Below, piece after piece: positions 1 to 64,000 of a stretch of 64,000 nt of DNA (the stretch's first letter is position 1; each line of letters opens with the position of its first letter). The notes below the pieces were generated by a model. It was not told the origin of the DNA and made no database searches. It saw only the letters and a program-made list of their open reading frames with translations. Source of the DNA: Mycobacterium barrassiae (GTDB taxonomy: Bacteria; Actinomycetota; Actinomycetes; Mycobacteriales; Mycobacteriaceae); contig NZ_JACKUK010000012.1 in assembly GCF_025822765.1 (NCBI RefSeq), positions 1 through 64,000 of the forward strand. The letters run 5' to 3'. The translations under genes were made by a program, and so were the position numbers.

Positions 1-1
1 T

Positions 2-124
2 TTCAGCTACTTGGGCAAATGGACCTTCGACAAGCCCATTTTCCCTTGCTGGACAGGCACTTCCGTGCATTACGCGCCGAACAAACCCACCATAATCGAC
101 TCACTCACGAAAGATCGAGGCTAG
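2..124 (+). CDS. C-terminal end of an unrecognised protein (5' truncated by the window)
   Basis: The frame is open from the first bases and stops at TAG 122-124, giving 40 residues. The composition looks like a real protein (ends DSLTKDRG, with several aromatic residues and FPCWTG), and the base use is AT-richer than the genes to the right. I do not recognise a family. It converges on, and overlaps by 24 bases, the truncated DUF899 gene on the other strand, so this edge may be a recombination junction. Only the tail is visible, so no function is proposed. Confidence 0.4.
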   Translation, partial: FSYLGKWTFDKPIFPCWTGTSVHYAPNKPTIIDSLTKDRG

Positions 125-304
125 CAGACTCAGTTTCCCGTCAGGCCCGTCGAATACGTAGTCCTTGTCGACTCGCGTCCACGGCATCCGTCGACGCTGA
201 GCAGCCAACGCGTCGCGGGCGCGTTGCACCTCTTTCTCCTTGACGAGCATGTCCTTGAGAGCTGCGTCCCACTCCCCTGCCGATACGATCGGTGGCGTCT
301 TCAT
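101..304 (-). pseudogene. Truncated DUF899 (thioredoxin-like) gene
   Basis: The 67 residues match the N-terminus of DUF899 proteins, which are normally well over 200 residues. The typical opening MKTPPIVSAGEWDAA and the block RRRMPW...DGPDGKLSLL are clear. After that the expected continuation is gone and the frame ends at a stop. Translating the opposite frames to the left does not recover the rest, so the 3' two thirds are missing rather than frameshifted. The start ATG at 304-302 shares ATGA with the stop of the ArsR-SRPBCC gene, showing translational coupling. DUF899 genes are commonly found beside AHSA1/SRPBCC genes. The product is probably non-functional. The assignment to DUF899 is from memory of the family. 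Confidence 0.7.
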
Positions 305-1095
305 CGGGCGTCCTCCTCCAGTCCGCTCTTGAGGTTGGCGAGCTTCCACGGCCAGCCGCCGGAGATCAGTTCGCGCACAGTGCTTTCCGGTGGGAAGTCG
401 TCGTGGATGACGGTCAGCTTCACCTGGCCGTCGTCTACGGGTTCGATGTCGAATGACACCTTCGAACGCCGCTCGGCGGCCGCTTTGGCAATCACGTCCT
501 CGTCGAGGCCGAGCTCGGTCAGCTCAGGGACGAACGTGTGAAAGGTAAAGGCAAGCCTGCGATAAGGGTCGGATTCGAGGATCACCTGTTCCGGGTGCTC
601 GATCCGCAGTTTCCGGTCCTCCCAGACGTAGGTCGAGCCTTTCTGCCAGTCGGACGCTATCGCGTGGCCCATATAGCGGTGCGAGAACGCCGGATCGGTG
701 ATCGCCTGCCAAAGCCTTTCCGGGGTGGTCCGAATGTAGGTGGTGTAGACGAATTCGGTGCTACTGCTCATCGGTTCGGTCTCCAATGCGATTTTGAGAT
801 CGGCGAGTGTCTGCACACGCGCACGGTCGTACTGGTTGATCCAGCGGTCGGCGATGGCGTTGATCGGTTCGGCGTTGAGGTAGTGCAGCTTCTCCCTGCC
901 CCGCCAGACCGTCGTGATGAGGTTCGCCGATTCGAGCACCGCCAGATGCTTGCTGACCGACTGCCGCGCCATGGACAGACCCGCGCACAACTCGCGCAGG
1001 GTCTGACCGTTGCGGGTGTTGAGGCTGTCGAGCAGCAGACGCCGGCTTGGATCCGCCAGCGCCCTGAATACCTCGTCCATCTCTGCCATATCCAT
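301..1095 (-). CDS. ArsR-family regulator fused to an SRPBCC/AHSA1 domain
   Basis: The 264-residue protein has an ArsR-type winged helix at about residues 5-90 (FRALADPSRRLLLDSL, then the recognition region LSMARQSVSKHLAVL). An AHSA1/SRPBCC ligand-pocket domain follows at about 112-260 (FVYTTYIRTTPERLWQAITDP). This is a known one-component arrangement in which the regulator and a putative ligand-binding protein are joined. Met codons at residues 1, 3 and 6 are all possible starts. A perfect palindrome begins three bases upstream of the first, so the gene is probably autoregulated. The downstream DUF899 remnant is translationally coupled through ATGA. The ligand is unknown. No arsenic-type cysteine motif is visible. 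Confidence 0.85.
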   Translation of the reverse strand: MDMAEMDEVFRALADPSRRLLLDSLNTRNGQTLRELCAGLSMARQSVSKHLAVLESANLITTVWRGREKLHYLNAEPINAIADRWINQYDRARVQTLADLKIALETEPMSSSTEFVYTTYIRTTPERLWQAITDPAFSHRYMGHAIASDWQKGSTYVWEDRKLRIEHPEQVILESDPYRRLAFTFHTFVPELTELGLDEDVIAKAAAERRSKVSFDIEPVDDGQVKLTVIHDDFPPESTVRELISGGWPWKLANLKSGLEEDAR

Positions 1096-1097
1096 CT

Positions 1098-1119
1098 CAT
1101 GCAGCTGAATAGCTGCATG
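1098..1119. promoter_or_regulatory. Perfect palindrome, probable ArsR operator
   Basis: CATGCAGCT and AGCTGCATG form 9-base arms around a 4-base centre, directly before the ArsR-SRPBCC start. A further half-site, GGCTGCATG, lies at about 1139-1147. ArsR-type repressors typically bind such inverted repeats in their own promoters, so autorepression is inferred. The HNH gene at 1190 runs divergently and may share the region. Confidence 0.65.
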
Positions 1120-1189
1120 TTTAACTTAGGCAGCCGATGGGCTGCATGTCAATCGTCAACTTGTCGGACCCTGGTGTTTTGATGGGGTC

Positions 1190-2446
1190 ATGTTGGCGGT
1201 GGCACCGAAAGAGCGTCTTGAGGTGCTCTTCGATGAGTTGGCGGAGTTAAGTGGTCAACGCAACGCCATCGATGCGCGCATCGTGGAGATCGCCGCCGAG
1301 ATCGAAAACGACCGGCTCAGGGGGATCACCGGCGCACGGTCACTGGCGGCGCTGATGGCCTGGAAGACCGGCACCTCCCCGACCAACGCCAACACCATCG
1401 CCACCATCGCCGGCCGACTCACCCAGTTCCCCCGCTGTGTGGCCGGGATGCGCGAAGGCCGACTCTCCCTGGATCAGGTCGGCGTCATCGCCGCCCGCGC
1501 CGCCGACGGCTCCGATGACCACTACGCCCCCCTGGCCGCCGTGGCCACCGTCACCCAACTGCGCACCGCCGTGCGGCTCGAACCACGCCCGGAACCCAGC
1601 CCCTGGGCCCCGAAGCCCTCGATCACCAAAACCAGCGACGAGCAGTTCACCTGCTGGCGCATCCGACTCGCCCACCCCGAGGCCGCACTGTTCGACGCCG
1701 CCCTGAAATCCCATCACGACGCACTGATCGCCCAATACAAACGCGACCACAACCTCGACGACACCGACGACAACCCCGCCGAATACGACCCCCACACCAA
1801 GGCTTCCCCGCTGCGGGCGCCGTTTCCCACCACCCTGGACGCCTTCCTGCAGTTAGTCGAAACCGGCTGGGACGCCGACGTCGCCCGCCGACCCCACGGC
1901 CACCACACCACCGTGCTCGTGCACCTCGACGTCAAAGAACACCTCGCCTCACTGCACCTGGGCCCACTGCTGACCGACGCCGAACGCCGATACCTGACCT
2001 GTGACGCCACCGCCGAAGTCTGGTTTCACCGCGACGGCAACCTCATCGGCGCCGGACGCAGCACCCGACTGATCAACCGCCGACTACGCCGCGCCCTCGA
2101 ACACCGCCACCCCACCTGCGCCGTACCCGGCTGCGGCGCCACCCGCGGCCTGCACGCCCACCACCTCAAGCATTGGGAAGACGGCGGCCTCACCGAAATG
2201 AACAACCTCATCCTGCTCTGCCCCTATCACCACCGCATGCACCACCGCGGCGAAATCACCATCACCGGACCACCCGAGCGCCTCACCGTCACCGACGACA
2301 CCGGCCAAACACTGAGCCCCGCATCACTGGCCCGACCACCCACCACACCCCCACCCAACGTCCCACCCTGCCCCGGCCCCCTCGGCGAACGCGCCCAATG
2401 GTGGTGGTACAACCCCTTCGAACACCAACCACCATCCGACAACTAG
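1190..2446 (+). CDS. 13E12/REP-family DUF222 protein with HNH endonuclease domain
   Basis: The 418-residue protein has an N-terminal DUF222 region (about 5-280, heptad-like start EVLFDELAELSGQR). It has a C-terminal HNH nuclease motif at about 305-352: a CAVPGCG zinc knuckle, then HAHHLKHWEDGG, NNLILLCPYHHRMHH. This is the multicopy 13E12 repeat family of mycobacteria, often present in dozens of copies and regarded as mobile or repeat-derived. The substrate is unknown. It has very high GC with long proline/histidine codon runs at the 3' end. Its TAG stop overlaps the TAG stop of the giant gene on the other strand by four bases (2443-2446), so the two genes converge tail to tail with no spacer. 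Confidence 0.88.
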   Translation: MLAVAPKERLEVLFDELAELSGQRNAIDARIVEIAAEIENDRLRGITGARSLAALMAWKTGTSPTNANTIATIAGRLTQFPRCVAGMREGRLSLDQVGVIAARAADGSDDHYAPLAAVATVTQLRTAVRLEPRPEPSPWAPKPSITKTSDEQFTCWRIRLAHPEAALFDAALKSHHDALIAQYKRDHNLDDTDDNPAEYDPHTKASPLRAPFPTTLDAFLQLVETGWDADVARRPHGHHTTVLVHLDVKEHLASLHLGPLLTDAERRYLTCDATAEVWFHRDGNLIGAGRSTRLINRRLRRALEHRHPTCAVPGCGATRGLHAHHLKHWEDGGLTEMNNLILLCPYHHRMHHRGEITITGPPERLTVTDDTGQTLSPASLARPPTTPPPNVPPCPGPLGERAQWWWYNPFEHQPPSDN

Positions 2447-5400
2447 GTCGCGCCAATATGGTCGAGTTCATCGAAGCGAGCGAGTGCCTGATCGCGTTGG
2501 TTGTGATCGAAGGCCTCCATCCGCGTCACGCGAGGTCCGTCGAAGTGGAGAAGAATGACGGTCGGCAGTTCGATCGCAGTGCCCTCGACCGTCGCGCCTC
2601 TGACGACAACGCTGATGACGACCCCCTTCGCGGAGTGCTTGGGAATGTCGGCGACGTCTACGCGGATGTCGGGAATCAGTGACGCCATCGCGCGGAGGGA
2701 TGTCCAGTGGTCACCGATCTTGTCCCCAGTCCCGAGCTGTCGGTGGTTGACGAACGTGGCGCCGGATTCGCGAGCGGCCAACGTATCCCAGTCTTGACGG
2801 TTGGCGCATTCGATCACTTGGCGCATCGATTCGATGACTTCTGGATGGTCTACCTCACCCGACGCGATCCACCGAGCATCGAGCTCATCGAAGGCGGCGT
2901 CGATGTCTTCCGGGTCGAAAATCGCGAACCACGAGATCAATTCGTCGTTGTCAAGACTGCCGAGGTTCAACGCCTCGACAGCGATAGGACTACCGGCCTC
3001 GCTCAGATCGCGGAATGTCACGCGACTCAGCATCAAGTGCTCGCCCCTGACTGCGATGGGCTCAAACTCCGCACGCCACCCGGCGGCCGCACCGAACGTC
3101 ACTGTGTGCGCGTACTCCGGCCTGATTGAACCCGCGTCGCGCAGCCCTTTTCGCCGATCTTCGTACATACAGTCCTTTGCGAAAAGTGCGAGATACCCGT
3201 CGGGGTCGCGTCTGCCGAATGCATCCACTACGCGTGTGAGGATGCGGGCTACTGCGTTCTTCAGCAGAGGTGCGAACGTCTCGAGATGGGCAGTCTGGAC
3301 AGCGTCGACGACCTCTGTGTGGGTGGACTCCCCCGACGCGATCCAGCGGGTGTGCAATTCCGCGAAGGCGGCGTCGATGTCTTCGGGGTCGAACAGAGTA
3401 CTGCGGCAAATCAATTCGTCTTCGGTGGCCTCTACGAGGGCCAGCACCTCTGCAACGACCGGGCGATCGGCCTCGCCGTTGTCGCGGCAAATATGGCGAA
3501 CTAGTGCCAGATGAGGCCCTCGGATCGCGACTGGGGCGATCTCCACACGCCAAGTCGGCGTGCCGGTGAACAAAAGCCCATGTGCGAGTTCACGGTCCAC
3601 CGGGCCCTCGTTGCGCAAGCCTTTTCGCCGGTCCTCATAGCGCGCGTTGCGGTCAAACGCGGCGAGGTAGCCGTCCAGATCCCGAGTATTGAACGCGTCT
3701 GCGGCCTGGGTATCCCCGCGGATCGCGGAGTTGTTCAGTTGGGGCGCTGTGGGTGTGAGTTCCTCTAACCGCGCTAGTGCGTCGTTGACGTCTGTTTCGT
3801 CGTAAATCTCCACTCGACTGATCACGTCACCGTCGACCGCGAAGACGACGACATCTCGCCACTCCCCCTCGAAGCCGTCGCTTGACGTGCATCGGTGGAC
3901 TTGCGTGAGCACTGCTCCGAGGTCCGTCACTCGATGCACGGCTTCGATATGGATTCGGGCGTCAGGAGTCAACTCCCCCGCGGCATGAAGGAACGCTGTC
4001 ATCTCACCGGCCGGGATCGAGACGCCCGGCCTGTGGTCGACATTGACCCAATCACGCGTCGTAGCCGGCAGTTCGCGACGGTTGAGGGCTGCGTAGACGT
4101 CAGCGACAACGGACCACACCTCTGCGTGAGCCGCGGCTTCGCCCGCTACATACCGGTCATCGAGTTCAGCGAATGCAGCGTCGATATCGGCAAGATCGAA
4201 TGCGACCGTCGCGGTAATTCGATTGTCCGCATCGATCTCGATGATGCCGAGCATCTCGGCGCTGACTTCGCCGGGCAACTGACCACGGTTCCTAGTGCAG
4301 ACACGTTTGAGGACCAGGCGTTCGCCCCGGGTCGAGATGAGGCCAAATGTCATGTGCTCGAACCCGACCTCGACAGCGGCTTGCATATCCGCGATCTGCA
4401 CATCTCGTCCCCGCCGTACGCCGGCATTCACGACCCGACGCCGGTCTATGGCGACGATGTCCTCGGCAAGTACATCCGCCATCGCCGTCCAATCGCGCGC
4501 CGCCAAAGACTCCTCATACTTGTCGGCCACACGACTCGCCATATTCGCCAGTTGGCTTGCCGGGACGGTGAGTTCGTCGAACCTTGCAAGCGCAGCGTCC
4601 AGCTCGTCCTCGTCGAAGATCTCGACGCGGTCAATCAAGTCACCGTCGAATATGGTGAGGCTGATCCCCCGCCACTGAGCGTCGAACCCGTCCGGTGTCG
4701 TCCAATCTCCCTGCCAGGACAGTAAGGCCGCCGAGTTGCCGAGCCGATGCACCGACTCGATGTACACAGCGGTTCGCGGGACCTCTATTGCAGCCGCCAG
4801 GTACGCGTCGCGCGATGCATCTTGGATCATCGGCAGGCGACGATGATCCTCAACCACCCAATCCGGTGTTGCAGCCGGCAATTCGCTCCGATTCATCGCG
4901 GCGAAGATCTTCGTCGCCAGAGTCCATGTGTGCGCGTGCGACGCCGCCTCGCCGGCTGCGTACCGGGCATTCAGTTCCTCGAAAGCAGTATTGATCTCGT
5001 CAAGGTCGAACATCACGCACGCCGTGATCCGCTGCTCGCCGTCGACCTCGACGATGCCGAGCACCTCGGTACGGTATGCCTCCGGTCCCTGATCGTGCCC
5101 CCCGAATCGGTAACGACTGAGTACGAGATGTTCTCCTCGCGTTGCGATCACAGTGGCCGTTATGTCCTTGACCCCGACGTCCGCGATTGCGCGCCAATCG
5201 CGGATCGCCGCATCCCTCCCGCGTCGAAGGCCCAGGCCGACAATGGAACGTCGATCGTCGGTGGACGTGTCATCCGCCAACAGCTCTGCCATCCCGATCC
5301 AGTCGCGGGCCGCGAACGCGGCATTGAGCCGTACATGCAGTCGACTCGCCATGTTCTGCGGTCGCCCAGTTTGCCCGCTGAGCTCGTCGAATTTCGCGAG

Positions 5401-8400
5401 CGCATCGTCGAGATCGGCGTCGTCGAAGAACTCGAAGCGATTAATCGCGTCGTCTCGAACCGTCAGTAGCGAGACGCCCGGTTGTTCAGCGCCGAAGCCC
5501 TGCCGCGAGGTTCCGTGGGCGACGCAGGTGAGTACTGCCCCTATGCGGGTCAGCCGATGGACCGCGACAATGTCGACACGCCAATCGGGTACGACTTCCC
5601 ATGCGGCATGCATGTTCGCCGCGAAGTCGCCCTCCCACAGTGCGGGTCGGTGGTGGTCAATGTAGACCCAGTCCGGTGATGTAGCGGCCAGCTCCTGGCG
5701 GTTGAGCGCGGCGTTCGCACCGGCGATGATGGACCACACCCGCGCATATGGCATCGCTTCACCAGCCATATACCGGGCGTCGAGTTCCGCAATCGCCGTA
5801 TCGATGTCGTCGGGGTCGAACACCACTCGGGCTGTGATCCGGCCGTCGTCATCACTCATTGCGACGCAGAGCGATTCGGTGCTGAACGTTTCGGATCCTT
5901 GACCGCGGCTCGACAAGTGCGAACGTGCAAGGAAGAGGCGGTCGCCGCGTGTGGCGATGACATCCGAGGTGATCTCAGTGCCACCCAGTTCCGCGACGGC
6001 CCGCGCGTCGGCGATCGCGGCACTTCGACCGCGTCGCGTCCCGGCGTTCACGATGCGGCGACGATCGTCAAGCGAAAGATCCTCCGCCAAGTACTCCGCC
6101 ATGGACGCCCAGTCGCGGGTCGCAAAGCACGCCAAGGCGCGCGCTTCCGCTCGACTCGCGGTGTTTTCGAGTCGCGCTGGTCCGCTGAGTTCGTCGAACT
6201 TGGCTAGTGCTGCGTAAAGGTCTGCCTCATCGAACAATTCAGTGCGATTGATCATGCCGCGATCGACGGTCACCAGATCGATCTGTCGCCACTCGGCGGC
6301 GAAGCCCGTTCTAGACGTACCCTGCGTCGCGCTGGTGACGACAGCCCCAAACATGTTCAGTCGATAGACAACCTCGACGCGGATCTTGTTGTCTGGCGTG
6401 TCCTCCCACGAAGCATGGATAAATGGGAGCAGATCGCCCACCGCGAAAGTACCTCCACCCTTTCGGTGGTCGAGGCTGACGAAGTCTGACGGGGTCGGAG
6501 GCAGCTCGTGTCGGTTGAGCGTGGCATAGCCCGCTGCGATGACCGACCATATGTCTGCGTACGGGGCCGCCTCACCGGTGAGATACCGGGCGTCGAGTTC
6601 TTCAAAGGCAGCATCGATGTCGTCGACATCGAAAATGATCTGGGCCGTCATTCGACCGTCACCATCGATTTCGCCTAGTACAACGTTCTCGACGTAGAAC
6701 GCCCCGGGTCTCGCTTCGTAACGCGACTCTGCCCGAGCCAGGACGAGACGTTCACCGCGCGTTGCGATCACGTCGGTCGCAAATTCTTGGATCCCGAAGC
6801 TGGCGGCAGACCGCATGTCATGCAACAGCGAGTACTTGCCGTGTCGAATCCCACCGTTCACGACTCGGCGGCGGTCCTCGTTCTGCAGGTCATCTGCCAA
6901 CATCTCAGCCATCGCGTCCCAATCGCGGGCAGCGAATGATGCCCGGAAGCGGGCGCCCAATTGGCTTGCTGCGTTCTCCATCGGAGGTTTCGGCCGACTG
7001 AGTTCATCGAATCGCGCGAGCGCCGTGTCCAGCTCTGACTCGTCGAAGAGTTCGCACCGGTTGATGCGGTCGCCGTCGACCGTCGAGACACCGATTACGC
7101 CCCACTCGGCGTCAAATCCTTGCTGCGAGGTGTTGTGCCACGAGTGACTGACCACCGCGCCGAGGTCGGTCAACCGATGCACCGCGCGGATGTCGATCCG
7201 GAGATCGGGCGAGTCATTCAAAGAGGCTTGGAGATACGGCATCATTTCACCCGGCGCGAATGCAAGCGGATGCCGATGATCAAGGCTCACAAAGTTCGGT
7301 GCTGTCAGAGGGAGTTCCCGTCTGTTGACTGCAGCGAAAGCATCCGCGATCACCGACCACGTCTGCGAATGCGCAGCTGCCTCGCCGGCGAGGTACCGCG
7401 CATCGAGTTCTTCGAATGCAGCATGGATGTCCTCGGGATCGAAAAGGACGAGCGCAGCGATCCGCTCCTCCTCATCGATCTCGACGAGTTGAACGAGCTC
7501 GATCAAACTCGCCTCGGGTCGCTGCGCCCCGCCTCCGTAGCGGATGTGGCTGAGGGTCAGATGCTCGCCCCTGGTCGCAATGGCAGTTGGTGCTATCTCG
7601 GTGAGACCGATCTCGGCCCCTACCCGTAGGTCGTCGACCACGGCGCTTCGACCGCGCCGAAGACCGGCGTTGACCACCCGCCGGCGATCGTCAATCACAA
7701 TGTCATCAGCCATAACCGAGGCCACCGCATCCCAGTTACCCGCGGCGATATGCGCCTGACAGCGTGATTCAACCCGGCCGGCCGTATTCGTCAATCGCGT
7801 CGCGGGGCGACAAAGTTCGTCGAACCGCACAAGCGCCGCATCGAGGTCTTTCTCGTCGAATAGTTCGCTGTGTTTGATTCGGTCGCCGTCGATCGTTGTA
7901 ACCGTGACTTCTCGCCACTCCCCCTCGAATCCATGTTGGGAGGTTCCCTTCGCGACGTGAGTGACGACCGCGCCGAGATGTGTCAGTCGATGAACCGCCT
8001 CGATGTAGATGCTGACATCTGGTGTTTGGTGCCACATTTCGCGCACATACGGAGAGAGTTCACCTGGGGCGAACGCGGCTCCCCGTCTGTGGTCGACATT
8101 CACCGCATCGGGGGTCCACGCCGGAAGCTCATGCCTCCTCACTGCCGCGTATCCCTGGGTGAGCACAGACCACGCTTGCGCGTATGGGGCTGCTTCCCCC
8201 GCGGCGTACCGGGCGTCGAGTTCTTCGAATGCGGCGTCGACGTCATCGGGGTCGAATGAGACTACTCCGACAACCTGGTCTTCGGCGTTGACATCCATGA
8301 CGGTGAGGAACGACACGTCAGCCCGCTTGTCATCGCCGACGTGGGTTCGAAAAAGGGCAAGCCGACGCCCGCGAATGGCAAGCACGGTCGCGTCGAGTCG

Positions 8401-11400
8401 TGGCGCTCCGAGATCCGCCATAACGCGCAGGTTTTCGACCTCTCCATCTCGACCGCGTCGGGTTCCGCCGCTGACCACATGGCGACGATCGTCCGCGTAG
8501 GCCTCGTCGGCATGTATCGCAGCGATCGCGTGCCAGTCGCGGGCTTCGAACAACGCCGCAATGCGATCGGACACCCGGGTTGCGGCGTTCTCCAGTCGCG
8601 TTGCGGGACGGGTGAGTTCGTCGAATCGGGCGAGCGCTGCCTCCAGGTCCGTCTCGTCGAATAGCTCACAGCGACTTGCCTTGTCGCCGTCAACCGTCAT
8701 GAGATTGAGCATTCGCCATTCGGCATCGAAGCCCTCCGGCGATGTTCCTCGCGACACCTGAGTGACAAGCACCGCGTGATCGCGCAACGCGTGTACTGAC
8801 TCAACGTGATTGGTGAGATTTGGCGTGAGGTCGTTGAGCGTGCTGACGGTTTTTCGGAGGTCCGCATCGGCGAGCGGCGTCCCTCGTCGATGATCGACTG
8901 ACGTCCAGTCCGGCGCTGCATCCGGCATCTCGTGACGAGCAAGTGCGGCAAACACACCGACGACGACCGACCAAGTCGACGCATGCGCGGCCGCTTCGCC
9001 CGCGAGATAGAGGGCGTCGAGTTCGTTGAAGGCGGAATCGAGGTCATCGATATCGAATGCGATCCTCCGTGTGATCTGGTCTTCGTCGTTGATTTCCAGG
9101 ATGTCCACGATGTCCGTATGGAACGCCTCTGGGGCCTGTTCGCGCCCCGAGAAGCGGGTGTGAAAAAGAGCCAGACGCTCTCCGCGAGTCGCAACGACGG
9201 CAGACTTCGCGCTCACAACACCCAACTCGGCGATCGCCTGCATGTCCGAAATCTCGGCATTCCGACCGCGCCGGATCCCGGCGCCCACGACCCGTCGACG
9301 GTCGTCGTGGCACATGTCCTCGGCAACAACCGCGGTCATTGCCTCCCAGTCGCGAGCAGCCAGACACGTATCGAAGCGGCTGTTGACCCGAGTCGCCGCA
9401 TTTTCCAACTGCGGTGTCGAACGGGTGAGCGCGTCGAACTTCGCGAGCGCGGTCTCGAGATCGGCTTCCTCGAAAAGCTCACAGCGGACGACCATGCCAC
9501 CGTCGACCATCGAGAGGCTGACTTCGCGCCATTCGGCGTCGAAGCCCTCGCGTGACCGCGTATACGCCACATACCCGACGACAGCCCCGAAGTCGTTTAG
9601 TCGATGCACGACCTGGACGTGGGCCTTGATGTGTTGATCCAGGTCATGTCCGGCCTGGACATACGCCTCGAGGTCGCCGGGAGCGAAATTTCTCGTCCGG
9701 CGGTGATCCAGCGTGACGCAGTCGGGCGACATAGGTGGAACCTCGTCGTGGCTCACCGCCGCGAAGGTGCCTGCGATGACCGACCACGTATGTGCGTGCC
9801 TGGCCGCCTCGCCGGCGAGGTATCGGGAATCGAGTTCTGCAAATGCCGCGTCAAAATCGTCCGGGTCGAATACCACCCTTGTGGTCTCAAGCCCCTCCGC
9901 ATCGACTTCACTCAGTTCCAGCGTCTCGGCAGTAAAGGGGTTGGGTCCAGCTTGGCGCTGCTCCCACTGGATACGACTGAGGCATAGCCGATTTCCGCGC
10001 AGAGCAATCGGCACACTGGTGGCCTCGACACCCAGGTCGGCGATTGCCCGGATATTCTCCATCGCCGCCGCGCGATCGTGCGTCGCACGCCGCAGTCCCT
10101 GGCGCCGGTCTTCATTGAAGTGATCGGCCGCGAGCAGGGCTTCGATTTCGTCAGCACGGCCTTGCGCGAAGAGGGTGTAACACTGGCCCTCGACCCGGCT
10201 TGCCGCGTTCTCGAGCCAAGTTGTCGACCTTCCCGCCTCGAACCTGGCGTGCGTGGCTTCCATTTCCGCCATCGCGGCGTCCATATCCTCGACGTCGAAC
10301 CAGATCTGCAGCGCGATTCGACCGCCCTCGTCGAGGCCGACGAGCTGCAGCATCTCGTCCTGCGGCGCCCCAGCGGTGCCGTCGGCAGTGCGCACCACGG
10401 TTCGCGTCAACGCCAGGCGTTCCCCCCTGATGGCGATGACGGTGCGACGCCCTGGCACGGCATGCATATCACGGATGAATCTGTCTGCTCCAGTTGCCAT
10501 TTCGCTGGCGGGGAGATCCATGCGCTGGAAGCCGACGATCTTGCGGCGGCTCTCGATGGATCCGATTCGTGCATGCTCGCGCTCGACATCGCTCAATGCG
10601 CGACGGCTCACCGCGTCCTCGACCCGGCGGAGTACGCGCACACACTCGTTTTCTAATTCGACGTCGGCATGCATGGCGCCGAGCTCTGCCATCGCGGCCT
10701 CGAGGTCCTCGACGTCGAACCACACCTGCACCGCGATTCGGCCGTCCTCGTCGAGTCCGACAACCTGAAGCCACTCGTCCTGCGGCGCCCCTGGACTTAC
10801 GTCTGTGGTGCCGACCTCCAACCTGGAGAGAGCCAAACGCTCGCCCCGCACGGCCAGCACCGAACGGCGCGAACGCGTCACATGCAGTCCACGAGCGAAA
10901 GTTTCAGCCTCACTTATGAATTCGTGTGGTCGATATTCGACCCGCGTGAACCCGACGATCTTGCGGCGGCTCTCGATCGAGCCCAGCGGCGCATACTCTC
11001 GTTCCATTGCGGCTCGATCTGAGTTCTGGACAGCAGCATCGACGCGGCGAAGTGCGCGCACACACTCGTTCTCCAGTTCGACGACCGACGTGTCAGGTAC
11101 CGATGGGGTCGGCGAGGTTCGGGGCCCGACAACTCGGTGTGCCTTCTCCGCAAGTGCTGCAGCGCCTTTCAGTTCATACAGTTCGGCCGCCCGCTCCGCG
11201 GCCGCCCGTGCTCCGGCGGCGTCACCAGCGATCGTCAACACCGTCGCCAGTGCCAAGCAGGCATCACCGTGATCGACCAGCAGATCGGTGCGCTCGGCGA
11301 CCGCAACGGCTTCCTGCGCCACCCGATTCGCCTCATCGTGAGCGCCACTACGCGCCAGCAGTTGTGCGCGAACAGTCCGCCAAGCGATCGACGGCTTCAA

Positions 11401-14400
11401 AGCATGGCCCGCAAGACGCTCACTCTCCGAGCACAAATCGTCGGCCTCGGCGTCCCTGTCGAGCGCGAGACACGCTCGCGCCAACAACGCAGCCGTCTCC
11501 GCGGTATCCGCGTCGAGACCCATCCGCCGAAAGCCGTCGTACGCCCGCCGAAGCAGCGGCTCTGCGGCCGCAGGATCGTCGGCGACCAACTCGACGATGC
11601 CCGCGAACTGGTCCACCTCCAGCAGCGCATGCCGCATTCCGAGTTCCGTGAGTGATCTGCGAGCCGAATCGATCAACGCACGCCCCGCGGCGGCCCGCCC
11701 ACGCAGCGCATCCAGTACACCCTGACACCTCGTCGACGTCGCCTCCACCACCGGCGACCCGGTCGTGATGCGAAGCAGCCGAACAACGTCGAGACACCGG
11801 CCACCCGCGCGCGGCACCGGGTTCGGACCCCACAACGCCGCCAACGGGGCACCTGCCAGCACGGCGTTGACGCGTCGGTGCTCATGCGCCCGCCGCGCCG
11901 CCGTCAGCGCCTGGTCCAGCGCGGTTTCCGCGTCTCCGATCCGACCCAGCCGAGCCAAGCACATGGCCCGCACGGTGTGCGCCTTGGCCTCCCCCGCCGC
12001 ATCCTCCAAACCGGCCAGCTTCTCGGCCGCCGCAGCCACCGCGGCTTCGATCTCATCCAAGCGCTCGGGCTCGGTCAGCATTGAGAGCTCACCATCAAAA
12101 CAGGTGCCCCAGGCCGCCAGACGCACGGAATCACCTGCGGCTCGCTGCAACTGCGCCACCGCACCCGCAGCCGACACCACATCGCCCGCGGCCAACAGGG
12201 CTTCACATCGCGCAACCAACAATTCAGCCTGCAGAGCGACGCGATCCGGCAGTTCCTCGTCGAGCTCCTCCAACGCGTGCAACGCCTTGTCGAAGAGGTC
12301 GGCCGCACCTTCGTAGGCGAGTCGCGCCATCGCCTGATCCGCGGCGCGCCGACAATACTCGACTGCCTTGGCAGCGTTACCCGCCCATGCGCATTCGAAG
12401 TAGTGGTACGCCAATTCGGCCAACAGTTCGTCGTCGTCCGCGCCCGCTTCGGCCTCCAGCGTTGCGGCAATCTTCTGATGCAGCCGCATCCGTCGCACCG
12501 ACGCAAGCTCGGCGAGCAACGACTGCCGCACCAAAGCGTGGTTGAACCGATAGCGTCCGCCGGGCTCCTCGATGACGATGCCCGCTTTGCACGCCTCGTC
12601 GAATGCGTCGATCAAATCCGTACCGACGACACTCTCCACCAACGCCAGAGGGAACCGACTGCCGACGACCGCCGCCGCAGCCAGCGCCTTGTTGGTCTCC
12701 TCCGGCAGTCGAGATAGCCTGCGGCTCACCGCTTCCCGAACGCCCTGCGGCAGGGTGCTCGGATCCCACCGGCCGCCGCTTTCGTCGACATGCCGCAGTG
12801 CCTCGATGAGGAAGAACGGATTGCCGCCTGTGACCGACGCCAACGCACGGGCCAACTCCTCGTCGTCGTAACCGGCCTCGACAACGTAGGCGGTCACGTC
12901 GTCCTCATCGAGGCCGCCGAGCGCAAGGCGCGTGGCGGAGCCGTCGCGGTGCAAGTCCGCCAGCATCGCCGCCAGCGGGTGCGAGCGATCGAGGTCGGTG
13001 CTGCGATAGGTGCCGACGATCTGCACGCGGGCGTGTTCGCCGAAGCGAAGCAGATGCCGCAACAGCAGCAATGTGGGCTTGGCCGCCCAGTGCAGGTCAT
13101 CGAGGATCAGGACGACGGGCGCACTCGCCGACGCCGCCGCCACCAGCGCCACCACCGCGTCGAACAATGCATAACGTTCGGTGTCCGGGTCGGAGCGCGG
13201 CGGAGTCGGTAGGTCCGGAACAACTTCGGTGAGCCCCGGAACCAACGGCAGCAGCGCTTCGACGCCACGCAGGGCGCGCAGCCGCTTGGCGCCGAGACAC
13301 GGCACCAACGAGCGCAAGGCCTCCGCAAACGGCTGGTATGCCGCACCGAGGTCCTCGTCGCAGCGGCCGTAGAGGACGACCGCACCTTGCTCGTACGCCT
13401 GACGCGACCATTCGCCGGCCAGCCGCGTCTTCCCCACCCCAGGCTCGCCGGCGACCAGCACCGCTTGCGTCCCGACCGCGAGCGTGGACTGCCAGGCCGC
13501 CAACAGCCCCGCGAGCTCTCGACCGCGCCCGACGAACGGCCCCGCCCCGGTCAGCACCGCAGGCAGCGCGGGTCGCTGGATCGGCGGCTCGCTCGGCTGT
13601 GCGGGCGCATCGTCGGCGGCTTCCAGGCGCAGTTCGAACACGTGCTCCGGACGCGCGAGGTTGCGAAGCTGACGAATCCCCAGATCGGCGAGGACGACGT
13701 CGTCGGCGAGGGTGTCGATGACAAGCTCTGCCGTCGCACCCGAGCACAGGATCTGTCCGCCCGCGGCCAGCGACCGCAGCCGCGCGGCGCGGTTCACCGC
13801 CCGGCCGAAGTAGTCGCCGTCGCGCAGTTCGACCTCGCCAGTGTGCAGCGCCACCCGGACCCGCATCGGCTGCGCCAACGCCCACGGCTCGTGACCTATC
13901 GCCTCCTGCAACTGAATCGCCGCCGCGGCGGCCGCTGACGGCCGGTCGAACACCGAGAAGGTCGCATCGCCCTCGCCCCGGGTCTTGACCAGCCGTCCGC
14001 CGCGGGAGGTGACGACCTGTTCGACGATCTCGTCGTGGCGGGCCAGCGCCACCGCCATGGCATCCGGTTGCGCCTCCCACGCAGCCGTCGACCCCTCGAT
14101 GTCGGTGAGCAGGAATGTGACTGCCTTGGTGACCGCCGAAAGCTGCTGCGACACAGGGATTTCCAGCGCGGGATCCTGAGCGACGATCGCGGCCTCCAGT
14201 CGGCGCAGGTTCGGACCCGGATCTACCCCCAGCTCGTCGGCGAGCAGCGACCGTGCGCGTTGGAAGGCGGCCAGCGCCTCACCCTGCCGTCCCGCGCGGT
14301 AGAGGGCGAGCATCAGCTGTCCCCAGCGCCGCTCGCGCAGCGGCGCGTCGGCAATCGCCGCCTCGAGCTCACCGATGATCTCCGCGGCGCGACCCGTCGC

Positions 14401-14904
14401 GAGCAGCGCGTCGGCGCGGTCCTCCACCAGCGCGGCGTGCCCCTCGATCCAGCGCGTCCTCTCCGAATCGGCGCGCGGCCCGTCGGGCAGTTCGGGAACT
14501 CCGCGCCAAAGGGCCAGCGCCTCATCGAAGCGGGCCACCGCCTGACCGGCGTCTCCGGCCGCGATCGCATCGCGCCCCAGCCTGGCGGCCACCTTGTGGC
14601 GGGTGGCGTCGATGTCGGTGGTGCTCAGGGTCCAGCCCGAGCCCTCGGTCAGGACGAAGCCATCACCAAGGGCGCGCCGCAGAGAAGAGATGTGGGTCTG
14701 CAACGCCTTGGCCGCGGTGCGCGGTGGACGGGCGCCCCAGAGGAGCTCGGCCAGGGTGTCGGCGGAGACGACGGAGCCGCCGTGCAGTCCGAGCATCGTC
14801 AGGATGGCCCGAGGTTTGGCGCCGGGAACTGCGACCGGCAGACCGTGCTGCCGGACCTGCAGAGGTCCCAAAACCCCCAGCTCCACGTGTTGAAGAGTAG
14901 TCAC
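2443..14904 (-). CDS. Giant BTAD regulator / class III cyclase / ATPase / TPR protein with 21 SnoaL-like modules
   Basis: The product is 4,153 residues from GTG at 14904-14902. A longer frame to 15252 exists but overruns the divergent gene. Domains in order: OmpR-type winged helix (about 7-95), BTAD/SARP domain (100-245), class III nucleotide cyclase (261-430), AAA-type ATPase (about 452-850) and TPR-like helices to about 1270. The cyclase has metal aspartates D268 in TDIEGST and D313 in GEGD, and N371/R375 in VNRAAR. The ATPase has Walker A GEPGVGKT at 486-493 and Walker B LILDDLHWA near 599. From 1277 to the end are 12 type-A and 9 type-B NTF2/SnoaL-like modules. The front resembles mycobacterial cyclase-ATPase regulators, but with BTAD instead of LuxR output. 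The cyclase residues look intact. Nucleotide specificity and the role of the tail are unknown. The frame stays open over 12.5 kb, which implies selection. Confidence 0.9.
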   Translation of the reverse strand: MTTLQHVELGVLGPLQVRQHGLPVAVPGAKPRAILTMLGLHGGSVVSADTLAELLWGARPPRTAAKALQTHISSLRRALGDGFVLTEGSGWTLSTTDIDATRHKVAARLGRDAIAAGDAGQAVARFDEALALWRGVPELPDGPRADSERTRWIEGHAALVEDRADALLATGRAAEIIGELEAAIADAPLRERRWGQLMLALYRAGRQGEALAAFQRARSLLADELGVDPGPNLRRLEAAIVAQDPALEIPVSQQLSAVTKAVTFLLTDIEGSTAAWEAQPDAMAVALARHDEIVEQVVTSRGGRLVKTRGEGDATFSVFDRPSAAAAAAIQLQEAIGHEPWALAQPMRVRVALHTGEVELRDGDYFGRAVNRAARLRSLAAGGQILCSGATAELVIDTLADDVVLADLGIRQLRNLARPEHVFELRLEAADDAPAQPSEPPIQRPALPAVLTGAGPFVGRGRELAGLLAAWQSTLAVGTQAVLVAGEPGVGKTRLAGEWSRQAYEQGAVVLYGRCDEDLGAAYQPFAEALRSLVPCLGAKRLRALRGVEALLPLVPGLTEVVPDLPTPPRSDPDTERYALFDAVVALVAAASASAPVVLILDDLHWAAKPTLLLLRHLLRFGEHARVQIVGTYRSTDLDRSHPLAAMLADLHRDGSATRLALGGLDEDDVTAYVVEAGYDDEELARALASVTGGNPFFLIEALRHVDESGGRWDPSTLPQGVREAVSRRLSRLPEETNKALAAAAVVGSRFPLALVESVVGTDLIDAFDEACKAGIVIEEPGGRYRFNHALVRQSLLAELASVRRMRLHQKIAATLEAEAGADDDELLAELAYHYFECAWAGNAAKAVEYCRRAADQAMARLAYEGAADLFDKALHALEELDEELPDRVALQAELLVARCEALLAAGDVVSAAGAVAQLQRAAGDSVRLAAWGTCFDGELSMLTEPERLDEIEAAVAAAAEKLAGLEDAAGEAKAHTVRAMCLARLGRIGDAETALDQALTAARRAHEHRRVNAVLAGAPLAALWGPNPVPRAGGRCLDVVRLLRITTGSPVVEATSTRCQGVLDALRGRAAAGRALIDSARRSLTELGMRHALLEVDQFAGIVELVADDPAAAEPLLRRAYDGFRRMGLDADTAETAALLARACLALDRDAEADDLCSESERLAGHALKPSIAWRTVRAQLLARSGAHDEANRVAQEAVAVAERTDLLVDHGDACLALATVLTIAGDAAGARAAAERAAELYELKGAAALAEKAHRVVGPRTSPTPSVPDTSVVELENECVRALRRVDAAVQNSDRAAMEREYAPLGSIESRRKIVGFTRVEYRPHEFISEAETFARGLHVTRSRRSVLAVRGERLALSRLEVGTTDVSPGAPQDEWLQVVGLDEDGRIAVQVWFDVEDLEAAMAELGAMHADVELENECVRVLRRVEDAVSRRALSDVEREHARIGSIESRRKIVGFQRMDLPASEMATGADRFIRDMHAVPGRRTVIAIRGERLALTRTVVRTADGTAGAPQDEMLQLVGLDEGGRIALQIWFDVEDMDAAMAEMEATHARFEAGRSTTWLENAASRVEGQCYTLFAQGRADEIEALLAADHFNEDRRQGLRRATHDRAAAMENIRAIADLGVEATSVPIALRGNRLCLSRIQWEQRQAGPNPFTAETLELSEVDAEGLETTRVVFDPDDFDAAFAELDSRYLAGEAARHAHTWSVIAGTFAAVSHDEVPPMSPDCVTLDHRRTRNFAPGDLEAYVQAGHDLDQHIKAHVQVVHRLNDFGAVVGYVAYTRSREGFDAEWREVSLSMVDGGMVVRCELFEEADLETALAKFDALTRSTPQLENAATRVNSRFDTCLAARDWEAMTAVVAEDMCHDDRRRVVGAGIRRGRNAEISDMQAIAELGVVSAKSAVVATRGERLALFHTRFSGREQAPEAFHTDIVDILEINDEDQITRRIAFDIDDLDSAFNELDALYLAGEAAAHASTWSVVVGVFAALARHEMPDAAPDWTSVDHRRGTPLADADLRKTVSTLNDLTPNLTNHVESVHALRDHAVLVTQVSRGTSPEGFDAEWRMLNLMTVDGDKASRCELFDETDLEAALARFDELTRPATRLENAATRVSDRIAALFEARDWHAIAAIHADEAYADDRRHVVSGGTRRGRDGEVENLRVMADLGAPRLDATVLAIRGRRLALFRTHVGDDKRADVSFLTVMDVNAEDQVVGVVSFDPDDVDAAFEELDARYAAGEAAPYAQAWSVLTQGYAAVRRHELPAWTPDAVNVDHRRGAAFAPGELSPYVREMWHQTPDVSIYIEAVHRLTHLGAVVTHVAKGTSQHGFEGEWREVTVTTIDGDRIKHSELFDEKDLDAALVRFDELCRPATRLTNTAGRVESRCQAHIAAGNWDAVASVMADDIVIDDRRRVVNAGLRRGRSAVVDDLRVGAEIGLTEIAPTAIATRGEHLTLSHIRYGGGAQRPEASLIELVQLVEIDEEERIAALVLFDPEDIHAAFEELDARYLAGEAAAHSQTWSVIADAFAAVNRRELPLTAPNFVSLDHRHPLAFAPGEMMPYLQASLNDSPDLRIDIRAVHRLTDLGAVVSHSWHNTSQQGFDAEWGVIGVSTVDGDRINRCELFDESELDTALARFDELSRPKPPMENAASQLGARFRASFAARDWDAMAEMLADDLQNEDRRRVVNGGIRHGKYSLLHDMRSAASFGIQEFATDVIATRGERLVLARAESRYEARPGAFYVENVVLGEIDGDGRMTAQIIFDVDDIDAAFEELDARYLTGEAAPYADIWSVIAAGYATLNRHELPPTPSDFVSLDHRKGGGTFAVGDLLPFIHASWEDTPDNKIRVEVVYRLNMFGAVVTSATQGTSRTGFAAEWRQIDLVTVDRGMINRTELFDEADLYAALAKFDELSGPARLENTASRAEARALACFATRDWASMAEYLAEDLSLDDRRRIVNAGTRRGRSAAIADARAVAELGGTEITSDVIATRGDRLFLARSHLSSRGQGSETFSTESLCVAMSDDDGRITARVVFDPDDIDTAIAELDARYMAGEAMPYARVWSIIAGANAALNRQELAATSPDWVYIDHHRPALWEGDFAANMHAAWEVVPDWRVDIVAVHRLTRIGAVLTCVAHGTSRQGFGAEQPGVSLLTVRDDAINRFEFFDDADLDDALAKFDELSGQTGRPQNMASRLHVRLNAAFAARDWIGMAELLADDTSTDDRRSIVGLGLRRGRDAAIRDWRAIADVGVKDITATVIATRGEHLVLSRYRFGGHDQGPEAYRTEVLGIVEVDGEQRITACVMFDLDEINTAFEELNARYAAGEAASHAHTWTLATKIFAAMNRSELPAATPDWVVEDHRRLPMIQDASRDAYLAAAIEVPRTAVYIESVHRLGNSAALLSWQGDWTTPDGFDAQWRGISLTIFDGDLIDRVEIFDEDELDAALARFDELTVPASQLANMASRVADKYEESLAARDWTAMADVLAEDIVAIDRRRVVNAGVRRGRDVQIADMQAAVEVGFEHMTFGLISTRGERLVLKRVCTRNRGQLPGEVSAEMLGIIEIDADNRITATVAFDLADIDAAFAELDDRYVAGEAAAHAEVWSVVADVYAALNRRELPATTRDWVNVDHRPGVSIPAGEMTAFLHAAGELTPDARIHIEAVHRVTDLGAVLTQVHRCTSSDGFEGEWRDVVVFAVDGDVISRVEIYDETDVNDALARLEELTPTAPQLNNSAIRGDTQAADAFNTRDLDGYLAAFDRNARYEDRRKGLRNEGPVDRELAHGLLFTGTPTWRVEIAPVAIRGPHLALVRHICRDNGEADRPVVAEVLALVEATEDELICRSTLFDPEDIDAAFAELHTRWIASGESTHTEVVDAVQTAHLETFAPLLKNAVARILTRVVDAFGRRDPDGYLALFAKDCMYEDRRKGLRDAGSIRPEYAHTVTFGAAAGWRAEFEPIAVRGEHLMLSRVTFRDLSEAGSPIAVEALNLGSLDNDELISWFAIFDPEDIDAAFDELDARWIASGEVDHPEVIESMRQVIECANRQDWDTLAARESGATFVNHRQLGTGDKIGDHWTSLRAMASLIPDIRVDVADIPKHSAKGVVISVVVRGATVEGTAIELPTVILLHFDGPRVTRMEAFDHNQRDQALARFDELDHIGAT
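2446..11076 (-). repeat. Tandem array of SnoaL/NTF2-like protein modules inside the giant gene
   Basis: Units read from the N-terminal side are: 11076-10657 (A, 140 residues), 10656-10216 (A), 10215-9409 (A+B, 269), 9408-8596 (A+B), 8595-7795, 7794-6982, 6981-6172, 6171-5362, 5361-4552, 4551-3739 (all A+B, 267-271 residues), 3738-3265 (A only, 158) and 3264-2446 (A+B, 273). Type A starts LENAASR, carries DDRRRVV and RRGRD, then ATRGERL, and ends FDPDDIDAAFEELDARY. Type B starts TWSV, carries DHRR, AVHRL, GFDAEWR and ends ELFDEADLDAALARFDEL. Spacing is constant and no stop or frameshift interrupts the array. The fold assignment is inferred from these motifs. Confidence 0.85.
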
Positions 14905-14932
14905 GTGACCATCGTCAGGACGCGGATTCAAT

Positions 14933-14961
14933 GAGCGGTCAAGGTTTGGTAAAGACCGCTC
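14933..14961. promoter_or_regulatory. Inverted repeat in the divergent promoter of the giant gene
   Basis: GAGCGGTC and GACCGCTC are perfect 8-base arms separated by 13 bases. They lie 29 bases upstream of the giant gene start and 23 bases upstream of the divergent phosphodiesterase start. The intergenic gap is only 79 bases, so one protein bound here could control both genes. SARP/BTAD proteins usually use direct repeats, so self-binding is not assured, and an RNA hairpin is also possible. Confidence 0.45.
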
Positions 14962-14983
14962 CGTTCTGTGGCAGGCTCGAATC

Positions 14984-16120
14984 GTGGAGCTGCCCAAACC
15001 GGATCCGGAGACCTCACACCTCGCGGATGTCATTCCGTCGGTTCTCACGGCGATGGGTATCGACGGTTTCGACGGCCGAATCCCGCTGCCCGGAGATGTG
15101 GCCGGGGCTTGCGTACTGCTCATCGACGGGCTGGGCGCAGAACTGCTCGATGCCCACGCCGACGACGCCCCGGTGATGGCCGGCCTGCGTGGCCGCACGC
15201 TGCAGGTGGGGTTCCCCGCCACCACGGTCGCCGGCCTGGCGGCGCTGGGCACCGGCTGCCGGTCCGGCGTGCACGGCCTGGTCGGCTACTCCTTCCGACT
15301 GCCGGATGTCGGCGTCGTGAACACTTTGCGGTGGCGCATGCACCCATGGGGCGACGACCTCCGGGATACCGCGCCGCCGGAGCAGGTTCAGCCCATGCCG
15401 ACGACGTTCGAGCGGGCCGTCGCGGCCGGCGCGAAGGTCAGCGTCATCTCCGGCGCGGAATTCACCGGATCCGGCATGACGCGCGCCGTTCTGCGGGGCG
15501 GTCGGTACATCGGCGTGCAGGCGCTCGGCGACCTGGCCGCACGCGTCCAGGAGGCCGTCGCCGACGGTGGGTTCTGCTACGCGTACCACAGCGAGCTCGA
15601 CATGATGGGGCACCTCTACGGACCCGGGTCGGCCGCGTGGCGGCTGCAGCTGCGCCAGGTCGACCGCCTGGTGGAATCGGTGGTAGAGGGCCTGCCGCCG
15701 GGCGGATTGCTCGCGGTGGTGGCCGACCACGGGATGGTCTGGGTGAATAACGACGAGGCCGTCGACATCGACAGCGAGCCCGCGCTGACCGAGGGAGTGA
15801 CGGATGTCGGGGGCGAGGCGCGCGCGCGACATATATATGTAGCCCCCGGCGCCCTCGACGACGTGCTGGCCGCCTGGCGGGACACCGTCGCCGACCGCGC
15901 CTGGGTGGTATCGCGCGATGAGGCGATCACCGCGGGGTGGTTCGGCGAGCGCGTGACCGATGCGACACGGCGCCGCATCGGTGACGTCGTGGCCGCGGCC
16001 CGCGGGTCCATAGGTTTGCTGAGACGAACCGCTGAGCCGCTGGAGTCGTCGCTCATCGGCCAGCACGGATCGCTCACTACCGCGGAGCAGAACATCCCGG
16101 TGCTGCTCGCACATGGATGA
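14984..16120 (+). CDS. Nucleotide pyrophosphatase/phosphodiesterase-type alkaline phosphatase family protein
   Basis: The 378-residue protein has a GTG start. It shows the type I phosphodiesterase layout of the alkaline phosphatase superfamily: first metal aspartate D48 in LLIDGLG, the nucleophile region FPATTVAGLAALGTG near T80/T81, HSELDMMGH around 206, and VVADHGMVW around 245 with the later metal ligands. The family hydrolyses phosphodiester or pyrophosphate bonds. Close mycobacterial homologues are annotated only as alkaline phosphatase family proteins, so the substrate is open. No signal peptide is evident, suggesting a cytoplasmic enzyme. It is transcribed divergently from the giant cyclase-containing gene with a 79-base gap. 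A role in nucleotide turnover linked to that cyclase is possible but only inferred. Confidence 0.85.
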   Translation: MELPKPDPETSHLADVIPSVLTAMGIDGFDGRIPLPGDVAGACVLLIDGLGAELLDAHADDAPVMAGLRGRTLQVGFPATTVAGLAALGTGCRSGVHGLVGYSFRLPDVGVVNTLRWRMHPWGDDLRDTAPPEQVQPMPTTFERAVAAGAKVSVISGAEFTGSGMTRAVLRGGRYIGVQALGDLAARVQEAVADGGFCYAYHSELDMMGHLYGPGSAAWRLQLRQVDRLVESVVEGLPPGGLLAVVADHGMVWVNNDEAVDIDSEPALTEGVTDVGGEARARHIYVAPGALDDVLAAWRDTVADRAWVVSRDEAITAGWFGERVTDATRRRIGDVVAAARGSIGLLRRTAEPLESSLIGQHGSLTTAEQNIPVLLAHG

Positions 16121-16375
16121 TGCCGACGTAGACATACGACGGTAGTCGTCGTAATTTCCTGTACTGCAATATATTTCGCGCGAATAGGCGGTAGTCGATA
16201 CCTGCGCCGATTCGAATATGCGCTTTAGCCAATCGAAATCGCGGTCTCGTTCACACAGCTCATCAAACGGCCTCGTCAATATGCCTTTTTCTGTGCCATT
16301 TTCAGTGAATCAGTCCATGGATTGCGCGGGTTGTGATGGGCGTCACTCCATATCGCGTGAAGGTGGTCACAGATT

Positions 16376-16405
16376 TTGCAGGCCCTCGAAACGCTCTGTT
16401 AACGT
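16376..16405 (+). promoter_or_regulatory. Probable SigA-type promoter for the NlpC/P60-like gene
   Basis: TTGCAG (16376-16381) and TAACGT (16400-16405) are separated by 18 bases and match a -35 and the mycobacterial TANNNT -10. The predicted start of transcription falls at about 16412, next to the ATG at 16414, so the mRNA would be leaderless or nearly so. GTCACA lies just upstream, at 16366-16371, and could bind a response regulator. The rest of the 16121-16375 gap is AT-rich and holds nothing else I recognise. Confidence 0.45.
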
Positions 16406-16413
16406 CCGGCCAC

Positions 16414-17058
16414 ATGTTTGCTGTCGCAACCCTCTTGACGCTTGTCAACTCGGTGTCGGGCACGCCGTACATCAGCGGCGGGGATTCCCCGGCCGGCACC
16501 GACTGCTCGGGTTTGGTCTCCTGGGTCACCAACGCGGCCACCGGCCGTCCCATCTACGGGGACCGATTCCACACGGGCAACATCGAGCAGGCGCTGCTTT
16601 CGCGTGGCTTCCAGTACGGCACGCAGCCTGGTGCCCTCAATGTCGGCTGGAACGGCGGCCACACGGCCGCGACGCTGCCCGACGGCACTCCGGTGTCCTC
16701 CGGTGAGGGCGGCGGAGTGAAGGTGGGCGGTGGCGGCGCGTTCCAGTCGCAGTTCTCCAAGCACATGTTCCTGCCGATGCCCGCCGATCAGGTGCCGCCG
16801 CCCCCTGGCGCCCCGGTCGTGTTGATGGCCGGGCAGGCGCCCCCTCCGCCGATGGCGCCGCCGCCGGCTCCGGATCCGATGCTGGCCCCGCCCCCGGCTC
16901 CCGCTCCGCCGATGGCGCCGCCGCCGCCACCCGCTCCGCCGGTCGGACCCGACCCGATGCTGGCTCCTCCTCCGCCTGCGCCGCCGGCCGATCCGTTCGC
17001 GCCGCCGCCCCCGGTCGACCCGATGGCTCCGCCGCCGGCACCGATGCCTCCGGCCTGA
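16414..17058 (+). CDS. NlpC/P60-like cell-wall peptidase with proline-rich tail
   Basis: From ATG 16414 the product is 214 residues. The catalytic pattern is TDCSGLVSW (C31) and GWNGGHTAATLPDG (H83), as in NlpC/P60 cysteine peptidases that cut peptidoglycan stems. After about residue 125 the protein is a low-complexity PPPAP/MAPPP tail of roughly 85 residues, typical of mycobacterial wall-associated proteins. The frame extends to GTG 16333 or ATG 16336. The inner ATG was chosen because a promoter ends just before it and no ribosome site supports the outer ones. The N-terminus is mildly hydrophobic but not a convincing signal peptide. The exact peptidoglycan bond is unknown. Confidence 0.65.
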   Translation: MFAVATLLTLVNSVSGTPYISGGDSPAGTDCSGLVSWVTNAATGRPIYGDRFHTGNIEQALLSRGFQYGTQPGALNVGWNGGHTAATLPDGTPVSSGEGGGVKVGGGGAFQSQFSKHMFLPMPADQVPPPPGAPVVLMAGQAPPPPMAPPPAPDPMLAPPPAPAPPMAPPPPPAPPVGPDPMLAPPPPAPPADPFAPPPPVDPMAPPPAPMPPA

Positions 17059-17089
17059 CCTCACGGCAGCGCCGGATAACGTCTGCGGC

Positions 17090-17836
17090 GTGATCGTTCT
17101 GCTGCCACCGTCGGAGACCAAGCATCCCGGCGGCGACGGACCGCCGTTGCGCCTCGACACGCTGTCCTTTCCCGAGCTGACTCCGTTGCGTGCCGCGCTG
17201 GTCGACGAGCTGGTCGAGCTGGCCGCCGACGAGTCGGGGTGCATGCGCGCACTCGGGCTGTCGGCGAAGCAGCGCGCTGAGGTTGAGCGCAACGCCGCGC
17301 TGCGCAGCGCCCCGACGCTGCCCGCAATCCATCGGTATACCGGCGTGCTGTACGACGCGCTCGACGTGCAATCGCTCAAGGGTGCCAACGCGGACCGGGC
17401 GCGGGCCCGGCTTGCGGTCGGCTCGGCGCTCTTCGGCGTCCTGCGCGCCGGCGACCCCATCCCCGCGTATCGGCTTTCCGCGACGTCGAAGCTGCCAGGA
17501 CAGCCCGGGTTGGCCAACCGCTGGCGGTCGCTGCTCGAGCCGGTCCTGGCTCAGCTCGCGAAAGAAGAGTTGATCGTCGATCTGCGGTCGGGCTCGTACG
17601 CAGCACTCGGCAGACTTTCGGACGCCGTTCAGGTCGAGGTCGTCTCCGAGCGCGCCGACGGCGAACGCGCCGTCGTGAGTCACTTCAACAAGGCGCACAA
17701 GGGACGGCTGGCGCGCGTTTTGGCGTCCACCCGCTCGGAGCCCGACGATGCGGGTGCGGTCGCCACCATCGCGCGCCGTGCGGGAACGCGTGTGGAACGC
17801 AACGGCAACCGACTGACGGTCGTGGTGGCTGCCTGA
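17090..17836 (+). CDS. yaaA: YaaA/DUF328 peroxide-stress family protein
   Basis: The 248-residue protein has a GTG start. It opens with the family signature LLPPSETK and carries RYTGVLYDAL near residue 82 and DLRSGSYAAL near 164. The C-terminal HFNKAHKGRLARVL is also characteristic. The length is typical. In E. coli YaaA limits intracellular iron during hydrogen peroxide stress and binds DNA. The role in actinobacteria is not established. It lies 31 bases after the NlpC/P60-like gene on the same strand and converges with the secreted protein gene four bases later. No specific regulator site was seen. Confidence 0.88.
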   Translation: MIVLLPPSETKHPGGDGPPLRLDTLSFPELTPLRAALVDELVELAADESGCMRALGLSAKQRAEVERNAALRSAPTLPAIHRYTGVLYDALDVQSLKGANADRARARLAVGSALFGVLRAGDPIPAYRLSATSKLPGQPGLANRWRSLLEPVLAQLAKEELIVDLRSGSYAALGRLSDAVQVEVVSERADGERAVVSHFNKAHKGRLARVLASTRSEPDDAGAVATIARRAGTRVERNGNRLTVVVAA

Positions 17837-17840
17837 TCCG

Positions 17841-18350
17841 CTAGATCGGGGCGATGAAGTCCGCCGTGTAGAACTCCGCCGGATTCTGCGAGAACCGGTC
17901 AGGGCGGCTGACGAACACCCACGCGCCCGTCGCCCACGGTTCGACGTTGTCCTGAAGTTTCACCGCGGCCGCCCCGGCCCCGTCAGCGTTCAACGAACCC
18001 TGTGCGACGCCGGGATCAGCACCCCAGCAGTGGGCGGCGGACGAGCGGGGTACCTGGATCAGCCTGACGTCGTAATGCATACCGGGCGGAGCGGTGGCGA
18101 TCTGGATATCCGCCGTCAGCGTCGATCCGTCGGACCGCAGGGTGCCGGTCACCCGTGCCATCCCCGTCGGGCCGTTGTAGTCCGTCTCGCTGAAATCGCA
18201 TCGCCGCAGAATCTGCGCGAACGGAAGCACCGTGCCGCCGGTCCCGCTGGACGCTCCGGTGGTGCCGACGCCGTCAGCCTGCGCGACCGCGGGAGGTGCC
18301 GCCAGCACCATTGCCGTTGCCAGCATCAAAATCCGTCTCGTCTGCCCCAT
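17841..18350 (-). CDS. Secreted protein of unknown function
   Basis: From ATG 18350 the protein has 169 residues, beginning MGQTRRILMLATAMVL and ending its leader at APPAVAQA, a clear Sec signal peptide of about 24 residues. The frame extends 13 codons further up, but that would bury the signal. The mature part has two cysteines (RRCDFSE and HCWGADP) that could form a disulfide, and no catalytic motif I recognise. It resembles conserved small mycobacterial exported proteins. It converges on yaaA and sits 60 bases downstream of the acyl-CoA ligase gene, possibly on the same transcript. Confidence 0.7.
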   Translation of the reverse strand: MGQTRRILMLATAMVLAAPPAVAQADGVGTTGASSGTGGTVLPFAQILRRCDFSETDYNGPTGMARVTGTLRSDGSTLTADIQIATAPPGMHYDVRLIQVPRSSAAHCWGADPGVAQGSLNADGAGAAAVKLQDNVEPWATGAWVFVSRPDRFSQNPAEFYTADFIAPI

Positions 18351-18410
18351 AGTCCCGAGTAAAGCACCGATCGGCGTCGAGTTGGGCAATTCCAGCGGGG
18401 TCGCCCAGCG

Positions 18411-20042
18411 TCAGTCCCGGCATTCGACGACGTCGTAAGCGCCGTCGGCGTAGCGCGCACGGATGTGCTTCTTGTCGAACTTGCCAACGCTGGTCTTCGG
18501 CACCTCGTCGATGAACGTCCATCGCTCGGGCAGCCAGAACCGGGCGACCTTGTCGCACAGATGCTTTCGCAGTTCCTGGGCGGTGGCATCGGCATCCTTC
18601 TTGACGACTACCACGGCGAGCGGCCGCTCCTGCCAGCGCTCGTCGGGCACCGCGACGACCGCCGCCTCCAGCACCGCCGGGTGCTCCATGAGGCACAGCT
18701 CGAGTTCGACCGACGAGATCCACTCCCCACCGGACTTGATCACGTCCTTGGCACGATCGGTGAGTGTGATGAACCCCTGCGGGTCGATGCGGCCGACGTC
18801 GCCGGTGCGCAGCCAGCCGTCGTCGAACTTCGAGGCATCCGCATTCTGGTAATACGAGCCCGTGATCCACGGACCGCGAATCTCTATCTCCCCCACCGCT
18901 TTACCGTCGTTCGGGAGAACGCCGCCCTCGTCGTCGACGATTCTGAGCTCCACCCCGCTCACCACACGGCCCGCCGAGGCCCGCAACGTCCAGGCATCCT
19001 CTCCGGTGACCTCTGGCGGCGGTGTCGCGACGGCCGCCAGCGGAGACGTCTCGGTCATACCCCAGCCCTGTCGAATGACCACGCCGTAGTGCTGTTCGTA
19101 CTCTTTCATCATCCCGAGCGGCACTGCCGAGCCTCCGCACACGACGGTCCTCAGCGATGAGATGTCGCGGTCCGGGTTGGCATGCAGATACTGCAGCACG
19201 TCGTTCCAAATCGTCGGGACCGCCGCCGCGATGGTGGGCCGCTGCTGTTCGATCATGTCGACGATCGGTTCGGCCTGCAGATACCGGTCGGGCAGCACAA
19301 GATCGGCGCCCGCCATCATCGCGGCGTAAGGCTGGCCCCAGGCGTTGGCGTGGAACATCGGTACGACGGGCAGCACCCGGTCACCGTCGGCGAGTCCGAC
19401 CGCATTGGCCGAGCAGGCACTCATCGAATGCAGATAGCTCGATCGGTGGCTGTACACAACACCTTTGGGGTTGCCGGTGGTGCCGCTGGTGTAACACATT
19501 GCGGCACCGCTCTTCTCGTCGAGATCGGGCCAGTCGTAGACGCGGGGCCGGCCGTCGAGCAGATCGTCGTAACGGATCACCTGCTTACCCGACGCAGCGA
19601 GCGCATCGAGATCGCCCGCGCCGACGGCCACCACCGTCTGCACAGTCGTCAGGTCCGGGAGCACCGCGGCGAACACCGGCGCCAGTGACATGTCCACCAA
19701 CACAACGCGGTCTTCGGCCTGGTTCGCGATGAACGCGATCTGCTCACTCGACAGCCGGATGTTCAGGGTGTGCAGCACCGCACCCATGCACGGAGCCGCG
19801 AAGTAGGCCTCCAGATGCTCCTGGTTGTTCCACATGAAGGTGGCGACTCGATCGCCGCCGGCGACTCCGATGGCACGTAATCCGTTGGCGAGCTGCGCGA
19901 CTCGGCCGCCGAGTTCGCCGAACGAGATCTCGCGGTATCCGTCGGCTGTCTTCGTGATCGCCTTCCGGCCCGAGTACCACGTGGTGCCGTGCCGCAGAAT
20001 GCCCGTGACGGTCAGCGGGAAGTCCTGCATCGTGCTGTCCAT
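18411..20042 (-). CDS. FadD-type fatty-acyl-CoA (or acyl-AMP) ligase
   Basis: The 543-residue ANL-superfamily enzyme starts at ATG 20042, chosen because AGGGGTG lies just upstream. The outer ATG at 20078 lacks such a site. Motifs are the AMP-binding P-loop YTSGTTGNPKG at about 184-194, QGWGMTETSP in the middle, GWLRTGD, DRAKDVIKSGGEWIS and the catalytic lysine region PKTSVGKFDKK near the end. It activates a fatty or other carboxylic acid with ATP and transfers it to CoA. The chain-length or steroid-side-chain preference cannot be read from sequence. There is no signal peptide or membrane segment. It is the only obvious lipid gene in this stretch. Confidence 0.88.
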   Translation of the reverse strand: MDSTMQDFPLTVTGILRHGTTWYSGRKAITKTADGYREISFGELGGRVAQLANGLRAIGVAGGDRVATFMWNNQEHLEAYFAAPCMGAVLHTLNIRLSSEQIAFIANQAEDRVVLVDMSLAPVFAAVLPDLTTVQTVVAVGAGDLDALAASGKQVIRYDDLLDGRPRVYDWPDLDEKSGAAMCYTSGTTGNPKGVVYSHRSSYLHSMSACSANAVGLADGDRVLPVVPMFHANAWGQPYAAMMAGADLVLPDRYLQAEPIVDMIEQQRPTIAAAVPTIWNDVLQYLHANPDRDISSLRTVVCGGSAVPLGMMKEYEQHYGVVIRQGWGMTETSPLAAVATPPPEVTGEDAWTLRASAGRVVSGVELRIVDDEGGVLPNDGKAVGEIEIRGPWITGSYYQNADASKFDDGWLRTGDVGRIDPQGFITLTDRAKDVIKSGGEWISSVELELCLMEHPAVLEAAVVAVPDERWQERPLAVVVVKKDADATAQELRKHLCDKVARFWLPERWTFIDEVPKTSVGKFDKKHIRARYADGAYDVVECRD

Positions 20043-20141
20043 GTGCACCCCTATACGCGTCAGTGACCAGGCATTCATGATCGCCGACTCGCGCAGCTGT
20101 TCGGCAGGAAACGACCAACGTGGCCGCTAGCATCACGTGCC

Positions 20142-20855
20142 ATGGTTCAGCCTGGCTATCCCGCCTATTCCGCGTATCCCGGGTATCCCGCGGCCCCTCC
20201 TAAGCCACCGGCCTCCGGCGCGGACATCGCCGTCTCAGTCGTCGTTCTGATCCTGACGGCACTCTTCGGTGCGGTCGCCGGGTTCTTCGGGATCTTCTCG
20301 CTGGCGTTCATCGACCATTGCCCACCGGCGACCTGCAGTGTGGAGGGGGCCGTCACGGCGGTGATGATGTCGCTCGGCATCGCCTTGCTCATCGGAGGGG
20401 CGGGACTCGTCGCGACCATCGTGCAACTCGTCCGGCGCAAGCGCGGCTGGCCGATTGCGGTCGGCACCCTGGTGTTGTGCGTGCTGACGGTGTTCCTCGG
20501 TGGTGTCGGATACGTGATCGCAGTGGGTGGATGGATATCTGCCGGATGCGGTCATCGGACGAATCCGCCACTCGGCGTCGGCTCTTCACCTACCGTCGGG
20601 AATGTGGAAATACACCCTGCACGACAAGCAAAAGCCCCCGGCCTGATACCGGTCGGGGCACTGCGCTCAGGGGACCCAATCACCGACGTCAACGGTGGCG
20701 GTCAGCATTACATAGTTCTGGAGTCCAAGAAGCTCGGCGAAGGCTGCGTCGTCCTCGAGCTGGAGTCCAAGGCCAACGATCAGATCAGGGTGATCGAGGC
20801 TTCCTTCCCAGCCGACTACGTGATGAGTTTGACCCCACGCCGACCCATCCTGTGA
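20142..20855 (+). CDS. Small multi-pass membrane protein with proline/tyrosine-rich N-terminus
   Basis: The 237-residue protein begins with a Tyr/Pro/Ala-rich stretch (PGYPAYSAYPGYP), common in mycobacterial DUF4190-like or Interpro-unknown membrane proteins. Three predicted membrane segments follow, at about 28-55, 67-95 and 103-128. CPPATC between the first two could be a surface disulfide loop. The last 100 residues after GGWISAGCG are hydrophilic, repeat ESK motifs and are not clearly part of the same family. A read-through or fusion of a formerly separate frame is possible. It is divergent from the FadD gene. Function unknown. Confidence 0.65.
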   Translation: MVQPGYPAYSAYPGYPAAPPKPPASGADIAVSVVVLILTALFGAVAGFFGIFSLAFIDHCPPATCSVEGAVTAVMMSLGIALLIGGAGLVATIVQLVRRKRGWPIAVGTLVLCVLTVFLGGVGYVIAVGGWISAGCGHRTNPPLGVGSSPTVGNVEIHPARQAKAPGLIPVGALRSGDPITDVNGGGQHYIVLESKKLGEGCVVLELESKANDQIRVIEASFPADYVMSLTPRRPIL

Positions 20856-20906
20856 CCGCGGCGCCGGCCGCCGCGGGGCTTGTTCGCTTCGAGGCGGGAG
20901 TACTGC

Positions 20907-21758
20907 ATGCTGCGTGACATCCGTGAACTTGCCGATTCGCCGGAGGAGTACGCCGCCGAATTGCGCAGGCGCTGGGGCGGACTGCTGAGCTATCGCTATA
21001 TCGGCCGCAGTTACGCGTCGATGGACGTCGTCGCCGAGGAGGACAACACCGTCACGCTGCGCCACGACATGCGCAACACCTCCGGCGGAGTGCTGTTCGC
21101 GGTCTTCGGGATCGCGGCGCCGGAAAGCGGCCACATGTCGGATCTGGAAGCCGTCCCGAACCCGGTCATCCACTCGTGCCAGATCCTCGACGCCGGACGC
21201 GATGTGCGCCGCATCGAGATCATCTCCGAAGAGCTCAAGGTCGGCCGGCAAATGGGCTACAGCCGCGCGAAGATCGTCGACGCCGACCGACCCGAGCGAG
21301 TGCTGGCGCTGATCGAAGGCCAGGGCGTCACCATCGGCACCCCGCCCGAAGGGCTCGAGCGGATGGAGCCCAACCCGATCGACATCGTCGACTCCCCCGA
21401 CCTGCCGCCGCTGTGGCAGGTGTTCGGCGGCTACCGCAGGCCCGACGGCAACTGGGGTCTGCCCGAACTCGCCGTGGAGGTTGCATCACCGGACGCGGCG
21501 CTGCACATCGGTCCGCAATTCGTCATCCTCGAGACCGCGGCCATCGACGCCGCGACCGAAGCCGCGGGCACCGACGGCGTCCAGGGCGTCTCGACGCACG
21601 TGATGTTCCTCGCGCGAGGTAAGGCCGGGCCGTTCCGGGTGGAGACCGAGCCGATGACCAGCCCCGACGGCTTGGTCGCGGTGCGGGTGCTCATGCATGA
21701 CGAAGGCAACGGCGACCGGCTGGTGACCTCGGCGTCGTATCAGTTCCGCCGGGTGTAG
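20907..21758 (+). CDS. Hotdog-fold thioesterase-like protein (uncertain)
   Basis: From ATG 20907 the protein has 283 residues. GGCGGGAG lies 6 bases upstream and decides this start over ATG 20880. The first half carries GRSYASMDVVAEED and ISEELKVGRQMGYSRAKIVD, reminiscent of the strand order of PaaI-like acyl-CoA thioesterases. The second half could be a second hotdog copy. No classical catalytic Asp/Glu motif stands out, so the enzyme class is tentative. It is followed 38 bases later by an alpha/beta hydrolase on the same strand, possibly an operon. Confidence 0.55.
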   Translation: MLRDIRELADSPEEYAAELRRRWGGLLSYRYIGRSYASMDVVAEEDNTVTLRHDMRNTSGGVLFAVFGIAAPESGHMSDLEAVPNPVIHSCQILDAGRDVRRIEIISEELKVGRQMGYSRAKIVDADRPERVLALIEGQGVTIGTPPEGLERMEPNPIDIVDSPDLPPLWQVFGGYRRPDGNWGLPELAVEVASPDAALHIGPQFVILETAAIDAATEAAGTDGVQGVSTHVMFLARGKAGPFRVETEPMTSPDGLVAVRVLMHDEGNGDRLVTSASYQFRRV

Positions 21759-21796
21759 GTGGCAAGCGCGCTGAGGTGCCATGAGACACTTCGGGC

Positions 21797-22711
21797 ATGG
21801 TTGTCGCAATCGCCCGTCCCAAGCTCGAAGGCAACATCGCTGTCGGCGATGACCGCCAGATCGGATTCGCCGAGTTCGGCGACCCGCAGGGCCGCGCGAT
21901 CTTCTGGCTGCACGGAACGCCCGGTGCCAGGCGCCAGATCCCGATGGAAGCGCGGGTCTACGCCGAGCAGCATCGCATCCGGCTGATCGGGGTGGACCGA
22001 CCCGGGATCGGGTCGTCGACCCCCCACAGCTATGACACCGTCGTCGCCTTCGCCGACGACCTGCGCACCATGGCCGACACCCTGGGCCTCGAGAAGTTCG
22101 CCGTCGTCGGGCTGTCCGGGGGTGGGCCGTACACACTGGGGTGTGCGGCGGCGATACCGGACCGCGTTGTGGTCGCCGGTGTCATCGGAGGCGTCGCCCC
22201 GACGATGGGTCCCGATGCCATCACCGGGGGCCTGATGGGCAACCTCGGTACACGGGTCGCCCCGCTCCTGCAGGTCGCCGGCGTCCCGATCGGACTCGTC
22301 GCCAGCGCCATCATTCGGTTCATCCGTCCGGTCGCGTCACCAGTCACCGACCTGTACGGGCGGGTGTCGCCCGAGGCCGACCGGCGGCTGCTCGCACGTC
22401 CGGAGATCAAGGCGATGTTCCTCGACGATCTGCTCAACGGCAGCCGCAAGCAGCTCTCCGCGCCGTTCTCCGACGTCGTCGTCTTCGCCAGGGACTGGGG
22501 TTTCCGCCTGAGCGATATCCAGGTGCCGGTGCGCTGGTGGCACGGCGACGCCGACCACATCGTGCCCTATGCACACGGCCAGCACGTGGTGTCGCGGCTC
22601 AACGATGCCGAGCTCTACCCGATGCCGGGTGAAAGCCACCTCGCCGGGCTCGGGCGGGCTGAGGAGATCCTGCACACCATGGCCAAGGTGTGGGACGAGG
22701 CCGGCTCCTGA
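21797..22711 (+). CDS. Alpha/beta hydrolase
   Basis: The 304-residue protein has the oxyanion motif LHGTPGA (39-45), the nucleophile elbow GLSGGG with S107, a likely acid in HGDADHIVP and the histidine in GESHLAGL near the C-terminus. The full triad is therefore present. It belongs to the large epoxide-hydrolase/esterase-like group. The substrate cannot be deduced. The cap region between about 140 and 230 is hydrophobic, suggesting a lipid-like substrate, which is inference. It precedes the ACT-domain gene by 59 bases containing an imperfect hairpin. Confidence 0.82.
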   Translation: MVVAIARPKLEGNIAVGDDRQIGFAEFGDPQGRAIFWLHGTPGARRQIPMEARVYAEQHRIRLIGVDRPGIGSSTPHSYDTVVAFADDLRTMADTLGLEKFAVVGLSGGGPYTLGCAAAIPDRVVVAGVIGGVAPTMGPDAITGGLMGNLGTRVAPLLQVAGVPIGLVASAIIRFIRPVASPVTDLYGRVSPEADRRLLARPEIKAMFLDDLLNGSRKQLSAPFSDVVVFARDWGFRLSDIQVPVRWWHGDADHIVPYAHGQHVVSRLNDAELYPMPGESHLAGLGRAEEILHTMAKVWDEAGS

Positions 22712-22723
22712 ACCGAGCCTCAT

Positions 22724-22757
22724 CGCGCCCCCTTTCCCCTTACGGTGGAAGGGCGCG
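22724..22757 (+). terminator. Imperfect GC hairpin between hydrolase and ACT gene
   Basis: CGCGCCC (22724-22730) pairs with GGGCGCG (22751-22757), extended imperfectly by CCTTTCC against GGAA. There is no T-tract, so it could be an attenuating terminator or simply a 5' UTR stem. The ACT gene ribosome site AAAGGAGCG follows directly. Confidence 0.3.
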
Positions 22758-22770
22758 AAAGGAGCGTGTC

Positions 22771-23145
22771 ATGGCGACTGACCTGACGCTCTATCTCGAT
22801 GACGAGCCCGGCGAACTCGCCAGGGTCGGGGACGTGCTCGGCAAGGCGGGAGCCAACATCGCCGGGCTGTGCGCGGTGACATCGGGGGGCGGACAAGCGG
22901 TGGTGCACATCCTCGTCGAGGACGCGACGCCGGCATTCGAGGCGCTGCACGACGCGGGAATCGAGATCGCCTCCGAACAGGAGGTGATGGTCCTGCCCAT
23001 GGACGACCGGCCCGGCGCGCTCGGCGACGTCGCTCAACGGCTGGGCAAAGCGAAGGTCAACCTGACACTCGCCTACCTGGCGACCAACACCCGGCTGGTC
23101 CTGGCGGCCGACGATCTCGCTTCGGCGCGCGCCGCGCTCAGCTGA
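22771..23145 (+). CDS. Small ACT-domain protein (tandem ACT)
   Basis: The 124-residue protein starts at ATG 22771 behind AAAGGAGCG. The frame is open further up, but the upstream part covers the intergenic hairpin. Two ACT-like beta-alpha-beta-beta-alpha-beta units are visible: LYLDDEPGELARVGDVLGKAG from residue 6 and PMDDRPGALGDVAQRLGKAK from about 76. ACT domains bind amino acids and regulate metabolic enzymes. A stand-alone pair like this has no catalytic part. Its stop directly abuts the stop of the next gene on the opposite strand (23145/23146). Confidence 0.82.
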   Translation: MATDLTLYLDDEPGELARVGDVLGKAGANIAGLCAVTSGGGQAVVHILVEDATPAFEALHDAGIEIASEQEVMVLPMDDRPGALGDVAQRLGKAKVNLTLAYLATNTRLVLAADDLASARAALS

Positions 23146-23370
23146 TCAGCGCCTGAGCCAGCCCGCGGCGGTGGCCAGATCCCGGGTGTAAGCCATCAGA
23201 AGGTCGTCGTGGTAGAGCGCGGCGCCGCTGATCGCGTCGTCACCCTGCCAGATCACGTGAATGCGCACCGGGGTCCGCGAGTAGTAGTCGGTCCGGTCGG
23301 TCGGCCTGCAGTGCCATCCGGCTGCCACGGCGCGCTCGGACAGCTGGCTGCGCTCGGTGGCTGTAGTCAT
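23146..23370 (-). CDS. Conserved hypothetical small protein
   Basis: The 74-residue protein has two adjacent starts, GTG 23373 and ATG 23370. AGGAGG at 23385-23380 is a strong ribosome site for either. It contains a WHCRPTDRTDYYSRTP segment and an IHVIWQGDDAISGAALYHDD segment, which suggest a small beta-rich fold. Similar short proteins are common in mycobacteria, but I recall no function. It lies 48 bases downstream of cinA on the same strand. Confidence 0.65.
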   Translation of the reverse strand: MTTATERSQLSERAVAAGWHCRPTDRTDYYSRTPVRIHVIWQGDDAISGAALYHDDLLMAYTRDLATAAGWLRR

Positions 23371-23418
23371 CACTGGTTTCCTCCTATGTCGCCCGGCAAG
23401 GCTATCCGACCGGCGATC

Positions 23419-24696
23419 TCATGCGCGGACGGCACCCGCCGTCAGTACCCGGCGCAGGAGGTGCATCGCGACCGTCGTGGACCTCTCGCGGACGTCGGAC
23501 CGGTCACCCGGCAGCCGCATGGTCCGCAGGTCGGTGGTGCCGTCGGCCAGCTTCACGCAGAAGCAGACCGTGCCGACGGGTTTCTCCTCGCTGCCGCCGC
23601 CCGGGCCGGCGATGCCCGTGATCGCGACGGCCGTATCGGCGGAGAACCGGCGCAGCGCACCATCGGCCATCGCGAGCGCCACCGGCTCGGATACCGCACC
23701 GTGCGCTTCGATGAGCGCCGGATCGACCCCGAGCAGTTCGGACTTGGCCTCGTTCGAGTAGGACACCACTCCCCCCGCGACGTACGCCGACGACCCAGGC
23801 AGGTCGGTCAGCCGGGCGGCCACCAGTCCCGCGGTGCAGGATTCCGCGGTGGCGATCCACCGACCCGACAGCAGAGCCGCCACCTGATCGTCGATGGTGG
23901 CGCCATCCTCGGAGAAGATCTCGCCGCCGTGGCGCTCGCGCAGCAGCGTCATCAGATCGGCGTAGACCTTCGCCGAATCCGGCTCGTAGCGGGTGACCAT
24001 CTCGATCTCGCCGCGCCGCAGGCAGGTGGTGATCTCGAGCCGATCGAAGCCGTCCACCCGCTCCTCGGCCTCACGCAGAGTGTCGGCGAGGCCCGACTCG
24101 GGCAGCCCGAACATGCGCACCATCTCCTGGCGGTACGTCGTCCGGCCCGCGATCGCCTCCTGCAGCGCGGGCGTCTGCAGAGCCGTCGTCCACATCGGCT
24201 GCAGTTCGCGTGGGGGCCCCGGCAGCACGACGACCGTCGGCGTTCCGGGCACCACCACCCCGGGAGCGGTGCCCACCGGATCGAGGATGTGTGCGCCTTC
24301 CGGAACGAGTGCCTGCTTGCGGTTGGCGGCACGCACGGCCTCCAGGTCGACGTTGGGGAAACGCGCCATCAGCCGCTGCACAATGTGGGCGATCTTCGCC
24401 TCGAGAACGTTGTCCAACACCAACTCTCGGCCGCAGAACCGCGCGACGGTCGCCACCGTCATATCGTCCGCGGTCGGACCGAGGCCGCCGCTCGTGACGA
24501 TGAGGTCCACCCCCTCGGCGGCGAGGAACCGCAGCTGCGCCTCGATGTCGTCGGGCCGGTCCCCGCAGATGGTGATGTGCGCCAGCTCGACGCCCAGTTC
24601 GAGTAGTCGGTCGGCGATCCATGGGCCGTTCCGGTCCGTCACCCGTCCGGTCAGAACTTCGGTTCCGGTCACCACGATGCCCGCGCGTGCGCTCAC
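23419..24696 (-). CDS. cinA: CinA family protein (competence/damage-inducible, NMN amidohydrolase type)
   Basis: The 425-residue protein starts at GTG 24696, aligned to the family opening [16 protein letters not shown]. The longer frame to 24984 runs back over the divergent thioesterase gene and is rejected. An N-terminal molybdopterin-binding-like COG1058 domain (about 4-170) carries [16 protein letters not shown]-terminal CinA domain (about 265-420) carries [22 protein letters not shown] and [18 protein letters not shown]. The CinA C-domain (PncC) deamidates nicotinamide mononucleotide in NAD recycling. The N-domain is an ADP-ribose pyrophosphatase in some homologues. The two-domain architecture and length are normal. 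Confidence 0.92.
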
Positions 24697-24742
24697 GCCG
24701 TACGAGACTACGCACCTCGGACGTGGGAGCTGAACGTCGGTA

Positions 24743-25141
24743 ATGTCGTTCTCCATGACTGCGCCGAGATCGCTGCGGGAACTCTTCGAACAGCTCGGCC
24801 TCGCCGAGGTCGCGTCGACGGATGACACCGTGACGATGGAGATGCCTGTCGACGAGCGGACGGTCAACACCGCGGGCGGTCTGCAGGGCGGTTTGATCGC
24901 GACGATGGCCGATGTGACGGCCGGCCAACTCGCGTCTCGGGTCACACCTTTCGGACACGCGATCGCGACCACCGATCTGTTCATCCGCTATCTGCGGCCG
25001 ATCAAGGTCGGGCCCGCCCGCGCGGTCGCGCGAATCCTGCGCACCGGTAAGCGATCCGTCGTCGTCCAGGTGGACATCTACCGCGCCAACGACGATCAGG
25101 TCGGTGCGACGGCGACGGTGAACTTCGCGGCCGTCGACTGA
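24743..25141 (+). CDS. PaaI-type acyl-CoA thioesterase
   Basis: The 132-residue hotdog-fold protein carries the PaaI/YdiI hallmark [17 protein letters not shown] (about 51-67), the region that forms the active site helix. It also has [25 protein letters not shown]. It probably hydrolyses acyl or aryl CoA thioesters as a housekeeping enzyme. An alternative start is ATG 24755 four codons later. No clear ribosome site separates the two. It is divergent from cinA with a 46-base gap and ends three bases before the stop of the PLP decarboxylase gene. Confidence 0.82.
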
Positions 25142-25144
25142 GCG

Positions 25145-26488
25145 CTATTGGGTGCGGGCCAGTACCTCGCGGACGATGTCCAGCGTGGTGGCCGGATGCA
25201 GGAACGCGAATCGTCCGACGGTCTCGCCCTCCCATTTGGTCGGCGGGATGAACGCAACCTCGTCATCGTGCAGTCGCTGCGCCCATGCGTCGTAATCCTC
25301 GGCGGCCCAGCCCAGCCGGCGAAACAGCACCACACCGAGGTCGGGCTCGCGGATCAATTCCAGCTGCGGCGCACCGTTGATCAGCTCAGCCGTCTGCCTG
25401 GCAAGCGTGGCGGCCACCTCGATGGCCTGACGGTAGGCCTCCAGCCCGTAGACCGCGAGCGAGAACCACAGCGGTAAACCCCTTGCGCGCCGGGTGAGAT
25501 GGTACGCGTAGTCCGACGGATTCCACTCGCCGGTCGAGGTGTGGATCACGTCGAGGTAGGAGGCGTCTTGGGTGTGCGTGGCCCGCGCCAACTCCGGGTT
25601 CCGATACAGCAGCGCGCAGCAGTCGAACGGTGTGAACAGCCACTTGTGGGGGTCCAGGATGAACGAATCGGCCAGTTCCAGCCCGTTGTACTTCGGTCGC
25701 AACGAGCGCGCGAAGATGCCGGACCCGCCGTATGCGCCGTCGACGTGGAACCACCAACCACGTTCTCGCGCAAGCGCACCCACGCCTGCGAGGTCGTCGA
25801 TGATGCCGGCATTGGTCGTCCCCGACGTGCACACCACCGCGGCGATGTTCGTCGCATCGGCAGGCACCGCCGCACTGACGGTCTCCGCGGTGAGCCGGTG
25901 GTCCGGTGTGTCGACCACCAGCGCGTCCATTTCGAGCAGGCGCAGGGTGTTGACGATCGACGAGTGCGCATCAGATCCGACGACCACCCGGAGTCGACCG
26001 TCGGCGCCACGCGTCTTGGCGGTCTCACGCGCGACCGCGAGCGCCGACAGGTTCCCCGCCGAACCGCCCGATACGAAGCATCCGCCCGACGTCGTCGGCA
26101 GCCCGGCTTCACGGGCGATCACCCGCAGCACCGAGTTCTCCGCCGCGATCGCACCCGATGCCTCGAGCCACGAAATGCCTTGGATCGAGGCGCAGGACAC
26201 CAACATGTCGAACGCCAGGCTCGCCTTCGTCGGCGCAGCGGGGATGAAGCCCAGAAAGCGCGGACTGTCCGCGGAGATCACGCTCGGGGCGATCACCGAC
26301 GTGTACACGCCGAGCACTTCGTCTGGCGTTCTCGGCGTTTCACGGATCACGCCGTCGAGTCGCGCGTGCAACTCGTCGACCCCCAACGCACCCTTGTCGA
26401 GGGGCACCGGGTTCATGCGCAGCCGGTTCTCGGCATACGCGAGCACGCTGCGCAGCATGTTCTCGGTGTTCTGGTCGACCTCATGCAT
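25145..26488 (-). CDS. PLP-dependent group II decarboxylase (aromatic-amino-acid/tyrosine type)
   Basis: The 447-residue enzyme is of the aspartate aminotransferase fold. Key residues are the PLP lysine K282 in LDPHKWLFTP, D250 in HVDGAYGGSG, which pairs with the pyridine nitrogen, and CTSGTTNAG near 220 for phosphate binding. The N-terminal helix, ending SPRFLGFIPAAPTKASL, matches the group II family that includes aromatic-L-amino-acid, glutamate and diaminobutyrate decarboxylases. The substrate is not determinable. There is no signal or membrane segment. It stands alone between convergent and unrelated genes, 39 bases downstream of the SDR gene on the same strand. Confidence 0.85.
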   Translation of the reverse strand: MHEVDQNTENMLRSVLAYAENRLRMNPVPLDKGALGVDELHARLDGVIRETPRTPDEVLGVYTSVIAPSVISADSPRFLGFIPAAPTKASLAFDMLVSCASIQGISWLEASGAIAAENSVLRVIAREAGLPTTSGGCFVSGGSAGNLSALAVARETAKTRGADGRLRVVVGSDAHSSIVNTLRLLEMDALVVDTPDHRLTAETVSAAVPADATNIAAVVCTSGTTNAGIIDDLAGVGALARERGWWFHVDGAYGGSGIFARSLRPKYNGLELADSFILDPHKWLFTPFDCCALLYRNPELARATHTQDASYLDVIHTSTGEWNPSDYAYHLTRRARGLPLWFSLAVYGLEAYRQAIEVAATLARQTAELINGAPQLELIREPDLGVVLFRRLGWAAEDYDAWAQRLHDDEVAFIPPTKWEGETVGRFAFLHPATTLDIVREVLARTQ

Positions 26489-26527
26489 GGCTGAAGTCTT
26501 GCACCGGGCCCGACCCGGTGAGTGGGA

Positions 26528-27277
26528 TTAGCCGAGTGGGAGTTGCTTGTGCGGAACGTCGGTCACCAGGCCGCCGTCCATGATGAACTCGGCGCCGGTC
26601 GCGAACGACGACTCGTCGCTGACGAGGAACACCACGAACGGCGCGACCTCCTCGGACTGACCGGGACGGCGCAGCGGCGCGGAGACCATATCGTCGGGAA
26701 AGTGCTTGGTCATCGGGGTCCGGATGAAGCCGGGATGGATCGAGTTGACCCGGATGTTCTTGGAGCCCAGCTCAATCGCGGCCGACTTGGCCAGCCCGCG
26801 GACCGCCCACTTCGAGGCGACGTACGGGTGGACCATCGGCGCGCCTCTCAGGCCCTCGATGGACGACACGTTGATGATCGAGCCTTCACCGGCCGCCTTC
26901 ATCTGCTCGACGACGGCCTGCATGCCGAGGAACGTGCCGGTCAGGTTGACGTCGATGACCTTCTGCCACTTGGCCATGTCGAACTTGCCGATCTGGCCCA
27001 GCGCGACGATCGCGGCGTTGTTGACGAGCGCGGTCAGCTTGCCGAACGCGTCGACGGCCACCTTGACCGCGGCATCCCACTGCTCGGCATCGGTCACGTC
27101 GAGATGGACGTAGCGCGCGGACTCGCCGAGCTCGTCGGCCAGCGCCTTACCCTCCTCGTCGAGGATGTCCCCGATGACCACTTTCGCACCCTCGGCGACC
27201 AGCGCCCTGGCGTGAGCGGCCCCCATCCCGCGAGCTCCGCCACTGATCAGTGCGACTTTTCCGTCCACGCGTCCCAT
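26528..27277 (-). CDS. Short-chain dehydrogenase, 20-beta/3-alpha-hydroxysteroid dehydrogenase (FabG3-like)
   Basis: The 249-residue classical SDR has the NAD(P) motif SGGARGMG (12-19), NNAA at 86-89, the catalytic S139 in NVSSIEG, and Y152 with K156 in PYVASKWA. Overall it reads very close to the mycobacterial FabG3/Rv2002 group, whose member has 20-beta-hydroxysteroid dehydrogenase activity. D38 in GDILDEEGK after the second strand favours NAD(H). The gap to the divergent DapB-like gene contains a KstR-type operator 34 bases upstream of this start, supporting a role in steroid metabolism. It could equally act on another cyclic alcohol. Confidence 0.85.
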   Translation of the reverse strand: MGRVDGKVALISGGARGMGAAHARALVAEGAKVVIGDILDEEGKALADELGESARYVHLDVTDAEQWDAAVKVAVDAFGKLTALVNNAAIVALGQIGKFDMAKWQKVIDVNLTGTFLGMQAVVEQMKAAGEGSIINVSSIEGLRGAPMVHPYVASKWAVRGLAKSAAIELGSKNIRVNSIHPGFIRTPMTKHFPDDMVSAPLRRPGQSEEVAPFVVFLVSDESSFATGAEFIMDGGLVTDVPHKQLPLG

Positions 27278-27310
27278 GGGGCGACAGGTTACCGCACGGC
27301 CCTACTGAAC

Positions 27311-27324
27311 TAGAACCTGTTCCA
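27311..27324. promoter_or_regulatory. KstR-type operator, site 1
   Basis: TAGAACCTGTTCCA fits the published KstR consensus TNNAACNNGTTNNA at every fixed position. It lies between the divergent SDR (start 27277) and DapB-like (start 27356) genes, so both may be repressed by KstR and induced by cholesterol intermediates. Another TetR protein with a similar site cannot be excluded. Confidence 0.65.
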
Positions 27325-27355
27325 ATTTGAGGAGGCCTCACGCATACTGCTCGCC

Positions 27356-28432
27356 ATGGCAATTCGGGTCGCGCTCCTCGGCACCGGCAACTGCGGCAGC
27401 CTGGCGCTTCGACAGTTGATCACCGACGATCGCTTCGACCTCACCGGGGTGTGGGTGTCGACGCAGGCGAAGGTCGGCAAGGACGCGGGCGAGCTCGCCG
27501 GCCTGGACGTCACCACAGGCATCGCCGCCACCAACGATCTCGACGCGATCATCGCGGCCAAGCCCGATTGCGTCGTCTATACGGCGATGGGCGACACGCG
27601 TCCGCGCGAGGCGTTGGCCGACGTGCGCACGTTCCTGTCGGCGGGCATCAACGTCGTGGGCTCGAGCGTCGGCGCGCTGCAGTACCCGTGGGGGCTACTC
27701 CCCGACAAGGCCATCGCCAAGGTCGAAGATGCTGCGCGCGAAGGTGATTCGACGGTGTTCTTCACCGGTGTCGATCCGGGCTTCTGCACCGACCTGCTGC
27801 CGTTCGCGCTGGCCGGCACGTGCCAGAGCATCGAACAGATCCGCACCATGGAGATCGCCGACTACTCCACCTACGACGGCGAGACGGTGATGTTCGACGT
27901 GATGGGCTTCGGCAACGAACTCGGCGATCTGCCGATTCTGTATCAACCGGGCGTGCTGTCCATCGCGTGGGGCACCGCGATCCGGCAGCTCGCCGCAGGC
28001 CTGGGCATCGAGGTCGACGAGATCCGCGACTCCGTCGAGCAGGAACCCGCCCCCGAGGACCTTCACGTCGCCGTCGGCACCATCAAGAAGGGCACGGTCG
28101 CAGCGGTCCGCTTCCTGATCGAGGGCATGGTCGGAGGCAAACCGGTCATCGTCGTCGAGCACGTCACGCGACTGCATGCCGATCTGCGACCCGACTGGGC
28201 GCAGCCCGCGCATCCCGGTGGCTCGTACCGGGTCGAGATCACCGGTGAACCGTCGTATTTCTGCGACATCGTTCCGATGAGCCGCAACGGCGGAGCGCCC
28301 TATGCGGCGATCCTGGCCGCCGCGGGGCGGATCGTGAACTCGATCCCCGACGTGGTCGCCGCACCCGCGGGCATCCGGACCACGTTGGATATGCCGTTGG
28401 TGACCGGGAAAGGTCTCTACGCAGCGACGTAG
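27356..28432 (+). CDS. DapB-like NAD(P)-dependent amine/diaminopentanoate dehydrogenase family protein
   Basis: The 358-residue protein has a Rossmann start ALLGTGNCGSLALRQL (6-21) and the dihydrodipicolinate reductase-like C-terminal domain. Regions such as FFTGVDPGFCTDLLP and VEHVTRLHADLRPDW are typical of the family found in mycobacteria and fatty-acid or steroid catabolic loci. The substrate is unknown. Family members include 2,4-diaminopentanoate dehydrogenase, but the mycobacterial group is uncharacterised. A KstR-type box lies 32 bases before the start. GAGG just upstream serves as a ribosome site. It is followed by the HAD gene after 11 bases, so the two are probably one operon. Confidence 0.78.
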   Translation: MAIRVALLGTGNCGSLALRQLITDDRFDLTGVWVSTQAKVGKDAGELAGLDVTTGIAATNDLDAIIAAKPDCVVYTAMGDTRPREALADVRTFLSAGINVVGSSVGALQYPWGLLPDKAIAKVEDAAREGDSTVFFTGVDPGFCTDLLPFALAGTCQSIEQIRTMEIADYSTYDGETVMFDVMGFGNELGDLPILYQPGVLSIAWGTAIRQLAAGLGIEVDEIRDSVEQEPAPEDLHVAVGTIKKGTVAAVRFLIEGMVGGKPVIVVEHVTRLHADLRPDWAQPAHPGGSYRVEITGEPSYFCDIVPMSRNGGAPYAAILAAAGRIVNSIPDVVAAPAGIRTTLDMPLVTGKGLYAAT

Positions 28433-28443
28433 GCTGGAGCGCG

Positions 28444-29211
28444 ATGACCGCGCAGCCCGTGGCAGAGGACCCCACCGCGGAGATCGCCGCAAGTGAACCA
28501 GGGTCCCACATCGGTGCCTTCTTCGATCTCGACGGCACCTTGGTGGACGGTTTCACCGCCGCTGCCCATGCCACCGATCGCATCCGGCGCAGGCAGGCGG
28601 GAATCGGCGAAATCATGGGGGTCTTCGAGGCGTCGATGCGATACCGGCTGCGCCGCATGCGGTTCGAGCATTTGCTGACCAGGGCAGCCGGATATCTGCA
28701 GGGTGAAACGCTGATCGACCTCGACGAAGTCTGCGAGCGAATATTCGTCGACAGCCTGGCCACCCGCGTCTTTCCCGCGATGCGCGAGATCGTCGTCGCA
28801 CATCAGGAACGCGGCCACACGGTGGTGCTCAGCACCTCGGCGGTGACCATTCACGCGAACCCGGTGGCCCGCTTCCTGAAGATCGACCACGTGCTGTGCA
28901 ACCACTTCGAGGTCGACAGCGCCGGACGCCTGACGGGTCACATCGCGAAACCCGTCGTCTGGGGACGCAACAAGGCCAACGCCGTCGAGGACTTCTGCGC
29001 GGCCAATGGCGTTGGGCTGCAACACAGTTACTTCTACGCGGACGGCGACGAAGATGCGGCCCTGATGGTCAAGGTGGGCAACCCGCGTCCGGTCAATCCG
29101 CGACCCAAACTTGCCGCACTGGCGGCCGAACACGGCTGGCCGATACTGCAAGTCGTCACCTCGGGCGGGCGTCGACGACCGTCGTTGCGCAGGCTCGTCG
29201 GTTACGACTGA
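28444..29211 (+). CDS. HAD-IB family phosphatase
   Basis: The 255-residue protein has the HAD nucleophile motif FFDLDGTL with D28 and D30, a motif II serine/threonine in VVLSTSAVT (about 121-129) and the acidic motif IV in YADGDEDAALM. The helical cap after motif I and the overall HAD-IB pattern are like the phosphoserine-phosphatase-related domain that in mycobacteria is often fused to a PlsC acyltransferase. Here the acyltransferase part is absent. It starts 11 bases after the DapB-like gene, probably in the same KstR-type operon. A phosphatase acting on a lipid intermediate is plausible but inferred. Confidence 0.8.
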   Translation: MTAQPVAEDPTAEIAASEPGSHIGAFFDLDGTLVDGFTAAAHATDRIRRRQAGIGEIMGVFEASMRYRLRRMRFEHLLTRAAGYLQGETLIDLDEVCERIFVDSLATRVFPAMREIVVAHQERGHTVVLSTSAVTIHANPVARFLKIDHVLCNHFEVDSAGRLTGHIAKPVVWGRNKANAVEDFCAANGVGLQHSYFYADGDEDAALMVKVGNPRPVNPRPKLAALAAEHGWPILQVVTSGGRRRPSLRRLVGYD

Positions 29212-29303
29212 CCGCCGATCCGTCGAGGACCTGAGGCCCGACTAGCGGGAAACGGGCCGTAGTACCCCCCGACTGGTCACAACGGCGCGGCGAAGTACTA
29301 AAC

Positions 29304-29317
29304 TAGAACACGTTCCA
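29304..29317 (+). promoter_or_regulatory. KstR-type operator, site 2
   Basis: TAGAACACGTTCCA matches TNNAACNNGTTNNA at every fixed position, 30 bases upstream of the nitronate monooxygenase-like start. Together with site 1 it shares the extended form ACTAGAAC...GTTCCAATT, so the two sites look like near copies. Confidence 0.65.
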
Positions 29318-29347
29318 ATTCGTGAACCGGCCCACCGAGGAGCAGGC

Positions 29348-30481
29348 ATGCACACCCCCATCTGCGACGAACTCAATATCGAGTTCCCGATCTTCGCCTT
29401 CACGCATTGCCGCGACGTCGTCGTGGCCGTCAGCAAGGCCGGCGGCTTCGGTGTGCTCGGTGCGGTCGGCTTCACCCCGGAGCAGCTCGAGATCGAGCTG
29501 GACTGGATCGACGAAAACATCGGCGACCATCCCTACGGCGTCGACATCGTCATCCCGAACAAGTACGAGGGCATGGACGCGGGCGACCTGGATCCAGAGG
29601 TGCTGAAGAAGACACTGAATGACCTTGTGCCGCAAAAGCACATCGATTTCGCGAAGAAGCTGCTCGCCGACCACGGTGTGCCGGTCGAGCACAGCGACGA
29701 CGATGCGCTGCAGCTGCTCGGGTGGACCGAGGCGACCGCCACCCCGCAGGTCGAGGTGGCGCTGCAGCACCCGAAGTGCACGCTGATCGCCAACGCGCTG
29801 GGCACGCCGCCCGCCGACATGATCAAGCACATCCACGACCAAGGGCGCAAGGTCGCGGCGCTGTGCGGGTCGCCGTCGCAGGCGCGCAAGCACGCCGACG
29901 CCGGAGTCGACATCATCATCGCCCAGGGCGGCGAGGCGGGTGGACACTGCGGCGAGATCGGTTCGATCGTGCTGTGGCCGCAGGTCGTCAAGGAGGTCGC
30001 GCCGGTTCCCGTGCTGGCCGCCGGCGGGATCGGCAGTGGTCAGCAGATCGCGGCGGCGCTGGCGCTCGGTGCGCAGGGCGCGTGGACGGGCTCGCAGTGG
30101 GTCATGGTCGAGGAGTCCGAGCACACCCCGATCCAGCACGCCGCGTACGCCAAGGCCGAGAGCCGCGACACCGTCCGCAGTCGGTCGTTCACCGGTAAGC
30201 CCGCGCGGATGTTGCGCAACGACTGGACCGAGGCCTGGGAGAACCCGGACAACCCGAAGCCGCTCGGAATGCCGCTGCAGTACATGGTTTCCGGGATGGC
30301 GGTCGCGGCCACGCACAAGTATCCGAACGAGAGCGTCGACGTCGCGTTCAACCCCATCGGCCAGGTCGTGGGTCAGTTCACCAAGGTGGAGAAGTCCGCG
30401 GCGGTGATCGAGCGGTGGGTGCAGGAGTACCTCGAGGCGACGAGCACGCTCAACGAGATCAACGAGGCCGCGTCCGTCTAG
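29348..30481 (+). CDS. Nitronate monooxygenase (2-nitropropane dioxygenase) family flavoprotein
   Basis: The 377-residue FMN TIM-barrel protein has GGEAGGHCGEIGS (about 197-209), the flavin and active-site histidine region, and the phosphate-binding loop LAAGGIGSGQQIAAALALGAQGAW. It opens TPICDELNIEFPIFAFTHCRDVV, typical of one mycobacterial subgroup. Family members oxidise nitronates or act as enoyl-type oxidoreductases in steroid ring degradation. The specific reaction here is unknown. GAGGAGCAGGC just before the ATG is a good ribosome site. The KstR-type box upstream suggests induction by sterols. Confidence 0.85.
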   Translation: MHTPICDELNIEFPIFAFTHCRDVVVAVSKAGGFGVLGAVGFTPEQLEIELDWIDENIGDHPYGVDIVIPNKYEGMDAGDLDPEVLKKTLNDLVPQKHIDFAKKLLADHGVPVEHSDDDALQLLGWTEATATPQVEVALQHPKCTLIANALGTPPADMIKHIHDQGRKVAALCGSPSQARKHADAGVDIIIAQGGEAGGHCGEIGSIVLWPQVVKEVAPVPVLAAGGIGSGQQIAAALALGAQGAWTGSQWVMVEESEHTPIQHAAYAKAESRDTVRSRSFTGKPARMLRNDWTEAWENPDNPKPLGMPLQYMVSGMAVAATHKYPNESVDVAFNPIGQVVGQFTKVEKSAAVIERWVQEYLEATSTLNEINEAASV

Positions 30482-30512
30482 TTCACAACTGATCGCCGAT
30501 TCACGTAGTTCC

Positions 30513-30535
30513 GCGATCTCTGCGCAGTCTCGGCG
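30513..30535 (+). repeat. Dispersed intergenic repeat, copy 1 (single arm)
   Basis: A 23-base segment beginning GCGATCTCTGCGCAGTCT recurs with 21 of 23 identities at 31086-31108, on the other side of the next gene and in the same orientation. Here only one arm of the larger palindromic element is recognisable. It may belong to a family of short palindromic mycobacterial intergenic repeats. Confidence 0.5.
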
Positions 30536-30566
30536 GTGTGGTGGGGTCGGATGCGAAGCTCGCTTC

Positions 30567-31019
30567 GTGAGTTTGATTGCGGCGGCCTGCGCGGGCTTTC
30601 TCGTCGCAGTCCTGTGGATGGACCTGATGTTCGACGGTCAGGTCCTGCGCTATCGCGGCGAGGAACTGCCCGAATCGGTGCTGTCGTCGATCGCCGGCTA
30701 TTACCGACGCGCCACGACGACGTCGCGGCCGATGGGTTACCTCATCGCGCTGGTGATGGCGATCCTGGTTGGGACGTTGGGATTCGCGTGGATCGACGGG
30801 CTGACCGCGGTTTGGCCACTCGCCACGGCGTCGATACTTGCCGTCGGCCCCGTCCTGCTGGCGATGCTGCGCACGGTCCCCAACGCGGTCCGGCTCGGCG
30901 CGCGCACCGGCGATGTCGCGGCACAGTCGCGGCTGGCCCGCTCGATATGCCGTGACCACGTCGCATGCCTTGCGAGCATGCTCGGCTTTCTCGCCGTGTG
31001 GCTGACTCTCGCCTCCTAA
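30567..31019 (+). CDS. Four-helix integral membrane protein of unknown function
   Basis: The 150-residue protein has a GTG start. Hydrophobic stretches are at about 2-20, 51-72, 75-92 and 130-149, giving four predicted membrane helices. A conserved-looking soluble part lies between the first two (YRGEELPESVLSSIAGYYRR). No catalytic or transport motif was recognised. The gene lies between two copies of a dispersed repeat and is followed by a large inverted repeat. It runs in the same direction as the upstream monooxygenase gene, separated by 85 bases that hold repeat copy 1. Confidence 0.65.
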   Translation: MSLIAAACAGFLVAVLWMDLMFDGQVLRYRGEELPESVLSSIAGYYRRATTTSRPMGYLIALVMAILVGTLGFAWIDGLTAVWPLATASILAVGPVLLAMLRTVPNAVRLGARTGDVAAQSRLARSICRDHVACLASMLGFLAVWLTLAS

Positions 31020-31028
31020 CCCGCCCGC

Positions 31029-31108
31029 CGAGACTGTCCCCAGCTTCGCGGGGGCCCCACACAGATCGCGAATTCGCGCGGATCGGCGATCTGTGCGCAG
31101 TCTCGACG
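31029..31108. repeat. Dispersed palindromic intergenic element, copy 2 (full)
   Basis: Left arms CGAGACTG (31029-31036) and ACACAGATCGC (31059-31069) pair with GCGATCTGTGC (31086-31096) and CAGTCTCG (31098-31105). The centre contains the 12-base palindrome CGCGAATTCGCG (31067-31078), and a CCCC...GGGG mini-hairpin interrupts the left arm. RNA from either strand would fold strongly, so it may terminate transcription of the membrane protein gene. The right arm is repeated at 30513-30535. Confidence 0.55.
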
Positions 31109-31122
31109 AGGAGGGGCAGGAT

Positions 31123-31142
31123 TATGTAAGGTGTCATACATA
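31123..31142. promoter_or_regulatory. Probable TetR operator before the molybdoenzyme operon
   Basis: TATGTA and TACATA form a 6-base inverted repeat separated by 8 bases, 25 bases upstream of the TetR GTG start. A palindrome at this place is the usual autoregulatory site of a TetR regulator and would also control the coupled oxidoreductase gene. Confidence 0.5.
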
Positions 31143-31167
31143 GTCGGTCGGACGGAGGAATCCAGTC

Positions 31168-31764
31168 GTGTCCAGTCACCGCGAGCGCATGGTGCGGTCC
31201 GCTGCCCTCCTCATCCGCGAACGCGGTGCGCATCCGACGGCCATCGCCGACGTGCTGGAGCACAGCGGCGCCCCGCGAGGGTCGGCGTACCACTACTTCC
31301 CCGGCGGTCGCACGCAGCTTCTGTGCGAAGCGATCGATTTCGCCGGCGAGTACGTCGCAGCCAAGATCGAGAAGGCCGACACCGGCCTGGCGGCACTCGA
31401 CGCACTCTTCGACGACTATCGAACGCAATTGCTCAACAGCGACTTCCGGGCGGGTTGTCCCGTCGTCGCAGTGAGCGTGGAGGCCGGCGACCCCGCCAAG
31501 CCGGACACCGCCTCTCCGGTTATCGAACGCGCAGCCGCAGCCTTCGCGCGGTGGACGGACCTGATCGCCGCCCGCCTGGTCGCCGACGGCGTCAACGCGG
31601 AGCGCGCCGCCGAACTCGCGATACTGACCACCACATCGTTCGAAGGCGCGATCGTCGTCGCCCGCGCGTCCCGCGACGTCAAAGCTCTCGACCTCGTCCA
31701 TGGCCAGCTACGCGCCCTCGTGCTGGCCGAGACCGATGGAAGGAAGTCCGCTCATGGTGGATGA
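31168..31764 (+). CDS. TetR-family regulator (LmrA/YxaF type)
   Basis: The 198-residue protein has a GTG start. The N-terminal helix-turn-helix spans about 5-50 (AALLIRERGAHPTAIADVLEHSGAPRGSAYHYF). SAYHYFPGGRTQLL is the YxaF/LmrA variant of the recognition helix end. The C-terminal part matches the matching ligand domain (GCPVVAVSVEAGDPAK around residue 93-108). GGACGGAGGAATCC upstream provides the ribosome site. The 3' end overlaps the molybdopterin oxidoreductase start by 11 bases, so the two are translationally coupled. The enzyme is therefore the probable regulated target. The inducer is unknown. Confidence 0.85.
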   Translation: MSSHRERMVRSAALLIRERGAHPTAIADVLEHSGAPRGSAYHYFPGGRTQLLCEAIDFAGEYVAAKIEKADTGLAALDALFDDYRTQLLNSDFRAGCPVVAVSVEAGDPAKPDTASPVIERAAAAFARWTDLIAARLVADGVNAERAAELAILTTTSFEGAIVVARASRDVKALDLVHGQLRALVLAETDGRKSAHGG

Positions 31765-34006
31765 ATGGCAGTCGACCGCGTGCATCCTCTGTGAGTGCAA
31801 CTGCGGCATCGTCGTCCAACTCGACGGACGCAAGCTGGCCAAGATTCGCGGAGACAAAGCCCATCCGGCGTCACAGGGGTACACCTGCAACAAGGCGCTG
31901 CGCCTGGACCACTACCAGAGCTACCGCAGCAGGCTGACCTCTCCCCTGCGCCGGCGTCCCGACGGCAGCTACGAGGAAATCGACTGGGACACCGCCATTG
32001 CCGAGATAGCGGCAGGCTTCAAGCGCATCGCCGACACCTACGGCGGCGACAAGATCTTCTACTACGGCGGCGGCGGGCAGGGTAACCACCTTGGCGGCGC
32101 GTACAGCGGCGCCTTCCTGAAGGCACTCGGTTCGTACTACCGCTCCAATGCGCTCGCCCAGGAGAAGACGGGCGAAGCGTGGGTCGACGCCCACCTCTAC
32201 GGTGGCCACACCCGAGGCGAGTTCGAGCACGCCGAGGTGTCGGTGTTCATCGGCAAGAACCCGTGGATGTCCCAGAGCTTCCCGCGGGCGCGGACGGTGC
32301 TCAACGAGATCGCCAAGGATCCCAAACGCGCCATGATCGTCATCGACCCGGTGATCACCGACACCGCCAAGATGGCCGACATGCACCTGCGCGTACGTCC
32401 GGGAACGGACGCATGGGTATTAGCGGCGTTGGCCGCTGTGTTGGTGCAGGAAGACCTCTGCGACAAGGCGTTTCTCGCCGGGCACGTCAGCGGTGCCGAA
32501 CCGGTTCTGGACGTCCTGCGTTCGGTCGACGTCGACGACTACGCCCTGCGGTGCGGCGTCGACGCCGAACTGATCCGTGCCGCGGCGCGGCGGATCGGCG
32601 GTGCGGCGAGCGTATCCGTCTTCGAGGATCTGGGCATTCAGCAGGCGCCCAACAGCACCCTGTGCTCCTATCTCAACAAGCTGCTGTGGATCCTCACCGG
32701 CAACTTCGCCAAACGTGGTGGGCAGCACCTGCATTCGTCGTTCGGACCGCTCTTCCGGCACACCCCCGAGGTCGGCCGCACTCCGGTCACCGGGGCACCC
32801 ATCGTCGGAGGGCTGATCCCCAGCAACGTCGTACCCCAGGAAATGCTGGGCGATCACCCCGACCGGTTCCGCGCGATGATCGTCGAAAGCAGCAACCCGG
32901 CGCATTCACTCGCCGATTCCACCGCCTGCCGAGAAGCTTTCCAGTCGCTGGAGCTGATGGTGGTGATCGATGTCGCCATGACCGAAACCGCACGGCTGGC
33001 CCATTACGTGTTGCCTGCCGCATCGCAGTACGAGAAGGCCGAGGCGACGTTCTTCAACCTCGAATTCCCGCATAACACCTTCCATTTGCGGCATCGACTG
33101 ATGGAGCCGCTCGAGGGCACCCTTCCCGAACCCGAGATCTGGGCCCGGTTGGTCCGGGCGCTCGACGTGGTCGACGATGCCGAACTCGAACCTTTGCGTC
33201 GCGCCGCAGCCGAGAGTCGCGAGGCGTTCACGGCGGCGTTCCTGCAGGCCGTCGGCTCCAGCCCGGTGCTGGGCAAGGTACTCCCCTATGTCCTCTACGA
33301 AACACTGGGACCGACTCTGCCCGAGGGGCTTTCGGGCGCGGCCGCATTGTGGGGCCTCTCCCAGAAGGCGGCGATGACGTACCCCGATGCGGTCCGCCGA
33401 GCCGGCCATGCGGACGGCAATGCACTGTTCGACGCGATCCTGTCGAGCCCGTCGGGGGTGACATTCACCGTGCATGAGTATGAGGACGACTACGCGTTGA
33501 TCACCCACGCCGATCACAAGATCGCATTGCACATGCCCGAGATGATCGACGAGATCCGCGCGTTGGCCGATGCGGAACCGCATTTCACCACGCCCGATTT
33601 CCCGATCGTACTGTCGGCGGGTGAACGTCGCGCCTATACAGCCAATGACATCCTGCGCGATCCGGCCTGGCGCAAGCGCGATACCGACGGCGCGCTGCGA
33701 GTCAGCCTCGAGGACGCCGAGGCGCTGGGCCTGGTGCACGGCGGGCGCGCCCGCATCACCACTGCGGCGGGCAGCGCGGAGGCCAGCGTCGAGATCAGTG
33801 AGGCGATGCTCCCCGGGCACGCATCGCTGCCCAACGGCTTCGGGCTCGATTTCGTCGCCGACGACGGCCAGACGCATGTTCCCGGCGTCGCGCCGAATGC
33901 GTTGACGTCCAGTGACTGGCGTGACGCCTACGCGGGCACGCCCTGGCACAAGCACGTGCCCGCGCGTATCGAGGCGGTGCCCACCGCACCGCTGACTACC
34001 GCTTGA
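31754..34006 (+). CDS. Molybdopterin-dependent oxidoreductase with N-terminal 4Fe-4S site
   Basis: The 750-residue protein starts at ATG 31754, preceded by GAAGGAAG inside tetR. The frame extends upstream only through tetR. N-terminal cysteines C10, C13, C17 and C45 fit the CX2CX3CX27C cluster of the DMSO-reductase superfamily. Molybdopterin-binding stretches YYGGGGQGNHLGG, VFIGKNPWMSQ and DPVITDTAKMADMHLRVRPG are present, with the dinucleotide-binding C-terminal domain from about 620. No twin-arginine signal is present, so it is cytoplasmic. No partner iron-sulfur or membrane subunit gene lies nearby, unlike respiratory members. The reaction is unknown. It could be formate dehydrogenase-like or hydratase-like. 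Confidence 0.85.
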   Translation: MVDEWQSTACILCECNCGIVVQLDGRKLAKIRGDKAHPASQGYTCNKALRLDHYQSYRSRLTSPLRRRPDGSYEEIDWDTAIAEIAAGFKRIADTYGGDKIFYYGGGGQGNHLGGAYSGAFLKALGSYYRSNALAQEKTGEAWVDAHLYGGHTRGEFEHAEVSVFIGKNPWMSQSFPRARTVLNEIAKDPKRAMIVIDPVITDTAKMADMHLRVRPGTDAWVLAALAAVLVQEDLCDKAFLAGHVSGAEPVLDVLRSVDVDDYALRCGVDAELIRAAARRIGGAASVSVFEDLGIQQAPNSTLCSYLNKLLWILTGNFAKRGGQHLHSSFGPLFRHTPEVGRTPVTGAPIVGGLIPSNVVPQEMLGDHPDRFRAMIVESSNPAHSLADSTACREAFQSLELMVVIDVAMTETARLAHYVLPAASQYEKAEATFFNLEFPHNTFHLRHRLMEPLEGTLPEPEIWARLVRALDVVDDAELEPLRRAAAESREAFTAAFLQAVGSSPVLGKVLPYVLYETLGPTLPEGLSGAAALWGLSQKAAMTYPDAVRRAGHADGNALFDAILSSPSGVTFTVHEYEDDYALITHADHKIALHMPEMIDEIRALADAEPHFTTPDFPIVLSAGERRAYTANDILRDPAWRKRDTDGALRVSLEDAEALGLVHGGRARITTAAGSAEASVEISEAMLPGHASLPNGFGLDFVADDGQTHVPGVAPNALTSSDWRDAYAGTPWHKHVPARIEAVPTAPLTTA

Positions 34007-34010
34007 GCAG

Positions 34011-34574
34011 CTACGACAGCAGTCGCTGAGTCGCGCGTTCCAGCACCCGCTTTCGGCTGCTGCCCGGATGTTCGGCGGCGATGAAATGGCTGCCGATGGC
34101 CAACGAGAACGCCAGCATGCCGCGCGCCTCGGCGTCGTCGGGGTCGTCGCTGAACGTGCCGATGAGCCTGCGCAGGTAATCCATGCGCCGGTTGTCGACG
34201 CGCCGCAGTCGGCGCGCGACCGCCTTGTCGCGGCGGGCCCAGTCACGCACGGCGAGGTCGATCGGCAGCAACTCCTTGGAGAAGGTGAGCATGCCGGCCT
34301 TGCGCACCTTGTCCCTGGCGTCGCCGCCCTCGGACTCGACTCGGTCGAGTACCTCGTCGGTGCTGCGGTGTTCCCATGTTTCGAGGAGTGCGTCGAGAAG
34401 AGCCGATCGGCTCTCGAAGTGGTGGTAGAAGCTGCCTCGGGTGACGTCGAGCGCCTTTGCGAGTAGGTCCACGCGCACTGCATCGGGGCCGCCGGCGGCG
34501 AGCGCCTCGAGGCCCGCGTCGATCCATGCACTCCTGGGCGTGCGGGTCTTGGCGACCATGTCTCTCCAATTCAT
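34011..34574 (-). CDS. TetR-family regulator
   Basis: From ATG 34574 (MNWRDMVAKTRT) the protein has 187 residues. ATG 34559 is also possible. The longer frame to 34667 would cross the operator and the divergent start. The helix-turn-helix is LEALAAGGPDAVRVDLLAKALDVTRGSFYHHFESRSALLDALLETW at about 20-65, and the C-terminal domain is helical. A perfect 16-base palindrome lies 31 bases upstream of the start in the divergent gap to two DUF2867-like genes, which are the likely targets besides itself. It converges with the molybdoenzyme gene (4 bases between stops). Confidence 0.85.
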   Translation of the reverse strand: MNWRDMVAKTRTPRSAWIDAGLEALAAGGPDAVRVDLLAKALDVTRGSFYHHFESRSALLDALLETWEHRSTDEVLDRVESEGGDARDKVRKAGMLTFSKELLPIDLAVRDWARRDKAVARRLRRVDNRRMDYLRRLIGTFSDDPDDAEARGMLAFSLAIGSHFIAAEHPGSSRKRVLERATQRLLS

Positions 34575-34605
34575 GACGCGGGGTTGACGACGGCGTTCCC
34601 TCAAG

Positions 34606-34621
34606 CATACAGTACTGTATG
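34606..34621. promoter_or_regulatory. Perfect 16-base palindrome, probable TetR operator
   Basis: CATACAGTACTGTATG is a perfect palindrome in the gap between the TetR gene (start 34574) and the DUF2867-like gene (start 34658). Flanking bases CAAG/TTTG extend the symmetry imperfectly. ACAGTACTGT-type sites are typical of TetR repressors. It rules out ATG 34619 as a sensible start, because that codon lies within it. Confidence 0.7.
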
Positions 34622-34657
34622 TTTGGTTCCGCACCACTCGCCAAACGCGAGCACACG

Positions 34658-35224
34658 ATGCGGCCATGGCGGATCCACGCCATCACCAAGGACTTTCAGG
34701 TGCTCGACGTGTGGGCACTGCCCACGCCGGCTGATGCAGACGGTTTTTCACGCCTGGTCGGACTGTGGTCCACGTTCGACCCGAACCGAACCTCACCCGT
34801 CGTACGGGCCCTCTTCGCCGCCCGGTGGACAATCGGTCGGATACTCGGCCTCGACCGGCCGGAGAGCGGGCTCGGCGCGCGTGTCGAGACGCTGCGCGAC
34901 CGGCTGCCAGCCGACCTTCACGGCACTCCAACGGATTTCGTGTCCGACCGGTCCCCCTTCAAACCGCTGTATCTGACCGAATCTGAGCTGGCGATGGAGA
35001 TCGTCAACCAGACGGTGCACGGAGTACTGCACGTCGGCTGGGTGCCCGACCCGGACGTTCCGGGAGGGTTTCGCGGTCAGATGACCGTCCTGGTGCGGCC
35101 CAACGGCGCACTCGGCGTGGCCTATCTGGCTGCGATAGCGCCGTTTCGCCATCTGATCGTCTACCCGGTGATGATGCGCGACATCGAACGGCTCTGGCGC
35201 GAACAACCCAGCGCCTCAACATAA
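34658..35224 (+). CDS. DUF2867-like protein, first of a pair
   Basis: From ATG 34658 the protein has 188 residues (MRPWRIHAITKDFQVLDVW). The frame starts 13 codons earlier, inside the palindromic operator, and is not used. The pattern LPTPADADGFSRLVGLWSTFD...VVRALFAARWTIGRILGLD and the C-terminal GVAYLAAIAPFRHLIVYPVMMRDIERLW fit the DUF2867 group of probable lipid- or ligand-binding proteins. No catalytic motif is visible. It is followed 17 bases later by a second DUF2867-like gene, both probably repressed by the divergent TetR protein. Confidence 0.7.
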   Translation: MRPWRIHAITKDFQVLDVWALPTPADADGFSRLVGLWSTFDPNRTSPVVRALFAARWTIGRILGLDRPESGLGARVETLRDRLPADLHGTPTDFVSDRSPFKPLYLTESELAMEIVNQTVHGVLHVGWVPDPDVPGGFRGQMTVLVRPNGALGVAYLAAIAPFRHLIVYPVMMRDIERLWREQPSAST

Positions 35225-35241
35225 CCCGAAGGAAGGTAGCG

Positions 35242-35736
35242 ATGATCAACACCCAGGCAGACGAAGCCCGAGTCCGCCAAATCACACCGGATGCCCTCGT
35301 CAGGTCGTCGAGCATGCTCGGGCGCGTCGATTACGAGGATGCGTTCATCGTCGATGTGGACGTGCCGGACAGCCGTCGGGCCGAAGAGTGGATGCGGGTG
35401 ATCCTGGAAGACGCACCGGCGAGCGTCCGGTTTCGTCTGCTCTCCGCGTGGTCGGCGATAGGACTGAAGGTCAGCCTGCCCGGTTCCGATCGATCGGTCC
35501 TCGGGTGGCAGATACGGGCCGCCGAAAGCGATTTCGTGCTGCTCGGCGCCGACTCTCGCATTGGCATGCCAGGCGAGCTGTTACTGCGGCGTCAAGAGGA
35601 TGGACTGCTGTTCGCCACTTTCGTCCGCCACGACAATGCGGTCGCCCGGAAGCTGTGGTCATCCATCGAGGCCGCACACGTGCGAACCGTGCGGTCGATC
35701 CTCGAGATGGCTAGCCGGCGGGCGGCGGGGGCGTAG
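35242..35736 (+). CDS. DUF2867-like/SRPBCC-like protein, second of a pair
   Basis: The 164-residue protein follows GAAGGAAGGTAGCG, an unusually strong ribosome site. The sequence VDYEDAFIVDVDVPDSRRAEEW, then LSAWSAIGLKVSLPGSDRSVLGW, then LLRRQEDGLLFATFVRHDN fits the DUF2867-like fold, and the end NAVARKLWSSIEAAHVRTVRSIL resembles its partner. It shares the promoter of the preceding gene. Its 3' end overlaps the convergent secreted proline-rich gene by 26 bases. Function unknown; a two-component ligand-binding unit is speculative. Confidence 0.65.
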   Translation: MINTQADEARVRQITPDALVRSSSMLGRVDYEDAFIVDVDVPDSRRAEEWMRVILEDAPASVRFRLLSAWSAIGLKVSLPGSDRSVLGWQIRAAESDFVLLGADSRIGMPGELLLRRQEDGLLFATFVRHDNAVARKLWSSIEAAHVRTVRSILEMASRRAAGA

Positions 35737-36424
35737 GCGCGGGTACAGGAGCAGGCGCGGGCGCAGGTGCTGGCGCGGGCGGCAACGGTTCACCGGGCGG
35801 CGGTGCGGGCGCCGCCGGGGGCGCCTGCTGTACCGGATTCGCAGAGAGGCCTGGCGGAGGGGTGTTCGAGCTGAGCGGCCGCTGCGTCAACAGCAGCAGG
35901 GCGTCCCTGCCGCTGACTTCCTGCGTCTGAACGGCGTGCCAGAGCTCGCGCAGGTACGACCCGCCAGTGCTTTGCGGACCGGTCGGGGACAACGAGGTGC
36001 CCGGCGGCAGGTTTTCCGGGCTCACCAGATGCGGGACATCCTCGGGTGCCGCAGGGTCGGCGGCGGCTGGTACGGCAGGATCGGCGGCCGCTGGTACGGC
36101 GGGCGGCGCGAGCGGATCGGGAACGGCGGGAGCCGGGGCGCCAGGAACTGCGGGAGCCGGAGCGGCCGGAGCCGGAGCGGCCAAGGGTGCGGCGGGAGCG
36201 GGACCCGGCATGACCTGTGCGACGGAGGCGACCGGCGCGGGCGCGGGAGGCGCGGCGGGGGCAGGCGCTGCGGCCTGCGGAGCGAATATCGCGGGTGGCG
36301 GCGGAGGAGGAACGGGAACGCCCGGATCGGCCTGTGCGACCCCTGTTCCGGCCAGCAGTGCGGCGAGTGCTCCCAGCCCGGCGGTGGCTATCGTCGCCGC
36401 CCGTACCTCGATGTCGATTCCCAC
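35711..36424 (-). CDS. Secreted alanine/proline-rich protein
   Basis: From GTG 36424 the protein has 237 residues. AAAGGGGGC lies just upstream and decides this start, since the longer frame lacks one. The signal peptide is ATIATAGLGALAALLAG...GVAQA, cleaved before DPG. After that come PPPPPP and many APAPA/PAPAP repeats on both sides of a short structured part at about 140-190 (DVPHLVSPENLPPGTSLSPTG, ELWHAVQTQEVSGRDALLLL). The central block suggests a small helical domain held between wall-spanning linkers. It is a probable cell-envelope protein of unknown role. Confidence 0.65.
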   Translation of the reverse strand: MGIDIEVRAATIATAGLGALAALLAGTGVAQADPGVPVPPPPPPAIFAPQAAAPAPAAPPAPAPVASVAQVMPGPAPAAPLAAPAPAAPAPAVPGAPAPAVPDPLAPPAVPAAADPAVPAAADPAAPEDVPHLVSPENLPPGTSLSPTGPQSTGGSYLRELWHAVQTQEVSGRDALLLLTQRPLSSNTPPPGLSANPVQQAPPAAPAPPPGEPLPPAPAPAPAPAPVPAPTPPPPAG

Positions 36425-36500
36425 CCAAGCCCCCTTTCGCGTACTGACCCGAATTCGGCCTACCGAGTGCGTCGTTTGACGGTCAAAATTGTTACACCTG

Positions 36501-36514
36501 GTTCCCATGGGAAC
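36501..36514. promoter_or_regulatory. Perfect 14-base palindrome upstream of the P450 gene
   Basis: GTTCCCATGGGAAC is a perfect palindrome in the gap between the secreted proline-rich gene and the CYP125-like gene, 26 bases before the KstR-like site. It resembles a dyad operator for an unidentified regulator. It is not a match to the KstR consensus. Confidence 0.4.
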
Positions 36515-36539
36515 AACCGGAGGAAACAATCCGTGCCGC

Positions 36540-36553
36540 GGGAACACGTTCTA
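36540..36553 (+). promoter_or_regulatory. KstR-type operator, site 3 (one mismatch)
   Basis: GGGAACACGTTCTA fits TNNAACNNGTTNNA except that the first base is G instead of T. It lies 93 bases upstream of the P450 start. CYP125 genes of mycobacteria are known KstR targets, which strengthens the assignment. Confidence 0.6.
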
Positions 36554-36646
36554 CTTCGGAGTTTCTCTAACCGGCCTCAGCGGGCTCCATCTGTGGTGTA
36601 GCAATGGGATACCGGCACTAGACAACGTCATGCGAGGAGTGCATCG

Positions 36647-37891
36647 ATGCCAACTCCGAACCTTCCGCCCGGATTCGATTTCACCGACCCGGACATCTAC
36701 GCCGAGCGGCTGCCGATCGACGAGCTCGCCCATATGCGTAAGGTGGCTCCGATCTGGTGGCAGCACCAGGAGAAGGGCAATCTCGCCTTCGGTGACACTG
36801 GCTACTGGGTAGTGACCAAGCACAAGGACGTCAAAGAGGTGTCGCGGCGCAGCGACGTGTTCTCCAGCAACCTGAAAACCGCGCTGCCGCGGTATCGCGA
36901 CGATGCCGATCCCGCTTCGCTGGAGGCGGGCAAGGTGGTGCTGCTCAACCAGGACGCCCCGCATCACACCCACCTGCGCAAGATCATCTCGCGAGCGTTC
37001 ACCCCGCGGGCGATCGAATCGCTGCGCGAAGAGCTCCGCCACCGCGCACAGGACATCGTCAAGCGTGCCGCCGCCGAAGGATCCGGGGACTTCGTCGAAC
37101 AAGTGTCATGTGAGCTGCCGCTCCAGGCGATCGCCGGCCTGATGGGGGTACCTCAAGAGGAACGCATGAAGTTGTTCGAATGGTCGAACGAGATGGTCGG
37201 CGACCAGGACCCCGAGTACGCCAGAAACGATCCGACGGCCGCCGCCGCCGAATTGACCATGTACGGCATGCAGATGGCGGCCGAGCGCAGCAAGAATCCC
37301 GGCGACGATCTGGTCACCAAGCTGGTCCAGGCCGACGTCGAGGGCCACAAGCTCACCGACGACGAGTTCGGCTTCTTCGTGATCCTGCTGGCGGTGGCGG
37401 GCAACGAGACCACCCGCAACTCGATCACCCAGGGGATGATGGCGTTCACCGAATTCCCTGACCAGTGGGAGCTTTTCAAGCGTGAGCGGCCAGCGACGGC
37501 GGCAGACGAAATCGTCCGCTGGGCCACGCCCGTCACCTCCTTCCAGCGCACGGCGCTGGAGGACACCGAGCTCAGCGGAGTCAAGATCAAGAAGGGCGAC
37601 CGCGTCGTCATCTTCTACCGGTCGGCCAATTTCGATGAGGAAGTGTTCGAGGACCCCTACACCTTCAACATCTTGCGGGATCCCAACCCGCACGTCGGAT
37701 TTGGCGGTACCGGAGCCCACTACTGCATCGGCGCGAACCTCGCCAGGATGACGATCGACCTGATCTTCAACGCGATCGCCGACGAGATGCCCAACCTCAA
37801 ACCGATCTCACCGCCCGAGCGGCTGCGGTCCGGCTGGCTCAACGGAATCAAGCACTGGCAGGTCGACTACACCGGTGCGGGTGCTACCTGA
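36647..37891 (+). CDS. cyp125: CYP125-family cytochrome P450 (steroid C26/27 hydroxylase type)
   Basis: The 414-residue P450 has the heme ligand C360 in FGGTGAHYCIG, the I-helix AGNETT at 251-256, EXXR as EIVR at 288-291 and the N-terminal PNLPPGFDFTDPDIYAERLP. The last of these and the C-terminal RSGWLNGIKHWQVDYTG are near-identical to CYP125A1, which starts cholesterol side-chain degradation by oxidising C26/27. There is no membrane anchor, as in the family. GAGGAG just before the ATG is a good ribosome site. It is not next to other cholesterol genes in this window, so it may be a CYP125 paralogue rather than the main enzyme. It needs external ferredoxin and reductase. Confidence 0.85.
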   Translation: MPTPNLPPGFDFTDPDIYAERLPIDELAHMRKVAPIWWQHQEKGNLAFGDTGYWVVTKHKDVKEVSRRSDVFSSNLKTALPRYRDDADPASLEAGKVVLLNQDAPHHTHLRKIISRAFTPRAIESLREELRHRAQDIVKRAAAEGSGDFVEQVSCELPLQAIAGLMGVPQEERMKLFEWSNEMVGDQDPEYARNDPTAAAAELTMYGMQMAAERSKNPGDDLVTKLVQADVEGHKLTDDEFGFFVILLAVAGNETTRNSITQGMMAFTEFPDQWELFKRERPATAADEIVRWATPVTSFQRTALEDTELSGVKIKKGDRVVIFYRSANFDEEVFEDPYTFNILRDPNPHVGFGGTGAHYCIGANLARMTIDLIFNAIADEMPNLKPISPPERLRSGWLNGIKHWQVDYTGAGAT

Positions 37892-38183
37892 CCGGGTAGT
37901 CCACCAACGAGCGCCAGTACTCCTCGGGGATCTCGACATTCGAACGCATCGCCATGGCCAGCCCGGTCGCCATGGCGATGCCCAGCAGACCCAGCCAGAG
38001 GCCGGCAAGCGCGATGACGACCCATGCGATCACGGTGACCGTCGGCCACGGCGAGAGCAGCACCAGCACCGGGGCGAAGAAGAAGCCGAGGCCGACGTAC
38101 CACGACGAACCGGCGCGGTCGGAGATCAGCACGAAGTGCAGCCACCGCGGGATCGGGCGGTCGACGGATGATGAGGTCCGCAT
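37884..38183 (-). CDS. Small integral membrane protein
   Basis: From ATG 38183 the protein has 99 residues. The far longer frame in this phase is noncoding, because it runs through the XRE gene. GGAGAG lies upstream of the ATG. Two or three membrane helices are predicted, at about 24-46, 48-75 and the partial stretch LLGIAMATGLAMAM, with a short charged C-terminus. Function unknown. It is divergent from the XRE regulator, with a perfect inverted repeat between them, and its stop overlaps the P450 stop region by eight bases. Confidence 0.6.
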   Translation of the reverse strand: MRTSSSVDRPIPRWLHFVLISDRAGSSWYVGLGFFFAPVLVLLSPWPTVTVIAWVVIALAGLWLGLLGIAMATGLAMAMRSNVEIPEEYWRSLVDYPVR

Positions 38184-38227
38184 GGTCGCTCTCCTCTGCT
38201 CGTCTGACACCCTCCACGGTCCGCGCC

Positions 38228-38252
38228 TCAGGTAAGCGGCGCAATTACCTGA
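38228..38252. promoter_or_regulatory. Inverted repeat between membrane-protein gene and XRE regulator
   Basis: TCAGGTAA and TTACCTGA are perfect 8-base arms around 9 bases, a few bases before the XRE regulator start at 38259 and about 45 bases upstream of the small membrane gene. It is likely the binding site of this regulator on its own promoter. Confidence 0.6.
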
Positions 38253-38258
38253 CACGTA

Positions 38259-39071
38259 ATGGCCGTAACCCCTGAGCTGCGCGACACTGAGGCGGTGACC
38301 ACCGCCCAAGTCCAGTCCCCTCCGTTCGGCGCACTGATGCGCGAATGGCGGCAACGGCGCCGGCTGAGCCAGCTCGATCTCGCGATCGAGGCCGATGTCT
38401 CGGCCCGCCATGTCAGCTTCATCGAGACCGGTCGGTCGACCCCGAGCCGGGCCATGGTGTTGCGCCTCGCGGAGGTGCTCGACGTCCCCCTTCGCGAACA
38501 GAATCAGATGTTGATGGCCGCCGGCCTCGCTCCGGTGTACGGCGAACGGTCCCTCAATGATCCGGATATGGCCGCCGTTCGCGACGGCATCGAACGTGTG
38601 CTCAACGCGTACAACCCGTACCCCTGCGTGGTCGTGGACCGGTGCTGGCAGATCGTGGAGGCCAACGCCGGCTCCGGAGTGCTCCTGCAGGGCGTCGCGC
38701 CGAATCTTCTCGAACGACCGAATGCGCTTCGCATCGCATTGCATCCCGACGGGTTGGCGCCGCGCATACGCAATCTCGCGCAGTGGCGACACCACCTCAT
38801 CGAGCGGCTGCGACGCGAAGCGGCCGTCAGCGGATCCGATGAGCTGGCGGCATTGTTGGCCGAAATCGAGTCGTATCCAGGCGGATCCGACGGGACCCGC
38901 GATCTCGGCGGAGTCGCGGTGCCGCTGGAGCTCTACACCCCGCAGGGACAGCTGCTCACGTTTCTGTCCACTGTGACGACGTTCGGCACCGCACTGGATC
39001 TCACCGCGGCGGAACTGTCGATCGAGGCGTTTCTTCCGGCCGACGAGGCGACCGCGGCCGCGCTCCGGTGA
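38259..39071 (+). CDS. XRE-family regulator with MmyB-like ligand domain
   Basis: The 270-residue protein has an N-terminal HTH_3 at about 24-76 (LMREWRQRRRLSQLDLAIEADVSARHVSFIETGRSTPSRAMVLRLAEVL) and a C-terminal PAS-like MmyB domain from about 105 (CVVVDRCWQIVEANAGSGVLL). MmyB-type proteins are often fatty-acid-responsive regulators of oxidoreductases in actinobacteria. The start may be ATG 38259 or GTG 38295, 12 codons later. A divergent small membrane gene shares the promoter and is the probable target along with itself. The inducer is unknown. Confidence 0.82.
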   Translation: MAVTPELRDTEAVTTAQVQSPPFGALMREWRQRRRLSQLDLAIEADVSARHVSFIETGRSTPSRAMVLRLAEVLDVPLREQNQMLMAAGLAPVYGERSLNDPDMAAVRDGIERVLNAYNPYPCVVVDRCWQIVEANAGSGVLLQGVAPNLLERPNALRIALHPDGLAPRIRNLAQWRHHLIERLRREAAVSGSDELAALLAEIESYPGGSDGTRDLGGVAVPLELYTPQGQLLTFLSTVTTFGTALDLTAAELSIEAFLPADEATAAALR

Positions 39072-39113
39072 AATGCACGTGGCGAGCGGTCAACACCAAT
39101 AGAGTCTGGCGAC

Positions 39114-39533
39114 ATGGACAATCGACTCGTTGCTGCGGCAGCCGTCGCGCTGGCCGCCGCCGCGGCAGGCTGCTCGACGCCGCCGGCCGCTCTCGGCGGC
39201 ACCACGGCGAAAGTGACCATCGACGGCAAGAGCACCGGTGATGCTCATGCCGTGGTGTGTTCGCAGACCGGGTGGATGTGGAACATCAAGACGCCCGGCG
39301 AGCCGACCACGCTGACCGCGTTCTTGGACACCAATGGCGAGGTCTCGGTGCAGTCGGTCGACTTTCGCGACTTTGCCGGCTTCACCGGCACCTTCTGGCA
39401 GGGGCGCATCGGTAAGGCCGACGTGACGGGCGACGGCGGGAAGTTCACGATCACCGGGTCGGCCGACGGTTCGTTCACCGACAACCCGAGTAAGGCAGTG
39501 ACGGCGACCTTCCGCATCGAAGCCAACTGCTGA
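39114..39533 (+). CDS. LpqH-family (19 kDa antigen) lipoprotein
   Basis: The 139-residue lipoprotein has signal peptide MDNRLVAAAAVALAAAA and lipobox AAGC, so acylation is at C20. The mature part matches the Myco_19_kDa family: KVTIDGKSTGDAHAVVCSQT near 33, FLDTNGEVSVQSVDF, and the ending FTITGSADGSF...ATFRIEANC. LpqH-type lipoproteins are abundant envelope antigens that act on host TLR2 in pathogens and have unknown cell roles. Two cysteines (about residue 49 and the last one) would give the family disulfide. It stands 42 bases after the XRE gene, so co-regulation is possible. Confidence 0.82.
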   Translation: MDNRLVAAAAVALAAAAAGCSTPPAALGGTTAKVTIDGKSTGDAHAVVCSQTGWMWNIKTPGEPTTLTAFLDTNGEVSVQSVDFRDFAGFTGTFWQGRIGKADVTGDGGKFTITGSADGSFTDNPSKAVTATFRIEANC

Positions 39534-39550
39534 CCCATAGGCTGCGCCCT

Positions 39551-39925
39551 ATGGTGCATCCATTCCGCAGCGCAATCGAAGCCCGCGACCTCGACGCCGC
39601 CGTCGCCCTGCTTCGCGAGGACGTCGTCTTCAACAGCCCGGTCGTGTTCACGCCGTACAAGGGCCGCGAGGCGATGCGAGAGATTCTCGCCGCCGTCATC
39701 GACGTGTTCGAAGACTTCGGCTACACCCGTGAAATCGGCGCCGACGGGGATCGCGACCATGCGCTCATGTTCAAGGCCCGGGTCGGCGAGAAACAGCTGG
39801 AGGGCTGCGATTTCATCCGGCTCGACGAGAATGGCGCCATCGAGGAGTTCACCGTGATGCTTCGGCCGATGCAGGCCGTCCTCGCGGTGGCGGAGGCGAT
39901 GAAGGAGCGGCTCGCCGCTGGTTGA
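39551..39925 (+). CDS. SnoaL/NTF2-like small protein
   Basis: The 124-residue single-domain protein of the cone-shaped alpha+beta fold has HPFRSAIEARDLDAAVALLREDVVFNSPVVFTPYKGREAM at the start, typical of SnoaL/limonene-epoxide-hydrolase-like proteins. No catalytic pair can be assigned with confidence. It starts 17 bases after the lipoprotein stop, on the same strand, so it is probably co-transcribed. It is related in fold, though not in evident sequence detail, to the modules of the giant gene. Confidence 0.75.
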   Translation: MVHPFRSAIEARDLDAAVALLREDVVFNSPVVFTPYKGREAMREILAAVIDVFEDFGYTREIGADGDRDHALMFKARVGEKQLEGCDFIRLDENGAIEEFTVMLRPMQAVLAVAEAMKERLAAG

Positions 39926-39930
39926 TTCAC

Positions 39931-39941
39931 TGGTCTGACCA
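39931..39941 (+). promoter_or_regulatory. FadR-type GntR operator
   Basis: TGGTCTGACCA is a perfect palindrome matching the TNGTNNNACNA consensus of FadR-subfamily GntR regulators. It is located 36 bases before the GntR gene start at 39978. Autoregulation of the GntR-desaturase operon is inferred. Confidence 0.65.
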
Positions 39942-39977
39942 CTTGACCTCTGGCCTGTCGCCTGGCACCCTGGCGGC

Positions 39978-40700
39978 ATGGCCCTACAACCGGTGAACCG
40001 TCGATCGGTGCCCGAGGACGTCTTCGAGCAGATCGTCGCCGAGGTACTCAGTGGCGAGATGCAGCCCGGCGAGGCACTGCCCAGTGAGCGCAGGCTCGCC
40101 GAGGTACTCGGCGTATCAAGGCCCGCAGTTCGCGAGGCGCTCAAACGCCTCACCGCGGCGGGGCTGGTCGAGGTGCGGCAGGGTGACGCCACGACAGTCC
40201 GTGACTTCCGGCGCCACGCGGGTCTCGACCTGCTCCCCCGGCTGCTCATCCGCGGGGGCGAACTCGACGTGTCCGTGGTGCGTAGCATCCTGGAGACCAG
40301 GTTGCACAACGGCCCGAAGGTAGCCGAGCTCGCTGCCCAGCGTCGCTCCCCCGAATTGGCTGGACTTCTCGACGCCGCATTGCGCGCGCTGGCTGACGAG
40401 AACGATCCCATCGAACAGCAGCGCTGCGCCCTGACGTTCTGGGATCACGTTGTCGACGGCGCGGATTCCATCGCGTTCCGGCTGATGTACAACACGATGC
40501 GCGCGACCTACGAGCCGGCGCTGCCCGCCCTTGCCGCGGTGATGTCCGACGAGGTGGGCCGCCCGCAGGCGTATCGCGCGCTGGCCGACGCGATCGCCGC
40601 GGGTAATCCCGAACGCGCCAGGCAGGCCGCCCACGATCTGCTCGAGCCCGCGACCACCGCTCTGCTCACCGCCCTTGACGACCTGAAGGACCAAGCATGA
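39978..40700 (+). CDS. GntR-family (FadR subfamily) regulator
   Basis: The 240-residue protein has an N-terminal winged helix (about 10-75: [59 protein letters not shown]) and an FCD-type helical ligand domain (about 95-235). Its own operator lies upstream. The 3' end overlaps the sterol-desaturase-like gene by the ATGA, so that gene is the obvious target. FCD domains bind carboxylic acids or metals. An acyl-CoA or fatty-acid-derived effector would fit the neighbour but is inferred. Confidence 0.87.
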
Positions 40701-41362
40701 CCACCGCCAGCTCACGCAAGAAGCTCACCCTTGCGGACGCCGCCCGCGAATTCGCTAAACACCCCTCCCCCTGGATGATTGGCGCCGTGCTCAGCGCCGC
40801 ATGCGTCGCTCGCGTCATCGTGGGCGACTGGCAGCTCACCGATGCGCTCGTGCCGCTGGTGATGGTCGCGCTCTTTCCGTTCTTCGAGTGGATGATCCAC
40901 GTGTTCATCCTGCACTGGCGCCCGAAGCGGGTCGGCTCCCTGACGGTCGACCCGTTGCTCTCGAGGGAGCACCGGGCCCACCATGCCGATCCGCGCAACA
41001 TCCCGCTGATCTTCATCCCGTGGAAATCGCTTGTGACATGGGTGCTTCCGCTGACGATCGGGGTCGCACTGTTGGCGTTCCCCCGGCTCGGCATGGGTCT
41101 GACCTACCTGGTCTGCATCGCGGCGGCAGGCCTCGTCTACGAGTGGACCCACTACCTGATCCATACCGACTACAAGCCGAAAACCCGTGTCTATCGGGCG
41201 ATCTGGCGCAATCACCGGAACCACCACTACAAGAACGAGCACTACTGGTTCACGGTCACCAGTTCAGGTACGGCAGACCGGGTGCTGCGGACGTACCCCG
41301 ACCCGGCTGCCGTCGAGAACTCACCTACCGCGAAAAACCTGCACGCCGAGGTCGCGGCGTAG
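40697..41362 (+). CDS. Fatty acid hydroxylase/sterol desaturase superfamily membrane protein
   Basis: The 221-residue protein has four predicted membrane segments (about 31-47, 52-72, 114-133 and 135-150). The histidine boxes of non-heme di-iron hydroxylases are HVFILHW (HX5H), [14 protein letters not shown] and RNHRNHH with the later NEHYWF, giving eight or more ligands. It probably hydroxylates or desaturates a lipid. The start overlaps the GntR stop in ATGA (40697-40700), so translation is coupled. Dedicated electron-transfer genes are not adjacent. Confidence 0.82.
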
Positions 41363-41386
41363 CCCGGGTCGACGCCCGAGTCGACG

Positions 41387-42124
41387 CTAGGCCTCGATGA
41401 TGATCGGATCGCCGATCCGGACCATGTTGTAGTACCAGTCAGCGTTGTCCGGGCTGAGGTTGATGCAGCCGTGGCTGACGTTCTCGTACCCCTGCGAACC
41501 GACCGACCATGGGGCGCCGTGCACGTAGACCCCGCCCCAGGTGACGCGGACCGCGTCGTAAACGGTGAGCTTGTAGCCCTCCGGGTCGTCGAGCGGGATG
41601 CCGATGGTCCGCGAATCCATGATCACGGTCGCTTGCTTCTCCAGCGCGGTGAAGTTACCGACCGGCGTGGCGAACCCGTACTTGCCCATCGACGCGGGCA
41701 TTTCGCGCAGCACCTCGCCGTCCACGCTGACTGTGAAGGTGTGGTTGCTGATGCTGGCCACACCTACCGTGGCCGCCCCGGTCTCAAAACTTGTCTTGAT
41801 GTCGCCGACACTCAACGAGATGGTGCTGTGAGCGGGCCAGAACTCGGTCGGGTTCCATTGCAGAACACGATCGTTGAGCCAGGTGAAGTTCCCGACCGGC
41901 ACCGTCGGTGAAGCGATCTCGATACGACGCTCGGCGGCAGCGCGGTCGGCGATGTCGCCGGCGAAGGTCACCGTGATCGGGTGGGCCACACCGACCGTCA
42001 CACCCGACGGCGAGATGCTCACCACGTCCGTCGGGACGGCGACGCCCGCCGAGACGGTTGCGACGGACCCCGACATCGCGGCCACCATGAGGCCGACCAC
42101 GGCCACGATTCGAAGTTTCAGCAC
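41387..42124 (-). CDS. ldtA: L,D-transpeptidase of the LdtMt1 type
   Basis: The 245-residue protein from GTG 42124 has a signal peptide ending near VSAGVA, an Ig-like domain (about 30-125) and a YkuD catalytic domain. The signature is VHGAPWSVGSQGYENVSHGCINL, with H202, H218 and nucleophile C220. Its sequence is close to Mycobacterium tuberculosis LdtMt1, with the same IGIPLDDPEGYKL and VTWGGVYVHGAPWSV blocks and almost the same length. It forms 3-3 peptidoglycan crosslinks in the periplasm, which resist most beta-lactams but are blocked by carbapenems. GAACTAGGA just upstream is a weak ribosome site. Confidence 0.9.
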   Translation of the reverse strand: MLKLRIVAVVGLMVAAMSGSVATVSAGVAVPTDVVSISPSGVTVGVAHPITVTFAGDIADRAAAERRIEIASPTVPVGNFTWLNDRVLQWNPTEFWPAHSTISLSVGDIKTSFETGAATVGVASISNHTFTVSVDGEVLREMPASMGKYGFATPVGNFTALEKQATVIMDSRTIGIPLDDPEGYKLTVYDAVRVTWGGVYVHGAPWSVGSQGYENVSHGCINLSPDNADWYYNMVRIGDPIIIEA

Positions 42125-42128
42125 ACTT

Positions 42129-42212
42129 TTATCCTAGTTCGTCGGAGCGAGTTGGCCCGGATTCCGCAAGTTCCAGGCGATCCCGCATGTCGTCGTTGGC
42201 GGTGTCATCCAT
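42129..42212 (-). CDS. Possible 27-residue small protein or leader ORF
   Basis: ATG 42212 to TAA 42129 encodes MDDTANDDMRDRLELAESG followed by PTRSDELG. It ends four bases before the GTG start of the L,D-transpeptidase gene, which would allow coupling. The composition is strongly acidic. No strong ribosome site precedes the ATG and no family is known, so this is only a candidate. Confidence 0.22.
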   Translation of the reverse strand: MDDTANDDMRDRLELAESGPTRSDELG

Positions 42213-42247
42213 TACGAACAGTGATCGAATTCGCCGTTCAGAACGTT

Positions 42248-42865
42248 TCAGACGGCGTCGATCCTGGCCGGCGTCGCCAGTCGGTTGACCGCCAGCAACG
42301 CATACCCGACGGCGAGCACGCAGCCGCCCAGCACACAAACGTTGAGCACCACTGCGGCCAGCCCGACGCTGTCGGGATCCAGGAAGAGATACGGCGCGCG
42401 CCGGCCGGCCTCGTTGAGGACGACCACGGCCAGCACGACATATGCCGCGGGGTAGGCCAGCCAGGCCACGGGATGCCACCAGTACACCCGTCCCCGACCG
42501 CGTCCGACGAGGAGCCAGTCGGCAAGGGCCAGAACGGGGACGACGACGTGTAGCAGGATGTTCGCAGGCGTATAGCCCATGCTGCGGCCGGTCAACAGGA
42601 GATTCCAGACGACGCCGGCGATCACGACATAGAGGACGACTGCCCCTCGTAGTCCTACCCGAGCGTCGGCGCGGGGCCACGCGAGTGTCAATGCGTAGTA
42701 CGCCGCGGCGAGGACGGCGGCCTGATAGGTGAACGTGAACAGTCGCCACATCACCCCTGAGCGCGACGAAATCTCGACCGCGACCATGGCGATAAGCACC
42801 GCCGAGACTATCGCGACGCGCAGCACCAGGCGCAGAACAGCGGGGCCGGTGCCGACGGACGTCAC
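42248..42865 (-). CDS. Pr6Pr-family integral membrane protein
   Basis: The 205-residue protein has about six predicted membrane helices, and its layout (LLTGRSMGYTPANILLHVVVPVLALADWLL in the centre) matches the Pr6Pr family found in actinobacteria. The start overlaps the stop of the upstream DUF7159 gene in ATGA (42862-42865), so the pair are translationally coupled. No enzyme motif is seen. The distant relationship to FAR-17a/AIG1 serine hydrolases is speculative. Role unknown. Confidence 0.75.
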   Translation of the reverse strand: MTSVGTGPAVLRLVLRVAIVSAVLIAMVAVEISSRSGVMWRLFTFTYQAAVLAAAYYALTLAWPRADARVGLRGAVVLYVVIAGVVWNLLLTGRSMGYTPANILLHVVVPVLALADWLLVGRGRGRVYWWHPVAWLAYPAAYVVLAVVVLNEAGRRAPYLFLDPDSVGLAAVVLNVCVLGGCVLAVGYALLAVNRLATPARIDAV

Positions 42866-44226
42866 TGCGGCGGCGGCAGCGGTGGCGCTTCGGGCGCCGG
42901 CGGGGCGAGTGCCGCGGGGTCCTGCGGGACCCCGGCCGGCAGCGGCGCGGCAGGCGGGGGCGCCTGCTGCTGATCGTCATTTCCGCCGATGTTCGACAGC
43001 CGGTCCCTGATCCTGGTCAGCAGGCCGGGCCGCTGCGGAGGCACGGGGGTCGGCTGGGCGGGCACCAGACCCGGCGCTGGCGGGACACCCGGCGGCGGCA
43101 GCGCTTCGACGGGAAGGCCCGGTTCGGGCAGCACCGGCGCTTCCGGCGGCAGCGCGGGCGCATCCGGCAGAGCGACGGCCGGTTCTGCCGGTACCTCGAC
43201 GAGGCTCTCCGGCGGCAGCTCGGCCTCGACGGGCGGGGCCTCCGGCGGGGGCAACGGCAATTCCTCGGCGAGCTCCGGGACGGCGGCGGGCCGTGGGGTC
43301 TCGGGAAGCGCGACGCGCACCCCCGCGCTCGCGATGTCCGGGGACGCCTTGGCCGCGGGCCGCGGCTCCTGCACCGCGGTGTCCCGCTCCGGCGTCATCT
43401 CCATGCTGACGGCCACCGACACCGACGCGACGAAGGTCACCGCACCGGCGACCAGCATGGCCAGCGGGCCGGTCTGCGTCAGCTGTCGACGGCTTTCGCG
43501 CGCGGGCCGCCGGCGGGCCTTTTCGCTTTGACCCCTACCGATCTGGATGAATGCCGTGTTGTGCGCCGACGCGAGCGCCGCGCCACGCGCCAGCGCGAGC
43601 TCGGACTCGGCCGGGACGAACACGGGCACCGACAAAATGTCTTCGAGCCGCGGGATCGCCGAGTGGACGCCACCGCCGGAACCCACCACGACAAGCGCCT
43701 CCGGCCGCCAGTCGGCGCCGGCGAAAACGGTGCTCAACCATCGGACCAACGCCTCTTCGGTGTCAATGGCGTGGTTGACGGCGGTCTGAACAGCCCCGAC
43801 GGCCTCGTGAACGATGAGCATGATCACGGTGTCGGGCTCGATCACACACACGGCGGTGACCTGGTATCCGAGAACATCGGAGATACCCCATGCCAAGGCT
43901 TCAGTCGCCTCCGGCAGCCGCACCGGCACGATGTTGTCGAACCCGCATTCGGACAACGACTTCAGCAGCAATGAGGCCTCGGCGGCGGCGCCGTCACTCC
44001 AGGTGACGCCGATCGAATGGAGCCGCTGGCCTCGCGAGGCCGCGATGGCCTCGGTGCGCAGGACGGCGGCGGCCGCCTGATCTGACGCCTGGCGGGGCGT
44101 CGCATGCCGGCCGGACACGATCTCAAAGGCCTCGCGGTCGACCGTGGAGCCGTCGGCGTCCTGCCCCTCAACGAGAACCAGACCGACGGCGGCCGGCGTC
44201 ACCGACAAACCGAGTACGGTGTCCAC
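42862..44226 (-). CDS. DUF7159-type protein with membrane helix and proline-rich tail
   Basis: From GTG 44226 (AGAAGGG upstream) the protein has 454 residues. The opening DTVLGLSVTPAAVGLVLVEG is characteristic of the DUF7159 proteins that recur in mycobacteria and resemble an actin-like ATPase fold (GSGGGVHSAIPRLEDIL and PVFVPAESELALARGAALA are the corresponding blocks). A single transmembrane segment, LAMLVAGAVTFVASVSVAV at about 271-290, is followed by 165 residues rich in Pro, Glu and Ala that would be outside the membrane. This is like partners of DnaK-related proteins, but the role is unknown. It is coupled to the Pr6Pr gene. Confidence 0.75.
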   Translation of the reverse strand: MDTVLGLSVTPAAVGLVLVEGQDADGSTVDREAFEIVSGRHATPRQASDQAAAAVLRTEAIAASRGQRLHSIGVTWSDGAAAEASLLLKSLSECGFDNIVPVRLPEATEALAWGISDVLGYQVTAVCVIEPDTVIMLIVHEAVGAVQTAVNHAIDTEEALVRWLSTVFAGADWRPEALVVVGSGGGVHSAIPRLEDILSVPVFVPAESELALARGAALASAHNTAFIQIGRGQSEKARRRPARESRRQLTQTGPLAMLVAGAVTFVASVSVAVSMEMTPERDTAVQEPRPAAKASPDIASAGVRVALPETPRPAAVPELAEELPLPPPEAPPVEAELPPESLVEVPAEPAVALPDAPALPPEAPVLPEPGLPVEALPPPGVPPAPGLVPAQPTPVPPQRPGLLTRIRDRLSNIGGNDDQQQAPPPAAPLPAGVPQDPAALAPPAPEAPPLPPPQ

Positions 44227-44440
44227 TCTTGCCCTTCTGAAACCGATCCGGACGTCCACCTGTCCGGGGTGACCTTACCCGCGCCCGCAAGCTTCGGCTC
44301 ACCGGGCATTGTTCCGCCTGACGAGCTCGCCGCATCGGGATGTGCTGTGGCCCTGAAACGCACTGCAAGTCCTCCAACAGCATCTTTGCCCGAATTTCGA
44401 CTCGTTCGATCCGTCACCGAAAGCCGGCCCGGGTGGCATC

Positions 44441-45928
44441 GTGACCCGCATGGCAACTGCGGAACATGCCGCGGGACAGGTCGAAGGCGGCCCCGCAGGG
44501 CGCACCGTATTCGGTCATCCCATCGGCCTGACCAACCTGTTCGGCGTCGAACTCTGGGAGCGATTCTCGTTCTACGGGATGCTCACGATCCTCGGGTACT
44601 ACCTCTATTACTCGCTGACCGACGGTGGCCTCGAACTGCCCAAGGCGACCGCGACCGGCATCGTCGGCGCGTACGGCGGCCTGGTGTATCTGTCCACCGT
44701 CCTCGGCGGCTGGATCGCCGACCGGGTGCTCGGTATGGAGCGCACCGTCCTCTACGGAGGCGTGGTGGTGATGTGCGGCCACATCGCGCTCGCCGTCGTA
44801 CCGGACCTCGTCGGTGTCGCGGTGGGCCTGGTGCTGGTGGCGCTGGGGTCGGGCGCACTGAAAGCCAATGCGTCGTCGCTGCTCGGCACGCTCTACGAAA
44901 AGGGCGACCCCCGCTGCGACGGCGGTTTCACCCTGTTCTACCTGGGCATCAATCTGGGCGCGTTCATCGGACCGCTCGTCACCGGCCTGCTGCAGACCAG
45001 GATCGGCTTCCACTGGGGGTTCGGGGCCGCTGCCGTCGGTATGGCCCTCGGACTGACGCAGTACGTCATCTTCCGGCGCAACCTCGGCGACCATGGCCGC
45101 ACTGTGCCGAACCCGTTGCCCCGCAGTGCTTTCGGCTGGGTTGCGGGTCTCGGCGTCCTGATCGTTGCGGTGATCGTCGCGGCGTTCGCCACCGGTCTGG
45201 TCGAGCTGTCGAATCTGTCGCATGTCACAACTGGGGTCATCGTGGCGGCGTCGATTGTCTATTTCGTCGTGATGCTGACCAGTTCGAAGGTGGTGCAGAT
45301 CGAACGGACGAGGCTACGCGCCTTCATACCGCTGTTCATCGCGAACGCGGTGTTCTGGTCGCTGTTCCAGCAGATCTTCACCGTGCTCGCGGTCTACTCG
45401 GACGAGCGGATGAACTGGTCGATCTTCGGTTGGACCGCCCCGTCGAACTGGATCGGCTCGATCGAGCCGGTCTGGATCATCCTGCTTTCACCGGTGTTCG
45501 CGGCCATGTGGACGCGGCTCGGTACGCGTGCACCCACCACCCCGCGAAAGTTCGCCTACGGCGTGATCGGCATGGGATTGGCGTTCCTGTTGTTCCTGCC
45601 GATGGCGGGCACGACGGGACGGTCGGTCCCGGCGCTGCTGGTGATCGGCATCATGGCGGTGTTCGCGATTTCCGAGTTGCTGCTGTCACCGATCGGGTTG
45701 TCGGTCACGACAAAGCTTGCGCCCGAAGCATTTCGGGCGCAGATGATGGCGCTGTACTTCTTCTCCGTCGGTCTCGGCACGGCGATGTCGGGTGTGCTGT
45801 CGGGTTATTACGATCCGGCCCGCGAGTTCGCCTACTTCGGCATCCTCGGCGGAGTCGCCATCGCCGCGGGTGTGGTCGTGTTCGCGCTGTCGCCCTGGAT
45901 CAGCCGGTTGATGGAGGGCGTGCACTGA
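44441..45928 (+). CDS. POT-family proton-dependent oligopeptide transporter
   Basis: The 495-residue membrane protein is of the major facilitator superfamily. The signature ELWERFSFYGM (about 37-47) is the POT ExxERFxYYG proton-coupling motif, and GIVGAYGGLVYLSTVLGGWIADR follows. About twelve to fourteen membrane segments are evident. It probably imports di- and tripeptides with protons. A GTG and an ATG (44450) both could start it. It is divergent from the DUF7159 gene, with 214 bases between them in which I see no clear operator. Confidence 0.88.
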   Translation: MTRMATAEHAAGQVEGGPAGRTVFGHPIGLTNLFGVELWERFSFYGMLTILGYYLYYSLTDGGLELPKATATGIVGAYGGLVYLSTVLGGWIADRVLGMERTVLYGGVVVMCGHIALAVVPDLVGVAVGLVLVALGSGALKANASSLLGTLYEKGDPRCDGGFTLFYLGINLGAFIGPLVTGLLQTRIGFHWGFGAAAVGMALGLTQYVIFRRNLGDHGRTVPNPLPRSAFGWVAGLGVLIVAVIVAAFATGLVELSNLSHVTTGVIVAASIVYFVVMLTSSKVVQIERTRLRAFIPLFIANAVFWSLFQQIFTVLAVYSDERMNWSIFGWTAPSNWIGSIEPVWIILLSPVFAAMWTRLGTRAPTTPRKFAYGVIGMGLAFLLFLPMAGTTGRSVPALLVIGIMAVFAISELLLSPIGLSVTTKLAPEAFRAQMMALYFFSVGLGTAMSGVLSGYYDPAREFAYFGILGGVAIAAGVVVFALSPWISRLMEGVH

Positions 45929-45932
45929 CGCG

Positions 45933-46874
45933 CTAGCCCGCCAGGATGTCGGTGAGCGCGTGGGGTTCGATGTTGCCGCCGGAGAGCACCATCACGGTGC
46001 GGCCGGGCGGGATTCGGCGCTGTCGGTAGGCGGCCAGCGCGACCGCACCGCTGGGTTCGCTGACGAGGTGCGCCTTGAGCGCGAGTTCCCGTACAGCACT
46101 GCGGATCTCGCTCTCGGACACGGTGATCACGCCGTCGAGCACCTTCTGAAGATGGGCGAACGTCAACTCCGACGGTTGTGACCGCAGACCGTCGGCGATG
46201 GTGCGATTCCGGTCCTCGATCGACCAATCGACCCGATGGCCCTTCGCAAGTCCTTCGGCGGTGTCGGCGGCGAGTTCGGGTTCCACGCCGAACACTCGCG
46301 CCTGCGGGCACAGCGCCTTGATCGCCGTGCCGACCCCGGAGGCCAAGCCGCCGCCGCTGACTGGGACGAGCACGTTCTCCACCGTCGGAAGGTCGTCGCC
46401 AATCTCCAGGCCGATCGTGCCCTGCCCGGCGATGATGTCGGGATGGTCGAACGGCGGGACCAAAACCCCGCCGGTCTCCTCGAGCACCTCGGCCGCGACT
46501 CGTTCGCGCTGGCCCGCCTCACAGAGCACCACTTCGGCGCCGTGCGCACGCGTGGCGTCGACCTTGACCGCCGGAGTTTCCTTCGGCATGACGATGTGCG
46601 CTGGAATCGCAAATACCGCGGCGGCGTAGGCCACGGCCTGGGCGTGGTTGCCGCTGGAATAGGCGACGACGCCGCGGGTGCGGACGGATTCATCGAGGTT
46701 GCCGATCGCGCTGAACGCCCCGCGGACCTTGAAGGCACCGATGGGCTGGAGGTTCTCCGGCTTGATCCACAGTGGCCGATCGTCGTCGGCCCACAAGGCC
46801 TGCAGCAGCGGCGTGCGCACGGCGAAGGCGCGAATCCGCGTCGCCGCCGACCTGATGTCATCGATGGTCACCAT
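45933..46874 (-). CDS. Threonine/serine dehydratase (PLP-dependent)
   Basis: The 313-residue enzyme starts at ATG 46874 (MVTIDDIRSAA). The longer frame adds 17 residues without support. The PLP lysine is in PIGAFKVRGA (about residue 50), the phosphate-binding glycine loop is VSGGGLASG near 175, and SSGNHAQA near 74 completes the site. It is a fold type II enzyme that deaminates threonine or serine to the oxo acid. The length is that of the catabolic, single-domain type, without an ACT-like regulatory domain, so allosteric isoleucine control is not expected. It converges with the POT gene (4 bases). Confidence 0.85.
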   Translation of the reverse strand: MVTIDDIRSAATRIRAFAVRTPLLQALWADDDRPLWIKPENLQPIGAFKVRGAFSAIGNLDESVRTRGVVAYSSGNHAQAVAYAAAVFAIPAHIVMPKETPAVKVDATRAHGAEVVLCEAGQRERVAAEVLEETGGVLVPPFDHPDIIAGQGTIGLEIGDDLPTVENVLVPVSGGGLASGVGTAIKALCPQARVFGVEPELAADTAEGLAKGHRVDWSIEDRNRTIADGLRSQPSELTFAHLQKVLDGVITVSESEIRSAVRELALKAHLVSEPSGAVALAAYRQRRIPPGRTVMVLSGGNIEPHALTDILAG

Positions 46875-46925
46875 GTCCACCGACTCAGTCTTGTCGACTA
46901 CGGTCAGCCGTTGCCAGGCCCCCAC

Positions 46926-47804
46926 CTATTTGCGGCGCGCGGTGAAATTGCTTCCCGTTGCCGGGCCTTCGATGTCGAATCCACGGCCTGCCAGCAATCG
47001 GCGGAAGAACTCTGCGCTGACCTTGTTCTTCAGTCGTACGCCGTATTCGCGCGAGAACACCCGGTCGGCGGGCAGTCGAATCGCGGGCGGGCCGTCCGGC
47101 GGCGGGATGAACTCGAACGTGACACCGTCGGCCGTCACCGTCGCGTACTGGTATTCCAACAGCGGCTCCCAGCTGTCGCCGCGACGCACCGACACCGAAC
47201 CGTCTTCGTGGACCTGGAATTCGCTGCCTCGCTTGACGAGCGGAATGAGGTTGAACCACAACAGAAGCAGACCGGGCAGGAGGAGCAGGAACAGCGCGTA
47301 TGCGTGGGTCTTCTCGAGTTCGGCATCGTAGGTGGGAGCGATGAGTTCGGCGAACCAGCCTTCGACGAAGATCGCGATGTCTCTGAGGACGTCACCGAAA
47401 CTCGCCCGCCCCGTGGACATGTCGTAGATCGCCGCCCCCGCCCCTGCGACACCACCGATCGTGAGCAGCGCACCGATGATCACCAGCGCCCAATTGGTCT
47501 TGGACACGAACGATCCGAGCAGGTGCGTCGGGTCGGACAGTTCGACCTTGGGACCGCCCAACGGCTTGGCCATACACCAGATGCTGATGGCGATCGCGGC
47601 GACGAGTGCGAGCCACTCCCACGGGCCGAAGGAGACGCTCTGCGAATTCCAGATCGCCAGTCCCAGAAACGTCAGCCACGCGATCCATCGCAACGCCCGC
47701 TGCCACCAGGTGAGCAACCGTTCGGTCGTGGGCTCGGGCCGTTGCCGGACCTCCCGGCCACCGTCGGCGGGGTTGGGCGCCTGCCAGCCCTCGCCAGAGG
47801 TCAT
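46926..47804 (-). CDS. Membrane protein with C-terminal beta-rich domain
   Basis: From ATG 47804 the protein has 292 residues, a large part of a far longer open frame that is not coding upstream. Four hydrophobic stretches lie at about 38-60, 65-82, 103-125 and 165-188. A soluble C-terminal domain from about 192 has GSEFQVHEDGSVSVRRGD and FTFEFIPPPDGPPAIRLP-like strand patterns, reminiscent of PH-like domains. No catalytic motif. It lies 51 bases upstream of the threonine dehydratase gene on the same strand and is divergent from the thioesterase gene, with 111 bases between. Confidence 0.65.
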   Translation of the reverse strand: MTSGEGWQAPNPADGGREVRQRPEPTTERLLTWWQRALRWIAWLTFLGLAIWNSQSVSFGPWEWLALVAAIAISIWCMAKPLGGPKVELSDPTHLLGSFVSKTNWALVIIGALLTIGGVAGAGAAIYDMSTGRASFGDVLRDIAIFVEGWFAELIAPTYDAELEKTHAYALFLLLLPGLLLLWFNLIPLVKRGSEFQVHEDGSVSVRRGDSWEPLLEYQYATVTADGVTFEFIPPPDGPPAIRLPADRVFSREYGVRLKNKVSAEFFRRLLAGRGFDIEGPATGSNFTARRK

Positions 47805-47915
47805 GACCGTCGCCCGCCCGTGCCCACGCGACGATCGTAACGGCGGGAATCGTTGCTGACCTGAAGTCGGCCAACTCGCTACGACCCGGTCGGATGTGCT
47901 CGATAGGGTGATGCC

Positions 47916-48368
47916 GTGGCCTCGTTTTCGTTGCCGATCGTGCCGCGTTACGCGGAGGTCGATCAACAGGGTGTCGTGTTCAACGGTCACTACCTCACCT
48001 GGTTCGACGAGGCGTGTACGGCGTTCCTCGACCACCTCGACGTCACCTACCCGGGCTTGATCGCCGGCGGGCACGACATCCAGGTCGTGCACAGCGATAT
48101 CGATTTCAAGGGACCGGTCAGGTGGCGCGACTCGGTGCGGGTCGAGGTGCACTGTGAGGCAATCGGATCCACCAGCTTCACCCTCGGTTTCACGGTGTGG
48201 CGCAGCAAGGGCGACACTGTCGCCGACATCGCTCAGCAGCCCGCGGTGCGTGGCCGCAACGTCTATGTGGTGGTCTCCACCGACGACTGGGCCAAACGCC
48301 AGATCCCACCGACGCTGCGCGAGGCGCTGACTTCGGTTGAGCGTCAAGCGCGTAACGCGTCCGAGTGA
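47916..48368 (+). CDS. Hotdog acyl-CoA thioesterase (4HBT/YbgC family)
   Basis: The 150-residue protein has a GTG start. The block PRYAEVDQQGVVFNGHYLTWFDEA (about 10-33) contains the 4-hydroxybenzoyl-CoA thioesterase catalytic aspartate (EVDQQG), the tyrosine-rich helix of the family, and DIDFKGPVRWRDSVRVEV. It hydrolyses acyl-CoA; the chain length is unknown. It is followed 25 bases later, on the same strand, by the agmatinase-family gene, although functional linkage is not evident. Confidence 0.84.
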   Translation: MASFSLPIVPRYAEVDQQGVVFNGHYLTWFDEACTAFLDHLDVTYPGLIAGGHDIQVVHSDIDFKGPVRWRDSVRVEVHCEAIGSTSFTLGFTVWRSKGDTVADIAQQPAVRGRNVYVVVSTDDWAKRQIPPTLREALTSVERQARNASE

Positions 48369-48393
48369 GCCACTGCGAAGGTACGGTCAAGGG

Positions 48394-49431
48394 ATGGGGC
48401 ACGATCACGGTCATCAGCGAGATCTTCCGCCGGGGATGGTCGAGCAACTAGAACTGGCCTACGCCGGTGTGGCGTCGTTCGGGCATCGCCCGTTCCTCAC
48501 CGAGGTCGAACAGCTCGAGTCGTGGCGCCCCGACGTGGCGATCGTCGGGGCACCGTTCGACGTCGGGACCACGAACCGGCCGGGTGCGCGATTCGGCCCA
48601 AGGGCCATCCGGGCCACCGCCTACGAGCCGGGCACGTACCACCTGGATCTCGGGCTGGAGATCTTCGACTGGCTCGAAGTCGTCGACTTCGGCGACGCGT
48701 ACTGCCCCCACGGACAGACCGAGGTCTCGCACAACAACATCCGCGAGCGTGTGCACGCGATCGCGTCCCGCGGCATCGTGCCGGTCATCCTCGGTGGCGA
48801 CCACTCGATCACCTGGCCCGCCGCGACCGCTGTGGCCGACGTGCACGGGTACGGCAACGTCGGCATCGTGCACTTCGACGCGCACGCCGATACCGCCGAC
48901 GAAATCGAGGGCAACCTGGCCAGCCACGGCACACCGATGCGTCGACTCATCGAGTCCGGCGCGGTGCCCGGCAGCCATTTCGTCCAGGTCGGCCTTCGCG
49001 GTTACTGGCCGCCGCAGGACACGTTCGAGTGGATGCAAGAGCAACGCATGACGTGGCACACCATGCAGGAGATTTGGGATCGCGGCTTCAAGGAGGTCAT
49101 GCGCGACGCCGTGAACGAGGCGCTCGCCAAGGCGGAGAAGCTGTACGTGTCCGTCGACATCGACGTCCTCGACCCCGCGCATGCGCCCGGCACCGGCACG
49201 CCCGAACCCGGGGGTATCACCACCGCGGATCTGCTGCGGCTGGTGCGCCAGCTCTGCCGCGAGCACGACGTCGTGGGTGTCGACGTCGTCGAGGTGGCAC
49301 CCGCCTACGACCACGCCGAACTCACCGTCAACGCTGCGCATCGGGTGGTTTTCGAAGCGCTCGGCGGGATGGCCGCGCGTCGCCGCGACGCCGCCCCGGA
49401 CGCCGCACCCCCGGGTCCGCCCGCGCGCTAG
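48394..49431 (+). CDS. speB: Agmatinase/arginase-family ureohydrolase
   Basis: From ATG 48394 the protein has 345 residues. The longer TTG-started frame adds 19 codons that overlap the preceding gene. All manganese-binding motifs are present: GGDHSITWP (about 140), DAHADT (about 163) and SVDIDVLDPAHAPGTGTPEPGG (about 253). This is a ureohydrolase that removes urea from agmatine or a related guanidino compound. The exact substrate is not provable, and some actinobacterial relatives act on guanidinobutyrate or guanidinopropionate. There is no polyamine gene nearby. It may be co-transcribed with the thioesterase gene. Confidence 0.8.
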   Translation: MGHDHGHQRDLPPGMVEQLELAYAGVASFGHRPFLTEVEQLESWRPDVAIVGAPFDVGTTNRPGARFGPRAIRATAYEPGTYHLDLGLEIFDWLEVVDFGDAYCPHGQTEVSHNNIRERVHAIASRGIVPVILGGDHSITWPAATAVADVHGYGNVGIVHFDAHADTADEIEGNLASHGTPMRRLIESGAVPGSHFVQVGLRGYWPPQDTFEWMQEQRMTWHTMQEIWDRGFKEVMRDAVNEALAKAEKLYVSVDIDVLDPAHAPGTGTPEPGGITTADLLRLVRQLCREHDVVGVDVVEVAPAYDHAELTVNAAHRVVFEALGGMAARRRDAAPDAAPPGPPAR

Positions 49432-49501
49432 CGTCGCCGCCAGGTGTGATCTCGGTCCCGGCGGGGTGTTGCCTTGGCGACGCCGGGAGGACAATGAGCT
49501 C

Positions 49502-49879
49502 ATGGCCGGAACTCTGTTCTTCGACGGCAACTGCGGAATGTGCACACGGGCGCGCGATTTCCTGGTCCGACACAACCGGACGGGCAACCTCGAGACGGAG
49601 CCGCTGCAGGGGCCGAACGTGGCCGAGCGCCTTGGCGTACCCGCTGATCGGCTGCTCGATTCCGTGCGCTGGCTGGACCAGTCGGGAGACGTGTACTCCG
49701 GCGCCGAGGCGGCGAGTGCCGCGGTATCGGTTGCCCTCGGCACCCGACTGCCTCTCCTGGTCTATCGCATACCGGGCATCCGGCAGGCGGAGGACGCGGT
49801 CTACCGGTGGGTCGCCGATCATCGTTACCGTTTCCCGGGTAAGACGCCGTTCTGCGAGTCGCATCCGGTCTCCTGCTGA
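49502..49879 (+). CDS. DCC-family thiol-disulfide oxidoreductase-like protein
   Basis: From ATG 49502 the protein has 125 residues. FFDGNCGMCTRARDF (6-20) is the DUF393/DCC signature DXXCXXC, a thioredoxin-like fold with a CXXC redox pair. A longer upstream frame is only a shadow of the agmatinase gene. The C-terminal segment ends CESHPVSC, with two further cysteines. Role unknown. It is followed by the GNAT gene after nine bases. Confidence 0.78.
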   Translation: MAGTLFFDGNCGMCTRARDFLVRHNRTGNLETEPLQGPNVAERLGVPADRLLDSVRWLDQSGDVYSGAEAASAAVSVALGTRLPLLVYRIPGIRQAEDAVYRWVADHRYRFPGKTPFCESHPVSC

Positions 49880-49888
49880 GGGGACCGA

Positions 49889-50401
49889 TTGGACATCGCG
49901 ATCCGGCGAGCGGTCGTCGAGGACCTCGACGGGATCGCCGACATCTACGCGCATTACGTATTCGGCGGCGTCGCAACGTTCGAGCTGACTCCCCCGGACC
50001 GCGACGAGTGGCGGCGGCGCTTCGAGGTCATCACCGAGCGCGAATTACCTTTCGTCACAGCGACATTGGACGGCGAGGTGGCGGGTTACGGCTACTGCAT
50101 GCCGTGGAAGACGCGGCCGGCCTACCGCCACACCGTGGAAGACTCGGTTTACCTGGCACCCGACGCGGTCGGACTGGGCATCGGCGGCAGGCTGCTCGAT
50201 ACCCTGCTGTCGGACTGCGCCGGCGTCGGCATTCGCCAGGTCATCGCTGTCATTGTGGACGCCGATGGCGCGGCTTCCCTTGCGCTGCACCGTAACCGGG
50301 GATTCGTCGACGCTGGGCGGCTGACTGCGGTCGGGTTCAAGCATGGTCGATGGCTCGACACTCTTCTGCTGCAACGCGGCCTCGGCGACGTCACAGACTG
50401 A
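49889..50401 (+). CDS. GNAT-family N-acetyltransferase (phosphinothricin-acetyltransferase-like)
   Basis: The 170-residue GNAT protein has a TTG start. AGGGG precedes it and the next in-frame ATG is far inside. IRRAVVEDLDGIADIYAHYV opens the fold. EDSVYLAPDAVGLGIGGRLLDTLL (about 85-105) is the acetyl-CoA pyrophosphate loop and VDADGAASLALHRNRGFVDAGRLTAVG is motif B. The order and spacing are those of the Pat/Bar type, which acetylates phosphinothricin or amino acid analogues. It may belong to an operon with the DCC gene. Convergent with the next gene (11-base overlap). Confidence 0.8.
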   Translation: MDIAIRRAVVEDLDGIADIYAHYVFGGVATFELTPPDRDEWRRRFEVITERELPFVTATLDGEVAGYGYCMPWKTRPAYRHTVEDSVYLAPDAVGLGIGGRLLDTLLSDCAGVGIRQVIAVIVDADGAASLALHRNRGFVDAGRLTAVGFKHGRWLDTLLLQRGLGDVTD

Positions 50402-50924
50402 CCTCGGTCCACGCCGGGTTGTCGTTGCGGTGGTCCCCGAAGTTTCGGCACTCCCCGTAGAGTCGGATCGTTCCGAAGGCCGGGTCGTCGACGTCGCGTT
50501 GCACCTCGGCGATGACCCCGCCGCTGGTGAGCTTGCGCCCGAAGCGCTCTGCTGTGGTGGGGGCGTCCACCCAGCCGTAGACGATCATCGCCGAGGCGAC
50601 CTCGTCCAGATATCGCGGCCAGTCGTCATGTAGCAGACGGAAATTCATGCAGAAGGTCGCTTGGTAGGGCGGCCCGTTCTCGTGTCCGCACGACATGAAC
50701 GAGTAGGCGCCGCTGGCGTCCTGTAGGTGCGCCTCGGCGACGATCTGCTTGGCCGCGTGGACCACCTGCGCCGCCGCCTGATCATCGGTCATGGGCGTGC
50801 CGTACAGAACGATGTCCTGCCGGTGGACCACGACGAGCGCCGTCCCCAGCACGAGCGACAGCACAAGAGACATCCACAACAGCGCCTTCGCCTGCCGCGT
50901 TCGGAGCCACCCACCGCTGGTCAT
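50391..50924 (-). CDS. Membrane-anchored or secreted hypothetical protein
   Basis: The 177-residue protein has one hydrophobic segment at about 14-33 (LLWMSLVLSLVLGTALVVV), acting as anchor or uncleaved signal, and the remainder outside the membrane. Three cysteines (about 79, 91 and the ECRNFGD one) suggest a disulfide. I recognise no family. It is followed on the opposite side by the TetR gene, in the same orientation, with a short gap of 8 bases, so it is probably in the TetR transcript. Confidence 0.65.
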   Translation of the reverse strand: MTSGGWLRTRQAKALLWMSLVLSLVLGTALVVVHRQDIVLYGTPMTDDQAAAQVVHAAKQIVAEAHLQDASGAYSFMSCGHENGPPYQATFCMNFRLLHDDWPRYLDEVASAMIVYGWVDAPTTAERFGRKLTSGGVIAEVQRDVDDPAFGTIRLYGECRNFGDHRNDNPAWTEVSL

Positions 50925-50932
50925 GAGCGAAG

Positions 50933-51568
50933 CTACCCGCCGCCGGCGATCCCGCTGATCAACCGCTCACACACGGCGTCCATCTCGCTACGCGCTCGCT
51001 TCCGGTCGGCCGCGCGGGACACGTAGAGCGCCGCCTCGTCGAGCGCGCCGAGCAAGACATGCGCCGTGGGACGCAGGGGTTGTTGCGGGATGGCTTTCTC
51101 GGCGATCGCGTGGGCGAGCATTCCCTCGATCACCCCGAGCCCGTACTTGACCCCGACTTCACGCCAGCGGTCCCACCCCAGCACCGCCGGGGCGTCGATC
51201 AGGACGATCTGCTGCACATCGGGTGCCGCGCACCCGTCGAGGAACAAGCGGGCCCCGACCCGCATCGCCTCCAGCGGATCGAGGGGCTGGAGTTCGGCGA
51301 TCTGACGGGCGATGTCCTCGACGAGATCCCGCTCGATCTGCTCGTACACCGCCGCGAACAGGCCCACCTTGTCGCCGAACTGGTGGTACAGCGCCCCGCG
51401 GGTGACCCCGGCGGCGGCCACGATCGCCTGGGTGGAGACCTCGGTGAAGCCCTTGTCGGCGAACAGCTTTCGGCCGGCATCGATCAACAGCGCGCGCGTC
51501 GCTGCCGTCCGCTGCGCCTGGGTGCGCCTGGCCGTCGGCGGCGCCGCTCCCCGATCGTTGACTTTCAT
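50933..51568 (-). CDS. TetR-family regulator
   Basis: The 211-residue protein has its helix-turn-helix at about 22-68 (RALLIDAGRKLFADKGFTEVSTQAIVAAAGVTRGALYHQFGDKVGLFAAVYEQI) and a helical C-domain. It is divergent from the alpha/beta hydrolase gene with a 58-base gap that contains an inverted repeat and a direct repeat, the likely operator. The hypothetical membrane gene follows downstream after 8 bases. The hydrolase and itself are probable targets. The ligand is unknown. Confidence 0.85.
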   Translation of the reverse strand: MKVNDRGAAPPTARRTQAQRTAATRALLIDAGRKLFADKGFTEVSTQAIVAAAGVTRGALYHQFGDKVGLFAAVYEQIERDLVEDIARQIAELQPLDPLEAMRVGARLFLDGCAAPDVQQIVLIDAPAVLGWDRWREVGVKYGLGVIEGMLAHAIAEKAIPQQPLRPTAHVLLGALDEAALYVSRAADRKRARSEMDAVCERLISGIAGGG

Positions 51569-51609
51569 ACAGTCTGCACGTAACTTTCATACCAAGTGTT
51601 TGTAAGTTA
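51561..51609. promoter_or_regulatory. Operator region between TetR and alpha/beta hydrolase
   Basis: TAACTT (51581-51586) and AAGTTA (51604-51609) are perfect 6-base arms 17 bases apart, with imperfect symmetry inside. ACTTTCATAC is also repeated directly at 51561-51570 and 51583-51592. The first copy overlaps the start of the TetR gene. Autoregulation is inferred. Confidence 0.5.
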
Positions 51610-51626
51610 GGGGAAGGATAGCGAAT

Positions 51627-52469
51627 ATGCCGCAGGTCGCACTGGATCAAGCCACCATCGACTATCGCGTGTTGGGTCCAGAGGATTCGCCGCATCCGCC
51701 CGTGGTCTTCGTGCACGGAATCCTCGTCGACAGCAGGCTCTGGGACCGCGTCGCCGACGGCCTGGCGCGTCAGGGCTACCGCTGCTATCTGCCGAACTGG
51801 CCCCTCGGCTCGCACACGATTCCGGCCAACCCCGACGCCGAACTCTCACCGCAGTCGGTGGCAGCCATGATCCGCGACTTCATCGACAAGCTCGGACTGG
51901 CCGACGTCACGCTCGTCGGCAACGACACCGGCGGCGGGTTGTGTCAATTGGTCATCGACGCGTACCCCGACCGCGTGGGGCGGCTGGTTTTGACGAACTG
52001 CGATGCGTTCGACAAGTTTCCACCGTTCCCGTTCACCCTCGTGTTCGCACTCCTGCGTGGGCCGGTATCGATCAAGGTGCTGTTCGAGCAGATGCGGATC
52101 AAGGCGCTGCGGCATTCTCCGCTCGGCTTCGGACTGCTTCTCAAACCCGATCCGCAGCTGACGGCGTCGTGGCTGGAGCCGGCCCGCACAGACGTCCGGA
52201 TCCGACGCGATCTCGCGCGGCTGTTGCGAGCCGTCGCCAAGACCGACCTGACCGACGTGTCGACACGGCTGCATCGCTTCACCAAGCCGGTCAGCATTGT
52301 CTGGGGTCAGCGCGACCGGGCCTTCACCCCCGCCCTGGGCGCCCGACTGGCGGCCCAGTTCCCGAATTCGACGCTGATCGAGGTGCCCGATGCGCGCACC
52401 TTCGTCTCGTTGGATGCGCCGTCGGCGGTGATCGACGCGATCACCGAAGTGGGAGCCAAATCGCGCTGA
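51627..52469 (+). CDS. Alpha/beta hydrolase (haloalkane dehalogenase/epoxide hydrolase-like)
   Basis: The 280-residue protein has VVFVHGILVDSRLW at about 30-43. The nucleophile elbow is LVGNDTGGGL (about 95-104), where the nucleophile is aspartate (NDTGG) as in haloalkane dehalogenases and epoxide hydrolases, not serine. IVWGQRDRAFTP follows, and the C-terminal end VPDARTFVSLDAP lacks an obvious histidine where the triad base is expected, so activity is uncertain. GGGGAAGGA lies upstream. TetR-controlled from the divergent operator. Confidence 0.78.
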   Translation: MPQVALDQATIDYRVLGPEDSPHPPVVFVHGILVDSRLWDRVADGLARQGYRCYLPNWPLGSHTIPANPDAELSPQSVAAMIRDFIDKLGLADVTLVGNDTGGGLCQLVIDAYPDRVGRLVLTNCDAFDKFPPFPFTLVFALLRGPVSIKVLFEQMRIKALRHSPLGFGLLLKPDPQLTASWLEPARTDVRIRRDLARLLRAVAKTDLTDVSTRLHRFTKPVSIVWGQRDRAFTPALGARLAAQFPNSTLIEVPDARTFVSLDAPSAVIDAITEVGAKSR

Positions 52470-52533
52470 CCTGACCGATCGCGGATTATTTTGCGTCAGG
52501 CGGGTACTCCGGTCGGGACGACAGGAGGCTCCG

Positions 52534-54378
52534 ATGACCGCGGACGTTTCGACCGGGACGATCACGACGCAGGTGCCTAGCCGGCTGGATCGCCTGCCCT
52601 GGTCCAGATTCCACTGGCGAGTGGTGCTCGGTCTCGGGGGCGTATGGGTCCTCGACGGCCTCGAGGTCACGATGGTCGGCAACGTCGCTGAGCGGCTCAC
52701 CGAGCCCGGCAGCGGAATCGAACTCACCGCCGGTCAGATCGGCATCGCCGCCGCGATCTACATCGCGGGCGCATGTCTGGGCGCCTTGTTCTTCGGTCAG
52801 CTCACCGATCGGTTCGGCCGCAAGAAACTGTTCATCCTGACGCTCGCCGTGTACCTGGCGGCCACGGTCGCAACGGCATTCGCGTTCGCGCCGTGGTACT
52901 TCTTCATCGCACGCTTCTTCACCGGGGCCGGTATCGGCGGCGAGTACGCCGCGATCAACTCCGCGATCGACGAGTTGATCCCCGCACGTGTCCGCGGTCG
53001 CGTCGACCTCATCATCAACGGGTCCTACTGGCTGGGCGCGGCCGGCGGTGCGGTGGGCGCCCTTCTGTTGCTGAACACTTCGCTGTTCCCACAGGACCTG
53101 GGCTGGCGGCTGGCCTTCGGCATCGGCGCCGTCTTCGGGCTCGCGGTGCTGATTGTCAGGCGCAACGTTCCGGAGAGTCCGCGCTGGCTGTTCATCCACG
53201 GGCACGAAGACGAGGCCGAACGGATCGTCCGCGAGATCGAAGAGGAGGTGGAGCGCGAAACCAGCGAGCGGCTCTCCGAACCCGAGGGGTCGCTGACGAT
53301 CCGGCCGCGCAAGACGATCTCGTTCGTCGAGATCGCCAAGGTCGCATTCACTCAGTACCCCAAGCGCGCGATCCTCGGCTTGGCGCTGTTCATCGGTCAG
53401 GCCTTCCTGTACAACGCCTTCACGTTCAACCTCGGCACGTTGCTTGGCACCTTCTATGGTGTGGCGTCGGGGACGGTCCCGCTGTTTTTCGTCGTATGGG
53501 CGTTGAGCAATTTCGCGGGGCCGCTGTTGTTGGGCCGGTTGTTCGACACCGTGGGGCGCAAAGCGATGATCGCGTTCGCATACCTGGGATCCGCGGCGAT
53601 AGCCGTCGTACTCACCGCGCTCTTCTTCGGGGAAGTCGGCGGAGTCGTGCTCTTCATCGCGGTGCTGTCCGCCTGCTTCTTCCTGGCGTCCTCGGGTGCC
53701 AGTGCCGCCTACCTCACCGTCAGCGAGATCTTCCCGATGGAGACTCGAGCGTTGGCGATCGCGTTCTTCTACGCAGTCGGCACGGCGATCGGCGGCATCT
53801 CCGGACCTCTGCTCTTCGGCCAGCTGATCGACACCGGTGACCGCGGACTGGTGGCCATCTCGTTCCTCATCGGTGCCGCGGTGATGGCGGTCGGCGGGAT
53901 CGTCGAGTTGATGTTCGGTGTGAAGGCAGAAGGCAAGAACCTGGAGGATCTCGCGCAACCGCTCACCACCGCCGAATCAGATGAATCCGCTGAACCCGAC
54001 GAATCCGCCGAAGCCGACGAGCGGCAGGCACGCGCGGCACGGATCGCAGCACGGGCTGAGCGGCAGCGCGCGATGCAATCCGGTGCTCGACGCTACCGAC
54101 CGGGGCCTTCCGCGGGGTGGAACGCGGCGTGGCGGGAGTCGCCGAGTCCCGGGTCCCTCGACACCGCGCTCGACCATGAGATCGAGACGATCGCCCGCGC
54201 CGTCGCCGAACATCAGCCGATACGCGTGCGCGATCTGCACAGAGCAGTCGGCGCCCGGTACTGGGGACCCGGTGCGTTTCGCAGGGCGATGCGGGAAGCG
54301 TTGGCAGAGAACCGGATCGTCCGTCAGCGCCGCGGACTCATCGCGCTGCCGACGCAGGATGGCGGCCCAGAGGCGTGA
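52534..54378 (+). CDS. MFS transporter with a C-terminal winged-helix-like domain
   Basis: The 614-residue protein has AGGAGG seven bases before the ATG. Residues about 30-470 form a 12-helix sugar-porter type MFS transporter: DRFGRKKL near 92, GGEYAAINSAIDELIPARVRGR near 130, and the long central loop with EIEEEVERE. After a charged segment rich in Glu and Ala (about 485-520), the last 60 residues (IETIARAVAEHQPIRVRDLHRAVG...FRRAMREALAENRIVRQRRG) look like a winged helix. That extension is unusual for the family. Substrate unknown. It is followed by a small gene whose start overlaps its stop. Confidence 0.78.
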   Translation: MTADVSTGTITTQVPSRLDRLPWSRFHWRVVLGLGGVWVLDGLEVTMVGNVAERLTEPGSGIELTAGQIGIAAAIYIAGACLGALFFGQLTDRFGRKKLFILTLAVYLAATVATAFAFAPWYFFIARFFTGAGIGGEYAAINSAIDELIPARVRGRVDLIINGSYWLGAAGGAVGALLLLNTSLFPQDLGWRLAFGIGAVFGLAVLIVRRNVPESPRWLFIHGHEDEAERIVREIEEEVERETSERLSEPEGSLTIRPRKTISFVEIAKVAFTQYPKRAILGLALFIGQAFLYNAFTFNLGTLLGTFYGVASGTVPLFFVVWALSNFAGPLLLGRLFDTVGRKAMIAFAYLGSAAIAVVLTALFFGEVGGVVLFIAVLSACFFLASSGASAAYLTVSEIFPMETRALAIAFFYAVGTAIGGISGPLLFGQLIDTGDRGLVAISFLIGAAVMAVGGIVELMFGVKAEGKNLEDLAQPLTTAESDESAEPDESAEADERQARAARIAARAERQRAMQSGARRYRPGPSAGWNAAWRESPSPGSLDTALDHEIETIARAVAEHQPIRVRDLHRAVGARYWGPGAFRRAMREALAENRIVRQRRGLIALPTQDGGPEA

Positions 54379-54614
54379 TGCTGCGCTGCCGGGTGTTCGG
54401 CCATCAGCCGACGTTCTCCACGAAGGGGCCCACCATGCGATGGGCGTGTGAGCGATGCGGAGGGTCAAGCGGCGCAAAGGAATACGGGAGCGCCGAGGAG
54501 GCCACCCGCTATGCCACCGCCTTCAACAAGCGCGACGCCGACGATCTCGGCAAGCGCGCACCGCTGATCGGGCTGCTGCCGCTGCGCATTTGGCGGCGGC
54601 TGCGCCGACGCTAG
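54378..54614 (+). CDS. Small zinc-ribbon-like protein
   Basis: Starts are GTG 54375 or ATG 54378. The product is 78-79 residues. [10 protein letters not shown] and [10 protein letters not shown] provide three cysteines and a histidine in a likely zinc-binding pattern, as in short DUF1660-like proteins. The C-terminus is basic (RIWRRLRRR). It overlaps the MFS stop, so it is translationally coupled, and it converges with the methyltransferase gene by four bases. Function unknown. Confidence 0.6.
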
Positions 54615-55495
54615 CTCTTGGTCAGCGTGAACTGGCAGATGTCGGTGTAGCCCTCACGGAAGAGATCGGCACACCCGGTCAGGTACTTCATGTACCGGTC
54701 GTAGACCTCTTGGGACTGGATCGCGATGGCCTCATCCTTGCGGGCGGACAGCTTCTCCGCCCAGATGTCCAGCGTGCGCGCGTAGTGCAGGCGCAGTCGC
54801 TGGGCCTGCTTGAGATGGAAGCCGGCCTCGGCGGCGTGACTTTCGAGCTGAGAGGGCTTCGGCAGATCCCCGCCGGGGAAGATCTCGTCCATGATGAACT
54901 TCGAGAATCGAACGATTCTCATGGTCAGCTTCAAGCCCTTGTCCAGGAATTCCTTGTCCTCGGGCTTGATGATGGTGTGCACCATCATCACCCCGTCGTC
55001 GGGCAACACGGCGTAGGCCTTCTTGAAGAAGTCGTCGTACCGGTCGCGTCCGAAGTGCTCGAAGGCGCCGATCGACACGATGCGGTCGACCGGTTGGTCG
55101 AACTGCTCCCACCCCTGCAGCATCACGCGCTTGGTGCGGGTACTGGGTGAGGCGGCGAACACCTTCTCCACGTGAGCCTTCTGGTTCTCGCTCAGCGTGA
55201 GCCCGATGACGTTGACGTCGTACTTCTCCAGAGCGCGGTTGAGCGTGGCGCCCCAGCCGCAGCCGATGTCGAGAAGCGTCATGCCGGGCTTGAGGTCCAG
55301 CTTGCCGAGCGACAGGTCGATCTTGGCGATCTGCGCTTCCTCCAGCGTCATGTCATCACGCTCGAAGTAGGCGCAGCTGTACGTCTGCGTCGGATCGAGG
55401 AACAGTCGGAAGAACTCGTCCGACAGGTCGTAGTGCGACTGGACATTCTCAAAGTGCGGTTTGAGGTCCTGAGCGTCGCTGGTCGAATCTGGCAA
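54611..55495 (-). CDS. Mycolic acid / cyclopropane fatty acid methyltransferase (CmaA/MmaA family)
   Basis: The 294-residue SAM-dependent enzyme opens [31 protein letters not shown] (about 14-44), the family hallmark, followed by the SAM site [16 protein letters not shown] (about 74-89), SIGAFEHFG and [11 protein letters not shown]. These enzymes methylate or cyclopropanate unsaturated mycolic acid precursors on the acyl carrier protein or lipid. Which reaction (cis or trans cyclopropane, methoxy or hydroxyl) cannot be set from the sequence alone. The 233-base gap upstream has an imperfect hairpin (55536-55563) in its 5' part. Confidence 0.88.
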
Positions 55496-55689
55496 GTTTT
55501 AGCCTCTGACGTTTATCGATTTTCCGAACATATGCGAGGCCCCCACCCGGTGCGGGTGCCTCCCCCGTTATCTGCGCAGTTTACGCACAGTACATAAGAC
55601 AACCCAGTTTGGCCTCGCCAGAGATATCGCACGTCGTCTCGATTCAGATACTGACGCCAGCGAATATTCTCCGGCCCTGGTGACGGCAC

Positions 55690-55729
55690 TAGTTGACGGC
55701 AGCAACTAATTAGTTGACGATAGCAACTA
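55690..55729. promoter_or_regulatory. Two tandem MarR operators overlapping the start codon
   Basis: TAGTTGACGGCAGCAACTA (55690-55708) and TAGTTGACGATAGCAACTA (55711-55729) are 19-base near-copies with TAGTTG/CAACTA arms, at a 21-base period. The last base of the second is the A of the ATG at 55729. This places both on the same DNA face, typical of MarR autorepression. Confidence 0.78.
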
Positions 55730-56643
55730 TGCCGGGGGTCATCGACGAAGTCCGTCGATTCAATCGCTTCTACACGCGCGTCCTCGGCTTGTTGCGACCG
55801 GACCTCGCGGGCGCGCCATTTGGTCTGACCGAGGCCAGGGTGCTCTACGAGCTGGCCCGCAGCAACGGACTCTCCGCCTCAGACCTGCGGGGCGAACTCG
55901 ATCTCGACGCCGGCTACCTGAGCCGCATCCTGGGCGCGTTCAGCACCGCAGGTCTGATCGTTCGGGAACGCTCCGCGGCTGACGGCCGTCGTCAGACCAT
56001 CCGGCTGACCGACGACGGCCGGCGCGCCTTCGCCGAACTCGACCGGTTACAGGCCCAGGCGATCGATGCCCTGTTGACCCCGCTGGACGACACCCAGCGT
56101 CAGGAACTCGTCACATCTATGCGCCGCATCAGAGGCGTCCTCGGCGCCCCTGAACCGCGCGCAGGCGTCGTCATTCGCCCACCCGAGCCCGGCGACCTCG
56201 GCTGGGTGGTGGAGCGTCACGGTGCACGTTATGCCGCGGAGTACGGATGGGACGCCACATTCGAAGCGCTGGTCGCCCGCGTCGTCGCCGACTTCGCCGA
56301 ACGTCGCGACGCCGGACGCGAGGCCTGCTGGATCGCGGAGCTGGACGGCGCCCGCGTGGGTTGCGTGTTCTGCACGGCCACCGATCAACCCGATACCGCG
56401 CAGCTTCGCCTGCTGCTCGTCGAGCCGCAGGCCCGCGGCCACGGCGTCGGGACACGGCTCGTCGACGGGTGCCTGCGCTTCGCGAAGAGGTCGGGCTATG
56501 CACGAATCACGTTGTGGACCAACGACGTCCTGGTGGCCGCGCGGCGGATCTACGAACACGCCGGGTTCCGGTGCGATCGCCGCGAAGCACACCACAGCTT
56601 CGGGCACGACCTTGTCGGCGAGTACTGGTCACGCGACCTGTAG
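55729..56643 (+). CDS. MarR regulator fused to a GNAT acetyltransferase
   Basis: From ATG 55729 the protein has 304 residues. The TTG at 55714 belongs to the operator and is rejected. The MarR winged helix spans about 1-135 (LTEARVLYELARSNGLSASDLRGELDLDAGYLSRILGAF), and a GNAT domain follows from about 150 (VIRPPEPGDLGWVVERHGARYAAEYGWD...LLLVEPQARGHGVGTRLVDGCLRFAK). Such fusions are known in actinobacteria and other bacteria. The acetyltransferase may act on a small molecule sensed by the regulator. The start lies inside the operator, so the mRNA is probably leaderless. No downstream target gene is in the same direction except itself. Confidence 0.85.
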   Translation: MPGVIDEVRRFNRFYTRVLGLLRPDLAGAPFGLTEARVLYELARSNGLSASDLRGELDLDAGYLSRILGAFSTAGLIVRERSAADGRRQTIRLTDDGRRAFAELDRLQAQAIDALLTPLDDTQRQELVTSMRRIRGVLGAPEPRAGVVIRPPEPGDLGWVVERHGARYAAEYGWDATFEALVARVVADFAERRDAGREACWIAELDGARVGCVFCTATDQPDTAQLRLLLVEPQARGHGVGTRLVDGCLRFAKRSGYARITLWTNDVLVAARRIYEHAGFRCDRREAHHSFGHDLVGEYWSRDL

Positions 56644-56646
56644 CGC

Positions 56647-56946
56647 TCAACTGAGGTCGCGGGAGGAGCCCACGTCGAATTCCGCGACCGACGCGATGAC
56701 GATGGCCGCGCCCTGTTCGTCACCGACACCGCTGCCGCGAAACGCCTCGACCGCGGCCTGCGATTCCCAGCGTTCGAAGATGTTGATTCGGCCCGCGTCG
56801 ACGAGGTCGGCCGACAACGCAAAGTCGAGACAGCCCGCGCTGGTGCGTGCCTGGCGAACGACGTCGACGCAGCCCGCCAGATACACATCGCGCTCCGAGG
56901 GGTCGACGGTGATGTGGCCGGCGACGATAACCACGAAAACCTCCAT
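56647..56946 (-). CDS. Antibiotic biosynthesis monooxygenase (ABM) domain protein
   Basis: From ATG 56946 the protein is 99 residues. An ATG at 57000 is also open. The ABM ferredoxin-like fold is seen in VFVVIVAGHITVDPSERDVYLAGCVDVVRQARTSAGCLDFALSADLVDAGRINIFERWES. Such small proteins include YgiN-like quinol monooxygenases and heme- or polyketide-linked oxygenases. No substrate is evident. It is divergent from the GerW-like gene and converges with the MarR-GNAT gene (3 bases between stops). Confidence 0.75.
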   Translation of the reverse strand: MEVFVVIVAGHITVDPSERDVYLAGCVDVVRQARTSAGCLDFALSADLVDAGRINIFERWESQAAVEAFRGSGVGDEQGAAIVIASVAEFDVGSSRDLS

Positions 56947-57041
56947 CCGCTTTCGCTCGAGGTGCTTGGTGTTGAGACCGCTGCACAGAACGAAAGTCAT
57001 CGGACTTCCCCTGTCCCGGCCGCACGAGTAGGCATGGAGGT

Positions 57042-57350
57042 ATGAACCTTCGAGACGTCTCAGTGCTGCGCGACACCGCGGAATCCGATGCCGCACGGGT
57101 CTCACGTGTCTATGGGCAGCCGTACGAAACCGCAGACGGCACGACGGTCATTCCGGTGGCCAAGATGCGCGGCGAAGCGCTCGGCGTGTTCGTCGTCAAG
57201 GACGGCACGGCCAAGTGGACACCTGCGGTCGACGCCACCCGCATCACGCTGGCGGGCATCTTCGTCGGCATGGTCTCGGCCGCACTTGCCGGCGTGGCTA
57301 TGGTCCGTCGCCCGCCGTGGCCGGATCTGCACGGCGACGTGTCGCGCTGA
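57042..57350 (+). CDS. GerW/YtfJ-like small protein
   Basis: The 102-residue protein has VYGQPYETADGTTVIPVAKMRGEALGVFVVKDG (about 24-56), the YtfJ/GerW sporulation-family core, here in a non-sporulating organism, as is common in actinobacteria. A hydrophobic segment at about 69-88 (ITLAGIFVGMVSAALAGVAM) suggests a membrane anchor near the C-terminus. Function unknown. The 3' end overlaps the convergent CcdA gene by 53 bases. Confidence 0.75.
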   Translation: MNLRDVSVLRDTAESDAARVSRVYGQPYETADGTTVIPVAKMRGEALGVFVVKDGTAKWTPAVDATRITLAGIFVGMVSAALAGVAMVRRPPWPDLHGDVSR

Positions 57351-58188
57351 TTCGCGTCCGACACACGGCGAGCAGCGCGACGATCGTCAGCACCGCCAGC
57401 GCGGCGATCCACGGCCATGCGCCGTGCCGGTGCACCCATCCGGCGATCGCCCCCTGCAAGCGCCCGGCGATCGCGATCACCGCGTCGTTGGGGTCGCCGT
57501 CGCCCGTGAACAGACGCACCTCGTAGAGGCCGTAGTAGCCCACGTAGAGGCCGGCCAGCACAAGCAGCACACCACCGATCCGGTTGGCGTACGGCACGAT
57601 GCGGCGCATCCGGTCGGCGACGGCGGTGCTCGTCAGCGCCGCAGCGACCGCGAGTGCGCCGACCACGAGCGTGAATCCAGCCGCGTACGCGGCGTAGACG
57701 ATCAGCCCCGTCGATACCGATCCGCTGCGCGAGGCGGCTGCGGTGACGGCGAGGAACGGGGCGACCGTGCAGGACAGCGATGCGAGCGCATAACTCAGCC
57801 CATAGCCGAACATCGAACCCAGCCGGGTGGTCGGCGCCCAGCGGCTGCGCGGTGACGTCACGTGGATCTCGCGGCCCAGCAGCAGCCAAATGCCCAGGGC
57901 GACAAGGACAACACCGATCGTGATGGTGACGTACGGCAGGTAGCGTTGCACGCTCGCGGCCGCGGCGACCGTCAACAGGCCGAACGCACCGAACACCGCC
58001 ACGAAGCCCAGCGCCATCGCCACCGTCACCAGGACGGCGCGGCCCAAGGCCTTCAGTGCACCGCGCTCACCGACGTCCTCGCCGCGCACCACCAGCGCCA
58101 GATAACCGGGCAGCATGGCGAAACCGCACGGGTTGAGTGCAGCGATCAGACCGGCGGCGAACGCCAGACTGACCAGATCTTGGTCCAC
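57298..58188 (-). CDS. ccdA: CcdA-type cytochrome c biogenesis / thiol-disulfide transporter
   Basis: The 296-residue integral membrane protein has an odd N-terminal helix with LNPCGFAMLPGYLALVV, the CcdA cysteine box, and the second conserved cysteine in SCTVAPFLAV (about 151-160). About six to seven helices carry reducing power from cytoplasm to outside. Its downstream neighbour on the same transcript (4-base gap) is the MPT53-type thioredoxin gene, the expected acceptor. In M. tuberculosis the Rv2877c-Rv2878c pair has the same arrangement. The C-terminus is basic. Confidence 0.85.
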   Translation of the reverse strand: MDQDLVSLAFAAGLIAALNPCGFAMLPGYLALVVRGEDVGERGALKALGRAVLVTVAMALGFVAVFGAFGLLTVAAAASVQRYLPYVTITIGVVLVALGIWLLLGREIHVTSPRSRWAPTTRLGSMFGYGLSYALASLSCTVAPFLAVTAAASRSGSVSTGLIVYAAYAAGFTLVVGALAVAAALTSTAVADRMRRIVPYANRIGGVLLVLAGLYVGYYGLYEVRLFTGDGDPNDAVIAIAGRLQGAIAGWVHRHGAWPWIAALAVLTIVALLAVCRTRISATRRRADPATAGDGP

Positions 58189-58192
58189 GTGT

Positions 58193-58696
58193 CTACGAGA
58201 GCGCGGCCACCCGGTCGGAGAGTTCCTGTTGCGGCATCGCCGACGTCGGGTTGTTCACGAACGTCGATGAGCCGTCGGAACGGTAGAAGACGTAGGCCGG
58301 TTGCCACGGCACGTTGTAACGTGCCCAGATCGCACCGTCGGCGTCGTTGAGGTTCGTGAAGTTCAGGTTGTATTTCGAGGCGAAGGACTGCATGTCCGCC
58401 ACGCTGGACCGGGCGGCGATGCCGACGAACGTCACGTCGGGATTCGCGGCGGCGACCTGGCTGACGCTGGGTGCCTCGGCGTTGCAGAACGGGCACCAGG
58501 GCGTCCAGAACCACAGCACTGCCGGCTTGCCCACCAGGCTCTGCCCCGAGAACGGTGCGCCCGACAGCGTCGTCCCAGTGAACTGAAGACGGTCGTCGGC
58601 GACGGCGGCGGGCGGGCTGACCAGAGCCAGTGCCAGCACCGCGGCGACGGCGGCAACCCCCAACGTCCGGCTTATGTGTGCGAATCGAACGGTCAT
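58193..58696 (-). CDS. mpt53: MPT53/DsbE-type secreted thioredoxin-like protein
   Basis: From ATG 58696 the protein has 167 residues. AAGGAG lies just before the start, whereas the longer frame has no site. The signal peptide is removed near VADD. The catalytic motif is TPWCPFC (C68 and C71), with FTNLNDADG and ARYNVPWQPAYVFYR matching the MPT53 product of M. tuberculosis almost residue for residue. MPT53 is an extracellular oxidoreductase that forms disulfides in secreted proteins and triggers host responses. The reducing partner is probably the CcdA homologue downstream in the same operon. Confidence 0.92.
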   Translation of the reverse strand: MTVRFAHISRTLGVAAVAAVLALALVSPPAAVADDRLQFTGTTLSGAPFSGQSLVGKPAVLWFWTPWCPFCNAEAPSVSQVAAANPDVTFVGIAARSSVADMQSFASKYNLNFTNLNDADGAIWARYNVPWQPAYVFYRSDGSSTFVNNPTSAMPQQELSDRVAALS

Positions 58697-58794
58697 ATCG
58701 AACTCCTTAGCTCCCCGGGCACAGCGCATGAATCGTCGCGACGACACACTTCTAAACACGGGTGCGTGGCCGGACGGGTTCACGCCGCTTGATG

Positions 58795-59673
58795 TCAGTT
58801 CTGGCGGGGCAGCAGTTCGGCGACGAAGCGGTCGATGAACTCCGCGGTGCGGGCGCCGGCGGGCCGGATGACGAACTTGGTCAGGCCGGCCTCGAGGTAG
58901 GCGTCGAGCTGATGGTGCAGGCGCGACCAACTGTCCGCGACGAGTTCGGTTGGGTCCAGGTCGGGTCGGCGGCGACGGACCGCGTCGACGAGTTGATCGG
59001 GCAACGGGCCGTCGGAGATCGCGAGGTTGATGCCGAAATGGTCCGCCTCGATTTCACGGCCGGCCTCCTCGGCTGCCCGCTCGATCTGCTCGCGGCCGCG
59101 TCGTGCTTCGTCGGGGGTGAGGAAGCTGCCCAGCCAGCCGTCGCCCAGGCGTCCGATGCGCCGGAACCCCGCAGGCGCCGAGCCGCCGAGCCAGAGGTCG
59201 AGCGGCTTGACCGGGCGCGGCGCGATGTCGACCGAACTCGCGGAGAAATAGTCGCCGGCGAACGACACATCGTCTTGTTCCAGAGCCGATCTCAGCAACC
59301 GTAGCGATTCATCGAAGACGGCGGCGCGCTCTCCGTCGGGAACCACGAAGATCTCCCGTTCGGCGGGGATGGCGGAGCGCAGGCCGAACACCGGTAGCAC
59401 CCGCTTGGGCGCCAGTGCCGCCAGCGACGCGAGCTGCTTCGCCACCAGCACGGGGTGCCGCCCGGGGAGCACCACGACCGACGTCCCGACCTTCAGGTGA
59501 CGCGTGCGCGCCAGGGCGTGCGCCATGCCGATGAACGGATCCACCGCCTTGCTGTAGACGAGTTCGGAGAACCACAACGAATCGACGCCCGACGCCTCCA
59601 GATGGTCGACGATGGCAGACAGTTCCTCAGGGCCCGTCTCGGCGCCCAATCCGACACCGAAGCGAATCTTCAC
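58795..59673 (-). CDS. LLM-class, F420-dependent-type oxidoreductase
   Basis: From GTG 59673 (AGGAGG 8 bases upstream) the protein has 292 residues. The luciferase-like TIM barrel is marked by FGVGLGAETGPEELSAIVDHLEASGVDSLWFSEL (about 4-37), LGTSVVVLPGRHPVLVAKQLASLAAL-like central strands and LWLGGSAPAGFRRIGRLGDGW. The mycobacterial TIGR03854-type subgroup is predicted to use coenzyme F420 rather than FMN. The substrate is unknown. It stands between mpt53 and the SRPBCC gene, the latter divergent. Confidence 0.82.
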   Translation of the reverse strand: MKIRFGVGLGAETGPEELSAIVDHLEASGVDSLWFSELVYSKAVDPFIGMAHALARTRHLKVGTSVVVLPGRHPVLVAKQLASLAALAPKRVLPVFGLRSAIPAEREIFVVPDGERAAVFDESLRLLRSALEQDDVSFAGDYFSASSVDIAPRPVKPLDLWLGGSAPAGFRRIGRLGDGWLGSFLTPDEARRGREQIERAAEEAGREIEADHFGINLAISDGPLPDQLVDAVRRRRPDLDPTELVADSWSRLHHQLDAYLEAGLTKFVIRPAGARTAEFIDRFVAELLPRQN

Positions 59674-59755
59674 ACCGCGCCTCCTGGACTCTGCCGCAAT
59701 GCTACGGTGCGAAAATGCCTGATAGCAAAGGATATTACTGGAGAAGGGGGCAGCC

Positions 59756-60214
59756 GTGGACGGATCGGTGACAGTGTTCATGGCGGCCCCTGCGGACAAG
59801 ATTTGGGAGCTGATCGCCGACGTACGCAATACCGGCCGCTTCTCCCCCGAGGTGATGGAAGCCGAATGGCTCGGCGGAGCGACAGGTCCAGCGCTCGGCG
59901 CACGCTTCCGCGGTCACGTCAAACGCAACGAGATCGGACCGGTGTACTGGACGAAGTGCAAGGTGACCGCGTGCGAGCCCGGACGCGAATTCGGGTTCGC
60001 GGTGTTGGCCGGCGAGAAGGCGCTCAACAACTGGCACTACAAGCTCACGCCGGTCGACGGCGGCACCGAGGTCACCGAATCCTTTCGCCTCGACGATTCG
60101 CTTCCGATGAAGCTGTTCTCTCTGTTCGGCGGACAACTGCGTCGCCGCCGCAACATTCGCGACATGCGTAAGACGCTGGAGCGGATAAAGGACGTCGTCG
60201 AAGCTGACGCCTAG
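59756..60214 (+). CDS. SRPBCC-family protein
   Basis: The 152-residue protein has a GTG start. GGAGAAGGGGG precedes it. SVTVFMAAPADKIWELIADVRNTGRFSPEVMEAEW opens the START/SRPBCC fold, and TEVTESFRLDD is the typical end of the beta sheet. It is a probable lipid- or polyketide-like ligand-binding protein, with no catalytic signature. Its stop overlaps the stop region of the HSL-type hydrolase gene by four bases. Confidence 0.78.
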   Translation: MDGSVTVFMAAPADKIWELIADVRNTGRFSPEVMEAEWLGGATGPALGARFRGHVKRNEIGPVYWTKCKVTACEPGREFGFAVLAGEKALNNWHYKLTPVDGGTEVTESFRLDDSLPMKLFSLFGGQLRRRRNIRDMRKTLERIKDVVEADA

Positions 60215-61173
60215 AGCGCGCGGAGGCGACGTATGCGGTCGCTGATTGCCCGGCGCGACACGGCGGCTTCGTCCGCGAGTGCCTCGAAGGCGTGCGGGCA
60301 GCCGGGATACACGTGCAGTTCAGTCGGCACGCCTGCGTCGGCGAGTCGACGGGCATAGGCGATGTCCTCGTTGCGGAAGATGTCGAGGTCGCCGACGTCG
60401 ATGTAGGTGTCGGGTAAGCCGGTGAGGTCCTGGGCACGCGCCGGTGCCGCATACGGCGACACGGTATCGGCGCCGGCCTTGCCACCCAGCAGCGCGCCCC
60501 ACCCCGTGACGTTGTCGTCGTAGGTCCACGTCAAGAACGGCTGCAGCTGGGGATCCGGCGTGGCGGGCCGATCGTCGAGCATCGGATAGATCAGCAGTTG
60601 CTGCGCGAGCGTAGGGCCGCCGCGGTCGCGTGCCATCAGGGCGACGCCTGCGGCAAGCCCGCCGCCGGCGCTGTCGCCCATCACCGCGACACGCGTCGGG
60701 TCGACGCCGAGGTCCTGCGCGTGCTCGGCCAGCCAGACGAGTGCGCCGTAGCAGTCCTCCACCGGAGTCGGGTCCGGATGTTCGGGAGCCACCCGGTAGT
60801 CCGGGACGAGCATCGGCACTCCCGATGCGGCGACGTAATCGCGCACGGCGAGGTCGTAGAGGGCGCCGATGTGTTCGAGGCTGAAGATCATGCCGCCGCC
60901 GTGCAGGTAGAGCGCGGCGCTACCGGTCTGCGTGCCGCCGGACGGGAAGTACCACGTGAGATCCAGCGACGCCCCGTCGGCAGCGGTCATGGTGTGCCGC
61001 GCGGTGTCCACTCCCGGGGTGGGCGTGCGGCCGGAGGCGACGAGGTCGAACATTCGGTGACCGCTGACGCGTCGCGCCTCGACGTCGCCGACCGGCGGCG
61101 CCTCCGCATCGCCGAGCGCCGCGAACAACGGCGCCATCTGCGCGAGCACCTGCTCATCGATACCGAGGGTCAT
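60211..61173 (-). CDS. Hormone-sensitive-lipase-type alpha/beta hydrolase
   Basis: From ATG 61173 the protein has 320 residues. The longer frame adds 35 unsupported residues. It has the HSL oxyanion motif LYLHGGGM (about 90), the elbow VMGDSAGGGL (about 165) with nucleophile serine, VSDGVDLDIFRNED-like spacing to the acid (IDVGDLDIF) and the histidine in YPGCPHAFE. This group cleaves esters with short acyl chains. There is no signal peptide. It converges with the SRPBCC gene. Confidence 0.85.
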   Translation of the reverse strand: MTLGIDEQVLAQMAPLFAALGDAEAPPVGDVEARRVSGHRMFDLVASGRTPTPGVDTARHTMTAADGASLDLTWYFPSGGTQTGSAALYLHGGGMIFSLEHIGALYDLAVRDYVAASGVPMLVPDYRVAPEHPDPTPVEDCYGALVWLAEHAQDLGVDPTRVAVMGDSAGGGLAAGVALMARDRGGPTLAQQLLIYPMLDDRPATPDPQLQPFLTWTYDDNVTGWGALLGGKAGADTVSPYAAPARAQDLTGLPDTYIDVGDLDIFRNEDIAYARRLADAGVPTELHVYPGCPHAFEALADEAAVSRRAISDRIRRLRAL

Positions 61174-61334
61174 GGCAGCGACACTAACGCGGATACGCGT
61201 GACAGCGACGGAAACCGGGAGAACTCCATGACTGTCGTCGTCTTGCCCTGCGTCGCAGGCGCTTTCGTAAAGGTGCAATCAACGCATCTTGGTGGACATG
61301 CTCGCGTATCGACGGTGCCCTAGAGTCGTCGACG

Positions 61335-61439
61335 ATGGCCGACTCCGTCACCGCCTGGCTTCTGGACTCCGACCCGGCCCTGCGCTGGCGTGAGCGGTCG
61401 AAGTGGCTCACATTGTTCGCGATGCGCGTCCTTGCGTGA
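61335..61439 (+). pseudogene. Possible remnant of a squalene-cyclase-like prenyltransferase gene
   Basis: ATG 61335 opens MADSVTAWLLDSDPALRW, which resembles the start of a mycobacterial squalene-cyclase-like family. After RERSKWLTLFAM it loses resemblance and stops at TGA 61437. With 34 codons it is a probable truncated leftover. Alternatively it is a small independent gene. The rest of the 61174-61476 gap shows nothing recognisable. Confidence 0.35.
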
Positions 61440-61476
61440 TGGGACTGAAAGCGCTCCCCTGCGGCGCCGCATTTGG

Positions 61477-61490
61477 TAGAACAGGTTCTA
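61477..61490 (+). promoter_or_regulatory. KstR-type operator, site 4
   Basis: TAGAACAGGTTCTA is a perfect dyad (TAGAAC/GTTCTA) and a complete match to TNNAACNNGTTNNA. It lies 29 bases upstream of the SnoaL-like gene at 61520. This is the best of the four sites. Confidence 0.7.
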
Positions 61491-61519
61491 GTTTGTTCCG
61501 CGAGCCGAGGGAGTCTCAG

Positions 61520-62023
61520 ATGGGCAAGTGGTCACGCGAGGAGCTCGAGGAAGCCTGGCGTCGCTACCAGGAATCGGTCGTCGAGGTCGGCAAGACGTGG
61601 GACTGGTCCAGCTACGCCGACCATTTCACCGAGGACGCGAAGTACGTCGAGCATGCGCTCGGCAACATGGAGGGCCGCGAGAACATCCGCGAGTGGATCG
61701 TCTCGACGATGAACACCTTCCCTGGCAGCGAGATGCCGACCTATCCGGTGGAGTGGTACTCCATCGACACCGACAAGGGCTGGGTCATCTTCAAGAACAT
61801 CAACACGATGCGCGATCCCGGCGACGGCAGTGTCCATGGGGCGCCGGTCATCACGGTGCTGGAATACGCGGGTGATGACAAGTGGAGCTACGAGGAAGAC
61901 GCCTACAACCCGATGAACTTCATGATGATGATCCAGCAGTACGTGCAACGCAGCCACGAACTCGGCACCATTTCAGACGATGCCCGCGCCTTCGCGAAGA
62001 ACATGAATTGGGAATCGGCCTGA
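61520..62023 (+). CDS. SnoaL-like polyketide-cyclase-family protein
   Basis: From ATG 61520 the protein has 167 residues. GCCGAGGGAG upstream is the ribosome site, and the longer frame would cross the operator. WRRYQESVVEVGKTWDWSSYADHFTEDAKYVEHALGNMEGRENIREWI (about 12-59) is the SnoaL-fold core, with PVEWYSIDTDKGWVIFKNINTM in the second half. It probably acts on or binds a cyclic lipid or steroid. The KstR-type box makes a steroid link likely. The adjacent BVMO gene converges from the other strand. Confidence 0.8.
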   Translation: MGKWSREELEEAWRRYQESVVEVGKTWDWSSYADHFTEDAKYVEHALGNMEGRENIREWIVSTMNTFPGSEMPTYPVEWYSIDTDKGWVIFKNINTMRDPGDGSVHGAPVITVLEYAGDDKWSYEEDAYNPMNFMMMIQQYVQRSHELGTISDDARAFAKNMNWESA

Positions 62024-62034
62024 CGTAGATACGG

Positions 62035-62092
62035 CGAGCAGACACAAACTCCCCCAATTCGTCGGCGTGTCGGGGACTTTTACGTCTGCTCG
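62035..62092. repeat. Palindromic intergenic repeat between SnoaL and monooxygenase genes
   Basis: CGAGCAGAC (62035-62043) and GTCTGCTCG (62084-62092) form perfect arms, extended by CAAAC...CCCCC against GGGG...TTTTACG. The gap to the monooxygenase stop is 15 bases. Elements beginning CGAGCAGAC and rich in CCCC recur between mycobacterial genes. Here it would act as a bidirectional terminator for the two converging genes. Confidence 0.5.
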
Positions 62093-62107
62093 CGAAGAAA
62101 AAGGGAC

Positions 62108-64000
62108 CTAGCGGATCACGAAATCGTCGGGATTGGGTTCGCGGGTCCAACTCCAGTAATCGACGAGACGCCATGGGCTGAGCGTGTGGATTTCGCCGAA
62201 GCTGTTCTTGAAGAACGAATGCTTGATGGTCGGCTGCGACCACACCATCCGGCTCATCTCCTCCTGGCTGCGCTGGTGCCAGTCCGTCGTCTTCTCGACG
62301 GTCGGCTCCATCGTCGAATGCCCACCCTCGATGAGGTACTCGAGACACTGTGTGATGTAACGCATCTGGCATTCGGAGTGAAAGATCAGGCTGCCGCCGC
62401 TGGCCAGCCAGGTACCGGGGCCGTTCATGCAGAAGAAGTTCGGGTAGTCGGGAATCGTGATGCCCAGATACGCCGACGGCCGCTCGCCCCAGCGCTCGCT
62501 GAGGATCTCTTTACCCCGACCGCGAATCGTCATGGGCCACAACATCTTGGTGTGCTCGAAACCGGTGGCGTACACGATGACGTCGGCCGGATACCTGGTG
62601 CCGTCCTCGGTGACCACGGCGTCGGCTTCGATGTGATCGATGCCGGTGCGTACAAGTTCGACGTTGTCACGGGTCAACGTCTTCAGCCAGCTGCCGTTGT
62701 CCTGCAGGGTGCGCTTGCCGGTCGCCGGATAGTCGGGCACCACCTTGGCCCGCAGGTCGGCATCGTCGCCGACCTGACTGGTGATCCACTCGGTGAACAT
62801 GATCCGCGTGATCTCGTTGATCTCGCTGACGGCCTTCTGCTGGTCGGGATAGTCGGGGTCGACGCGGGCGGCATCCAGGCCCTTGTCGCACCCCGGCCAG
62901 AACAGCAGGAAGCGATACCACCGCCCGTAGAACGGAAGGTGCCGCAGCGCCCACTGCACGCCGGGTCCGACCTTCTCGTGGTAGTTCGGATTCGGGAACA
63001 TCCACTGCGCCGTGCGCTGAAATACGGTGAGATGGTTGACATCCGGCGCTATCGCCGGTGCGATCTGGAATCCGCTGGCGCCCGCACCGATCATCGCGAC
63101 GTTCTTGCCGTGCAGGTCCACGGAGTGGTCCCACTGGCTGGAATGGAACGCGGGGCCCGCGAAATCCTGCTGCCCGTCGATCTGCGGCACATGTGGCCGG
63201 TCGAGTTGTCCGACGGCGCTGATCACCGCGCGGGCCGTGAGCGTCGTCGTCTTACCACTGCGGTCGCGCGCATAGACCGACCACGTCGACGTCGCGTCAT
63301 CCCACGCCGCCTCGGTGACCTCGGTCTCCCACAGCACGTGCCGACCGACGTCGTACTTGTCCATCACGCCCTGGAAATACGCTTGCAGCTCGGGCTGCTC
63401 GGCGAAGAAGTGCGTCCAGTGATCGGTCGGCTCGAAGCTGTAGCAGTAGAAGTGATTTCCGACGTCGACGCGGGCGCCGGGATAACTGTTCTGGTACCAC
63501 GTGCCGCCGACGCCTGCGTTCTTCTCGACGATCGTGAACGGGATGCCGGCTTCCTTGAGCCGGATCCCCGCGAGCAGTCCGGATTCACCGCATCCGATCA
63601 CGACGACCGGGAAGTCCTCGCGGGCGGACTGGGCGACGGCGCCAGTCGCCCTGGCGTCGCGGCCGTCGAGTTCCATCTCCTCGAGCACCATCGGCACGTA
63701 CTCGGCCGGTACCGGTTCGCACACCAGCCACTGCATCATCTCGTGCAGCAACTCCGGGCTGACGGGTTCGGGTTCCGGGCAGCCCCGGTCCCGGTAATCC
63801 GCGATGACCTCGAGCGCGATCTTACGGACCGCGGACTTGTCCTCTTCGGACATGTAACCCTGCACCTCGTTGAGGAACAGGCCCGCCGGCTTCAGGTCGC
63901 CACGGATCAGTTCGGGGTCTCCCGACATGTGCACCAGCGACAGCATCAGTGTGGGAATGCTGACGTCGAGCAACGCCTCGGCTATCTCGTCGTCCGTCGT
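62108..64000 (-). CDS. Baeyer-Villiger-type flavin monooxygenase (5' end beyond the window)
   Basis: The open frame covers 62108-64000 and continues past the edge. The visible product is 630 residues. A N-terminal helical region of about 120 residues precedes the FAD dinucleotide fold with VIGCGESGLLAG (near 135). FAGPAFHSSQWDH (about 282-294) fits the type I BVMO fingerprint FXGXXXHXXXW(P/D). The NADPH motif is MIGAGASG. The enzyme would insert an oxygen next to a ketone, such as in steroid side chains or other ketones. An inner TTG at 63973 is open but not the likely start, because family residues continue upstream. The true start lies beyond 64000. Confidence 0.82.
   Translation of the reverse strand, partial: TTDDEIAEALLDVSIPTLMLSLVHMSGDPELIRGDLKPAGLFLNEVQGYMSEEDKSAVRKIALEVIADYRDRGCPEPEPVSPELLHEMMQWLVCEPVPAEYVPMVLEEMELDGRDARATGAVAQSAREDFPVVVIGCGESGLLAGIRLKEAGIPFTIVEKNAGVGGTWYQNSYPGARVDVGNHFYCYSFEPTDHWTHFFAEQPELQAYFQGVMDKYDVGRHVLWETEVTEAAWDDATSTWSVYARDRSGKTTTLTARAVISAVGQLDRPHVPQIDGQQDFAGPAFHSSQWDHSVDLHGKNVAMIGAGASGFQIAPAIAPDVNHLTVFQRTAQWMFPNPNYHEKVGPGVQWALRHLPFYGRWYRFLLFWPGCDKGLDAARVDPDYPDQQKAVSEINEITRIMFTEWITSQVGDDADLRAKVVPDYPATGKRTLQDNGSWLKTLTRDNVELVRTGIDHIEADAVVTEDGTRYPADVIVYATGFEHTKMLWPMTIRGRGKEILSERWGERPSAYLGITIPDYPNFFCMNGPGTWLASGGSLIFHSECQMRYITQCLEYLIEGGHSTMEPTVEKTTDWHQRSQEEMSRMVWSQPTIKHSFFKNSFGEIHTLSPWRLVDYWSWTREPNPDDFVIR

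Follow-up and report, generated by a model that had tools for sequence, protein, structure and literature searches.

AfsR and the large SARP regulators combine a BTAD domain, an ATPase, and a TPR region. According to the main text of PMC4452763, from which the word SnoaL is absent, the mycobacterial Mclx proteins (Rv0386, Rv1358, and Rv2488c) are built of a cyclase, an AAA/NB-ARC ATPase, and a LuxR domain. SnoaL domains are described in passages of PMC9023288 and PMC8999054 as regulators of the ECF41 sigma factors to which they are fused (SigJ and SigI), likely via a small ligand, and fungal NLRs are presented in an excerpt of PMC4986451 as a STAND ATPase with C-terminal repeats (WD, ANK, or TPR) of variable length. 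The evolutionary tables excerpted from PMC3388012 list the NTF2 domain and adenylate cyclase activity and no SnoaL.

We analyzed a stretch of 64,000 nucleotides of Mycobacterium barrassiae DNA (the window), which carries a giant regulator gene on the minus strand (2443..14904), a single unbroken frame with a GTG start at 14904. The 4,153-residue product consists, in this order, of a BTAD head, a class III cyclase, an AAA_16 (STAND-type) ATPase, a TPR region, and 12 A and 9 B modules. The BTAD head matches the structures 8hvr, 8jke, and 8k60 at 4e-37 to 6e-36, and an ATPase and TPRs lie behind it as in AfsR. Unlike AfsR, however, the window protein has a cyclase separating the BTAD domain from the ATPase and, past the TPR region, some 2,880 residues of SnoaL array, and its match to the curated NCBIfam model of AfsR is only partial, with 171 bits against a cutoff of 1,430. 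A cyclase, an AAA/NB-ARC ATPase, and a DNA-binding domain are also shared with the Mclx proteins as described in the main text of PMC4452763, but their LuxR domain is C-terminal, whereas the BTAD domain of the window protein is N-terminal. No LuxR family was among the 14 Pfam matches of the window protein at E ≤ 1. To judge from sequence comparison, the protein belongs to a widespread mycobacterial family in which the head barely changes and probably pocket-bearing modules multiply and differ, as expected for a chemical sensor of many compounds. We lean, by a little, toward reading the array of SnoaL/NTF2-like modules as the ligand-sensing part of a one-protein chemical sensor.

The gene and its head domains

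The mechanically called ORF extends from 15252 to 2443 (4,269 aa). The start at GTG 14904, which gives 4,153 codons, is backed by a family alignment in which relatives share this start position, with ATG as the start codon in one (among the 14 sequences listed). From this GTG the frame is open to its end, as the first-pass annotation had claimed, and comparably long intact frames are present in single-contig genomes, for example, one of 4,380 codons (G447, L123). Pairwise identities within the array are 25 to 60% among the A modules and 23 to 54% among the B modules, indicating neither recent duplication nor assembly stutter, and judged by these identities the modules are old.

Pfam matches on the whole protein were to BTAD (1.5e-37), Guanylate_cyc (1e-9), AAA_16 (2.7e-27), SnoaL_2 (1.3e-31, in ten stretches), and also Trans_reg_C, with TPR_12 at 0.00086, under its cutoff. 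Across 56 relatives, the head domains are 77 to 91% identical to those of the window protein. The BTAD/SARP head (winged helix plus BTAD; residues 30 to 240; 14185..14817, minus strand) scored above the cutoff with both PF03704 (129.6 bits) and PF00486 (29.2 bits) and matched AfsR and EmbR structures at 1e-35 to 4e-37, in agreement with the BTAD head proposed earlier. The class III cyclase domain (residues 259 to 430; 13615..14130, minus strand) matched PF00211 and solved cyclases, the best at 1e-18. Its metal aspartates had been given as D268 and D313. D268 (14101..14103, minus strand) stands, but D313 does not; the alignment to solved cyclases sets KTRGEG opposite KTTGDG and places the second metal position at E311 (13972..13974, minus strand, within a GEGD motif), with D313 two residues further on. 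Instead of the two aspartates of class III cyclases, the window protein and 56 of 56 relatives have an aspartate and a glutamate. All of D268, K307, E311, D313, N371, and R375 are invariant in these 56 relatives; K307 is presumably the substrate lysine, and we take N371 and R375 to be the transition-state Asn and Arg. This invariance argues for a kept function of the cyclase. With Glu in place of Asp at the second metal position, the enzyme might be less active.

The AAA_16 or STAND-type ATPase (residues 456 to 628; 13021..13539, minus strand; PF13191, 2.7e-27) has its Walker A motif at residues 486 to 493 and its Walker B motif at 599 to 603. GEPGVGKT, the Walker B DD, and GNPFFL (12808..12825, minus strand), which we take to be the GxP motif of STAND ATPases, are invariant in all 56 relatives, and the ATPase with Walker A and B motifs named in the first-pass annotation is thereby confirmed. 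The TPR-like helices named there are recognizable as well: the region of residues 720 to 1270 (11095..12747, minus strand) matches PF13424 weakly and is 44 to 52% identical in zinc-ribbon-headed relatives. The sequence features of STAND proteins found here are therefore Walker A, Walker B, the GxP motif, and helical repeats behind the ATPase, the last with TPR_12 below its cutoff. By sequence, no PDB chain matched the ATPase-TPR part at E ≤ 0.1.

The neighboring plus-strand gene at 1190-2446, presumably HNH/DUF222-like, shares its last 4 bases with the 3' end of the giant gene, and its homologues lie beside 2 of 78 loci. A separate SnoaL_2 protein is encoded elsewhere in the window (39563-39847, plus strand, in a frame of 143 residues; L160). 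No conserved operon was found, as each of six neighbors of the window gene lies beside only 1 to 4 of the 78 loci, and no partner gene can therefore be named; flanks in this survey are short in many loci, with more than 1.5 kb upstream of the BTAD frame in 44. Two other candidate identities were discarded. For a defense system, no PADLOC model matched at E ≤ 0.001, and for a mobile element, the A6-B4-A7-B5 segment was without a match in plasmid and phage collections at E ≤ 1e-5.

Layout and identity of the modules

The tail (residues 1275 to 4153) is a succession of A modules (about 140 residues each) and shorter B modules (about 130) in the order A A, (A B) x8, A A B. Delineation of the modules reproduced the count of 21, 12 A and 9 B, that had been proposed. 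All lie on the minus strand, beginning with A1 (10663..11082), the positional cap also recognized by first-A position matching, and A2 (10237..10662). These are followed by A3 (9802..10221), B1 (9415..9801), A4 (8989..9414), B2 (8602..8988), A5 (8188..8601), B3 (7801..8187), A6 (7375..7800), B4 (6988..7374), A7 (6565..6987), B5 (6175..6564), A8 (5755..6174), B6 (5368..5754), A9 (4942..5367), B7 (4558..4941), A10 (4132..4557), and B8 (3745..4131). The array ends with A11 (3319..3744), A12 (2857..3270), and the terminal B9 (2446..2853), the most divergent B module.

The whole protein scored 109.7 bits with SnoaL_2 against a cutoff of 27, but single modules matched weakly (9 of 12 A and 5 of 9 B at E ≤ 0.1), so that profile-profile comparison was needed to make the assignment firm. 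Profiles made from 150 of the 712 A and 150 of the 618 B modules were compared by hhalign with a SnoaL_2 profile built from 13 SnoaL_2 proteins of the same genome, giving 95.8% for A (121 columns) and 91.0% for B (96 columns), and the A and B profiles matched each other at 90.1%. In contrast, ten control comparisons of A and B with five head pieces reached at most 2.9%. At the level of profiles, the SnoaL/NTF2-like identity claimed for both module types is therefore upheld. With eight SnoaL_4 proteins as the profile, A reached 83.3% and B only 0.2%, and solved structures match the modules only at E values of 0.16 to 0.97.

Distribution, origin, and turnover of the array

The first-pass annotation had described the tail as being without known precedent. 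We found no published description of the BTAD-cyclase-STAND-TPR-SnoaL array combination in the open-access literature, subscription journals being mostly outside the scope of the search. However, the tail is not unique: listing the architecture across mycobacterial genomes, as had been suggested, uncovered a large family, with A modules (match at 1e-40) in 121 of 297 sampled genomes of the same genus, the window genome included, which is a lower bound as few candidates per genome were scored. Only 7 of 396 genomes match in a phylum-wide sample, six of the seven in the genus. In the named genome collection, 147 stretches encode a relative, and the best 80 of the 147 resolve into 73 loci titled Mycobacterium, Mycolicibacter, or Mycolicibacterium (69 loci), Mycobacteriaceae bacterium (2 loci), and Actinomycetota bacterium (2 loci).

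Module frames, 77 in total, are present in every one of the 73 loci from these best 80 of 147 stretches, and the order TPR-A-A holds in 65 of the 65 frames that contain both the TPR region and modules. Of the remaining 12 frames, 5 are the rear parts of genes that are interrupted, and 7 start at or near the edge of a stretch. Closed frames with a BTAD domain number 53, four of which hold only the front part of an interrupted gene (L040, L074, L079, and L096). The other 49, which are intact, have 1,989 to 5,475 codons with 3 to 16 A and 2 to 14 B modules, as counted with profiles made from the window modules. One frame (L065) is without the BTAD domain and part of the cyclase. The contig of a MAG (L030, JAUZFP010000050.1) holds a frame of 6,769 codons that is closed at neither end, with a minimum of 25 A and 24 B modules, the most alike A-module pair being 97% identical.

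A second giant regulator is encoded in the same genome (L120:5705-13924; G000:C23, about 87704-95923). It has a double zinc ribbon, a cyclase with the canonical GDG motif, an ATPase, TPRs, and six divergent units, each of an A-like module and a B-like stretch behind it; the B-like stretches reached only 5.6% against the SnoaL_2 profile. The same zinc-ribbon head is found in a genome of another class with only five modules (A-A-B-A-A) and a TPR region 52% identical to that of the window protein, a relative present in 1 of 3 genomes of its class. Across the BTAD and zinc-ribbon heads, the cyclase, ATPase, and TPR region are the constant core. The existence of zinc-ribbon-headed relatives indicates that the DNA-binding head is not essential to the design. 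The TPR region was matched at 1e-20 in 42 of 346 genomes of the phylum, 38 of them outside the genus and class, and array modules were absent from all 16 TPR-matching loci examined outside the genus and class (L132 to L147). In 8 of the 8 loci among these 16 whose match spans the end of the TPR region, the protein stops 4 to 17 residues later, indicating that the array was added to a preexisting switch. A 3,330-codon frame from another class (G085:C105:7631-11443) has two TPR-region matches and is perhaps a tandem duplicate of the switch.

First A modules matched first A modules of other arrays in 2,921 of 3,660 comparisons (0.80; chance, 0.13). The inner A modules were hardly positional (3,786 of 21,180 at the same relative position; 0.18; chance, 0.13), and the corresponding values were 864 of 3,660 (0.24) for the last A modules and 945 of 3,660 (0.26; chance, 0.16) for the first B modules. 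This comparison covers 61 closed frames with at least 7 modules, 12 of which come from ten interrupted, edge, or unresolved loci. Median identities of the window modules to their best matches in other arrays are 45 to 57% for A1 to A10 and B1 to B8 and 34 to 36% for A11, A12, and B9. In the 14 closest pairs of relatives, dN/dS was 0.06 to 0.11 from the cyclase to the TPR region, a head measure outside which the BTAD domain lies, and 0.21 to 0.29 in matched modules, where only pairs above 65% identity were used. The latter values indicate that the modules are under purifying selection. Module number differs in 9 of the 10 pairs with complete arrays, and together with dN/dS this indicates that modules are selected, yet come and go.

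The same differences in module number could be expected if the array were a tolerated by-product of tandem duplication whose length and diversity are unselected. The GC3 of the window gene fits such an origin, falling from 0.82 to 0.85 in the BTAD, cyclase, and ATPase domains through 0.74 in the TPR region to 0.69 to 0.71 in the array, as does the occurrence of interrupted genes in at least 7 of the 73 loci (a change of frame in six, L040, L041, L066, L074, L079, and L096, and an in-frame stop in L036). These genes may be dispensable in some strains or may reflect sequencing errors. However, the dN/dS of matched modules, frames that stay open over as many as 5,475 codons, and predicted pocket sites that change less between orthologues than other, equally variable sites do all weigh against a by-product, which we consider highly improbable.

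Predicted pockets and comparison with known sensors

The strands of the modules (712 A and 618 B compared) have a conserved face and a variable one. Within-domain couplings join helix positions to the variable face (for example, 61-88 and 54-88 in A; 8-99, 12-97, and 13-77 in B), which suggests that this face is turned toward the helices, although the inference leans one way as conserved columns yield little coupling. NTF2-like proteins bind ligands on the helix-facing side. Between matched modules, the variable strand-face sites showed fewer differences than equally variable controls (0.150 versus 0.216 in A and 0.120 versus 0.213 in B; site permutation, P = 0.004 for each), in 156 A and 129 B reciprocal-best pairs of 70 to 98.5% identity, 5 and 4 of which lie within one array; the site sets were picked after the per-position entropies had been seen. 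Eight A positions that we take to lie opposite pocket residues of ketosteroid isomerase gave 0.123 differences versus 0.230 at 19 equally variable control sites, with 0 of 20,000 permutations as extreme. These eight were chosen by the ketosteroid isomerase alignment after per-site differences had been seen, and their controls omit seven variable sites of uncertain register. With all 14 pocket positions of the enzyme and the alignment taken literally, the effect persisted (P = 0.0003). However, the literal alignment puts the beta-4/beta-6 pocket residues of the enzyme on the conserved A face (positions 85, 87, 116, 118, and 120), where these five alone showed no effect (P = 0.50; alternative register, P = 0.004), and this register would count against the variable face being the inner face.

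To differ between modules and be kept within a module lineage is the usual mark of specificity-determining positions. The predicted pocket positions behave in this way, differing between modules while being preserved between matching modules of different species, a pattern that buried packing instead of ligand contact could also give. No positive selection was found in the predicted pockets, with a pooled dN/dS at variable strand-face sites of 0.27 (A) and 0.15 (B) versus 0.24 (A) and 0.22 (B) over all module sites, so that the A variable face is not below the modules as a whole. The idea of fast pocket evolution was therefore given up in favor of private, preserved pockets.

The modules might instead be enzymes, the tail being a chain of SnoaL/KSI-like catalytic sites with activity rather than sensing as its role. 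Enzymes occur among the families and weak structure matches of the fold, such as isomerases, polyketide or ester cyclases, and an epoxide hydrolase. The catalytic set of ketosteroid isomerase consists of Tyr14, Asp38 (the general base), and Asp99. The residue aligned with this Asp38, A position 38, is D in 87% of the 712 A modules, an Arg follows two residues on in 98%, and R85 (81%) would, were the literal alignment correct, point toward the pocket as well. However, the equivalents of Tyr14 and Asp99 fall on A positions 14 and 104, which are variable, and the modules are fused behind the TPR region in 65 of the 65 frames with TPRs in view (best 80 of 147 stretches). We regard the catalytic reading as very unlikely. 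A conserved Asp-x-Arg that opens the first strand occurs in both A (D38 and R40) and B (D32 and R34) and may be a common anchor or structural.

The choice between a sensor with many pockets and a scaffold had been left open in the first-pass annotation, and the evolutionary evidence now favors ligand pockets over an inert scaffold; the DNA-binding head included in that picture is not essential to the design. As a protein-binding scaffold or ruler, the tail would have modules that pair mutually or with partners, pockets that are mere packing, and a length that matters. The alternation of A and B along most of the array, the strong conservation of one strand face in both types, and the frequent dimerization of NTF2-like domains would all suit such a role. 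However, a scaffold needs no module-specific residues at predicted pocket positions that are constant between orthologues, the sites that change fastest include those of the termini and the last helix, probably on the surface, and a ruler is poorly fitted by a range of 3 to 16 A modules in the 49 intact frames. Covariation between neighboring modules (631 A-B and 566 B-A pairs) gave no clear signal, the best inter-module couplings being 3.8 for A-B versus up to 4.0 in shuffles and 4.6 and 4.0 for B-A versus 3.9; three shuffles were made of each, and only these two B-A pairs slightly exceed the best of the shuffles. We judge a scaffold to be rather unlikely.

On the ligand-sensing reading of the array, a switch of cyclase, STAND ATPase, and TPR region, headed here by a DNA-binding BTAD (SARP) domain, would have acquired an expandable SnoaL/NTF2-like array at its C terminus as a sensor, in which every module retains a small-molecule pocket of its own. 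When one or more compounds bind, the array would sit differently on the TPR/ATPase core, and the ATPase would then go to an ATP-bound, oligomeric state. Class III cyclases act as dimers, and the oligomer would pair the cyclase domains and expose or cluster the BTAD head, the outputs being a cyclic nucleotide and, in the BTAD version, also DNA binding. Ligand binding, autoinhibition, oligomerization, cyclase activity, and DNA binding are what we infer, and the order of events after ligand binding is less certain than the sensing role of the array. If the array senses compounds, it is a modular recognition protein that can be screened part by part, the inputs of a class of orphan cyclases can be tested directly, and a pocketed, enzyme-like domain joins the STAND ATPase sensors as a new kind of repeat.

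More tentatively, and at somewhat below even chance, the family could be a bacterial counterpart of NLR-type receptors, with a recombining library of SnoaL pockets, each of private specificity, read by a cyclase-STAND head that stays fixed. One protein would then integrate a dozen or more chemical cues, and species would retune it by module gain and loss. The likeness to fungal NLRs, as these are presented in the excerpt of PMC4986451, is that a conserved ATPase switch is followed, at the C terminus, by a repeat array of varying length. However, the repeats of the window protein are SnoaL domains of about 130 to 140 residues rather than short superstructure repeats, there is no sign of positive selection in the window family, and the most alike modules within one array are typically about 60% identical (median). 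The TOMM kinase/cyclase fusions (TIGR03903) are partially matched over the cyclase, the ATPase, and the next helices with 139 bits, far below the cutoff of 705.75 bits. The use of SnoaL as an on-board regulator of a fused protein has, by analogy, a precedent in the ECF41 factors described in passages of PMC9023288 and PMC8999054; these have one C-terminal SnoaL domain on a sigma factor, whereas the window protein has 21 modules on a STAND-cyclase.
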